Origin: Candidatus Aminicenantota bacterium
GTDB lineage: Bacteria > Acidobacteriota > Aminicenantia > Aminicenantales > Saccharicenantaceae
Assembly (NCBI GenBank): GCA_002877915.1
Contig: PNJE01000018.1
Span: 1 to 43,288, forward strand
Reading direction: 5' to 3'
DNA length: 43,288 nucleotides
The notes under the pieces: model-generated
The model's database searches: none
What the model saw: only the letters and a program-made list of their open reading frames with translations
Told to the model about the DNA's origin: nothing
Shown here: piece by piece, positions 1 through 43,288 of the stretch
Position numbering within the stretch: the first letter of the stretch is position 1
Layout of the letters: each line of letters begins with the position of its first letter
Program-made: the position numbers and the translations under genes

Positions 1-1371
1 GTGGAAATTGCGGCCAACATCGGCCATCCGGAAGAGCTCAAGCGAGCCTGGGAAGATGGAGCTGAAGGGGTCGGAATTTTTCGGACTGAGCTTCTTCTTT
101 ACGGAAAAAATGTGCTGCCGACAGAAGAGGAACAATATGTTCTTTATAAACGGGTGGCAGAGGAAGCCGAGGGCCGCCCAATAATCATCAGGACTTTTGA
201 CATCGGCGGCGATAAGCCCATACCATCGGTTAAGCTGCCGCAGGAGCCCAATCCGTTTTTAGGGTATCGCGGGATAAGGATTTACCAGGAATATTACGAG
301 CTTTTTAGAAGCCAGGTGCGGGCAGTGCTGCGGGCGGCGGCCTATGGCCGGTTGAAGCTGATGTTCCCGATGGTCGCCCTGGTGGAAGAGGTGAGATGGC
401 TTAAGGAGCAGGTGAAAAAATTTGCCGACGAGCTGGAGAAAGAAGGCCAGCCGTTTAACCGCGAAATTGAAATGGGCATAATGCTGGAGATTCCATCGGT
501 GGCTATGTTGACTGATAAATTTGCGCCGGAAGTTGATTTTTTCAGCGTCGGTTCTAATGACTTGGTGCAGTATTTCTTTGCGGCTGACCGGGGGAATCCA
601 AGGGTTAAGTATTTGAACCAGCCGCTTAACCCGGCGCTGCTGCGGCTTCTGAAGTATGCCATTGACCGGGCACATGAGAATGGCCGGTGGGTTGGACTGT
701 GCGGCGAGCTGGCTGGCGAGTCAAGGCTTACTCCGGTGTTTGTTGGCCTTGGGTTTGATGAGCTCAGCATGAGTTCCGGGTTTATTCCTGAGGTGAAAGC
801 AGTGCTTAACGGGTTGCGCGCAGATGAATGCCGAAAGTTAGTGGAGACGATGCTTGAGGCGGCCACGGCTGAAGAAAATGCGACGGTTCTTGAAAATTTT
901 TACCAGCAGCATTTTTCTCGAGAACTAATAGCGCCTGAGTTGGTTGACCTGGAGGCTGAGTGCCAGAGCAAAGCCGAAGTAATTCAGCATTTAGCGATAA
1001 TGTTTGAGCAGGCTGGACGGGTGGAAAGCCGCGCCGTGTTTGAGCAGGCTCTGTGGAAGAGAGAGGATGATGTAGCTACCGAAATCGGTTTCGGGCTGGC
1101 CATTCCGCATTGCCAGTCTGTCACGGTGCGAACGCCAAGCATAGGGTTGCTCAGGCTAAAGCAGCCGGTTGATTGGCAGTCTAAGGAAGGTCAGCCGGTG
1201 GATCTGATTATCTGCCTGGCAATTCCTTCGGGCGAGAAGGTGCGGCCGAAACTGCAGCTTCTGCCAAAGCTTTCCAGAAGGCTCATCCACGATGAATTCC
1301 GCGAAGCCCTGCGCGAGGCAAAGAACCCAGAAGAAATAGTCACCCTAATCACCTCCGCCACTTCATCTTAA
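1..1371 (+). CDS. ptsI: PTS Enzyme I (C-terminal part) fused to a fructose/Ntr-type EIIA domain, 5' truncated by window
   Basis: The visible 456 residues carry the PEP-binding barrel of Enzyme I and then a phosphocarrier domain. Enzyme I landmarks are GIFRTE (Arg28), RTFDIGGDK (Arg64), LEIPS (Glu163), GSNDL with DRGN (184-199) and the catalytic Cys234 in CGELAGE. Residues from about 310 to the end match the EIIA type 2 fold, with the phospho-accepting His370 in GLAIPHCQS. Enzyme I autophosphorylates from PEP and passes phosphate to HPr, which charges EIIA domains. The reading frame is open at base 1, and the N-terminal HPr-binding and phospho-His domain (about 250 residues in the family) is missing, so the GTG at base 1 is not the real start. 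The fusion puts the first and third phosphotransfer steps in one chain. No EIIB/EIIC permease is in the window, so the role could be regulatory. Confidence 0.9.
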   Translation: MEIAANIGHPEELKRAWEDGAEGVGIFRTELLLYGKNVLPTEEEQYVLYKRVAEEAEGRPIIIRTFDIGGDKPIPSVKLPQEPNPFLGYRGIRIYQEYYELFRSQVRAVLRAAAYGRLKLMFPMVALVEEVRWLKEQVKKFADELEKEGQPFNREIEMGIMLEIPSVAMLTDKFAPEVDFFSVGSNDLVQYFFAADRGNPRVKYLNQPLNPALLRLLKYAIDRAHENGRWVGLCGELAGESRLTPVFVGLGFDELSMSSGFIPEVKAVLNGLRADECRKLVETMLEAATAEENATVLENFYQQHFSRELIAPELVDLEAECQSKAEVIQHLAIMFEQAGRVESRAVFEQALWKREDDVATEIGFGLAIPHCQSVTVRTPSIGLLRLKQPVDWQSKEGQPVDLIICLAIPSGEKVRPKLQLLPKLSRRLIHDEFREALREAKNPEEIVTLITSATSS

Positions 1372-1384
1372 AAGTGAGACTTTT
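1370..1384 (+). terminator. weak terminator-like hairpin after the PTS gene
   Basis: A 6-bp stem AAAAGT / ACTTTT with a 3-base loop overlaps the stop codon and ends in a T run. It is AT-rich and weak, so the call is tentative. Confidence 0.3.
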
Positions 1385-1593
1385 TGATATGAATCTAAAT
1401 ATATTTTGGCGGCAACCCATTATACATATCCCAACTTCAAGTAAAGCGAAATTTGACTTAGCCGAAGGCAATTAATAAAATAAGCAAAAAGGGCTTTTGT
1501 AAAGTAGCTGATTCAGAAGGGCCTGTGTCATGAGAAAAAATCAGCTGTCCATTATCTCAATCTTTAAGGGATTTATTATTTAGGGGAGGCAAG

Positions 1594-2601
1594 ATGAGAA
1601 AGTTAATATGTTTAGATTTGATTTTCTTTTTTTTATTATCGGCCATATCATGTGGACAAAGTGACGAAAAATCGATTTCAAGCTTAGAACCTGAAAAAGT
1701 TGCACTTTTTCGTGTGGGGATTAATGGAAGATATGGTTATATTGATAAGACTGGCAAATTTGTCATAAATCCCCAGTTTGATGAGGCCCGGTCCTTTTCT
1801 GAAGGATTAGCAGCGGTGAGGATAGGGGATGAAAAATCAGGAAAGTATGGCTTTATTGATAAGACCGGTAAATTTGTCATAAATCCCCAGTTTGATGAGG
1901 CCCGGTCCTTTTCTGAGGGGTTAGCAGGAGTAAATATATCGGGAGAAGGTAGCTTATTGGATAAGATGACATCAGGGAAATGGGGTTATATTGATAAGAC
2001 CGGAAAATTTATTATTAATCCCCAGTTTAATTTTATCTTGCCCTTTTCTGAAGGATTAGCAGCGGTGTGGATAGGAGATGAAAAATCAAGGAAATGGGGT
2101 TATATTGATAAGACCGGAAAATTTATTATTAATCCCCAGTTTGATGAGGCCTGGTCCTTTTCTGAGGGGTTAGCGAGAGTAAGGATAGGGGATGAAAAAT
2201 CAGGGAAGTATGGCTTTATTGATAAGACTGGCAAATTTGTCATAAATCCCCAATTTGGTTTTGCCTGGGGGTTTTCTGAGGGGTTAGCGAGAGTGTGGAT
2301 AGGGGATGAAAAATCAGGGAAGTATGGCTTTATTGATAAGACCGGTAAATTTGTCATAAATCCCCAGTTTGATTTTGCCTGGTCCTTTTCTGAGGGGTTA
2401 GCGAGAGTAAGGATAGGGGATGAAAAATCAGGGAAATGGGGCTTTATTGATAAGACTGGCAAATTTGTAATTAACCCCCAGTTTGATTCTGCCTGGGGGT
2501 TTTCTGAGGGATTAGCAGAAGTAAGGATCGGAGATGAAAAATTAGGGAAGTGGGGTTATATTAACAAATCAGGCCGATGGGTTTGGCCTCCAGAAAAATA
2601 A
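1594..2601 (+). CDS. WG-repeat lipoprotein
   Basis: 335 residues. The N-terminus is a lipoprotein-type signal (charged start, FFFLL core, Cys20 after AIS). Residues 46-335 are seven full copies of a 38-residue unit plus a partial eighth. Each unit reads (K/R)-(Y/W)-G-(Y/F)-I-D-K-T-G-K-F-(V/I)-I-N-P-Q-F, then FSEGLA and IGDEKSG. This is the WG (KWG) beta-repeat family, whose molecular role is poorly known and which is usually exported. The second copy has a short insertion around LLDKMTSG. The start is set by GGGGAGG 6 bases upstream of the ATG. The gene stands alone between intergenic stretches. It is probably anchored to a membrane facing the periplasm or surface. Confidence 0.9.
   Translation: MRKLICLDLIFFFLLSAISCGQSDEKSISSLEPEKVALFRVGINGRYGYIDKTGKFVINPQFDEARSFSEGLAAVRIGDEKSGKYGFIDKTGKFVINPQFDEARSFSEGLAGVNISGEGSLLDKMTSGKWGYIDKTGKFIINPQFNFILPFSEGLAAVWIGDEKSRKWGYIDKTGKFIINPQFDEAWSFSEGLARVRIGDEKSGKYGFIDKTGKFVINPQFGFAWGFSEGLARVWIGDEKSGKYGFIDKTGKFVINPQFDFAWSFSEGLARVRIGDEKSGKWGFIDKTGKFVINPQFDSAWGFSEGLAEVRIGDEKLGKWGYINKSGRWVWPPEK
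1729..2583 (+). repeat. tandem 114-bp coding repeats in the WG-repeat gene
   Basis: Seven and a half tandem units of about 114 bp are close to identical at DNA level. Strings such as GATAGGGGATGAAAAATCA and AAATCCCCAGTTTGAT recur almost unchanged. The low silent divergence suggests recent duplication or ongoing homogenisation, and copy number may vary between strains. Confidence 0.9.
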
Positions 2602-2698
2602 GGTTCTATCCTCCCTGAAAAATTGGTGTATCGCTGTCTCTATTGCCAGAAGATATTCAGATTTTTTTGCAACTATTTTTGCGATTGCAGTTTTTATT

Positions 2699-3037
2699 TT
2701 AATCTTGTTTACCTAGCTTCAATTTTAAATTATTTTTCTCAGGCCAGATTTCTTTCATCATAAAATCAACCCAGATGAGGTCGGAAGTGTTGGGAGCTAC
2801 CTGAAGAATTGCCCGGCCTATTTCAGCCGGCTGGTCAGATAGCTTTTTCCACCAGATGCGGTCTGAGCGATAGCCAAATTGAAAGCCAACCGGTGCCGGG
2901 TAAAACCAGCATGCCGATCTGGCAAATTCCAGAGTAATTTCATCCAGAGATTGAAAAATCTGACTGTCGTCAATAAAAACCAGCCATGACTTAAATGCAT
3001 TTCAAATATATCTTTTTAGGACAATCTCATCCGAACG
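2699..3037 (-). pseudogene. decayed reading frame of unknown family
   Basis: On the minus strand a frame is open between stops from 3001 down to the TAA at 2699, about 100 codons. Its composition is protein-like, with segments such as FIDDSQIFQSLDEITLEF, GFQFGYRSDRIWWKK and NTSDLIWVDFMMKEIW. It has no usable start codon. Upstream of an in-frame TGA (3002-3004) the same frame continues with RSDEIVLKRYI. This fits the 3' end of a gene that lost its start and acquired a stop. I do not recognise the family. A shorter overlapping minus-strand ORF that begins with ATG in another frame looks like a shadow of this one. Confidence 0.45.
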
Positions 3038-3156
3038 TAAAAAAAACACATTCTCAAAAAAAAATTTAAATTTGGGTAAAATAAGGAAGTGATTTAAAGA
3101 CAAAAATATTTGATTACGGATGGTAGATTAAACCCTTATTCTCGGGAGAGAAGGCA

Positions 3157-4470
3157 ATGAAAAGGATTAACTTATTCTTTATTATTCCTATCTTTATAGC
3201 AATTACATTGCTTCCAGTGCTGGCCCAGGAAAATGTGGTGGTGCTCAGGGAAGTGGCTCAATGGAAATTTAGCCGTGAAGAAAAGGTGGTGGTAAGCTTT
3301 TTCCCTTGTGTTGTGGTCGATTGCCAGAAGCTGGGAATTACTGATGGCCTTTACAAGGCTTATTTCCCGGATGGCTTTGTCTTGTCGCTCGATAAAACCG
3401 GAAAGGTGCTTGAGGCTTATTACCTTGTTTCACCAAACAACCAGGCTGCTTTCAACCAGAATCTTGAGCTATACGGGAAAATCGGATTGGAGCAGTTCAG
3501 TGAAAAGGTGCAAAAAAGAATCAAATTGCTAAAGGCTGAAGCAGAAAGAATTTCGCCCGAGCTTGTAAAATATCTTATGGCCGGGAAATATCCTGAAGCT
3601 CTTTCTGAAATTGAAAAGAGCTTAGAAGCGGCGAAAGGTGAGGCCAAGGAGGCCAGCGGGAAAACTAAGGTCGCCTCGCTCCTCGGGTTACGGAGTTTCG
3701 TCTATTACCTCATTGGCGACAATGAAAAAGCCGGCCAGCAGGCGCAGGAAGCACTTTCGTTGGGGAGTGATAACCAATGGGCAAAGAGGGCTGCAGCTAT
3801 TGTTTGTTTGGTAAAAGGCCAAGATTGCGACCGGGCTTTAAGCCTTCTTTCGCCGTCGGATGAGGTAGATGGATTGCTTCAGGTGCTGATATATTCAAAG
3901 CAAGGACAGCTACAAAAAGCAGTCGAAGTTTTTCTCGCCTTAGCTGATGAAATTTCAGGTCGCGAGGAAGCCTTTCTGGAAAATCTGGCCGATAAAGCGC
4001 GCACTTCATTGAGTCCATATGCAGCGGCGAAAATGGCTGAAGCCGAGAACCTGGAAAAAAATGGCCAGCTGGCCGAAGCTCTCAAAATTTATGGCCAGGT
4101 GATGAAGCTTGCCGAAGATGAACAGGCGAAAAAGCTCAGAACTCATCTGAGTGAAATTTACAAGGCGCACCCAGAATTCAGAGAAATGCCGGAAGAGGCA
4201 AGAAAATATTATGTAAGGTCCGAGGTGATGAACAGGGAAGGCAAATTCCTGGAGTCACTAACTGAATGCCGAAAAGCCCTTAAAATTGCCCCACTCAGCC
4301 CAGACCTTTATAAGGCCCTGGCCCTGAACTGTGCCAAGCTGGAAAAATTCAAGCTGGCCGTTGCCAACATGAATATTTACCTTGAGCTTTTCCCAGATGC
4401 ACCTGATGCCCGCGCTGCCAAAGACCTTATCTACCAATGGGAATATCTGCTGGAAGAAAAAGGCAAATAA
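3157..4470 (+). CDS. exported TPR-repeat protein
   Basis: 437 residues with a clear signal peptide (MKRINLFF, hydrophobic core, cleavage after PVLA). The rest is mainly helical. Degenerate tetratricopeptide pairs lie around residues 130-215 (GKYPEALSEIEKSLEAA, GDNEKAGQQAQEAL) and 285-435 (NGQLAEALKIYGQV, EGKFLESLTECRKALKI, EKFKLAVANMNIYLELFP). The region at 45-100 before the repeats is beta-rich (FPDGFVLSLDKTGKVLEAYY). TPRs mediate protein-protein contact, and nothing catalytic is visible. The probable site is the periplasm. It is monocistronic and followed by a good terminator. The start is chosen from the signal peptide and GGGAGAGAAGG just upstream. Confidence 0.85.
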   Translation: MKRINLFFIIPIFIAITLLPVLAQENVVVLREVAQWKFSREEKVVVSFFPCVVVDCQKLGITDGLYKAYFPDGFVLSLDKTGKVLEAYYLVSPNNQAAFNQNLELYGKIGLEQFSEKVQKRIKLLKAEAERISPELVKYLMAGKYPEALSEIEKSLEAAKGEAKEASGKTKVASLLGLRSFVYYLIGDNEKAGQQAQEALSLGSDNQWAKRAAAIVCLVKGQDCDRALSLLSPSDEVDGLLQVLIYSKQGQLQKAVEVFLALADEISGREEAFLENLADKARTSLSPYAAAKMAEAENLEKNGQLAEALKIYGQVMKLAEDEQAKKLRTHLSEIYKAHPEFREMPEEARKYYVRSEVMNREGKFLESLTECRKALKIAPLSPDLYKALALNCAKLEKFKLAVANMNIYLELFPDAPDARAAKDLIYQWEYLLEEKGK

Positions 4471-4527
4471 GATAGCTATCAAAATAAGATTAAAATTCAT
4501 TTAGACTCAATAAGGTTTAGCAGATTT

Positions 4528-4558
4528 TGGTCAGGGAGGCGTCCTGGCTATTTTTTTT
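4528..4558 (+). terminator. rho-independent terminator after the TPR gene
   Basis: An 8-bp stem TGGTCAGG / CCTGGCTA (two G-U wobbles), a 7-base loop and eight T residues, 57 bases after the stop of the exported TPR gene. Confidence 0.75.
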
Positions 4559-4568
4559 CTTAGATTTA

Positions 4569-4592
4569 TTTGCATAGATGTTTGCATAGATG
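4569..4592. repeat. perfect 12-bp tandem duplication
   Basis: TTTGCATAGATG occurs twice head-to-tail between the terminator and the 3' end of the nuclease gene. It is most simply a replication-slippage duplication. Confidence 0.7.
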
Positions 4593-4692
4593 AATGAAAG
4601 TTATATTCAAGGCTGTCATAAGCAATTAGGGTTAGGCCTTATAAATAAAATAGAATGAAAGGGCGAACAAGGATTTTATTAATGTGCCTGTG

Positions 4693-5769
4693 TCAGCCTA
4701 ATACCTGAAGTTTAATTTGTCCTTTGTATTCATCTGGAATACAACTTTCAATATTTTGCGCAAAGGAAGGACCGCATAAATAAAATTGTACCTGATAAGC
4801 ATTTTCCTTTAGAACCATATGCAGCCATCTTGCATATTTAACCACTTGTTCGACTTCAGTCTTAGAAACATTTCTTACTTTTAACTCAAGAATTACATTC
4901 GGAATGGTCCCGTTATTTATTAAAGGCTCCTGGTATAAGCAGATATTAGCTTTATCAATCCATTGGGGAGGCTTAAATGGGGACATAGGGACTTGTCTGC
5001 ATAATACATAACTTCCTCTTGGTTTAATTTCTTCAGGCCAAACCGTGGGGTTGGCTAAAAGCATAGCCTCTAAGTGGGCTTCACTGGTTGATCGTTCCAT
5101 GGCCTTCTCAATATTTTTAAAGCCAAAGGATGGAGAAAATGGAAGTGGCTCACCGATCAATTCTATATTTTCATCTGTCTTCGTGCTGATTTGTTTATTA
5201 GTAGATTTCAGTAAGTCAAGAGCGATCGAGACTTCTCCTGGAGTCATCGTGCAGAAACTCATTCCCGAAATAACATTGGTCGGCAATGGATAGGGGAATC
5301 TGCCAAGTTCAAAGTATAATTCGTCGGAGCTAATAACTCTTCCTTTAAGACCGATATGGTCTTCAAATCTGATAAGATAGGGCTGGCATCTTTCTACATA
5401 TCGGTCTCTTTGTTTTATCTCAAAGATACCTGGTTTATCGGTAGCCCTGTATATTTTCCCTTCAGATTCATCCCAACATAATTTTGCTTCAGCCTTTTTG
5501 CCCAATGGGCTGTATTGTCCATTTAAATAAAAGGCGGCGTGATTCTCTGAACCAATGGCCTGTCCACCATAATATATTTTTCTTCTTAGAAAGAAGAAAA
5601 TATGAGTTCCTTTTCTTATGCAGGCGTAATCGCCAAGGGCATGATAATGCCTGCTCCTTAAAGGTACCTCATCATAAATTGGTGGCATTAAAAATCCATA
5701 AACGCCTTTGGCTAAGTATAGCTTGAGGGTATCCTCGTCGTATAAAACTATAAAAACACCTGATTCCAT
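4693..5769 (-). CDS. NucS-like PD-(D/E)XK nuclease, probable restriction partner of the adjacent methyltransferase
   Basis: 358 residues. The last ~130 look like a PD-(D/E)XK nuclease of the NucS/EndoMS type. There is a helix of the form E-x-x-L-E...L-x-x-NP (229-241), Asp272 in QWIDKANI, the core pair Glu295-x-Lys297 in NVILELKV, and then a helix EVEQVVKYARWL. Residues 1-190 form a domain I do not recognise. They contain FLMPPIYDEVPLRSRHYHALGDYACIRK (in part) and a beta-rich stretch, and could be target recognition or effector sensing. The gene lies 16 bases behind the methyltransferase on the same strand, which fits a restriction-modification operon. The start has AGGA about 10 bases upstream. 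Nuclease fold is fairly sure, role inferred. Confidence 0.65.
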   Translation of the reverse strand: MESGVFIVLYDEDTLKLYLAKGVYGFLMPPIYDEVPLRSRHYHALGDYACIRKGTHIFFFLRRKIYYGGQAIGSENHAAFYLNGQYSPLGKKAEAKLCWDESEGKIYRATDKPGIFEIKQRDRYVERCQPYLIRFEDHIGLKGRVISSDELYFELGRFPYPLPTNVISGMSFCTMTPGEVSIALDLLKSTNKQISTKTDENIELIGEPLPFSPSFGFKNIEKAMERSTSEAHLEAMLLANPTVWPEEIKPRGSYVLCRQVPMSPFKPPQWIDKANICLYQEPLINNGTIPNVILELKVRNVSKTEVEQVVKYARWLHMVLKENAYQVQFYLCGPSFAQNIESCIPDEYKGQIKLQVLG

Positions 5770-5785
5770 AATTGTTTATCCTGCC

Positions 5786-7354
5786 TTATTTTAGTTGATA
5801 TATCAAAAGATAATAATGAGTGATTTCTAAAAGCCCATTTGGTTGCCTGTAGGAATTGCTTGAGTTATTGTTAGTAGTCACGATTACAATTTCTTTGAGC
5901 CTGGCCTCATCGATTCTTACTCTGTCTAAAATAAGTTTGGCTATAGGAATCAGGTAATTATTCTTTCTGATATCCTGGGTTAGAATGGCAACCGTGCTCC
6001 CTTCAATCAATGATGTTGTTTCCGTTTCAATTACGGATTGTAGTTTAGATAAAAATTGATTTTCGTCAAAATCAACTGATTTTATCCAAGCGGGAACTGC
6101 TTTGAGGTAAAGTAGGCAATTTTGTTTGCTTTTTATTTTTTGATTTTGGGCTGTATTATGGGAATCTTCGCCTTCGGCTGTCAGATTAATAACCTGGACT
6201 CCCTCTTTAGTTTTGTATCTTAGCAAGATGTTTGTATCAAGCAGCTCTTCAAATTCCTCTTTAGGAAAAATCCAGACCGTGGTCGTTTCAAGCTCTTTTA
6301 TTCCCCTTTTTTGTTTTGGTTTAGTGAATTTGCTTTCGATTAGAGGTGAAGAGCTTTCTTCTTTTATCTGCGGCCTTGACTCGCTTTTTTCAAACACAGG
6401 TAAATATTCGTGGGCTAAAAGCAAAAAGTTATATCGGATGCTGTTAGCATACCAAAACCCTGTGGTTTTGCAGTTATGTTGGCGTTTAATGATAAGCTCT
6501 TTCAATTTGAATCCAGCTCTTAAATAGACGTCAATTACTTTAAAGCCCAGCGGCACAATGTGCCTGTTTTTCCGCATATCTCCAATCAGAATCGCACATT
6601 TCTTGCCTGGCTTTAACACTCGGTAGCTTTCCCGGGCGACTTTTTCCATTTCTTTTAGAAATTCTTCAATTCCAAGATGTGACAGATCGCCCTTTTTGTG
6701 GTCTGTGTATTGAATTATGTCAGCATATGGAGGATGAGAGCAGATCAAATCAACAGAATTGTCTGGCAAAAATGATAAATCTCTGGCGTCTCCTACCATT
6801 AGCTTGGGCTCATAAGTAAAGATTTTTGTTGGGTCAGAAATTAGTTCAGGTTGCCCGGGGCTCAGACTAAAGTCCAATTTTTGCTTAGCTAATTCTATGG
6901 CTTTTTCATTGATATCAAGAGCGAGGCATTGCCTGTTTAAGAGCTTACATTCTATGGCCGTGGTGCCAGCGCCACAAAAGTAGTCAAGCACAAAATCTCC
7001 AGGGTTTGAATATTTTAAAATAATATTGCGGGGTATATAAGGAGACCAATTGCCCCGATATTCTCCACTGTGGGTAGCCCAGTTTCCTCTTTGCTTGAAA
7101 CTCCAGACCGTGGTTTGCTCTTCCTTAAAATCTTGGGGTTGAAGCCTTTTTATTTCTTTAGAAGACTTTAATGAACTTACATTAACGCCTTTTTCCCTGG
7201 TAATTAGCTTTTCAATGTACCTGTAGGTAACGCCGTATTTTTGCCCTATTTCAAGGTCAGGAGTCCCCTTAGCTTTTTCTTTAAGGATTGCTTCATCAAG
7301 CTCCTTTTTAGTTTTAAACTTAGAAGCCATCCCATTCTTCATTTTGCACCGCAT
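5786..7354 (-). CDS. N4/N6 amino-methyltransferase of a restriction-modification system, with a degenerate second methyltransferase half
   Basis: 522 residues from the first ATG. Residues 18-60 look like a helix-turn-helix (DLEIGQKYGVTYRYIEKLI). The SAM-binding motif I is LDYFCGAGTT (123-132), with the acidic residue of ALDIN at 147 following. The catalytic motif IV is SHPPY (206-210), the form common in N4-cytosine enzymes. The order I then IV is given by the sequence. Residues 357-522 echo the first half: TTVWIF repeats TTVWSF (81-86), VAILTQDIRKNNYLIP repeats CAILIGDMRKNRHIVP (253-268), and LLEITHYYLLIYQL parallels the YNFLLLAHEYLPVF strand. This half lacks FxGxG and PPY, so it looks like an inactive duplicate. 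The true start may be Met5 or Met9, because a TATAAT lies 2 bases before the first ATG. DNA methyltransferase activity is well supported; the target is unknown. Confidence 0.85.
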   Translation of the reverse strand: MRCKMKNGMASKFKTKKELDEAILKEKAKGTPDLEIGQKYGVTYRYIEKLITREKGVNVSSLKSSKEIKRLQPQDFKEEQTTVWSFKQRGNWATHSGEYRGNWSPYIPRNIILKYSNPGDFVLDYFCGAGTTAIECKLLNRQCLALDINEKAIELAKQKLDFSLSPGQPELISDPTKIFTYEPKLMVGDARDLSFLPDNSVDLICSHPPYADIIQYTDHKKGDLSHLGIEEFLKEMEKVARESYRVLKPGKKCAILIGDMRKNRHIVPLGFKVIDVYLRAGFKLKELIIKRQHNCKTTGFWYANSIRYNFLLLAHEYLPVFEKSESRPQIKEESSSPLIESKFTKPKQKRGIKELETTTVWIFPKEEFEELLDTNILLRYKTKEGVQVINLTAEGEDSHNTAQNQKIKSKQNCLLYLKAVPAWIKSVDFDENQFLSKLQSVIETETTSLIEGSTVAILTQDIRKNNYLIPIAKLILDRVRIDEARLKEIVIVTTNNNSSNSYRQPNGLLEITHYYLLIYQLK

Positions 7355-7356
7355 TC

Positions 7357-7362
7357 ATTATA
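7357..7362 (-). promoter_or_regulatory. -10 box (TATAAT) of the methyltransferase operon
   Basis: A perfect TATAAT on the minus strand ends 2 bases before the first ATG (7354). Transcription would begin near 7350, so translation would start at the ATG at 7342 or 7330. No good -35 is seen at 17 bases. Confidence 0.4.
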
Positions 7363-7421
7363 TATAGAGAGATTTCATAATTCCAGCCAATGGATTTGTT
7401 ACGACCTAGATTGGCACCATA

Positions 7422-7469
7422 AATTGACGATATTTTAAAGTGAAATAAATTCCATTTATGAATTGACGA
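7422..7469. repeat. direct repeat AATTGACGA, 39 bp apart, upstream of the methyltransferase
   Basis: AATTGACGA occurs at 7422-7430 and 7461-7469. Read on the minus strand the shared core is TCGTCAATT followed by T-A-T or C-A-T. The pair lies 60-115 bases upstream of the methyltransferase start and could be an operator for the helix-turn-helix domain of that protein or another regulator. Regulatory role is inference. Confidence 0.35.
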
Positions 7470-7563
7470 AATACATTAAAATAATTTCGCACTTTTTCCC
7501 TGGGTGCAAAACTTAAGCCATTAGATACATGTTGTAATTCCTTGTTATGTTATCCTTTCATTA

Positions 7564-7983
7564 TCAAAGGTCGGTGAGATAGGTTTTTAAAAATTTTTCT
7601 ATTGACTGGACGGTTTCGCCTTTTAGTGGGGCTGGGCTTTGAGCTACCCAGACAGTCAAATGGAATAAATCATCGTTATTGGCAGTTAGCCATTTATTGT
7701 TTTTGTACAAAAAAAACAGCAGGGTCATAAGCGCAATCCTTTTATTACCGTTATGAAAAGGACGATTCTTGACCATCAAATAAAAAAGAATACTGGCCTT
7801 GCCAGCCGAGCCCGGGTAAAGGTCTTTTTGGGAAAAACTTTGAAAGGGGACAGCTAAGCAGCTTTCAAGAATGTTTGGGTAGCGAGTAGAAAAGTCCGGT
7901 ATCGGCTCGCCCAAAGCCAGTAATTCTTGAGCCAGCTTGAAAGCCACATATTCTACCTCGGATAGGGTTACAGGTTTAATCAT
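7564..7983 (-). CDS. Doc/Fic-family toxin with the catalytic His replaced by Arg
   Basis: 139 residues, typical of death-on-curing toxins. The Fic/Doc core is RPFHNGNKRIAL (74-85), where active relatives have H-x-F-x-(D/N)-(A/G)-N-K-R. Phe76, Gly79, Asn80, Lys81 and Arg82 are kept, but the first position is Arg74 instead of the catalytic His. The flanking helices (ASILFYLMVKN before, MTLLFFLYKNNKWL after) fit the Doc fold. Doc toxins modify translation factors with a nucleotide or phosphate. Loss of the His should impair this, unless this subfamily works differently. The start overlaps the stop of the antitoxin remnant by ATGA, the classical coupled TA arrangement. Confidence 0.8.
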   Translation of the reverse strand: MIKPVTLSEVEYVAFKLAQELLALGEPIPDFSTRYPNILESCLAVPFQSFSQKDLYPGSAGKASILFYLMVKNRPFHNGNKRIALMTLLFFLYKNNKWLTANNDDLFHLTVWVAQSPAPLKGETVQSIEKFLKTYLTDL

Positions 7984-8237
7984 TCTTTCGCCAGTTGTCT
8001 AAACACTTCACCATATTCGGCGACCGCTTTTTCAACTGCTCGGTCAATTTGCCGTTTTGATTCTTCGGATAATTCTTTTCCCAGAAGATATCGAACGTCT
8101 TTCGCCTCGATGGCGTAATAACGCCCAATTCTTATAGCTTTAATTTCTCCTTTCTTCACTTTATTAAAGACGGCTACCCGGCTCATTCTAAGAAAACGCG
8201 ATAGTTAAGGAATGGTAATATATTCCTTTTTGCCCAT
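7980..8237 (-). pseudogene. antitoxin (excisionase/MerR-like helix-turn-helix) broken by a nonsense codon at codon 11
   Basis: The full frame begins at the ATG at 8237, with GGAG 6 bases upstream. It reads MGKKEYITIP, a TAA at 8207-8205, then LSRFLRMSRVAVFNKVKKGE and on to 7980. Excisionase-type antitoxins start this way, with a codon such as Gln where the TAA lies (CAA to TAA is one change). Re-start at the ATG at 8186 would give 68 residues lacking the first helix of the DNA-binding motif, and no good ribosome site precedes it. The C-terminal part (EESKRQIDRAVEKAVAEYG) would be the toxin-binding tail. It overlaps the Doc gene by 4 bases. A sequencing error at one base is the main alternative. 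Confidence 0.7.
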
Positions 8238-8483
8238 ATTTGTCTCCATTTTTATATGTTAAAGGCCAAGAATCATATTAACAATCGTTGAGCAGAAATA
8301 AATTATTAACATAAGCTAAGAAGCGGGTAAATCCTCAAAATTACGTGTTATTTAAACTTGAAAAGTGGACACTCTAAATACAAGAAAAATATGTAGGTTC
8401 CGAGAGTTAACAAGAGGTAATAAAATAAAATGATGAACGAAATTATTGTTTTAAAGAAAACTTGATTTTATAAAATAACTTTT

Positions 8484-10646
8484 TTATTTTTTCTCGGGCT
8501 TTTTCTGTTCGCCCTCGACGTAGCGCTTGAGCTCGAAGATGCCACCGGGCTGGATCGATTCAAGACCAGTAACCTCGCCTTTGGCATCAAAAATAAATCG
8601 CACCCTGATAACTGGCACCTGCTTTAGATAGAATTCATCGCCCAAGTCAGGCACCAATTCATATATCGGCTGCCCGGGCACATAAAGAGTCAGTGTGTTT
8701 CCCTTAAGCTCAATGGTAGAAATCTGGTTAAGCAAAATGTACTTGCCGGTGAGCTTTTTCAAGAAATTCGGGTCGTAGTAGCGCTCGTCAGGCTTTTTCT
8801 TGAACACGATGTCATCAGCCGTGGGTTCGAAAGGTGCAGCCACTGCTGCCACATTACCGTTTACATCAGTCTGGAAAGTGAATTTCATATCTTTGAAAGT
8901 CGGGTCTTCGGCTTGAAGGCCATTAAAAGTTTCATAGTGCCAGTGTTCCAGCGGAGTAGTAATGCCGTTGTAAGTGCAATAAAGATTTTTATCTTTGATG
9001 GTTATTTTCAATTCGCCATAACCAGGGTGAAAATAAGTTCCGGCATATTCTTCGAGTGGATGAGCCGGCTTGGTCCCCTTAATTCTTCTGGTCTGAACTT
9101 TCTGCTCCGCTTTTTCGCCAATCTGTTCAGCCTGGGCGGCGTTGCGCACGGCTTCTCCAATCCAGTCCACGGGCTCAAGGCCCAATAATTTATCACTCAA
9201 GGTTCTGACCAAAAGCTCCGGCAGCCCCGTGCCGTTTCTATTGGTCAGCACCACAAAACCAAATCCGTCATTCGGCAGCATGGAAACCAGGGCCGAAAAG
9301 CCGTCTATGTTGCCCCCATGATAAACTCGCTGATGCCCGCGGTAATAATCAACAAACCAACCGAGGGCATAGCTCGCCGGGCTGAGGTAAGGAGTTGGGG
9401 GCGTCTGAGCAATGGGCATGTATGGCAAGTGCAAATCAGCCATAGTGGTTGGGTTGAGCAACTGCTTATCACCGAATTTACCTGAGTTAAGGTGAACAAT
9501 GACCCAGTTGCTCATCTCTCGCACACTCGAATTTATCGAACCAGCTGGCCCCATGTTGGTGATGTTGCGGAAGGGAATTTTCTCAATTTTTTTCTGGCGG
9601 TAATCATAAGGTAGGGCAAAATCCTGGTCTTTCTGGGAATCAGCCACCGAAAAGTTAGTTCTTTTCATTTGCAGCGGCTCAAGTGCCAATTCTCTTACCG
9701 CCTGCTCCCAGGTTTTTCCGGTGAGTGTTTCCAGAAGATAGCCAGCTGTCAGAAACATCAGGTTGTTATACTGGAATTTTTCCCTGAGGTCTGCAGTAAA
9801 CTGAAGGTAAGCTAAGCGTCTGACGAGCTCTTCCCGGCTCGCCTGGTAATTGTTGTACCACAATAAGTCATGGCGAGGCAGTCCAGAGCGATGAGTGACC
9901 AAGTCGCGCGGCGTGATTCTTTCTGTGATCACCGGGTCAGAAAACTTGAACCAGGGGATGTAGTTACGCACCGGTATATCCCAGTCCAATTTGCCTTCAT
10001 CCACCAAGCGAGCCAGGGAAAAAGTAGTAAAAGCCTTAGTTGCCGAACCAATGGCCAGCAGGGTATCTGGGGTCATCGGCAACTTATTTTCCACGTCGCG
10101 GTAGCCATAGCCTTTAAGAAAAATGACTTCTTTATCTTTGACCACCGCCAGAGCCAGACCTGGAACTTTTAGGTCGGACAGGGCTTTATTAATTGTGGGG
10201 TCCATTCCTTCAAGGATTTTTTTAGCCTTAGCCACCGGGTCTTCGCCCTTGGTCAAGTTGAAGGGAAAAGTTTGCCCAGACTGGGTAAAGTTGCCGCTTA
10301 GTTTCTGTCCAGTCTCATCCAATTTGCCCTTGAAAACCGGGTTTCCGGGCACACCGTCGATGGCAAAGCTAATTTCGCTATCGGTGATGACAATATCGGT
10401 TAGTGGCAGATCCTTGGCTTTCTGGATCGGGATAGAAATTACGCCATCTAATTTCTTTTCGGCCGTGAGTTTAAAATCCACCAGCACTTCAAGTTTCATC
10501 CCGGGAAGCTCAATAGCTCCTTCCCAGTGGCCAGAGATTTTCTGATTCAGGTCGGCCGACTGGGAACTCAGGTACTGTCCGGCGGAAAAAATAAAAAATA
10601 TCGCCACCAGCAACAAAATTGGCTTACAGACTTTTGATGCCTTCAT
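8484..10646 (-). CDS. exported serine beta-lactamase-fold hydrolase (class C / PBP4* type) with extra N- and C-terminal domains
   Basis: 720 residues with a signal peptide (cleavage near residue 24-30). An N-terminal beta domain covers about 38-133. The serine hydrolase core covers about 145-490: nucleophile Ser201 with Lys204 in IGSATKAF, Tyr293 in QYNN, and HGG (443-445) at the KTG position. The C-terminal stretch (530-710) is a DUF3471-like beta domain. Such proteins act as esterases, D-amino-acid peptidases or penicillin-recognising enzymes; true beta-lactamase activity should not be assumed. AAGGAG precedes the ATG by 9 bases. The gene stands alone on the minus strand. The fold is sure and the substrate unknown. 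Confidence 0.9.
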   Translation of the reverse strand: MKASKVCKPILLLVAIFFIFSAGQYLSSQSADLNQKISGHWEGAIELPGMKLEVLVDFKLTAEKKLDGVISIPIQKAKDLPLTDIVITDSEISFAIDGVPGNPVFKGKLDETGQKLSGNFTQSGQTFPFNLTKGEDPVAKAKKILEGMDPTINKALSDLKVPGLALAVVKDKEVIFLKGYGYRDVENKLPMTPDTLLAIGSATKAFTTFSLARLVDEGKLDWDIPVRNYIPWFKFSDPVITERITPRDLVTHRSGLPRHDLLWYNNYQASREELVRRLAYLQFTADLREKFQYNNLMFLTAGYLLETLTGKTWEQAVRELALEPLQMKRTNFSVADSQKDQDFALPYDYRQKKIEKIPFRNITNMGPAGSINSSVREMSNWVIVHLNSGKFGDKQLLNPTTMADLHLPYMPIAQTPPTPYLSPASYALGWFVDYYRGHQRVYHGGNIDGFSALVSMLPNDGFGFVVLTNRNGTGLPELLVRTLSDKLLGLEPVDWIGEAVRNAAQAEQIGEKAEQKVQTRRIKGTKPAHPLEEYAGTYFHPGYGELKITIKDKNLYCTYNGITTPLEHWHYETFNGLQAEDPTFKDMKFTFQTDVNGNVAAVAAPFEPTADDIVFKKKPDERYYDPNFLKKLTGKYILLNQISTIELKGNTLTLYVPGQPIYELVPDLGDEFYLKQVPVIRVRFIFDAKGEVTGLESIQPGGIFELKRYVEGEQKKPEKK

Positions 10647-10673
10647 TGGCAGTGCTCCTTAATAAATTCTAAG

Positions 10674-10690
10674 ATTTATAGCTTATAAAT
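10674..10690. promoter_or_regulatory. palindrome ATTTATA-gct-TATAAAT upstream of the serine hydrolase
   Basis: Perfect 7-bp inverted arms with a 3-base spacer lie 28 bases upstream of the start codon. The position suits an operator or part of the promoter; the role is inferred. Confidence 0.35.
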
Positions 10691-10733
10691 TATTTTTCGA
10701 ATTTACTAACCTTACTTTAATTTATATATACGT

Positions 10734-10754
10734 AAGTTACAAGTTATAAGTTCT
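10734..10754. repeat. three tandem heptads AAGTTAC AAGTTAT AAGTTCT
   Basis: Three direct 7-base units, the third degenerate, lie about 90 bases upstream of the serine hydrolase start. They may be a protein-binding site or simple AT-rich repetition. Confidence 0.35.
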
Positions 10755-11234
10755 TTTGAAGAAACTAAGTCAAATGGGCGATATATGCCAAACGTTATTT
10801 CAAGTTTTAACCTGAGGCTTATTGAATAAATTTTACTGAGGGTTCATCAATGGAGATAAAAATATAGGGAATCCGAAGTTAAATGAAAAATTAACCAACT
10901 CCCCTGGCAGCCAATTAGGAGCTTAATAGGGAGCGCTAACGATGGCCAAATGGCGGACCAAACTTGACTTTATCCCTCAACGAAAGAAGCTTAGAGGAGA
11001 TAAATAAAATATTGTTCAGCTGGTTATTTTTGTTAAGCGGGCTATCACTAATATCAGTCAATAAAGTAGATCCTGTTTTTTGAAAATATTTTTTATTAAC
11101 CTTTTGCCCAAAAAACCTGAAAAGCATATAAAGATAAATAATAATTCAGTAAAGGGGGATTTTTTTGAACTTTTTTCTTTTAGTTTACGTTAATATAAAT
11201 AGCAGAATAAATTTGGAATGTTTTGGAGGAGAAA

Positions 11235-12083
11235 ATGAACTCTCATAATTCGGCTTTCTGGGCAAAATCAGAAAAAATAAAAAGCTTGGCTCTGAGCCTA
11301 TTGCTGCTCACCGTTTTTGCTTTTTGTAGCTGCGATGAGTTTATCGATTCTGGTTACCATTATGAAGAAGCTTATTCTCAAACGATACCGCTTAAAGAAG
11401 CGGGTTCTTTTTCCCTCAATAATATCAACGGTTCAATCAACCTAACCAGTTCGCCTAACCTGGAAGTCGTGATTAAAGCTACCAAATATGCTCGCTATAG
11501 AAAAAGCGATCTCGATAAGATAAAGATTGATGTAATTAAAGGAGATAAATCCGTTAAGGTCGAGACCACCTATGAAAAAAGAAATCTGGGAGCCAAGGTT
11601 GATTATGAAATTACTGTGCCCGAGGGAATTGATTTGGAGCTGGTCAGAACAGTTAATGGCCGGATAAATGTCTCCGGAAAATTTGAGCGGGCCGAGCTTA
11701 AAACTGTCAATGGGTCAGTTGAAGCTAAGGGTGAATTTGACTGGCTTCAGGCGCAAACTACTAATGGCAGCCTGAATTTATCTCAAGTCAAGGGCCGGGT
11801 TGAACTGAAAACAACCAATGGAAGCATCAAAGCCGAGCTTAACGAGTTGTCGGCTGATTTTTCCGCGCGAACAACCAATGGCAGTATCAGGCTATTACTG
11901 AACCAAGAGCCCAATGCCTACCTCACGGCCCGGACGGTAAATGGAAGCATTACGGTCGAATATCCTTTAACTGTCGAAGGGCAGATTTCCAGAAGAAGAA
12001 TCGAGGGGAAGCTGGGCAATGGCCAGGGGCCTCGGGTTGATCTTCAAACGACTAACGGCTCTATCAGCCTGCTTAGATATTGA
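11235..12083 (+). CDS. DUF4097-family beta-repeat lipoprotein
   Basis: 282 residues from the ATG at 11235. GGAGGAG at 11225-11231 sets this start; an upstream TTG in frame lies inside the ribosome site. A hydrophobic segment ends in FAFCSC, so the protein is probably lipidated at one of these cysteines. The body is a right-handed beta-solenoid-like array in which (T/V)-x-NGS(I/V/L) recurs about every 18-24 residues, eight times (for example NINGSINL, TVNGSVEA, TTNGSLNL, TTNGSIKA, TTNGSIRL, TVNGSITV). This is the DUF4097 / putative adhesin family, often close to envelope-stress genes. The biochemical role is unknown. It converges on the SYLF gene, which is also envelope-linked. Confidence 0.85.
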   Translation: MNSHNSAFWAKSEKIKSLALSLLLLTVFAFCSCDEFIDSGYHYEEAYSQTIPLKEAGSFSLNNINGSINLTSSPNLEVVIKATKYARYRKSDLDKIKIDVIKGDKSVKVETTYEKRNLGAKVDYEITVPEGIDLELVRTVNGRINVSGKFERAELKTVNGSVEAKGEFDWLQAQTTNGSLNLSQVKGRVELKTTNGSIKAELNELSADFSARTTNGSIRLLLNQEPNAYLTARTVNGSITVEYPLTVEGQISRRRIEGKLGNGQGPRVDLQTTNGSISLLRY

Positions 12084-12233
12084 AGCGGCTTTATTTTTCT
12101 GGTCAAAATAGAGGCTTCCATCCTTTTGATGATTTTGGGCCGATGCGAATTTATTATCGCTTGATTAATCTGAAACCATCATTAAGGCAGTCGATTATCT
12201 CGCCCCACTCTGATTTAATGATAAATTAAGATT

Positions 12234-12938
12234 CTATTTTTTCCGAACTAAAGCATCTAAGGTCTGACGAAGATTCTCCACCACCGCTGGAGCTTTAACC
12301 TGCTCATAAAGAATTTTCGCCGCTGGCAACTTTTGCCCATAAAAGGCAGCGTTGGCTTTCTTATCAACCTGGAGGGTGCCTCCCTTCAGGGCTAATCCGG
12401 CGAATAAGCCTTTGCTCTTGGAATAAGAATAAATCTCGGCTTCCATCTGGATATCGGTGCTGGCTTCGGCGCTTCGACCGACCGGACCAGCGGAAACACT
12501 CATATCAGCGCCGAGGGTAATTTTATTGGAGGCAATATTCTCTACCCCCCGGCGGTTTTTAAATACCAGCACGAGGTCGGTTTTTTCCAGTCCGATTTGC
12601 CAGCCAAAACTTCCGCCAATTAGCTGGATAAAAATAGGATTACCCCAGCTACCGTCTTCTTTTCTGACAAGGACTATTCCGCGCCCATATTGCCCACCAA
12701 TTCCCCAGGCTGCTTTGACCACTCCGGGAATGATGGCCAGTCCCTGGGCTTTTTCCAGCAGCTTGGAAGGGATACCTTCATCTTTAAGACTAACTAAATC
12801 CTTGATGACCTCGATGGCTCGCTGAACTCTTTCTTCGGTTGCTTTAGATGCCGGCTCAGCTGATAGAGCGAAGTTGGCAAATGAGGACACCATTAAAGCT
12901 AAGGAGAAAAAAATCCAGATTCTTTTTTTTAATTTCAT
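12234..12938 (-). CDS. exported SYLF (YSC84-like) lipid-binding domain protein
   Basis: 234 residues with a signal peptide (cleavage near FALSA, residue 27). Residues about 45-232 match the SYLF domain: a helical start (RAIEVIKDLVSL, IPSKLLEKAQGLAIIPGV), then glycine-rich strands (AAWGIGGQYGRGIVLV, GGSFGWQIG, DLVLVFKNRRGVENI) and the end motif NAAFYGQKLPAAKIL. In eukaryotes the domain binds phosphoinositides; bacterial members are periplasmic or outer-membrane-associated and of unclear function. AGGAT precedes the ATG. The gene is monocistronic, convergent with the DUF4097 lipoprotein gene. Confidence 0.9.
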   Translation of the reverse strand: MKLKKRIWIFFSLALMVSSFANFALSAEPASKATEERVQRAIEVIKDLVSLKDEGIPSKLLEKAQGLAIIPGVVKAAWGIGGQYGRGIVLVRKEDGSWGNPIFIQLIGGSFGWQIGLEKTDLVLVFKNRRGVENIASNKITLGADMSVSAGPVGRSAEASTDIQMEAEIYSYSKSKGLFAGLALKGGTLQVDKKANAAFYGQKLPAAKILYEQVKAPAVVENLRQTLDALVRKK

Positions 12939-13085
12939 TTTATCCTCTCTTTTTCAAGCCAAGTAAATTTTATTCTTATTTATGGGCGAGTCAATATGAA
13001 AACCATCTTGACTCTGACCGGGATTAAATTGTAAAAGAGGGAGCAGATAAATAAAATTATAAAAGATGGAAAAAAGAGGTGGAAA

Positions 13086-14318
13086 ATGAGCCAGAAAGGA
13101 AAATTAAACCGGCGAGCTTTTTTAGGCGCTTCAGCTGGGGCTCTGGCTGGGGTTCTGGCTTCTGGAAATAAGGCCTTAGGGCTTTTATCCGAGCCGGCGG
13201 CGCGCCAGCCAAAAGAGAAGTCTATAATCCTGAGGACTCTGGGCAAAACTGGCTATAAAATTCCGGTTGTTTCTATGGGCGTGATGAATGCTGACAACCC
13301 CGAACTTGTCTTTCGGGCGTATGAATTAGGCATCCGCCATTTTGACACGGCGGCTGGTTACCAGCGCGGTCGGAATGAAGAAATGGTAGGCCAGGTGATT
13401 GAAGAGCTGAAGGCCAGAGACAAGGTGGTAATCGCCACCAAGATTTTTATCCCCCCTCAGCAGCGCAACCAGCTTTCTGCAGATAAAATTAAAGAAATCC
13501 ACTTAAAAGCCATAGATGAATGCCTTACTCGTCTGAGGACAGACTATGTGGATATTCTTTACTCCCACAATGTTCCCGAAGTCAGCTGGGTAAAGAACCC
13601 TGGTTTGATGGAAGCTCTTCAAGAAATTAAAGCTCAGAAGAAGGCCCGATTCATTGGGCTGAGCACGCATCAAAACATGGATGAGGTAATTAGGGCTGCT
13701 CTGGAGATGAAAATTTACGAGGTAATTCTGGCTACCTTTAATTATTCCCTTTATGATTATCCTGAATATCTCGAAACTCTAAAGAAAGCGGCTTCCCGGG
13801 GGGTGGGATTAATAGCCATGAAAACTCAATGCCAGCAGCCCTGGTACCGGGAAAACAATCCCCCGGAAATAAAAAAATTTTATGAGGGGCCGCTCCTTAA
13901 TGCTGCCCTGTTAAAATGGGTTCTCCGGCACGAGTTCATTACTACCGCCGTTCCAGGTTTTACGACTTTTGATCAATTAAACGAAGATATTACTGTCGCC
14001 TATAACCTGGAATATACTCCGGAAGAAAAAAAATTCTTAGAGAATCGGCTGGTAAAGACCCAGATGGCCGCCGTTTGCCGGTTATGTGGGCAATGCCAGG
14101 CCACTTGCTCTCATAAAGTGGATATTCCCAATATCCTCCGGGCCCATATGTATGCCACAGCTTATGGGAATCTTTACGAAGCCCGAGAAACTTTAGACAG
14201 TATTGAGCAGGGAAAATCAATTGAGGCCTGCCTTGACTGTGAGGACTGCACTGCTCGCTGCGTCCGGGGAGTGAATATTAAACGAAGAATAGAGGAGCTA
14301 AAAACTCTTTATGCCTGA
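13086..14318 (+). CDS. Tat-exported aldo/keto reductase with two C-terminal 4Fe-4S-type cysteine motifs
   Basis: 410 residues. The N-terminus is a Tat signal (NRRAFLGAS, then a hydrophobic Ala/Gly stretch). The aldo/keto reductase barrel covers about 47-325, with tetrad Asp87, Tyr92, Lys119 and His161. The last 80 residues hold two cysteine motifs of spacing CxxCxxCxxxC: Cys331, 334, 337, 341 and Cys382, 385, 388, 392. Members of this ferredoxin-tailed group are predicted oxidoreductases, probably periplasmic here. Tat export fits a protein folded with cofactor (NADP and clusters) before transport. Both motifs end in C-S/V-...V-(D/N)-I, resembling the 2[4Fe-4S] quinone-reductase type. The natural substrate is unknown. 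GAGGTGG lies just upstream of the ATG. Confidence 0.88.
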   Translation: MSQKGKLNRRAFLGASAGALAGVLASGNKALGLLSEPAARQPKEKSIILRTLGKTGYKIPVVSMGVMNADNPELVFRAYELGIRHFDTAAGYQRGRNEEMVGQVIEELKARDKVVIATKIFIPPQQRNQLSADKIKEIHLKAIDECLTRLRTDYVDILYSHNVPEVSWVKNPGLMEALQEIKAQKKARFIGLSTHQNMDEVIRAALEMKIYEVILATFNYSLYDYPEYLETLKKAASRGVGLIAMKTQCQQPWYRENNPPEIKKFYEGPLLNAALLKWVLRHEFITTAVPGFTTFDQLNEDITVAYNLEYTPEEKKFLENRLVKTQMAAVCRLCGQCQATCSHKVDIPNILRAHMYATAYGNLYEARETLDSIEQGKSIEACLDCEDCTARCVRGVNIKRRIEELKTLYA

Positions 14319-14417
14319 AAGCTTGAAATCTCATAGCTTTTGGAAAGGGCTGGCCGCTAAAAAGTGAGCGAGAGCCAAAATCGAAAAACTAAATAAAAAA
14401 TAAATAAAAGTAGATAA

Positions 14418-14624
14418 CGGCCCTGGAAAAAAATATTAAATAGATTAAAGCCCAGCAAGACTCTGGGGTTGGAAATCCAGGGTGAGAAATTAATTCGGCT
14501 CGCTATGAGGCATAATGCCCGAGGGGAGTGGATCAATCCCGGGAATAAAGGCGATTGGGAGAAATGGAGAATAGAGAAAGTCTCTTTTAGTCTGAAAAAT
14601 GAAAATAGGCGGAGGAAGAACTAA
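14418..14624 (+). other. open frame of unknown status in the gap before the GH18 gene
   Basis: The 305-base gap after the reductase contains a 68-codon open frame with protein-like content (GLEIQGEKLIRLAMRH, RGEWINPGNKGDWEKW). Its first ATG is at 14505 (39 codons) and has no good ribosome site. Its TAA overlaps the ATG of the GH18 gene as TAATG. It may be the 3' scrap of a lost gene, or a short translated leader coupled to GH18. No family is recognised. Confidence 0.3.
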
Positions 14625-15811
14625 TGGCCCATCATTTAAACTATTCGAGAGCTTCAAAAATGATTATTAACCGAGGTTATTTTAGGTTATGGCTGGTTCT
14701 TTTAGTCCTCATGCTAACGATTTTATCAGCTTGTGCTCAAACAGTCAGGAAGACTACCGGACGAGAATTTGTCCAGAAAGAAAGAAAAGTCAGTCCTTCT
14801 GCTTCCCCCACTAAGGTGATTATGGGTTATTATCCTGCCTGGAAAAGAGCGGATTTTCCTTACACCTTGATTGATTTTAAAACTCTCACTCATTTGGCCG
14901 AAGCTTTTACTCGACCTGACAATGAGGGCAATCTGATAGTTGATGAAAATTACCTTTATCCAGAATTGATTGCTGCCGCCCATAATAATGGGGTCAAAGT
15001 GATAATGAGCATCGGGGGCTGGGGAAATTGTGATGGTTTTCCTCCGACAGTCGCTTCAGTCGAAAAACGAACTCGGTTCATCACCCAGGTGGTCTCTTTC
15101 TGCAAGCAGAATGGCTATGATGGAGTAGATCTGGACTGGGAATATGTTTCCAATGAGGAACAAAGAGAAAACTTCTCCTCCCTGGTTAAGGAACTCTCGG
15201 CGGCCTTGAAAGCCCAGGATCCACCGCTTCTTCTGACGATGGCTGCTCCGGCTGGTTCTTATTGGGGTCGGTGGATTAATTTTGAGGAACTCCATCCTTA
15301 TTTTGATTACATCAGTTTTATGACTTATGATTTTCACGGTCCCTGGACCGACCATTCCGGTCACAATTCTCCACTTTACACCTGCCATAATGATCCCTGT
15401 GGTTCGGTTGATGAAAGCTATACTTATGCCCTTATTCGGCAGATTCCAACCTCCAAACTTCTTCTGGGAATTCCATTTTACGGGAGATCTTTTAATACTG
15501 ATGGCCTTTATAAAAAGGCTACCAAAAGCGATTATTACAATTATTCTGAGATTAAAAAACTCCTGGCTTCGGGCTGGAAATATTACTGGGATTTCTGCAG
15601 CCAAGTGCCTTATCTTTTAAATCCGGAAAGAAACACGCTTATTTCTTTTGATGATCTGCGATCGGTCTTCCGGAAATGCCAGTACGTGGTAGAAAAAGGA
15701 GCAGCCGGGGTAATTATCTGGGAAATTACCGCCGATAGGTATAATGGAAGGTCAGAACTATTAGAGACGGTGAGTCGCAGTTTTCAGATTTTTCCAAAGA
15801 AAAAGCCTTAA
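14624..15811 (+). CDS. GH18 glycoside hydrolase lipoprotein (chitinase / endo-beta-N-acetylglucosaminidase type)
   Basis: 395 residues. A signal with lipobox LSAC (Cys37) anchors the enzyme to a membrane. The GH18 barrel covers about 64-388. Landmarks are KVIMSIGGWG (125-134), the catalytic DGVDLDWEY with acid Glu173 and assisting Asp169/Asp171, SFMTYDFHGPW, GIPFYGR and a C-terminal GVIIWEITAD strand. GH18 enzymes cut beta-1,4 links at GlcNAc in chitin, peptidoglycan fragments or the N-glycan core, using the substrate acetamido group. The start is supported by GGAGGAAG 5 bases upstream, although Met13 would also give a good signal. As the first gene of the amino-sugar block it probably does the outer cutting. 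The exact specificity cannot be told. Confidence 0.92.
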   Translation: MAHHLNYSRASKMIINRGYFRLWLVLLVLMLTILSACAQTVRKTTGREFVQKERKVSPSASPTKVIMGYYPAWKRADFPYTLIDFKTLTHLAEAFTRPDNEGNLIVDENYLYPELIAAAHNNGVKVIMSIGGWGNCDGFPPTVASVEKRTRFITQVVSFCKQNGYDGVDLDWEYVSNEEQRENFSSLVKELSAALKAQDPPLLLTMAAPAGSYWGRWINFEELHPYFDYISFMTYDFHGPWTDHSGHNSPLYTCHNDPCGSVDESYTYALIRQIPTSKLLLGIPFYGRSFNTDGLYKKATKSDYYNYSEIKKLLASGWKYYWDFCSQVPYLLNPERNTLISFDDLRSVFRKCQYVVEKGAAGVIIWEITADRYNGRSELLETVSRSFQIFPKKKP

Positions 15812-15831
15812 GCTGAAATTGGCTTCTTTTT
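15803..15831 (+). terminator. probable rho-independent terminator at the end of the GH18 gene
   Basis: Stem AAGCC / GGCTT, extendable through one mismatch by the A-run before and T-run after, with a 13-base loop containing the stop codon and followed by TCTTTTTT. Confidence 0.5.
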
Positions 15832-15833
15832 TA

Positions 15834-15874
15834 AATCAGATTTTTTAATCTGCCGCTTTTCGGGAAATCTGATT
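15834..15874. repeat. 10-bp inverted repeat AATCAGATTT...AAATCTGATT
   Basis: Perfect arms at 15834-15843 and 15865-15874 with a 21-base spacer, just downstream of the GH18 terminator. It may be a second stem of the terminator region or an operator for the next gene. No further support. Confidence 0.4.
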
Positions 15875-16037
15875 AAATTAACGAGTCGAACTTAATAAAT
15901 TTTGTGAACCAGTCCACCAGAGAGCCCCAGAATAATCTTTTATCGGAAAAAATTTTTATCTGGGTTGATGGATGAGCTCCAAATATTGGCAATTTTTTGG
16001 CTCAAAATTAATTGAAAAATAATTTTGGATGAAGGAA

Positions 16038-16043
16038 TATAAT
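16038..16043 (+). promoter_or_regulatory. candidate -10 box before the GH42-like gene
   Basis: A perfect TATAAT lies 37 bases upstream of the start codon. The nearest -35-like TTGAAA is 20 bases away, longer than ideal. Confidence 0.35.
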
Positions 16044-16080
16044 AGAATCTAAATTAAAAAATCAGGGGAGTTCAGGGCTC

Positions 16081-18417
16081 ATGAAAAAAAATCTAAAGCT
16101 TCTGGCGAGTTTTTCTATTCTGATTTTGAGTCTCTGGTTCTCATTTGGAAGAGCCAGCGGAAGAGAACTTCAAGGCGGAGAAAGAAATTCTAAAAATTAT
16201 AAAGACTTTTTCCCGGTTTCGGTCTGGTATACCGGCGGTCGGGTCCGGGCCCCGATGATTGAACCGGTGACCGAGAAATCAGCGGCTGAATGGCGAGCTG
16301 ATTTAGAGCAGATTAAGAAGTTAGGTTTTAACACCGTCCGATGCTGGATTGAATGGGCTTATAATGAAAAAGAAGAGGGAAAATACGATTTTTCCTCATT
16401 GGAGCTTCTGACTGACCTGGCCGCTCAGGTCGGTCTTAAAGTCATCTGCCAGGTTTATATTGATTCAGCTCCTGAGTGGGTTGGCCGGAAATATCCGGAT
16501 TCAGCTTTTGTGGCTTCGAATGATCTAAAGATTCATTCCCAGTCGGCTCCGGGCTATTGTTTTGATCATCCTGGCGTTAGAGAAAAAGTCCTGAATTTCT
16601 TTAGCCAAGCGGCCAGGGCGGTCAAGGGAAAACCAGCTTTTTATGGGTGGGATTTGTGGAGCGAGCCCCATATCATTAACTGGTCAGAAGTTTACCAGAT
16701 AGGTGACTTGAAATATGTTCAGTTTTGCTATTGTCCTTACAGTCAGGCCAGATTCCGCGGATGGCTCCAGAAAAAATATCAAAAGATCGAAAATCTTAAT
16801 CAGGCCTGGCACCGGACTTTTAAGTCTTTTGATGAGGCCGAACCACCACGTTTTGGAACTATTCTGACCTATACCGATTATCTCGACTGGCAGGAATATA
16901 TATCTGATAAGTTAGCTGAGGATCTGGCTTTAAAAGCTCAGGCGATAAAAAAAGTTCTGCCTGAAACAGTAGTCACCAGCCATTCGGCTATCCCTGGGAT
17001 TTTCAGCCAACCAGCGTGGGATGGCACTCCAGACGACCGCAAGATGAATAATGGTTGTGATTATTACGGAGTTTCGATTTATCCCAAGCATGCCGGAGCG
17101 GTGCGACCCTGGTCGCCTTATTTTCGGGCGGCTGGCCTTGATTTTGTGCGTTCGATGGCCTGGGCCAACCAGGGCTTTTATCTTGGAGAACTCCAGGCTG
17201 GCTATGGAGTTTTCGGGATGAAGGTCAGCCCGCCGGTGACGGCCGAAGATTTGCGGGATTGGATGTGGACCAGCGTAGCTTATGGAGCCCGGGCCATCAA
17301 CCTGTATGCTTATTATCCAATGAGCTCTGGGTATGAAGCCGGAGGGTACGGGCTTATAGAACTTGACGGGAAAGTGACGGCTCGGGCGGAGGAGGCCGGG
17401 CGCCTAGCCAGCGTCATTAATAAAAATATGAATTATTTTCTCCGAGCTCAGCCGCCCCGAGCAGAAATAGCTCTCCTTTACAATCCAATTTCCCACCTGG
17501 TTGGTGGGCAACAGACTTTTACTTCCGAAGGGCAACCAGTGGGTTATAACAACTTAAGTGAATCGCTTCAAGGGTGGTATCGAGCGTTTTATGAGCGGGG
17601 AATTAAAGTAGATTTTCTCCACGTCCGCGACCTTAAAGAAAGAGCGGCCAGCTACCGGCTGATTATAGCTCCGTATCCGGTGATGATTTCAGGTCCTTAT
17701 GTTCAGGAATTAATAAAATTCGTAGAAAATGGCGGTACCTTGGTGGCTGAAGCCCGCTTTGCCTGGATAGATGAAAAGGGCTTTTCTTTTCCTGTGATTC
17801 CAGGTGGGGGACTGGATAAAGTTGTTGGCTGCCGAGAATTCCAGCTTCTCCCAATTGCCAAGACTGGTAAAATTATCGTCAAGGAGAATCATCCAGCCCT
17901 GCCTTTATTAAAACCTGGAGAGCTCCTCGATAGCGTCTTCTTTGAAGAAACTTTTAAACTTGAGGATAAGAAAGCTCAAGTGTTGGCTTCAAGTGAAGAT
18001 GGCCAGCCGATGATCGTTTTAGCTCCTTATGGGCGCGGGCAGGCGATTATGGTCGGCTCTTTTGTCGGCTCGGCTTATTACCATTTTAAAAATATTAACA
18101 ACGGGAAGTTTATGGCCGGGATAGCCGATTGGTTGAAAATTAAGCCAGCGGCTGAGGTGAAAACTACCCCCGAAGAAGCTCTGGTGGAATTACGCTGGCT
18201 GGAAGGCCCCGACTACAGGCTGTTTTTTGCTTTTAACCGCAGTGAAAAGATAGCCGAAGGTCAGATTCATTTGACTTTACCTTGGTCAAAAATCAGCCTG
18301 AAAAATTTGGAGACAGAAAAAGAGATAGTTTTTGCTTCAGGTAGTGATGGAGTTACGTTTAGGACCGAACTTGAACCTCAGGCGGTTCAGGTCTATTTAA
18401 TAAAAAAAGTTAGTTGA
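16081..18417 (+). CDS. exported GH42-like beta-galactosidase family glycosidase
   Basis: 778 residues with a signal peptide (to about residue 25). The N-terminal barrel (45-420) has GFNTVRCWIEWAYNE, the probable acid/base Glu195 in WDLWSEPH and the probable nucleophile Glu370 in YLGELQAG. The second domain (about 460-690) resembles the GH42 trimerisation or class I glutamine-amidotransferase-like domain (RLIIAPYPVMIS, FVENGGTLVAEARFAW, GRGQAIMVGSFVGSAYY). A C-terminal beta domain ends the protein. GH42 enzymes are mostly beta-galactosidases, and related exported groups act on other beta-linked sugars. Assignment to this clan is firm and the substrate open. No close partner lies upstream; the kinase gene follows 174 bases later. 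Confidence 0.85.
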   Translation: MKKNLKLLASFSILILSLWFSFGRASGRELQGGERNSKNYKDFFPVSVWYTGGRVRAPMIEPVTEKSAAEWRADLEQIKKLGFNTVRCWIEWAYNEKEEGKYDFSSLELLTDLAAQVGLKVICQVYIDSAPEWVGRKYPDSAFVASNDLKIHSQSAPGYCFDHPGVREKVLNFFSQAARAVKGKPAFYGWDLWSEPHIINWSEVYQIGDLKYVQFCYCPYSQARFRGWLQKKYQKIENLNQAWHRTFKSFDEAEPPRFGTILTYTDYLDWQEYISDKLAEDLALKAQAIKKVLPETVVTSHSAIPGIFSQPAWDGTPDDRKMNNGCDYYGVSIYPKHAGAVRPWSPYFRAAGLDFVRSMAWANQGFYLGELQAGYGVFGMKVSPPVTAEDLRDWMWTSVAYGARAINLYAYYPMSSGYEAGGYGLIELDGKVTARAEEAGRLASVINKNMNYFLRAQPPRAEIALLYNPISHLVGGQQTFTSEGQPVGYNNLSESLQGWYRAFYERGIKVDFLHVRDLKERAASYRLIIAPYPVMISGPYVQELIKFVENGGTLVAEARFAWIDEKGFSFPVIPGGGLDKVVGCREFQLLPIAKTGKIIVKENHPALPLLKPGELLDSVFFEETFKLEDKKAQVLASSEDGQPMIVLAPYGRGQAIMVGSFVGSAYYHFKNINNGKFMAGIADWLKIKPAAEVKTTPEEALVELRWLEGPDYRLFFAFNRSEKIAEGQIHLTLPWSKISLKNLETEKEIVFASGSDGVTFRTELEPQAVQVYLIKKVS

Positions 18418-18591
18418 AAATTAAGGCTCATGGAGTTGATAGCCTATCTTCCAGAGATATTTTAAAAGTTATAAATGGAAAAGCTTTTGGTAGCCAGGAT
18501 GATTGTGCTTTTAAGTAATAACCTATTAGATTTTTCAGTTCAGGTTGTCGGGCGCGGCAAACAGCAATTCAAGAATTAGGAGAAGCAAAAG

Positions 18592-19614
18592 ATGAAAAAG
18601 GCTTCTGAGGTTAAAAGGAATCTTAAGCGGAACAACCTTCGAATCAAAAATAAGTATGAATATGTTGCCGCTATTGATGTCGGCGGGACAAAAATGGCTT
18701 CGGCCCTCTTTACTGAAAAAGGGCAGCTTATGTTTGGAGCAGAAATCCCAACTCCAACAGATGGTGGTGAGCAAGCCGTCCAACAGATAATTTCACTTTA
18801 TCTTCAGCTTGAAGCTGAGGCCAGAAAAAGAGGCCATCGCTTGCTGGCTACCGGAGTGTGTATTCCTGGAATGGTCAATCCAAAGAAGGGCCTGGTCTGG
18901 GCTCCAAACATAAAAGGATGGAAGGATTTTCCATTAATCAAAATTTTGAAGAAGGAAATTTCCGGTCGGCTTTCTGTTATAAGTGACCGCACAGCCTATG
19001 TCCTCGGGGAAGCCTGGATGGGAGTGGCCAAGGATAAAAAGAATGTGATTTATTTAGCCGTTGGAACTGGCATAGGAGCCGGCCTTATGTCTGACGGCCG
19101 GATTATCCATGGCCAGGCAGATCTGGCCGGGGCGGTTGGGTGGATGGCTTTAAATCGGGAATTTAAAAAAGAATATCTAAGACTGGGTTGCTTTGAATCA
19201 GAAGCCTCAGGCGCGGCTTTCTTCAAAAAAGCCCGGGCTTTAGTTAAAAGTCATCCTGAAATTTTTCCTGAAGAAAAGACCCCTGGCCATAAAATAAAAG
19301 AAGCCGTCGAAATGGTCTGCCAGGCTGCTCGGGATGGGGAGTCTTTAGCTCTAAAATTAATTGAAGAATTTCAGGATTATTTAGCCATGGGAGTAGCTAA
19401 TCTGGTCAGCACCTTAAACCCTGAGGTAGTAGTACTTGGAGGTGGGCTTTTTAAATCGGCTGATCTCTTCCTGGAGCCAATTAAAAAAAAGTTTAAACTC
19501 TGGGCTCAGCCGTTAGCCTCGAAGTCGGTAAAAATTTCTCTCTCGGCTCTGGGTCAACAAGCTGCTCTTTATGGTTGTGCCTGGGCGGCGCTTAATGAAG
19601 AATGGGGAACGTGA
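18592..19614 (+). CDS. divergent ROK-family sugar kinase (probable amino-sugar kinase)
   Basis: 340 residues, usual ROK length. The phosphate-binding DVGGTK is at 29-34. The catalytic Asp is probably Asp132 (SDRTAYVLGEAW, where most ROKs have N-D-A-N). The second phosphate loop is VGTGIGAGL (158-165), and VVVLGGGL (279-286) is the adenosine motif. The sugar-binding E-x-G-H found in most ROK kinases is replaced by LAGAVGWMAL (178-187), and the zinc CxCGxxGC cluster is reduced to Cys200. The substrate pocket is therefore atypical. The gene sits before an SIS protein and upstream of NagA, so phosphorylation of GlcNAc or GlcN is the likely role. AGGAG precedes the ATG. Confidence 0.85.
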   Translation: MKKASEVKRNLKRNNLRIKNKYEYVAAIDVGGTKMASALFTEKGQLMFGAEIPTPTDGGEQAVQQIISLYLQLEAEARKRGHRLLATGVCIPGMVNPKKGLVWAPNIKGWKDFPLIKILKKEISGRLSVISDRTAYVLGEAWMGVAKDKKNVIYLAVGTGIGAGLMSDGRIIHGQADLAGAVGWMALNREFKKEYLRLGCFESEASGAAFFKKARALVKSHPEIFPEEKTPGHKIKEAVEMVCQAARDGESLALKLIEEFQDYLAMGVANLVSTLNPEVVVLGGGLFKSADLFLEPIKKKFKLWAQPLASKSVKISLSALGQQAALYGCAWAALNEEWGT

Positions 19615-19704
19615 TAGTAAAAGCAAAAAATGGGCAATTGAGGAGGATAAAGCCAATAATTTTTTTCAAAGAAAATATTTAATTGGTAAAGAAAGGAGAA
19701 GTTC

Positions 19705-20466
19705 ATGTCGGCGGAAAAGTATTTAGAGAAGATTCAGAGTATTATTAAAGAAATTCAGGAAACTCAAACCGAACCAATTAAAAAAGCAGCCCGGCTGATG
19801 GCTGAGGCCATCTCTTCTGGCGGCCGAGTTTACCTTTTTGGCAGCGGCCATTCGGTTATTCCAGTTATGGATGTATTCCCGCGCTATGGGAGTTTCATTG
19901 GCTTTTATCCACTTTATGATCCCAGATTGATGTGGCATAGCGTTATCGGACCAGGCGGAGCCCGGGAACTTCTCTGGATTGAAAGACAGGAAGGGTATGC
20001 TAAGATTTTTCTTCAGAGTTATTCCTTACAGCCGCCCGATGTAATCATTATTTTTTCTCATGGGGGCCGCAACGCTGCTCCGATTGAAGTCGCCCTGGAG
20101 GCGAAGGCCCGAGGGCTCAAGGTGATTAGTGTTTCCAGCCATCAGAATATGAAGGTCTCTAAGCCAGCTCATTCTTGCGGCCAATTCCTATCTCAGCTGG
20201 CTGATGTAGCCATAGATAATTGCGTGCCGCCGGAAGATGCATTGATTGATGTCGGTCAACCAGAAAGAATTGCAGCCGGTTCGACAGTAGCCGCGGTTTC
20301 GGTGGCCATGGCTTTAGTAGCTGAAACCGGTGCCCGCCTGGCCGCAGAGAGGAAATTGACTCCCACTTTTGTATCGCCCAATGTGCCAGGAATTTCTTCC
20401 GACCATAACGACCTGGTTTACCGGGCTTTTACTGAATTTTTTTATTCCCGTCCGCTTAAAAAGTAA
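19705..20466 (+). CDS. SIS-domain sugar-phosphate-binding protein (UPF0309-like)
   Basis: 253 residues forming one SIS domain, probably cytoplasmic. The N-terminal helix (EKYLEKIQSIIKEIQETQ) precedes GGRVYLFGSGHS (39-50), the phosphosugar loop. PPDVIIIFSHGGRNAAPIEVALEAKARG and VISVSSHQNM follow (about 108-150), and conserved ends are GSTVAAVSVAMALVAE and NVPGISSDHNDL. The family is related to phosphoheptose isomerase and MurQ-like enzymes, but members of this subgroup have no settled function. Placed between a ROK kinase and a transporter in an amino-sugar block, it may isomerise, deaminate or bind GlcN/GlcNAc phosphates. GAAAGGAG lies 9 bases before the ATG. Confidence 0.85.
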   Translation: MSAEKYLEKIQSIIKEIQETQTEPIKKAARLMAEAISSGGRVYLFGSGHSVIPVMDVFPRYGSFIGFYPLYDPRLMWHSVIGPGGARELLWIERQEGYAKIFLQSYSLQPPDVIIIFSHGGRNAAPIEVALEAKARGLKVISVSSHQNMKVSKPAHSCGQFLSQLADVAIDNCVPPEDALIDVGQPERIAAGSTVAAVSVAMALVAETGARLAAERKLTPTFVSPNVPGISSDHNDLVYRAFTEFFYSRPLKK

Positions 20467-20806
20467 AAGGCAGTTAATAGAGCAGCGAAGAGATATATTA
20501 AATTGGCTTTGGAGAGGTGCTTAACGGCCAAAGAAAAATAAAAAGTGAGAAAATTAAAAAGAGACGGGAAAATAGCTCAGGTGATGACCCCCTGGAGTTG
20601 AAAATTACTGATAAGCTGGAGCTTTCAGCTTAATTAAAAAAAGGAGCAAGGCCGAAATAAGATAAAGGGCCAAGTCATCTTTATTGGTAATAGCTAAATT
20701 AGCTGTTTAATCTAATTTGACCGGCTGTTGATAAAAATTCAAAATAGACAATCAGTCGAAATTAAATTAATTTAAGAAAAAGAAAAAAATAGAACAAGAA
20801 GGGAAA
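20467..20806. other. gene-free stretch before the MFS gene
   Basis: 340 purine- and AT-rich bases without a convincing reading frame. The only structure is a 7-bp hairpin TAAGCTG / CAGCTTA (20612-20632, 7-base loop) without a T-run. No known riboswitch core was recognised. Confidence 0.5.
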
Positions 20807-22000
20807 ATGAAAAGCCAAAATTTAGAATCAACTAAAGAGAAAAAGTCTTTAAATAATGCCCTGACTACCGCCTGTTCTGCCGGGATGTTTGTTTTTGGAA
20901 TTGTCATGGCTATTCTGGGAGCCATTCTGCCTGAGCTTTTCAAGACTCTCCAGTTAAGAAGGGTAGATGCCGGGAATCTTTTCTTTTTTATGAACTTAAG
21001 CATGCTCCTAACTACTCTTTTTTTTGGCCCGGTGGTTGATCGCTTCGGTTTTAGAATATTTCTGCTTTTAAGCTCGCTGGTAGTCGGCCTGTCTTTTACC
21101 GGGTTGGCTTTTTCTTCCAGCTATTCTGGAATTTTAATTTCAGTAATTTTTTTGGGACTGGCCGGTGCCGGGCTAAATGGCGGGACCAATGCTTTAGTTA
21201 ATGATATTCACCCTGAAAACAGAGCTGCCGCCCTTAATTTTTTAGGGATTTTCTTTGGGTTTGGCGCTCTTCTGATTCCACTTTTAATTGGTGCCCTGCT
21301 GAGATTGGCCGGAATAAAACCAATAATTCTGGTCGCTGCTGTTTTTAGCCTCTTGCCCTTTATTCTTTTTTTGCTTCTCGATTTTCCTCAGCCAAAGCAA
21401 CCTCAGAGTTTTCCTCTTAAAGATTTAAAGAAGATAGCTGGCTCAGGAGTTTTATGGCTGGGAGCATTTATTTTATTTTTCCAGTCAGGAAATGAATTCT
21501 CGGTAGGTGGATGGCTCAGCAGCTTTTTCCAGGAAAAATTCAACTTGGGAGGTAGTGGGTCCGCCCTGGTCCTTTCTGGCTATTGGTTATTATTGATGGT
21601 TGGGCGACTGTCTTTTTCTAAATTTCTAACGGGAATAAAGAGAGAGAAAGTTATTATTGGCGGCGCCTTTTTATCATTTTTAGCCCTTCTGGGAATGATT
21701 TTTGTTACCGAGAAAATACCAGCCATCTTTTTTGCTCTTTTCTTGGGGCTGGGTTTTTCGGTTATTTATCCCACTACCTTATCAATAATAGGCGAAAATT
21801 TTTCCAATTATTCTGGGACAGCTTTTTCTTTAGCCATTGGCACCGGGTTGGTTGGGGGGATGCTTTCTCCGTGGCTAATAGGTCAGGCCAGCCAACACTA
21901 TTCTTTAAGCCAAGCTCTTTTCATCCCGGCTTTTAATCTTCTGATGATTATGGGACTTAGCAGCTGGCTGTACTTTAAATTTTTAAAAAAAGCTAATTAA
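20807..22000 (+). CDS. MFS sugar transporter (FucP/NagP-like)
   Basis: 397 residues with twelve hydrophobic segments. They begin at about residue 24 (AGMFVFGIVMAILGAIL) and are split by a loop near 200-225 (DFPQPKQPQSFPLKDLKK). The loop between helices 2 and 3 has GPVVDRFGFRIF, a form of the MFS motif A. GGLVSG-like turns and PTTLSIIGE (helix 10) resemble the FucP/NagP branch of sugar-proton symporters. It would carry the monosaccharide released by the surrounding glycosidases across the inner membrane. Substrate choice of GlcNAc or GlcN rests on neighbours only. GAAGGGAAA lies upstream of the ATG. Confidence 0.85.
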   Translation: MKSQNLESTKEKKSLNNALTTACSAGMFVFGIVMAILGAILPELFKTLQLRRVDAGNLFFFMNLSMLLTTLFFGPVVDRFGFRIFLLLSSLVVGLSFTGLAFSSSYSGILISVIFLGLAGAGLNGGTNALVNDIHPENRAAALNFLGIFFGFGALLIPLLIGALLRLAGIKPIILVAAVFSLLPFILFLLLDFPQPKQPQSFPLKDLKKIAGSGVLWLGAFILFFQSGNEFSVGGWLSSFFQEKFNLGGSGSALVLSGYWLLLMVGRLSFSKFLTGIKREKVIIGGAFLSFLALLGMIFVTEKIPAIFFALFLGLGFSVIYPTTLSIIGENFSNYSGTAFSLAIGTGLVGGMLSPWLIGQASQHYSLSQALFIPAFNLLMIMGLSSWLYFKFLKKAN

Positions 22001-22066
22001 TAATAAAATAATGAGCGGGAAAAAGAACCTATGTCCGCCAAATGTTATCGAAGGGGAGGGAAATAT

Positions 22067-22960
22067 ATGAAAAAGTTTTCATATGTTATTTTTATCTTCG
22101 GACTTCTTCTGGCCTTGATCCTCATCCAGATGGACCTGGGATTAGGTAATATAGCTGGATTGGCGAGCGAACCACCGCTGGTTGAATTAATAGTCAGAGG
22201 AGATGATATGGGAATGGCCCAGGCAGCTAATGAAGCTTTTGAGATAGCTTTTTCCCGAGGTATCTTGACTACTGGTGGGTTAATTGTCCCTTCGCCCTGG
22301 TTTGAAGATGCGGCTCGCCGTTGCCGGGAAAACTGGTCATGGTCAGTAGGTGTTCATCTGTGCGTCAATGCCGAATGGAAAGATTACCGCTGGCGTCCGA
22401 TTTTGCCATTCAATCTTGTTCCTACCCTGGTGGATGACGATGGCTATTTTTATCCAACAGCCGAGGCCTTTTTAGCTGCTCACCCCCGGGTGGAAGAAGT
22501 GGAAAAAGAGCTTCGGGCTCAGATTGAGAGGGCTTTAGCCCGCGGTCTTCGTCTTGATTATCTGGATACCCACATGGACAGCCTGGAAATGAGAGAAGAA
22601 TTCAAGGCAGTAGTCATAAAGCTTTCCCGAGAATACGGTCTTCCCATCTCCGGTGAGTGCGGAGAAAACCGGGAATTTTTTGATATTTATAGTGTTCCGC
22701 CTGAGGAAAAAGAAAAAGTTCTCTTAGAAAAACTTATGACTGCCAGGCCGGGTCTTTATCTCCTGGTGGTTCATCCTGGCCTGGATACACCTGAGGAGAG
22801 AGCCCTCATTGATTCCAACCCCGATGGTTTGCCCAATGTCTATAAATATCGTTCGGCTGAACTCCGGGCTCTCCTCAGTCCCAGAGTAAAAAAAATTATC
22901 ACGAATAAAAAAATCAAACTTTTAAATTACCGGGAGTTAAGAGCCCAGGGAAGAGTATAG
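22067..22960 (+). CDS. exported ChbG/YdjC-family carbohydrate deacetylase
   Basis: 297 residues from the ATG at 22067, chosen because GGGAGGG lies directly upstream and a signal peptide starts there; an in-frame ATG at 22031 has a weaker site. Family metal-site features are present: Asp46-Asp47 in VRGDDMGM, His97 in GVHLCVN, His169 in LDTHMDSL and HPG near residue 238. ChbG removes acetyl from chitooligosaccharides. Most relatives are cytoplasmic, while this one has a membrane segment or signal (residues 5-34), so it would act in the periplasm or on its face. Together with the GH18 enzyme and the GH2 glucosaminidase-like enzyme, it suggests a deacetylate-then-hydrolyse order. Confidence 0.85.
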   Translation: MKKFSYVIFIFGLLLALILIQMDLGLGNIAGLASEPPLVELIVRGDDMGMAQAANEAFEIAFSRGILTTGGLIVPSPWFEDAARRCRENWSWSVGVHLCVNAEWKDYRWRPILPFNLVPTLVDDDGYFYPTAEAFLAAHPRVEEVEKELRAQIERALARGLRLDYLDTHMDSLEMREEFKAVVIKLSREYGLPISGECGENREFFDIYSVPPEEKEKVLLEKLMTARPGLYLLVVHPGLDTPEERALIDSNPDGLPNVYKYRSAELRALLSPRVKKIITNKKIKLLNYRELRAQGRV

Positions 22961-23162
22961 CTCTAAGGATTAAGGTTTGAAATCCGGGAGGGATTGATTT
23001 GAGAGCTTTAAAGTCAATTTTTGATTTCTTCAGGAAGTGATAAATGAATCGGTCAGCGACTAGAACTGTGGTTAATAAAGCCAGCTAGGGTTTAAAATCG
23101 TTTAGGCTGGCCAAAAGTGATAAAATTTATAGCTGAAGTTACAATAAAAAAGGAGCATAAAA

Positions 23163-24338
23163 ATGCCAAAAGTTAAAGCTATCAAAGGCAATTTGATATT
23201 GCCGGATAGAATTGTGGAGAATGGCCTGATTCTTATAAAAGAAGGGAAAATAGCTGACCTTTATGAGGCTAAGAAAATTTCTTCGCTCGATTTAAGTTCC
23301 ATTGAAGTAATTGACCGGAGCGGACTTTACCTTTCGCCGGGGCTCATAGATGTCCATCTTCATGGAGCTTTAGGGAAAGAAGCTATGGACGGTCGAGCTG
23401 AGAGTTTGAGGTTGATGGCCACCCACCAAGCAGCCTGTGGAGTAACTGGATTTTTCCCTACGACCCTAACTGCCAGCCTCGAAGATATTATAACCGCTAT
23501 TGAAGCGGTCCAGGAAGTCAGAAAAGAAAATTTAGTTTCCCAGGTTTTGGGAATTCACTTGGAAGGACCCTTTGTCAGTTTGAAGCGCAAAGGTGCTCAG
23601 AATCCAGAATTTATAAGGGAAATAAGTGATCAGGAACTTGAAATTCTCCGGAGGTCTCTCTCTGGCCTTAAGACCTTGATTACTATAGCTCCTGAGGTGG
23701 CCCATAACCTGGACTACATAAAGAAGATGAAGGAATTCGGCTGGGTGGTTTCGATCGGTCATTCCGATGCTACCTACGAGGAGGCCAGAAAAGCCATCGA
23801 ACAGGGCAGTAATCATGCGACCCATCTTTTTAATGCCTGGCGAGAATTTCATCACCGGGAGCCCGGAGGAATAGGAGCAGTTCTGGATGATGATCGGGTG
23901 TTTGTCGAATTGATTGCCGATGGCATCCATGTACATCCCTGTTTCATTCGGCTGGCGGTGTTCCGCAAAGGAGTGAACCGGGTTTGTTTGATTACGGATT
24001 CTTTAAAAGAAACAGGTTTGCCCGATGGGACCTATGCTTGGGGTGGCCTTGAGGTTGTCCTTAAAGGCAACGAAATCCGGTTAAAAGATTCCGGTGTCCT
24101 GGCTGGTTCGGTTCTGCACCTTAACCGGGCAGTTAAAAATGTTTTGGAATGGACCGGCTTATCGATACCCGAGGTAATATTCATGGCCTCGTTGACCCCA
24201 GCCAAAAGTGTCGGACTGGAAGCTGAAGTGGGGAGCCTGGAAAAGGGCAAACTGGCCAATATAGCCGTTTTTAATGGCGATTTTGAAACCGTGGAAACAT
24301 ATCTTCTGGGAGAGAGGGTTTATCCAGGAATAAAATAA
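23163..24338 (+). CDS. nagA: N-acetylglucosamine-6-phosphate deacetylase
   Basis: 391 residues, the normal NagA length, no signal, cytoplasmic. It hydrolyses GlcNAc-6-phosphate to GlcN-6-phosphate and acetate. Motifs in order are DVHLHG (His65, His67), HLEGPF (Glu134, metal), GHSDAT (His200), THLFNAW (His221; most relatives have HLFNAM), ADGIHVHP (253-259), ITDS with catalytic Asp279 (usually TDA) and LAGS. AAGGAG precedes the ATG by 7 bases. The next gene follows after 24 bases, so the GH116-like gene is in the same transcript. No NagB-like deaminase follows, which is unusual for nag operons. Confidence 0.95.
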   Translation: MPKVKAIKGNLILPDRIVENGLILIKEGKIADLYEAKKISSLDLSSIEVIDRSGLYLSPGLIDVHLHGALGKEAMDGRAESLRLMATHQAACGVTGFFPTTLTASLEDIITAIEAVQEVRKENLVSQVLGIHLEGPFVSLKRKGAQNPEFIREISDQELEILRRSLSGLKTLITIAPEVAHNLDYIKKMKEFGWVVSIGHSDATYEEARKAIEQGSNHATHLFNAWREFHHREPGGIGAVLDDDRVFVELIADGIHVHPCFIRLAVFRKGVNRVCLITDSLKETGLPDGTYAWGGLEVVLKGNEIRLKDSGVLAGSVLHLNRAVKNVLEWTGLSIPEVIFMASLTPAKSVGLEAEVGSLEKGKLANIAVFNGDFETVETYLLGERVYPGIK

Positions 24339-24362
24339 AGGAAAAAGAGGAAAGGAGGAGAC

Positions 24363-26984
24363 ATGAGGGGAAAGCCATCAAACAGTCGGGGAAATAAAAC
24401 AATTTTATTCTTGGCTGTTTTATTCTTTTTCTGGAGCTCAATTTCGGCTGCTGGTTCTAACCAGATTCAAAAAGAAAATAAGAAGGCGGTCACCTTAGCT
24501 TTCGGCTCAAATTTTAAATTTCAGCCGGCTCCGGCTAATATAGCTGGTTTTCCGGACTGCTCATTCACCAGGCCGTTTGGCTATAAGCTGACTAATTTTG
24601 GCCACACTTCGGCCCCCGGGAATATTGATAATAATTCAGAGGGAAGCGCCTGTCCGGTTGGAGGGCTTGGAGCTGGTGGGTTTGAATGGACCATGAGCGG
24701 CCATTTCCGCTACTGGTTTCTCAAATCAGGCTGGTATGTTGATGATTCAATTCCAATTGATGCCTTCCATCTTTTTATTAAAAAGGGCGACCAAAAAATC
24801 ATCCAGACAATTGTGGCTGATGAAGGAGAGCAAAATCCAAAGAGCTGGAAGTGGGAATTATCCCCAGGAAAGGGAGATTATTTTGCCCTTTATCCGAAGA
24901 GCGGCTTTTCTTTTGAAAAAAACAGGGACTGGCCGGTAAAAATAGCCGTAGTCCAATTTTCTCCGGTGATTCCGGGGAATTACCGAGAAAGCAGCTACCC
25001 GGTTGCCGTTTATAAGTGGATAATAAGCAATCCTTCTAAGGAATCAGTCGAAGTCTCTATCCTGCTCACCTGGGAAAACATGGTTGGCTGGGAGGCAGTC
25101 TGGCCAGGAGCCGGAGTGCCTGAGACCCAATTTGTCTGGAATAAAAACAGTCAAGGAAATTTCAGCGAACTGGTGACTGATGGACAGAAGAAGGCTATCA
25201 TTTTTAAAAGAAAGGGAACGGACCTCCGACGGGGGGGAGCCTTGACCGGAACAATGGCCCTGGCCACTTTAGAAATTCCAGGCAAAACTGAAGTTTCCAG
25301 CCTTCTTGATTTTAATCCTGAGGGTGATCGGAATGAGTTAATGGAAACATTTGCTTCTTTCGGCGAGCTGCGGCCAATAAAAGCTGGACCTGGAGGAAGG
25401 AATAATAATCAGGGCCGGGTAGCCTCAGCCCAGTGTTTGAAGATTAAAGTAAAGCCCGGTGAAAAAATAGAAGTGCCTTTTGTCCTCAGCTGGGATTTTC
25501 CTTATTACGAATTTGGGAAGGGAGTAAAGTACAGGAAAAAATACACCGATTTTATTGGGGCCGACGGAGAAAAAGCCCAGGTTCTGGCTTTTGAGGCCCT
25601 GGAAAAATACAAAGAATGGGAGGAAGCTATCGATCGCTGGCAGCGGACGATTATATCTCAGCCAAGCCTTCCTTCCTGGTTCAAGCAGATTTTGTTCAAT
25701 GAGCTTTATATTCTTAGCGAAACCGGAATCTGGGAAGCCTCTACGGATCTATTTACTTATTTGGAAAGCGCTGATTATTTAATGTACGGAACCTTTGATG
25801 TTGATTCTTACTGCTGGCAAATTCTGGAACTCTGGCCAGAGCTGGAGCTAAAGGATATTCGCTATTTCGCCGAAACTATTAAGCGGGTTGATCCGGCTTA
25901 TAAAGTTTACCAGTATAACGAGATTTTTCCCAATGAAGTTCCCGTTGATAAGAAGGGCTATTACTGGAATATCAACAAAGAAAAAGGAATGGTCCCCCAC
26001 GACCTTGGCTCTCCTCGGTTGAGACCCTGGGTGGTGCTCAATGCTTTTGACTGGCAAAACGGCAATGTCTGGAAGGACCTTAATCCCAAGTTTCCCCTTC
26101 GAGCCCTTCGGGATTATTTAGCTTCTGGCCGCGAGGATCTGGCTTTCCTGCGGGAGATTTTTTCAGCTTCGGTCACGGCCCTGGATACCCTAAGGAAAAA
26201 ATTTGGTGACCCGAGCTCTCATCTCCCGCAAAATGAGGCTATTCCTGATCAAACCTATGACACCTGGAGGATGAAAGGCACCAGTGCCTACGTCGGGCTG
26301 CTGTGGTTAGCTTCCTTAAAAGCCAGTTGTCGGCTGGGTGATTTGCTTCTGGCTAAAGGCTTAGAAGAGATAGACGGAATAAAGATAAAAGATATCCAGC
26401 AAAAATATCAATCCTGGATAGAAGCCGGCAAAAGAGAAGTTCAAAAATTGTGGGATGAAAATAAAGGATATTTTCACATTGACCTTTTCACCGACGATAT
26501 TATGACCGATCAACTCTTTGGCCTCTGGTATAGTTCAATGATCGGCCTGGAAAATTCTGAGCCATTATTACCTGAGGAACAGATTAAAAGAGCCCTGAAA
26601 ACCATTTTCCAGATCAATGTGGTTAATTTTGGAGACGGACTGATGGGAGCGGTTAATGGTCGTCGCTCTTCCGGCCAGCAGCTTTTCAGTCAGCAGGGCG
26701 ATGAAGTTTGGGTCGGAACCACTTATGCTTTGGCTTCAGATCTTCTTCTTCATCACCTGGAAAAAGAAGCCTGGCAGACAACTTATGGGATTTATCGGGT
26801 AGTCTGGAGTCCTGAGGGCCAGGGATACTTTTTTAAAACTCCGGAAGCTTATTTAAATCCTGATGAATATGTTTGGAATGATCCGCAGAAGAAAAATGGC
26901 CAGAATTTATTCCGGGCGATGAAATATATGAGGCCAGGAGCAGTCTGGGCCATTTATCGCACCTGGCTTTTGACTCAAAAATAG
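24363..26984 (+). CDS. exported GH116-like glycosidase (GBA2/DUF608 type)
   Basis: 873 residues with a signal (to about residue 32). The N-terminal domain (about 65-390) opens with GGLGAGGFEWTMSGHFRYWF, as in Glyco_hydr_116N. The C-terminal (alpha/alpha)6 domain (about 430-870) is DUF608-like. It contains TYLESADYLMYGTFDVDSY with Glu468 and the acid/base candidate Asp629 in IPDQTYDTW, followed by SAYVGLLWLASLKA. GH116 enzymes include beta-glucosidase, beta-xylosidase and, in Sulfolobus, beta-N-acetylglucosaminidase. Linked to nagA, the last activity is attractive but unproven. AAAGGAGGAGAC gives a strong ribosome site. Confidence 0.85.
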   Translation: MRGKPSNSRGNKTILFLAVLFFFWSSISAAGSNQIQKENKKAVTLAFGSNFKFQPAPANIAGFPDCSFTRPFGYKLTNFGHTSAPGNIDNNSEGSACPVGGLGAGGFEWTMSGHFRYWFLKSGWYVDDSIPIDAFHLFIKKGDQKIIQTIVADEGEQNPKSWKWELSPGKGDYFALYPKSGFSFEKNRDWPVKIAVVQFSPVIPGNYRESSYPVAVYKWIISNPSKESVEVSILLTWENMVGWEAVWPGAGVPETQFVWNKNSQGNFSELVTDGQKKAIIFKRKGTDLRRGGALTGTMALATLEIPGKTEVSSLLDFNPEGDRNELMETFASFGELRPIKAGPGGRNNNQGRVASAQCLKIKVKPGEKIEVPFVLSWDFPYYEFGKGVKYRKKYTDFIGADGEKAQVLAFEALEKYKEWEEAIDRWQRTIISQPSLPSWFKQILFNELYILSETGIWEASTDLFTYLESADYLMYGTFDVDSYCWQILELWPELELKDIRYFAETIKRVDPAYKVYQYNEIFPNEVPVDKKGYYWNINKEKGMVPHDLGSPRLRPWVVLNAFDWQNGNVWKDLNPKFPLRALRDYLASGREDLAFLREIFSASVTALDTLRKKFGDPSSHLPQNEAIPDQTYDTWRMKGTSAYVGLLWLASLKASCRLGDLLLAKGLEEIDGIKIKDIQQKYQSWIEAGKREVQKLWDENKGYFHIDLFTDDIMTDQLFGLWYSSMIGLENSEPLLPEEQIKRALKTIFQINVVNFGDGLMGAVNGRRSSGQQLFSQQGDEVWVGTTYALASDLLLHHLEKEAWQTTYGIYRVVWSPEGQGYFFKTPEAYLNPDEYVWNDPQKKNGQNLFRAMKYMRPGAVWAIYRTWLLTQK

Positions 26985-27101
26985 AAATATGGTGAAAAAT
27001 AATATGATTTAGGAAATAATTAAAGGCGGGTTATCGAGAGGTGAAGCCGAAGAACTGAAGGTGAGGGAAAAGGAAAAAAGAAAGTAATTGAGTAAATTGC
27101 T

Positions 27102-29498
27102 ATGAGCCAGAAAAAAAATAAAAGAAAAAACGAATCTTTAAAGCGATCCAGAGCGGGTCAGAATTTATCGAAAGTAATGTTGACGTTGGGAGGATTGATT
27201 TTATTAATCGGCGGCTTTTTGCTTTTTAAATTTTGGTTAAAACCGGGAATTTCGTTTGAGAAATTTTGGAAAAGCGCTGGGGTTGACAAGCCCAATGTGG
27301 TGCTTATAACCATGGATACCACTCGGGCTGACCATCTGCCGCTTTATGGCTATCGGATGGTCCAGACGCCGAACTTGGATGAGCTTGGTCACAATGGAGT
27401 GGTTTTTGAACAGTGTGCTACCGCTGCTCCTTTAACTCTTCCGGCTCATTGCTCAATTATGACCGGTTATTATCCTCCCTACCACGGGGTTCGGGTCAAT
27501 GGAAATAATGCCTTGCGGGATGACCAAACGACCCTGGCGGAAGTATTTTCGGCCGCTGGCTACCGGACAGCCGCCATAATTGCTGCTTTTGTCCTTGATG
27601 GACGCTGGGGACTGAAGCGAGGATTTGAGTATTATGATGATCAGTTTGATTTAAAAAAGTACAAGCAGCTGGACCTGGGGATGGTTCAGCGTCGGGGGGA
27701 TGAGGTAGTTAATTCAGCTTTAAACTGGCTGGAGAAGAATAAAGATCAACCCTTTTTTATCTGGGTTCATCTTTATGATCCGCATCTTCCATATGAGCCG
27801 CCCGAGCCTTATTTCTCTCAATACAATTATAACCCCCCGGTAAGTCTTTATGATGGGGAAATTGCTTTTATGGATGAACAGATTGGCCGGCTGTATTCCT
27901 GGCTAAAAAACAATAAATTAGAAAACAAGACCTTTTTGGTTTTAGTCGGGGATCACGGCGAGGGCTTGGGAGAACACGGGGAATTAGCCCATGGTTTTTT
28001 TATTTATGATTATGCCATTCATGTTCCTTTTTTGATAGTTACCCCAGACAAAAAGATTCAGAAAGTGAGAGTAAAAGATCAGGTTAGCACAGTTGATATT
28101 TTCCCGACGGTGGCGGAAATTGCCGGGATAAAAGCTCCTAAGACTCAGGGGCGTTCTCTTGTTGGCTTGATGTTTGGGGAGAAACAAAAAGAGGTCCCGG
28201 CTTACAGCGAGTCTATGAGTCCGAGTCTCCACTATGGCTGGAGCCCGCTTTTAGGTTTAAGAACCGGGCGCTTTAAATTCATTGATGCTCCTCGGCCAGA
28301 ACTTTATGATTTGAAGCAGGATCCCGAAGAACTAAATGATGTTCAGAACAAATTTCCGGAAGTCGGACTTAATTTAAAAAAAGAGCTGGATGGGTTGCTG
28401 GAAAAAATCGGGTCGGGAGCGCCAGAGCCCCAGCCGGCTAACCTGGATGCCGAGACTATTCGCCGCTTAGCTGCCCTCGGTTATATTGGCTCTTCAGTCA
28501 AAATAAAGACTAAACCGGAAAAGAATTTGGCCGACCCGAAGGATAAACTTGAAGTCTATGAACTTATTCAGCAGGCGGGAGAGTTAATTAATCAGGAAAA
28601 ATATCAGGAAGCCAGTCAGAACTTAGAGCGGGCTCTTTCTCTCGAACCGGGAATTCCTCAAGCCAGATTGTTGCTTTCCACCTGTGAGGTGGAGCTTGGT
28701 AAAAAGGCCGAAGCTAAAAAGCTTCTGGATGATATTTTAAGGGATGATCCCAATTCCATCCAGGCTCTCATCGGCCTGGCAAACATTTTGCTGGAAGAGG
28801 GAAGGGATGAGGATGTAATTTCGCTCAGCAAAAAAGCCCTGTCCCTTGACGACCGTAATACCCAGGCTTATACCCTGATTGGCGAAGTTTATATGAGAAA
28901 AATGGAGCATTCTCAAGCTCTTCCTTATCTGGAGAAGGCGGTGGAGATCCAGCCGAAGATGACTCGGAATGAATTAAATCTGGCTGTTTGCCTTATCGGT
29001 CTTAAAAAATATTCTGAGGCGGAAGAAGTTTTGAAAAAGATTTTAAAGGAATATCCAAAATTCCCTTTAGCCTATTTTCATCTTGGTTTGCTGTATGAGG
29101 AGCAGGGCCGCCTGGAAGAAGCCATCCAGGCCTACTCTAAAGAAGTGGAAAATTTTCCCGACCATTTCCGGGCCAGATTTAATCTGGGTAAGCTGCTCTT
29201 GAGGCAGGGAGATTTGCCCGGCTATTTGGAACAGATGGAAAAAGTGATGAAAATTGCTCCGGAGGAAGCTGAAGGATATTTATTTTATGCCAGGGGAATG
29301 CTCTTGCGAAATGAACAGCCACCTGAAATTTTAAATCTGATCAACGCTGGGCTGGCTCGAGCCAGGACGGCGGAGCTTAAAGCTCTTGGCTATTTTCTGC
29401 TGGCCGATACTTATAATCGTCTGGGTCAACCGGAAAAAGTCAGAGAGGCCCTGGCCAAGGCCAACCAGTTTAAAAATCAGACTACGGAGTCAAACTGA
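27102..29498 (+). CDS. membrane-anchored sulfatase-like hydrolase (alkaline phosphatase superfamily) fused to TPRs
   Basis: 798 residues. A transmembrane helix (about 24-46) anchors the protein, with the rest outside. The sulfatase-like core (62-455) has PNVVLITMDTTRADH (metal Asp72), then APLTLPAHCSIMTG with Thr112 where formylglycine sulfatases have Cys or Ser followed by x-P-S-R, and VGDHGEGLGEHGE (metal site). Residues about 485-790 are TPRs, for example YQEASQNLERALSLEPG and HSQALPYLEKAVEIQP. Thr as nucleophile points to a phospho- or other ester hydrolase rather than a classical sulfatase. This TPR-fused type recurs in Acidobacteria-like genomes. The ribosome site is poor. The stop overlaps the next start by one base. 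Confidence 0.85.
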   Translation: MSQKKNKRKNESLKRSRAGQNLSKVMLTLGGLILLIGGFLLFKFWLKPGISFEKFWKSAGVDKPNVVLITMDTTRADHLPLYGYRMVQTPNLDELGHNGVVFEQCATAAPLTLPAHCSIMTGYYPPYHGVRVNGNNALRDDQTTLAEVFSAAGYRTAAIIAAFVLDGRWGLKRGFEYYDDQFDLKKYKQLDLGMVQRRGDEVVNSALNWLEKNKDQPFFIWVHLYDPHLPYEPPEPYFSQYNYNPPVSLYDGEIAFMDEQIGRLYSWLKNNKLENKTFLVLVGDHGEGLGEHGELAHGFFIYDYAIHVPFLIVTPDKKIQKVRVKDQVSTVDIFPTVAEIAGIKAPKTQGRSLVGLMFGEKQKEVPAYSESMSPSLHYGWSPLLGLRTGRFKFIDAPRPELYDLKQDPEELNDVQNKFPEVGLNLKKELDGLLEKIGSGAPEPQPANLDAETIRRLAALGYIGSSVKIKTKPEKNLADPKDKLEVYELIQQAGELINQEKYQEASQNLERALSLEPGIPQARLLLSTCEVELGKKAEAKKLLDDILRDDPNSIQALIGLANILLEEGRDEDVISLSKKALSLDDRNTQAYTLIGEVYMRKMEHSQALPYLEKAVEIQPKMTRNELNLAVCLIGLKKYSEAEEVLKKILKEYPKFPLAYFHLGLLYEEQGRLEEAIQAYSKEVENFPDHFRARFNLGKLLLRQGDLPGYLEQMEKVMKIAPEEAEGYLFYARGMLLRNEQPPEILNLINAGLARARTAELKALGYFLLADTYNRLGQPEKVREALAKANQFKNQTTESN

Positions 29499-30478
29499 TG
29501 AAAGCCAAAACAAAAAAATTAAATAGGAGCTTGATTTTAAAAGTTTGTTTAGCGGGCTGGCTTGGGCTGTTAGCAGCTTCAAGTCCTTCTTTCAGCCAAT
29601 ATCGCGAATATCATCTGTTCGGTCTGGTGGTCGATACTGAAAAACAGCCGGTGCCGGCAGCGGAAGTAATTCTTCAGGATAAAGCTACCAGCCGTAACTA
29701 TCAGGTTAAAACTGATAAAAATGGTCGATATGTTCTTTCTGGATTACCCCATGGTATCTACCAGGTGACGGTAAAAAAAGAAGGTTATGAAACCAGAACT
29801 TTTGAGTGGGTTTTTTCCCAGCCGCAGGAGAGAATGCAGAGGGTAGAAATGCAGAATATTGTGCTGACTTCAGAAAAAGAAATGAAGCTGGCGGCTGAGG
29901 CCAAGGAAGCTAAACAGGCTTTAGACCAGGCGATGGAAATGATTAAGCAAAACAACCTGGAGGGGGCCCTCAATCTTCTCCAGGACCTTCAGAAAAAATA
30001 TCCGGATGATTCTAACGTTTGCTATTTGCTGGGGCTGACTTTTGGGCGGCTGCATCGCTATGATCAGGCGGTGGTGGAACTAACCAAAGTTACCCAATTA
30101 GTTCCTCAATTTGCTCCGGCCTATCAGCAGCTTGGCTATTGTTATCAGAATCTAAAGGATATGGATAAGGCGCTCGAGTATTACAAAAAATCAGCTGAGC
30201 TTGATCCGACCAATTCGGCTAATCTCTACAACTTGGGATTGATTCTTTTTGAAATGAATAAAATTGATGACGCCTTGAATTATTTGGAAAAAGCTTTGGC
30301 GGTTAAAGCAGATGATGTTGATATTCTGGAAATGATAGCCAGATGCTACGTTAATAAAGGTGATTTGCCCAAGGCGGTTGAATATCTGGAAAAAGCCCGC
30401 AGTTTCGCTCAGGATGAAGAAAAGATTAAGTTCCTGAATAAGTTCATCGCGACCTTGAAAGAGCAAATTAAAAAATAG
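29498..30478 (+). CDS. exported protein with carboxypeptidase-regulatory-like domain and TPRs
   Basis: 326 residues. The signal peptide is cleaved around residue 33. Residues 40-125 form a carboxypeptidase-regulatory (transthyretin-like) beta domain: GLVVDTEKQPVPAAEVIL, then DKNGRYVLSGLPHGIYQVTVKKEGY. From about 140 to 320 there are at least four TPRs (NNLEGALNLLQDLQKKYPD, HRYDQAVVELTKVTQLVP, KDMDKALEYYKKSAELDP, NKIDDALNYLEKALAVK). There is no catalytic motif. Translation is coupled to the sulfatase-like gene (TGATG overlap). The same regulatory fold starts the TonB receptor that follows, so these products may sit in one envelope complex; this is inference. Confidence 0.85.
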   Translation: MKAKTKKLNRSLILKVCLAGWLGLLAASSPSFSQYREYHLFGLVVDTEKQPVPAAEVILQDKATSRNYQVKTDKNGRYVLSGLPHGIYQVTVKKEGYETRTFEWVFSQPQERMQRVEMQNIVLTSEKEMKLAAEAKEAKQALDQAMEMIKQNNLEGALNLLQDLQKKYPDDSNVCYLLGLTFGRLHRYDQAVVELTKVTQLVPQFAPAYQQLGYCYQNLKDMDKALEYYKKSAELDPTNSANLYNLGLILFEMNKIDDALNYLEKALAVKADDVDILEMIARCYVNKGDLPKAVEYLEKARSFAQDEEKIKFLNKFIATLKEQIKK

Positions 30479-30631
30479 CTACTACAAAAGAAAAGGGGGA
30501 GGTTGAAAAGAAGCGAAGGAAAAGGAATAAGTGCCTGAAAATAGCAAGTAAATATTAAGTAAGAATTATGGTGAAGGCAAAATAGCGGTGGAGAGGGTAA
30601 AAATAAAAATAATTTTTTAGATAAAAAAAAC

Positions 30632-30661
30632 TTGACATAAAAATTTCTTAGTTGCTAAATA
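30632..30661 (+). promoter_or_regulatory. sigma70-type promoter of the TonB receptor
   Basis: A perfect -35 TTGACA at 30632-30637 is followed 17-18 bases later by CTAAAT/TAAATA (30655-30661), a weak -10 match. TATATT at 30660 is too far for standard spacing. Transcription from here would give a leader of about 115 bases. Confidence 0.5.
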
Positions 30662-30691
30662 TATTAGAACCAGAAAAGAAAGGAGGTGGGA

Positions 30692-30721
30692 ATGTCGGCG
30701 TTTCTAAATTATAGGGTCTGA
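30692..30721 (+). CDS. 9-codon leader ORF with perfect Shine-Dalgarno
   Basis: ATG at 30692 follows AGGAGGTGGG at 30681-30690 and encodes MSAFLNYRV before a TGA. The ribosome site is as strong as any in the window, which is unusual for so short a frame. It ends 8 bases before a hairpin in the leader of the TonB receptor. It could be a regulatory leader peptide; no attenuation-type run of a single amino acid is present. Confidence 0.4.
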   Translation: MSAFLNYRV

Positions 30722-30728
30722 GGGTGTC

Positions 30729-30779
30729 TTCCTGCCTTTTAGGTTTGGCAGGAAGGAAGGTTATTGGTGAAAAGGAGGG
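30729..30779 (+). promoter_or_regulatory. leader hairpin and alternative pairing to the receptor ribosome site
   Basis: TTCCTGCC (30729-30736) and GGCAGGAA (30747-30754) form a perfect 8-bp stem with a 10-base loop. The overlapping stretch CCTGCCTTTT (30731-30740) can instead pair with AAAAGGAGGG (30770-30779), the ribosome site of the receptor, at 9 of 10 positions including one G-U. The two structures exclude each other, as in translational attenuators. Confidence 0.4.
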
Positions 30780-30783
30780 TAAA

Positions 30784-31407
30784 ATGAAAAAAGGATTATG
30801 GTGGAAAAGGCTTTTCCTGTTGAGCCTCGTTTTTGCCTTTCTGGTTCCAGTAGTCACTGCTCAAACCATTGAATATGGAAAGCTGAGCGGCACGGTGGTC
30901 GATGAAGAAGGAGCTCCTCTTCCTGGGGTAACGGTGGAAGTTACCAGCCCGGAGATGATAGGCGGGAAGAGAGCGACTCAGACTTCGGCCCGGGGTTCTT
31001 ATGTATTCCTTAACTTGCCTCCTGGCAAATATACTCTGACGGCTTCTCTCCCTGGTTTTAAAACCATCAAGCAGGAAAACATAATCATTACGGCTGGATC
31101 TTCCATGGTGGTAGATGTAAAGATGGAAATGGGGAAATTAGAAGAAACTGTCACCGTCACGGCCGCCGGGCCAGTGGTTGATGCTAAGACTTCAACTGTG
31201 GCTACCAATCTGCAAAGCGAGCTGCTGGCCAAGTTGCCGACCAGCCGCGATGCTTTCTATGATTTGGCTTTGACTACTCCAGGAATGGTGTCTCAAGGAA
31301 AAGATGGAAGCTGGCTGCCAAGCCCCAACGCTTATGGCGGAGCTTCCAATGAGAATGTCTTTTTAATCAACGGGGTTAATACTACTAACCCGCGATCAGC
31401 CGCCTAG
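30784..31407 (+). CDS. TonB-dependent receptor, N-terminal fragment (ends at in-frame TAG)
   Basis: 207 residues to the TAG at 31405-31407. A signal peptide (cleavage after VVTA) precedes a carboxypeptidase-regulatory-like domain (about 33-115, GTVVDEEGAPLPGVTVEV, NLPPGKYTLTASLPGFK). The start of the plug follows (LEETVTVTAAGPVVDAK, LAKLPTSRDAFYDLALTTPGM, FLINGVNTTNPRSAA). AGGAGGG sets the ATG at 30784. The frame is otherwise intact and continues after the stop with IGLVNVNYNTVEEVRV, so this is one gene of 1049 codons split by a single amber codon. On its own this fragment has no barrel and could not transport. Confidence 0.85.
   Translation: MKKGLWWKRLFLLSLVFAFLVPVVTAQTIEYGKLSGTVVDEEGAPLPGVTVEVTSPEMIGGKRATQTSARGSYVFLNLPPGKYTLTASLPGFKTIKQENIIITAGSSMVVDVKMEMGKLEETVTVTAAGPVVDAKTSTVATNLQSELLAKLPTSRDAFYDLALTTPGMVSQGKDGSWLPSPNAYGGASNENVFLINGVNTTNPRSAA
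31405..31407 (+). other. in-frame amber codon inside the TonB receptor gene
   Basis: TAG at codon 208 of the receptor frame, in the plug. The following ten codons before the next possible start are coding-like and in frame, with no frameshift. A point mutation from a sense codon, a base-calling error, or suppression are the possible causes. Confidence 0.85.
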
Positions 31408-31437
31408 ATCGGGCTGGTTAATGTCAACTACAATACA

Positions 31438-33930
31438 GTGGAAGAAGTAAGAGTTATTGCTCTTGGCTCCAAAGCTGAATATGGCAGTTATTCAGGCGTG
31501 GCGATTGATGTTTTGACCAAATCCGGCAGCAACAATTTTCATGGTAATTTGTCCGTTTATGGTGCTCCCAAAGCCTGGATTGCTGATAACCAGCCGAAAC
31601 CATCCACACCCGGAGGATCAGTTGATATGGGTCCCTTTGGTCCCTATGGAGAAAGATTGTTTATCGGTCCGGGCGATGATATTTTGAACAAAAATACTCT
31701 GGAATATGAATTTAATGCCACGGCCGGCGGTCCAATTAAAAGAGACAGGGTCTGGTTCTATGCCGGTCTTGATTATATCCGGAGCAATTCGAAAACACCT
31801 TTTTGGCTCGTTCCGAACAGATACTGGGGTCGCTTCGGTGATATTAAAATAACCGCCGAACCCTGGACTAATCACCGGGCCTGGGTCGCTTATCACTACG
31901 AAAAGAACAAAGGAGATGGCTGGACCTGGGATCCTCACTGGGATCCAACCATGACTTATGGCCAGAACAGCCAGACTAATAGCCTATCGGCTCAATGGCA
32001 GTGGATGGCCACTGGTAAAACAGTTTTTACTCTGAAATATTTGGGCTTCTGGAGAAACGATAAACCTTTTATTCCTGCTGATGCTCCAGATCATCCCGGA
32101 TATATTAACTGGTGGAAGTGGTCAACCTATGGAATTAATGGTGCTTTTCCTTATGTCGAGGCTCAGAAGTCAAGCCGTAATACTATTCAGGCGGATATGT
32201 CTTATTATGCAGAAAATTTCCTGGGCGAACATGATATTAAGTTTGGTATTCAATATACCCTTGGTCGAGGCAACTGGGAAGGAGGTTACTTCCAAGGATA
32301 TGCTAATTTTGCCTATCCTGCCCCCTGGACTCAGAACATCAATTATCTGCGCAGCTGGTACGGGGCTACTGGCCTTGTTTTTTATAATGCCCAGACATGG
32401 TTAAATCCTTTCTTAACCGTCAGGACGGCTAATCAGGCTGGCGCTTTCTTCGATGATCAATGGACGCCGACCAAAAGGTTGACCGTTAATCTTGGATTGC
32501 GTTTTGACCGGATGACCACTAAATATGGTAAGGGCAAAGTTTATGCCATGCCAACGACTCCAGAAGAAATTAATTCCCCACCTCCAGTGATAAGAGACAG
32601 GCAGGGCACCGGTAATATTTTTGATTTTAAGTTGTTTTCTCCTCGGGTGGGTATAACTTACTCCCTGACCCGCGATATGAAAACCATCTTTCGGGTTAGC
32701 TATGGACGCTATTATCTGCCGCTATCAGTTGAATACCTGCGAAGGTTCGGGCCGGATATGCCAATGGCTGATATCTATTATCATTTTTACACTATTCCTT
32801 TTGATTTAGTTGACTTGAACGGAGATAACTGGATTTCAGCGGCGGAAACGGTCAATGCTGCCCGTTATCTAAGTGACCCAGCTTATGAGACTCCTGATGC
32901 CAGGCCCAGTTGGTGGGAAGAACATCAGCAAAGAGATTATTCCTGGCAGCTAAAAGTTAAAAGCGGGACTAAAGACCAGTACACTGACCAGATTACGCTC
33001 AATCTGGAAAGGGAGATTATTAAAGACCTATCGTTGAGTGCTACCTATATCTGGAAACGGACCGCCAATATTTTTGTTAACTGGCCTCTTAACAGAGAAA
33101 CCCAGCAGCCGTTTGAATATGAAAGAAAACAATATACTACTCAGTATGGTCAGGTTGTTTCTCTCTACAGCATAGTAATGAAGGACTATAATAACGATGG
33201 ATCGCTTGACGGGGCTGATATTGGTTGGATTGGCAATCACACTGATTACATGGTTGAGAATATGCCGACTATTGATGGAGTTAAACCTCGCCGTCTTTAT
33301 CAGGGACTGCAATTTATGCTGAACAAACGGTATTCTAACCGGTGGCAGCTCTTAGCTTCAGTTCTTTTCTCGTGGTCCGATGGTTTTGCTATGAGACCAG
33401 TTCGCCAGGACTTCAACTTTGAAGGGCCGATGGTCATGGACACTCTGTTTCTGGCCGGCTTAAACCAGACGATTAATAATATGAAGGGGCCACTGCCTCA
33501 TACCCAGAAGTTTGAATTCAAGTTATCTGGCTCGTACAAAGTTCCTTTTATCGAGACTGATCTGGGCTGGAGAATCAGGTATAACTCCGGTCGTCCACTC
33601 TGGCCACTGGAAGTAATCCCGGTGATTACTCAATGGGGCTATCCTCAGGGCTTGGTCATTAATACCGGCGATAACTATATTGTTTCCATTGATCCCAAAA
33701 AGCCCTGGTATTTACCTCATGAAATTGTGGTTGACTTAAGGTTGGATAAAGCCTTCCGCTTTAAAAGAGCTGGTGATATTCGTTTAGCGGTGGATATCTT
33801 GAATCTGTTTAATGAGCATGCGGTGACTAATGCCGGCTATGGAGGTTCCATCGAGCCAGTTATTGGACGGGTTTCAGGTATCACTTATCCTTCCCGGAAA
33901 GTCAGGTTGAGCTTTAGCTACGAGTTCTAA
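31438..33930 (+). CDS. TonB-dependent receptor, barrel part (Oar-like; same frame after the TAG)
   Basis: 830 residues from a GTG without a ribosome site; the frame is in fact open from 31408. It supplies the end of the plug (VEEVRVIALGSKAEYGSYSGVAIDVLTKSGSNNFHG) and a long outer-membrane beta-barrel, rich in aromatic strands and ending in SFSYEF with a C-terminal Phe. This fits the Oar/CarboxypepD_reg class of receptors, which move large ligands such as oligosaccharides or peptides using the proton motive force through TonB. The extracellular loops are rich in W, Y and P. It lies among sulfatase-like, TPR and GWxTD genes and near glycosidases, so glycan uptake is plausible. Ligand unknown. 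The gene ends in a strong terminator. Confidence 0.85.
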   Translation: MEEVRVIALGSKAEYGSYSGVAIDVLTKSGSNNFHGNLSVYGAPKAWIADNQPKPSTPGGSVDMGPFGPYGERLFIGPGDDILNKNTLEYEFNATAGGPIKRDRVWFYAGLDYIRSNSKTPFWLVPNRYWGRFGDIKITAEPWTNHRAWVAYHYEKNKGDGWTWDPHWDPTMTYGQNSQTNSLSAQWQWMATGKTVFTLKYLGFWRNDKPFIPADAPDHPGYINWWKWSTYGINGAFPYVEAQKSSRNTIQADMSYYAENFLGEHDIKFGIQYTLGRGNWEGGYFQGYANFAYPAPWTQNINYLRSWYGATGLVFYNAQTWLNPFLTVRTANQAGAFFDDQWTPTKRLTVNLGLRFDRMTTKYGKGKVYAMPTTPEEINSPPPVIRDRQGTGNIFDFKLFSPRVGITYSLTRDMKTIFRVSYGRYYLPLSVEYLRRFGPDMPMADIYYHFYTIPFDLVDLNGDNWISAAETVNAARYLSDPAYETPDARPSWWEEHQQRDYSWQLKVKSGTKDQYTDQITLNLEREIIKDLSLSATYIWKRTANIFVNWPLNRETQQPFEYERKQYTTQYGQVVSLYSIVMKDYNNDGSLDGADIGWIGNHTDYMVENMPTIDGVKPRRLYQGLQFMLNKRYSNRWQLLASVLFSWSDGFAMRPVRQDFNFEGPMVMDTLFLAGLNQTINNMKGPLPHTQKFEFKLSGSYKVPFIETDLGWRIRYNSGRPLWPLEVIPVITQWGYPQGLVINTGDNYIVSIDPKKPWYLPHEIVVDLRLDKAFRFKRAGDIRLAVDILNLFNEHAVTNAGYGGSIEPVIGRVSGITYPSRKVRLSFSYEF

Positions 33931-33951
33931 GCAGCGGGCTTAAAATTACGA

Positions 33952-33988
33952 AGGGCGCCCGGGTTTCCTGCTCGGGCGCCCTTTTTTT
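33952..33988 (+). terminator. strong rho-independent terminator after the TonB receptor
   Basis: A perfect 10-bp GC-rich stem AGGGCGCCCG / CGGGCGCCCT, an 11-base loop and seven T residues. Confidence 0.93.
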
Positions 33989-34015
33989 GCCCATAGAAGT
34001 AAGAAAAGTTATAAT
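33987..34015 (+). promoter_or_regulatory. promoter of the GWxTD gene, probably giving a leaderless mRNA
   Basis: TTGCCC (33987-33992), a 17-base spacer and a perfect TATAAT (34010-34015). Initiation about 7 bases downstream falls at the ATG at 34022. No Shine-Dalgarno precedes that ATG. Confidence 0.55.
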
Positions 34016-34021
34016 AAAAAT

Positions 34022-36097
34022 ATGAGGGAAAAAAATATAAAGCTTATAACAGTGAAATTTCTGCTTATTTTTTTCTTTTTTCTGGAGATTTTATTTTTAA
34101 GCCGGCCATTATTTTCAAATGATCTCCCCGAGAGGTATAGAAAATGGTTGGAAGAAGAGGTGGTTTATATAATCACCCCGAAAGAAAGAGAAGTTTTTTT
34201 AAAGCTCCAGACTGACCGGGAAAGGGACATTTTTATGGAAGCTTTCTGGAAACAGCGCGATCCAACTCCCGGAACACCACGGAATGAATTCAGGGAAGAA
34301 CACTATCGGCGGCTTAATTACGCCAACCAGTTTTTGGGGCGGGGAACAGGGAAACCCGGCTGGAAGACTGACCAGGGAAGAGTTTATATTATTCTTGGTC
34401 CCCCGAACAATATTGAAAAATATGAAGAATTAAACGGGGTTTATCCAACCCAAGTCTGGTTTTATTATGGGGATACCCGCTATGGTTTACCAACGGGATT
34501 TAATGTAATTTTTTATAAAAAGGGGGGTAGTGGCGAATATGTCCTTTATTCTCCCTCTGATGATGGTCCCCAGGCTCTGGTGGCTGATTATATGTATAAT
34601 GCCAAAGATGCTCGCGATGCTTATCAGATGCTTTATCAGCTTTCGCCCAATCTGGCTGAGGAATCTTTGAGTCTGATTCCCAACGAACGAATGGAGCCCG
34701 GGGTGATTAATCTGGCCTCCAACCGGCTTCTGGCGACCATTTTTTCATTGCCTCAAAGGCAGGTGGAAGATAAATACGCTGAAGCCTGGTTTCGATATAA
34801 AGATTTAATCGAGGTTGATTACAGCACTAATTACATCAATGCCGATTATGAAGTCTGGACGGTGAAGGATAAAGAGGGAAATTATTTAGTCCATTACTCG
34901 GTTGAACCGGCCAAGGTTTCAGCTGAGGAAGAGGCTCAGGGTTATACCGTTAGGTTTGATTTAAACGGACGAATTTCTGATGAGCAGGGAAGAACAATTT
35001 ATCAATTTGAAAAGACACTGCCTCTTACTTTAAATCATAACCAGCTGGAAGAGATTAGGCAGAGGGCAGTCTCCTTTCAAGATGTTTTCCCTCTGGTTCC
35101 CGGGAATTACACCTTTGATTTGCTGGTCAAAAATCCCTTGTCGAAGGAATTTTCTGCTTATTCTGGCAAAGTTAAGCTCCCGGCCGAGGTAAATGGCCCT
35201 TCACTTGGACCCATTCTCCTAGCCTATGGAACTCAGGATTCAATTAATGAACCAGGCCTGGTGCCATTCCAAGCTGGCCAGTACCAGGTTTTTAGCCGCG
35301 CTCATAAATCTTTCACCACTTCAGATACGGCTGTTGCCTGCCTTCAGGTTCTTGGGATAGATGGTCCCAAAAAAGCCAATTCAGTCCTGAGATTTATTTT
35401 GCTTAGAGAAGATAAGCCTGCTTTAACCAGGGAAATTAATCTCGGGGAGCATCAATCAGAAACGCTGGTAGTTGAAAAATTTCCTCTTAATTCGTTTTCT
35501 CCCGGCTACTATACTCTTAAAGCGGAACTCCTGGTCGAAGGACAACTTAAGAGTAGACAAAGAGCGGAAATGGAAATTACAGCCTTGCCAGCCATCGCTG
35601 CTCCCATAATTGTTTCCCGCGGCCAACTATCACCTGAAGAAGAATTGTTTATAACTGGGGTCCAACTCCTCAATCAGGGACAAAACAATGAAGCTGCCCG
35701 AAGGTTGGGGGAGAATTTTAGTCGGAATCCGGGGTTAAAGCAGGCTCTGGGCTATGGAGAGGCTCTCTTCCGGTTGGGAAAATACAGCCAGGTTGTTGAG
35801 TTATTAAAACCGTATGAACAGCCAGAAGCTCCGGCGGAGCTACTTTCTCTTTTGGCCCGCTCATATCACTCTTTGAATCAGTTCCTCTCAGCTTCAGCCT
35901 ATTATGAACAGTATTTAGAGCGCTTTGGGGCTAACATTGATATGCTAAACTACCTTGGAAGCTGCTATTATCTATTGGGCAATAAAGAGAAAGCTCTCCT
36001 CGTGTGGCAAAAGTCTTTAAGTCTTAATCCTGATCAACCGAAATTAAAGAATCTGGTCAATTCAATAAAAAATAAAGAAACCGCCGCCAAAAAATAA
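34022..36097 (+). CDS. exported GWxTD-domain protein with C-terminal TPRs
   Basis: 691 residues with a hydrophobic signal (8-30). The N-terminal domain (about 38-200) holds the signature GWKTDQGRVYIILGPP (113-128) and the preceding DPTPGTPRNEFREEHYRRL. This is the GWxTD domain common in Acidobacteria, Bacteroidetes and relatives. A beta-rich middle region (about 240-530) is followed by TPRs from about 545 (NNEAARRLGENFSRNP, GKYSQVVELLKPYEQ, FLSASAYYEQYLERFG, GNKEKALLVWQKSLSLNPDQP). The function is unknown; it is presumably periplasmic. It has its own promoter directly after the receptor terminator. It converges with the GH2 gene. Confidence 0.87.
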   Translation: MREKNIKLITVKFLLIFFFFLEILFLSRPLFSNDLPERYRKWLEEEVVYIITPKEREVFLKLQTDRERDIFMEAFWKQRDPTPGTPRNEFREEHYRRLNYANQFLGRGTGKPGWKTDQGRVYIILGPPNNIEKYEELNGVYPTQVWFYYGDTRYGLPTGFNVIFYKKGGSGEYVLYSPSDDGPQALVADYMYNAKDARDAYQMLYQLSPNLAEESLSLIPNERMEPGVINLASNRLLATIFSLPQRQVEDKYAEAWFRYKDLIEVDYSTNYINADYEVWTVKDKEGNYLVHYSVEPAKVSAEEEAQGYTVRFDLNGRISDEQGRTIYQFEKTLPLTLNHNQLEEIRQRAVSFQDVFPLVPGNYTFDLLVKNPLSKEFSAYSGKVKLPAEVNGPSLGPILLAYGTQDSINEPGLVPFQAGQYQVFSRAHKSFTTSDTAVACLQVLGIDGPKKANSVLRFILLREDKPALTREINLGEHQSETLVVEKFPLNSFSPGYYTLKAELLVEGQLKSRQRAEMEITALPAIAAPIIVSRGQLSPEEELFITGVQLLNQGQNNEAARRLGENFSRNPGLKQALGYGEALFRLGKYSQVVELLKPYEQPEAPAELLSLLARSYHSLNQFLSASAYYEQYLERFGANIDMLNYLGSCYYLLGNKEKALLVWQKSLSLNPDQPKLKNLVNSIKNKETAAKK

Positions 36098-36155
36098 ATT
36101 GACAATTTAAATGGCTATTAAATTGCTGGTCTGATTTCCAGCCCTCGAAATTCAA

Positions 36156-38981
36156 TTATCTTTCTTGGATAGCCTGAACGTTCCAGCCTCTTACCCTGAC
36201 TTCAACTTCGTCGCCTTCGAGATCATCGGTAAAAAAATAACCTTTGATAACTCTTTTTTCCTTAGGTAAAAGGGATAAATAATTATCTTCCAGGAAAATT
36301 GGAACAATCGATTTCTGCCGCAATTTCTTCAGTACCTGGATTTCAAGATTAAAGGCCAGAGCGGGCGAAGGATTGTCCAGCTCGATAATAACATTAGTGA
36401 TGTTTCCTTTATATTCTACTTTCCAGCGGTACTTAACCTCGGCAGCCGGGAGTGAATTTAAAGCTTTAAAATCCGCATACTGTTTCACTGGGGTTACAAA
36501 CCAGGTGGTTTGGTCGAAGTCTAATATGTCTAAAGTTTTGCTCAAACAATAAAAATTCTGATCTTTAAGTTCTCCCTTTAATCCCAGGATTCTCAGGTCC
36601 AGAAAATACACCGGGGTTAGATCGCTTATTTCCGGCAGCCTGGTCAAAGTAATTTTACTATCCGGTTCCAGTTCTATCTGGAATTCATTCTGATATTTTT
36701 CCTTAAGTCCAAGGTCCAGGACTTTGACCACAGCTTTTAGTTTCTCAGTCTTATCAGCAGAAAGATTGGAGGCAATTATTTCCTTAGTTTCATAATCGTA
36801 AATTAAGTGGACGGGCTGACAAGCTTTACGGGCGCCATAAAAAGCTCCAGTGGGCATCAAATAATAATCGTAAAGTTGCCACCAGAGCTTGGGCCAGGCG
36901 GAATTGTACATCCACTGGATAATGCCGGTAGATTTATATCTTCTGCTGATAAAAGCTTCAAACATCGCCCTCATAGCTTCGTAATTAAGGTACTGAGCTT
37001 TCCGGGAATATTCAACTACATCCTTAGGCCAACCTAATCGTTCTTTCATCGCCTGGTTATAGCGGTCGAGGTTCTGGAAAATTCCCCGGCAGCAATGATA
37101 ATTCCAATATTCATTCGGAGGCCAGAGAGCTTCTTCTGGAATCATCTTTTTCAAGCTTTCGAGCACGGGAACCTGCGGACCGGGACCGGTTTCTGTGTTG
37201 AAACCAAATGCTCCGCCGTTCTTTTTATCTTCATACCAATAATTTGGGGGAACCCAATCATAAGGCCCATTCATTTTGACTCCTGATTTCCCAGAAACCG
37301 GGCTTACCTTGGTCCCGGTAGAATTAAGGAAGGGCCTGGTAGGATCATCTTCAGACAGGATCTTTTGGTATTCTTTTTCCAGTTCAGGCTTGGGAACTAA
37401 ATCACTGGCTAAGGCCCAGACGAAAATACTTGGATGGTTACGTAACCAGAGAATCTGGTCGCGAAACGATTTAGCTACCAGATTGATATCTTCTGGGCTC
37501 AATATCCCGCCATAAGCCGGATCAGTGGCTTTACCCAGAAGATTTTCCCATTCCCACTGGCAGCTCCAACCGACCATCATCAGGATTCCGTATTCATCAC
37601 AGAGATTATAAAGTTCATCGTCAGTTCCCCAGAAGCCTTCCAGGCGGAGAGCATTGAGATTCATCTGTCGGGCATATAGGACTTCGGACTGGATCTTTTT
37701 CGGCCGGTTGTTTAAAAAGATATCATCGGTCCAGCCGCCTCCCCGAATCAAGATCTTTTTCCCATTAAGTAAGTAGCCTCGATATCCGTCCTCATTTAAA
37801 TAATCTTTTATTTCCCGGATTCCAAATCTCACTGTTCGGGCATCAGAGATTAAACCCCAGGCTTTAAACTGGGGCGGTATTTTCATCGGCTGTTCTTCCT
37901 TGGACTGATTTTTCCCCGACTTAGATTTTTCCGGGCTAAGTGATTTTTCTTTTAGCTTTTCAGCAGGTGTTTCAGTGGATGGTTTATTCTTAAAAGATAT
38001 AAGCAAAAGATAAAGCTCCGGCTTTCCCAGGTCATAAGTCCACCAGATTCTGGGATTTTTCAAACTGAGCTCCGGATAAGCTTCGGGAGTGAAAATCACT
38101 TTTTTAGTTTCTTTTGGTTCCAATTTTACTTCCTGGGAAATTCTAATATTTTCTATCTGGGCTTCCAGGGTACCGTTCACCGGGGTGGCTGAATTGTTCT
38201 GAAGATCGGCCGAGATGGTCAGGCGAGCTTCCTTTAGAGCAGAATCAAGCTGGGTCTGAACAAAGGGGTTCTTCAGGCTTACCGGCCCGGTTAACCTGAT
38301 CCTAACCGGCCGCCAGAGCCCCAGGCTATGGTCAGCCGGAGCGGGGTTCCAGTCAACAAAACCAATGGTTGGCTCTCCTTTTTGCGGTGGAATTACTTCA
38401 ATCGCCAGGACATTTTTTTCGCCCAGCTTGACATATTTAGTAATATCCAGATCGAAGCGTCGGAAAGGACCATAAATCTGGGTCGAATCGGCTACTTTCT
38501 GGCCATTCAGCCAGATGTTTGCCCGATAATTAACCCCATCTAATTCCAAATGAGCAAAATTTTTCCCGGGAAAGGCGGTCAGCAAGAATTCAGTTCGATA
38601 CCACCAGGAAACTTTAAAATCATCAGGCTTTATGTTTTCGAGGTTTTTTCCAAAGAAAGCATCTTCGTAAATATTATTATCTACCAGCGTTCCCAAAATG
38701 GTCGAGGGGACCTGGGCTGGATACCAACGATCGATAATCAGGCCGGGCTTAGATAAAACTTCCCCGCCCTCGTGGAGCTTAGCTGAGGATTGGATAAACC
38801 ATTCGGACAGGTTCAGAGTGGTTTCGGGTAATATCCGGAGATTAGCTTGATTCCGGGAAGGCCCCTGAGGATAATTTCGGTCATAAGGCTGAGCCGCAAG
38901 CTTAGTGACCTGAAAAAATAGCCCTATACTGATGACAATTAAAAAAGGAAACAGGGCCTTCCGCCAGAGCCTTTTTCTCAT
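36156..38981 (-). CDS. exported GH2 exo-beta-D-glucosaminidase-like enzyme
   Basis: 941 residues from the ATG at 38981, chosen because AGGAGG lies 6 bases upstream and a signal peptide begins there. An in-frame ATG at 39035 that overlaps the upstream stop has no such site. The order is sugar-binding jelly roll (about 50-230), an immunoglobulin-like domain with a charged insertion (332-365), then the barrel. The barrel has the family-typical WALASDLVP with acid/base Asp527 and GFNTETGPGPQVP with nucleophile Glu597, plus KMNGPYDWVPPNYWYED between. This pattern of Asp acid and Glu nucleophile is that of exo-beta-D-glucosaminidase (CsxA subfamily) rather than classical beta-mannosidase. It would release GlcN from deacetylated chito-oligomers. 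It shares an operon with GH38. Confidence 0.85.
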   Translation of the reverse strand: MRKRLWRKALFPFLIVISIGLFFQVTKLAAQPYDRNYPQGPSRNQANLRILPETTLNLSEWFIQSSAKLHEGGEVLSKPGLIIDRWYPAQVPSTILGTLVDNNIYEDAFFGKNLENIKPDDFKVSWWYRTEFLLTAFPGKNFAHLELDGVNYRANIWLNGQKVADSTQIYGPFRRFDLDITKYVKLGEKNVLAIEVIPPQKGEPTIGFVDWNPAPADHSLGLWRPVRIRLTGPVSLKNPFVQTQLDSALKEARLTISADLQNNSATPVNGTLEAQIENIRISQEVKLEPKETKKVIFTPEAYPELSLKNPRIWWTYDLGKPELYLLLISFKNKPSTETPAEKLKEKSLSPEKSKSGKNQSKEEQPMKIPPQFKAWGLISDARTVRFGIREIKDYLNEDGYRGYLLNGKKILIRGGGWTDDIFLNNRPKKIQSEVLYARQMNLNALRLEGFWGTDDELYNLCDEYGILMMVGWSCQWEWENLLGKATDPAYGGILSPEDINLVAKSFRDQILWLRNHPSIFVWALASDLVPKPELEKEYQKILSEDDPTRPFLNSTGTKVSPVSGKSGVKMNGPYDWVPPNYWYEDKKNGGAFGFNTETGPGPQVPVLESLKKMIPEEALWPPNEYWNYHCCRGIFQNLDRYNQAMKERLGWPKDVVEYSRKAQYLNYEAMRAMFEAFISRRYKSTGIIQWMYNSAWPKLWWQLYDYYLMPTGAFYGARKACQPVHLIYDYETKEIIASNLSADKTEKLKAVVKVLDLGLKEKYQNEFQIELEPDSKITLTRLPEISDLTPVYFLDLRILGLKGELKDQNFYCLSKTLDILDFDQTTWFVTPVKQYADFKALNSLPAAEVKYRWKVEYKGNITNVIIELDNPSPALAFNLEIQVLKKLRQKSIVPIFLEDNYLSLLPKEKRVIKGYFFTDDLEGDEVEVRVRGWNVQAIQER

Positions 38982-39031
38982 GCTAGCCTCCTGTTCATTC
39001 CGGTTAAAATTAGTTGATATTTTAATAACTT

Positions 39032-42000
39032 TCATTCAATTCTTAAAGTTACGATAGCTGCCGGCAAAATTTTTAAAGGGAAGGCGGCTGGTTGTAATTT
39101 TTCTTCTTTAAGATTGGAAAAATAAATTCTTTTTCCCGTTAGCCATGGCCCTTGTAGGAATACCTCTTCTGGCTGGCCGGAAAGGTTGAATAATCTGAGG
39201 ATAAAGCCCTGGCCGTCAGTTGAAGGTTTGAATCTGGTAACAATAATTTTTTCGGGAATAACCTGGAAGCTGGAAGAGACAGTCGGTCGGCTGCTTTCTG
39301 AAGCCAAAGCTATCAAGGGCTGGCTCACTTCCAGACTTTTTCTTTTGGCCAGGCTGAGATCAAAACCCGGTTCCAGAATTACGGAATAACGGAAAATAAT
39401 ATTTCCTTCTTGGTCAGCTTTATAATTAGTGTGCCAGTAATTATTAAAGGCATATGAAATTAAGGTCGTCGAAGGAGCCAGCTCTTTTTTCCAGGTGCGT
39501 GGGTAACCATTAATTCTTCTTTCATCGGTAAGCTGGCCGATTTCTACCAGGGGAACATCAGGAGAAACCCAGATGAGGCTGAATTCCGGTTTTAAGAGAT
39601 AAACAGCTTTTTGAATGGAAAAGAAATCCAGGCAAGCCCCTGGAATTTCTTCGAAGAAAGGATTGGCCAGGCCCCAGCCCAAATCCAGTTTGACTTCAGC
39701 CTGAGGTAAGTTAAAGGGAAAAGCGAAATGCCCACTTTCCTTTTCCCGTACTTTTTTCTTATGAAGTTTGTTTATAAAATCGATGCGGGCCTCAAGGCTG
39801 GTTAGCCTGATTTCAGTCTCCATTTTCTGGCTTCCCGGTGCTTCGAGTTCCAGGCTAAGAGTGGCAACCAGCGGCCCCCGGTCGATAACCGAAGCTTTTA
39901 TCAACCTGGCCGGCTGAGCCTTAGCTGGATCGGTTCCAGGAACGTAAACGTAAGAGTTCAAGCCCGAAAATTTTTTAGAATCAACCAGCTCTAAATTTCC
40001 AAATTTTTTATAAATTAAACTATTTACTGCTCCAGTGGCCGGATCAATTTTAATTTTTAAGAAATCATTTTCCAGAAAATCGGGACTGGTTAGGACAGAA
40101 CCCCTCACCTGAGCTTGACCAGGGCGAAGCTGGATCCTTTGGGCAGAAAACGGAGGCAAATCAGTTACTTCGACAGCCAGTGAGCCATCAGCCAAGCGTT
40201 GAGAATTTAAAAACTGACCTCTTTCATCAACTGCTTGGTCGAGGCCAGCAGATAATTCGGCTGGCAGGTAGACTACTCCGGTTCTTTTCCAGGAACCGGT
40301 ATTAAAAAGGTCAATAACCGGGTATTGATTCCCGGCAGCAGATGAAACTTGTCTCTGGTTTTTAAGATAATCTTTAAGAGTCTTTTCTAACTTGGAAGCC
40401 AGGTTCTGAGCCTTAGTCAAGAATGCTTTTTTATATTCCCACTGGCTAACGGCATTCTCTCCATCGGGATTAGAAATACTATCGGCTGCTCCCCAGGTAT
40501 GTTCGTCAAAAAGAACAACCTGTCGCCAGGCTTCATAAAAATCCTTAGCCGGAAATAAAGATGGGCTGGTGAGGGCAAAAAGCGTTTCTAATTGGATTAA
40601 CTGTTCGCTTAAATTTCGGTTGGCGGCTGTTTCCCGGGCGGTAGAACCAGCTCCATCTTCCCAGTAAGGCGAGAAATCCCCCCGGAGGGCAGGAATTTCT
40701 GAACCATGCCTTTTTTCCATTTCCTGGAATAATTCCTGGCAAGTGGCGATGACCATCTTAGGACTGAGGAATTCTTCATTCCAGCTCTTAACCTTCTGGG
40801 TTAGTTCGGGATCAGTTGGCCCGTTATCTCCACCGACGGTATAGCGAACCTGAATCAAAGAATATGGATAATTTTTCTTCTCAAGCTCTTCGACGTATTC
40901 TAAAATCTCTCTTTTCTTTTCGGTTGATAAATTCCCGAGATTCAGACCATGAAACCAGGAATAGCCCCGCCCGGCCATCCAGAAAAGAATTTTTTCCTCG
41001 CCAGAAGGGGAAACCCAGTAAAAAGGTCGATCTCCCCAGGTTTTAAGAGCCCAGCCAATTCTATCTCCACTGTCAGGAAGCGTGGGCATATAATTTGGAC
41101 CGCTCGATAAGTATTTAACTCCAGCCTGGGCCAGAGCCGGCACAAAAGACCAGCTATAGCTGGGAATGTCTGTAATCATGGCCGAGGTAATGGCCGGGAT
41201 GCCTTCTTTTTGCAGTTTTCGAGAAAAAGAGGTCAGCTCCAGAAGTTCTTCCGGATGGCAGAGCCCGGTTAATTCATTTCCCAGAGTGGCTTGAAGCTCA
41301 ATCCAGCCTTTTTTAACTGCTTCTATGAATTTCTCTTTTTTCTCCGGGCTGGCCTGTTTCAGGTAAGTTTCAACCGGCCAAAGCTGTTCGATATTCCATT
41401 TAAATCGAGCTTCTGGTGGGTTCGATTGACTCTTTTCGGCCAATTCAATGGCTTTTTCGTAGTTAGCCCAGTGTTTTTTTTCTACAACTGTTTGATAGTC
41501 AGAGTAACCAATGTCCAGGTGGGAATGAGGGAGAAGCCAGATTTCGATCGGTTTTACCGGGTGCTGCTCAGTGGTCATGTAGAAAAGAACCTGATTCCCT
41601 TTCTTGATGGTTGCTTTAATCTCTTTGGAAGAGGTGGTCGGAGGCACTTCTGAATATAGCTGGTTATATCCGGTCTGAAGTTTATGTTTAAAAACTTTAT
41701 TCTCCACCTGAATGCTTACTTCTTCAGGGGGATTAAAATGGCTGATTTCTAATAATAGAAGCTGGCCCGGCGGTTTGGAATTGTGGATAGCTGGCAGGGT
41801 TTTGAGTTTGGCCCAGGAGGTCAGTTGATGCTCAAAAATCATAACCCAATCGTCACTTCCAGCCTTTTCCGCCGTCAGAGAAAGATGCAGTGGCTGACCA
41901 GGATGAAGGAGCCGGCCAGGAACCTCGAGATAAAAATAACCAAAAAGGTCACCGAATTGATCAACTGAAGCCACTTTAAAAGTTAGGGTTAATCCATCTG

Positions 42001-42409
42001 GATGGCTGATGGTCCAACCTTTGGGGGGAGACTGGCGGTAAGTCCTAAAAGTCAGGGTGGAGTGGCCGTCCACGGTCAAATAAAAATGATGAGCTCCCTT
42101 TTGGCTGGCCAAACCGCCCAGAAAAACGAAGGTGAGTTTCTGGCGATTATTGTTTTCAGGCACCTTTTCTGTTTGCCATTCGGCCCGCATGAGGCCGTTA
42201 GTGGCCCTGACCAGCAGCGCCGGTAAAGAACCAGGATAGGGAGAGTGATAAAGTATTTTTTCACCCTCAATTGACCGCTCGTATCCCCTGAGCCAACGAT
42301 TGGTTGGAGTAATACTTTCAGGCCTGGCTATCGAGACAAAAATAAATACTACAAAAATAGTAGTAATTAGACGTTTACCTAAAATATGTCTCTTTTTTCG
42401 GCCAATCAT
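39032..42409 (-). CDS. exported GH38 alpha-mannosidase-like enzyme
   Basis: 1125 residues with a signal peptide (14-30). The N-terminal ~280 residues form beta domains. The GH38 catalytic domain begins at about 287 with PHSHLDIGYSD (metal His297, Asp299) and has MITDIPSYSW with the probable nucleophile Asp414 and FDEHTWGAADS later (third metal His). The remaining ~450 residues are the family's C-terminal beta-sandwich region. The enzyme would cut alpha-mannosyl links, acting in the periplasm or outside. The residues around the nucleophile (ITDIPSYSW) differ from the usual PDEANSH form, so the specificity may be unusual. Its stop overlaps an ATG of the GH2 frame by four bases. AGGAG lies 9 bases before the ATG. 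It is co-directional with the phosphohexomutase upstream. Confidence 0.85.
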   Translation of the reverse strand: MIGRKKRHILGKRLITTIFVVFIFVSIARPESITPTNRWLRGYERSIEGEKILYHSPYPGSLPALLVRATNGLMRAEWQTEKVPENNNRQKLTFVFLGGLASQKGAHHFYLTVDGHSTLTFRTYRQSPPKGWTISHPDGLTLTFKVASVDQFGDLFGYFYLEVPGRLLHPGQPLHLSLTAEKAGSDDWVMIFEHQLTSWAKLKTLPAIHNSKPPGQLLLLEISHFNPPEEVSIQVENKVFKHKLQTGYNQLYSEVPPTTSSKEIKATIKKGNQVLFYMTTEQHPVKPIEIWLLPHSHLDIGYSDYQTVVEKKHWANYEKAIELAEKSQSNPPEARFKWNIEQLWPVETYLKQASPEKKEKFIEAVKKGWIELQATLGNELTGLCHPEELLELTSFSRKLQKEGIPAITSAMITDIPSYSWSFVPALAQAGVKYLSSGPNYMPTLPDSGDRIGWALKTWGDRPFYWVSPSGEEKILFWMAGRGYSWFHGLNLGNLSTEKKREILEYVEELEKKNYPYSLIQVRYTVGGDNGPTDPELTQKVKSWNEEFLSPKMVIATCQELFQEMEKRHGSEIPALRGDFSPYWEDGAGSTARETAANRNLSEQLIQLETLFALTSPSLFPAKDFYEAWRQVVLFDEHTWGAADSISNPDGENAVSQWEYKKAFLTKAQNLASKLEKTLKDYLKNQRQVSSAAGNQYPVIDLFNTGSWKRTGVVYLPAELSAGLDQAVDERGQFLNSQRLADGSLAVEVTDLPPFSAQRIQLRPGQAQVRGSVLTSPDFLENDFLKIKIDPATGAVNSLIYKKFGNLELVDSKKFSGLNSYVYVPGTDPAKAQPARLIKASVIDRGPLVATLSLELEAPGSQKMETEIRLTSLEARIDFINKLHKKKVREKESGHFAFPFNLPQAEVKLDLGWGLANPFFEEIPGACLDFFSIQKAVYLLKPEFSLIWVSPDVPLVEIGQLTDERRINGYPRTWKKELAPSTTLISYAFNNYWHTNYKADQEGNIIFRYSVILEPGFDLSLAKRKSLEVSQPLIALASESSRPTVSSSFQVIPEKIIVTRFKPSTDGQGFILRLFNLSGQPEEVFLQGPWLTGKRIYFSNLKEEKLQPAAFPLKILPAAIVTLRIE

Positions 42410-42475
42410 TTATTAAGGCTCCTTATTTTTTAGTTTTTTTAGTTGTCTGGATGATTAATTTCTTCTTTTTATAGA

Positions 42476-43288
42476 TTAACTTAGCTTTTTTATAATTTCC
42501 TTTAATTCTTTTTTAAAGCTATCTACTATTTTTTTCGCTTGGCGGGCCGATGGGGACTCAGCAATCAGTCTGATAATAGGTTCAGTGTTGGAAGGACGGA
42601 GGTGAACCCAGGAATCTTTCCAGATGATTTTAAGACCGTCGAGAACGGAGATGTTTTCTCTTTCATATTTTCGCCTTAATTCCAGGACTGCCCGGAAGGC
42701 CAGTTCGGTAGGGCAAGGTAGTCGGTCCTTGATTAGATAATATCGAGGGAAATTCTTGGTCAACTGAGAAAGGCTTTTCCCTGATTCGGCTAAATATTCC
42801 AGGATTAATCCGGTGGCGGTGAAAGAATCCCGGCAGGGATGGACTTCTGGCCAGATGACTCCGCCATTTCCTTCGCCTCCAATAACGGCTCCAACTTCGA
42901 GCATTTTTTCCACCACATTACTCTCTCCGATTTTTGTTCGGTAAACTGGCTGGTGATATTTTTTGGCAATGTCTTCAATTACCATTGAAGCGGAAAGATT
43001 AACCGCCACTGGACCTCTCTTTTTTCTCAACACCTGTTCCACGGCCAGCGTCAGAGTAAAGTCTTCGCCTGGGGCCTGGCCTGTTTCATCCACCAGAGCC
43101 AGGCGGTCGGCATCAGCATCCTGAGCTAAGCCCAGGTCGGCCCGGAATTCTTTTACTTTTTGACAGAGAACCCGAAGGTTTTCAGCTACCGGCTCGGATT
43201 GGTGGGCAAAAGAACCGGTAATTTCGGTATTAAGAAAAAGCACCTCACCACCCAGCTCTTTCAAAAATTCAGGCATAAGAGTGGCTCC
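42476..43288 (-). CDS. phosphohexomutase (PGM/PMM/GlmM superfamily), N-terminus cut by window
   Basis: 270 residues of the C-terminal portion; the frame is open at the window edge, so the ATG at 43276 is internal. Visible landmarks (numbered from that ATG) are the Mg loop DADADR (53-58), the sugar-specificity loop GEGNGG (134-139) followed by PEVHPCRDSF, and the phosphate-binding loop RPSNTEPIIR (227-236). The N-terminal catalytic serine loop is outside the window. The family interconverts hexose 1- and 6-phosphates. Mannose, glucose and glucosamine are all possible substrates, and mannose or glucosamine would fit the neighbouring GH38 and amino-sugar genes. Cytoplasmic. It lies 66 bases upstream of GH38 on the same strand. 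Confidence 0.88.
   Translation of the reverse strand, partial: GATLMPEFLKELGGEVLFLNTEITGSFAHQSEPVAENLRVLCQKVKEFRADLGLAQDADADRLALVDETGQAPGEDFTLTLAVEQVLRKKRGPVAVNLSASMVIEDIAKKYHQPVYRTKIGESNVVEKMLEVGAVIGGEGNGGVIWPEVHPCRDSFTATGLILEYLAESGKSLSQLTKNFPRYYLIKDRLPCPTELAFRAVLELRRKYERENISVLDGLKIIWKDSWVHLRPSNTEPIIRLIAESPSARQAKKIVDSFKKELKEIIKKLS

Follow-up and report, generated by a model that had tools for sequence, protein, structure and literature searches.

A start-codon-free extended Shine–Dalgarno element upstream of TonB-dependent receptor genes in Aminicenantales: a candidate docking site for the 30S subunit

A TonB-dependent receptor gene of a Candidatus Saccharicenans-type genome (Aminicenantales), located in the window (the whole stretch of DNA that was analysed, 43,288 nucleotides), is preceded by an extended Shine–Dalgarno (SD) element that has no conserved start codon behind it. 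We consider a start-less docking (standby) site for the 30S subunit upstream of the receptor to be the best explanation of this element, with a probability of about 0.55. According to this explanation, the near-full complement of the 16S rRNA 3′ end (AAAGGAGGTGA/G) would capture a 30S subunit as the mRNA emerges, and the captured subunit would then be handed on to the usual ribosome-binding site in front of the receptor. A local hairpin would shorten the spacer and separate the upstream and receptor ribosome sites, and the outcome would be higher or faster translation of the receptor. The features of the leader are collected in Table 1.

Table 1. Features of the receptor leader and receptor gene in the window
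Feature	Position	Strand	Details	Basis or remark
Sigma-70-type promoter	30632..30660	+	TTGACA 30632-30637, 17-base spacer, CTAAAT 30655-30660	Sequence and conservation
Extended SD element	30679..30689	+	AAAGGAGGTGG, core GGAGG 30682-30686	Conserved centre; no conserved start codon behind
Alternative 9-bp helix	30684..30737	+	AGGTGGGAA 30684-30692 with TTCCTGCCT 30729-30737	Would close the upstream SD
Mini-ORF	30692..30721	+	MSAFLNYRV, 9 codons, ATG to TGA	Probably a chance or lineage-local frame
Hairpin	30727..30756	+	TCTTCCTGCC-N10-GGCAGGAAGG, arms 30727-30736 / 30747-30756	Begins ~45 nt past GGAGG; interpreted as a spacer
True ribosome-binding site of the receptor	30770..30783	+	AAAAGGAGGG 30770-30779, then TAAA, then ATG	Sequence; mostly unpaired in the predicted fold
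TonB-dependent receptor (CarboxypepD_reg + OMP beta-barrel)	30784..33930	+	ATG 30784	In-frame TAG 31405-31407 interrupts it in the present assembly

The initial annotation of this region had listed a perfect −35 element, a 9-codon ORF with a ribosome-binding site, a hairpin, and an arm able to pair with the ribosome site of the receptor, and we found all these parts in the sequence where it had placed them. The −35 element is indeed perfect, and TTGACA is equally placed in the aligned congeners and in the distant orthologues L050, L053, L054, L055, L057 and L069; from this promoter we infer that the leader transcript of the window starts at about 30667-30670. Conservation within the genus covers the promoter and extended SD as well as the hairpin and the receptor SD. 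As a whole, the leader in the window is not unusually structured (z = −0.61; an equally good fold in 60 of 200 shuffles), and an Rfam search at the gathering as well as at permissive thresholds gave no match in the window and, for five related loci, only chance-level matches elsewhere. The data support the view that the window leader is a real, conserved RNA-level element of the receptor that involves ribosome binding.

The extended SD, AAAGGAGGTGG, is complementary to the 16S rRNA 3′ end GGATCACCTCCTTT with a duplex energy of −16.7 kcal/mol. The 16S tail used here (GGATCACCTCCTTTC) was taken from the congener L197, because no 16S was found in the window's own assembly. Among the leaders, complementarity to the tail spans 11–13 bases and extends up to AAAGGAGGTGATCA in L174; the simplest reading of a complement of this length is a 30S subunit bound to a start-less SD. 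The extended SD is kept in the orthologues and also in receptor paralogues, and the paralogous receptors of the same genome have leaders of like layout with different hairpins. A covariance model built on the leader of the genus (R1) found the orthologues strongly and the paralogues weakly, because the paralogues share the architecture and not the hairpin sequence.

We then observed the same arrangement at a larger scale. The 15-base pattern AAAGGAGGTGAKAAT occurs at 36 sites in 94 Aminicenantales genomes, compared with one site for the reversed control. Thirty of these loci were read, with gene identity checked by Pfam on examples; 23 lie upstream of receptors having a signal peptide and a CarboxypepD_reg domain, and not as their start site, and the other seven comprise two before a small lipoprotein, one before another gene, two ordinary ribosome sites and two contig edges. 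In the genome of the window itself, start-less intergenic copies of AAAGGAGGTGR stand only before receptors (three copies), the other copies being three ordinary sites and one intragenic site. To avoid a motif-based choice, we also sampled receptors by protein (75 TonB/CarboxypepD_reg receptors from nine genomes), and an anti-SD duplex of −15 kcal/mol or stronger was present between −220 and −45 in 39 of the 75, against 3.3% of dinucleotide shuffles. The corresponding values for the first receptor set were 23 of 39 and 3.1%. The leader class is drawn from the pattern matches and the protein-sampled sets, and the element is missing from roughly one in two of the sampled receptors. Outside the order, exact matches are mostly ordinary ribosome sites (rpsU, HSP20 and others); the start-less form was seen there before a receptor from another family of the phylum (L269) and before a porin-like gene (L277). 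A search of open papers, in which absence is weak evidence, returned nothing relevant on such an element in Aminicenantes or on TonB receptor leaders of this kind. Apart from the receptors, a small conserved lipoprotein (ASCAKPPTQEMDAAKAAVEACK...; L165 and L166, genomes G027 and G021), which has no Pfam match, carries a start-less SD ~90 nt upstream.

Next, we compared the spacing of these leaders. Between GGAGG and the receptor start, the raw distance varies from about 69 to 174 nt. Leaders shorter than 97 nt are unstructured (mean z 0.0), whereas the longer ones are strongly structured (mean z −2.2; Mann–Whitney p = 2e-5), and the rank correlation of leader length with z is −0.68. When the compact hairpins were excised, the GGAGG-to-start distance became 80 ± 11 nt, as against a standard deviation of 25 for the raw distance. 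This tightness was reached by none of 200 shuffle sets at each of three energy cut-offs, in an analysis that depends on predicted folds and rule-chosen start codons, and the constant excised spacing is a post hoc observation that was not predicted beforehand. The onset of the first hairpin falls 40–58 nt past GGAGG in 19 of 20 leaders (median 46 nt; +45 in the window), and the spacer ahead of it is mostly unstructured; the window's own site may be a closed one. From these predicted folds, we read the hairpins as spacers that may hold a working distance between the upstream SD and the receptor start; standby delivery to a nearby start would explain the constant excised distance.

A few other features of the spacers were also seen. 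The stem GGAGUG..CACUCC recurs in the unrelated receptor leaders L174, L185, L189, L034, L168, L210, L218 and L226, with GAGTG found in 10 of 38 spacers (3.1% for shuffles), and looks like a shortened SD/anti-SD pair. In L144 and L161, GGGTAAGGG is present on both flanks of the hairpin (four G-runs), which could conceivably fold into a quadruplex around it. A shared AGGG motif downstream of the hairpin was considered and dropped as not significant (p = 0.08).

The genes with a start-less site also differ in their promoters. A sigma-54-type promoter, TGGC[AC][CT]-N4-6-TTGC, is found upstream of 21 of 43 such genes versus 0.2% of shuffles, and in 3 of 32 receptors without the site; RpoN is present in all four genomes examined. 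The orthologue group of the window keeps TTGACA instead. The form TGGCAC-N5-TTGC precedes, for example, the receptors L174, L034, L031, L032, L191 and L218, and these sequences point to a possible large sigma-54 receptor regulon in Aminicenantales.

We tentatively propose, at somewhat less than even odds, a dedicated leader class of the Aminicenantales that also has isolated examples in other parts of the phylum. In this class, a start-less full-length anti-SD complement would dock the 30S subunit ~80 nt from the start of an outer-membrane receptor gene, the hairpins would serve as length-correcting spacers, about half of the genes would have sigma-54-type promoters, and receptor synthesis would be boosted or timed.

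Two other explanations involve a switch in the leader. The initial annotation had proposed that translation of the mini-ORF shifts the pairing of the leader and so gates the receptor ribosome site. The ATG does stand at good spacing behind the SD in the window species and in 11 congeners. However, the SD stays while 3 of 15 congeners, and all seven of the orthologues that are more distant, have lost this ATG; it is replaced by ATT in L052/L011, by ATA in L043/L013 and by ATT in L058/L010, and the distant orthologues L050, L051, L053, L054, L055, L057 and L069 (52–71% protein identity) keep an SD-like GGAGG and the later hairpin with no ATG behind the SD. Where the ATG exists, the frame runs to other lengths in L041, L059 and L048, and only 1 of 23 protein-sampled leaders, the window itself, has an ATG 4–12 nt past the strong site (background 9%). 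As the ATG is lost and the frame lengths vary while the SD stays, selection is on the ribosome-binding sequence and is not visible on a peptide. A conserved leader peptide was therefore rejected, and the mini-ORF looks accidental; the same may hold for small ORFs annotated behind strong ribosome sites elsewhere. In a single E. coli case, the ribosome-binding site of a mini-ORF reportedly protects the mRNA from RNase E; it is alike in that the site matters and not its peptide, whereas the receptor element is family-wide and mostly without any ORF. Translation attenuation leaders of the erm type need a conserved translated leader ORF together with alternative hairpins. This is the combination that had been proposed here, but the receptor leaders lack such an ORF. 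The hairpin arm can form a duplex with the receptor SD (−9.0 kcal/mol), as had been claimed, but the probability of this pairing in the folded leader is 0.0003–0.0006. Sequestration of the receptor ribosome site by the arm was rejected on this probability (<0.001), and the hairpins of paralogous leaders differ in sequence. With the ATG not conserved and the pairing improbable, control of receptor translation by the mini-ORF is very improbable.

The hairpin itself exists and is conserved in relatives (−17 kcal/mol alone), its stem being 10 bp and not 8 as first described; covariation within the genus is uninformative, with one double change and partly misregistered arms. The other switch would be lineage-specific, with the 5′ arm of this hairpin closing the upstream SD of the orthologue group and some signal, or the ribosome, opening the docking site. 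The alternative helix has a pairing probability of 0.49–0.95, varying with the assumed 5′ end of the window transcript, and the duplex of upstream SD and spacer in the window reaches −14.7 kcal/mol (z = −2.95). This helix can form in 15 of 16 congeners with a few compensating changes (L010, L048), is conceivable by eye in L050 and L054, and pairs 96.5% of the cells in the 16 congeners against at most 74% in slid controls, these cells coming mostly from near-identical sequences. Its covariation is weak, barely exceeding shuffles (14–15 of 500). Over 38 leaders, closure of the upstream SD by the spacer was rejected as a general rule (mean z only −0.7 where a hairpin is present, +0.3 for the remaining leaders), and the closing arm may be a local addition in the orthologue group of the window. 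We regard a switch of this kind as quite unlikely.

The main rival to docking is protection of the mRNA, in which a 30S subunit sitting close to the 5′ end would shield a long, abundant outer-membrane mRNA from 5′-dependent decay, the distance to the start codon being irrelevant. The precedent is STAB-SD of the Bacillus thuringiensis cry3A mRNA, described in PMC4113751 (Agaisse and Lereclus 1996 cited there) as an SD-like, 16S-complementary leader sequence that lies close to the transcript start and is not used for initiation; B. subtilis leaders share the kind of element (PMC3997798). Like STAB-SD, the receptor element is SD-like, complementary to 16S and placed in the 5′ leader some 100 nt or further upstream of the start codon, and missing start codons suggest that it is likewise not used for initiation. 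End protection would also explain a position near the transcript start, and in the window the site lies ~10–20 nt from the inferred start; the E. coli mini-ORF case mentioned above (Lodato et al. 2012, cited in PMC3997798) fits as well. However, the receptor leaders belong to Gram-negative outer-membrane genes, and no RNase J above the family cut-off was detected in the four Aminicenantales genomes searched (G000, G010, G021, G028), while 9 of 14 control genomes pass; this weakens the rival, since RNase J is its known nuclease. The receptor leaders also differ in their fixed excised spacing with hairpins, in their longer complementarity and in the sigma-54-type promoters that about half of the genes have. 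Simple end protection gives no reason for the excised distance to the start codon to be constant, and the sigma-54-type leaders have up to ~80 nt or more between the inferred transcript start and the site. On balance, protection of this type is possible but rather unlikely. It is also conceivable that a protein regulator, for instance a CsrA-like GGA-binding protein or a transcription factor, recognises the motif in DNA or RNA, and that the likeness of the motif to an SD is coincidental. The purine-rich GGA motifs and the recurring stem described above would suit such a protein, but 11–13 matched bases of the 16S tail go beyond what a GGA motif needs and conservation tracks the ribosome complementarity, which make a regulator site improbable.

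To our knowledge, start-codon-free ribosome docking sites are known from single genes, mainly of Bacillus. If the docking explanation is true, conserved docking sites at dozens of receptor genes would form a natural library for asking at what distance from a start codon a bound 30S subunit still acts and whether ribosomes moving along a leader skip hairpins. Distant ribosome standby sites have precedent (Espah Borujeni et al., PMC3936740). These standby sites and that of tisB (PMC7708055) have an upstream landing place for the ribosome, leader hairpins and delivery to a downstream site in common with the docking proposed here. Known standby sites, whether single-stranded or structured, lack a conserved SD, whereas the receptor leaders have one; and the ribosome site of tisB is sequestered, whereas the receptor site is predicted to be open. 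Several points count against docking, besides the dependence of the excised spacing on predicted folds and the receptors that lack the element. If the 30S complex on an 11-base SD is stable, it could hold up initiation rather than aid it; with a receptor SD that is strong and open anyway, the need for a standby site is not obvious; and in the window the predicted fold suggests that the upstream site may be closed by the 5′ arm of the hairpin. The sequence comparisons establish the element itself, its match to 16S, the missing start codons, its position ahead of receptors, the fixed place of the hairpin and the constant excised distance; from these we infer that a 30S subunit probably binds at the upstream site and that receptor translation would be raised or made faster by it.

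Finally, we looked at the TAG that interrupts the receptor gene of the window. The orthologue L154 reads through this position with NPRSSAYGSLVNVNYN. The TPR gene adjoining the receptor also stops with TAG, and therefore the TAG in the receptor is to be taken as a broken gene or an assembly error and not as a recoded stop.
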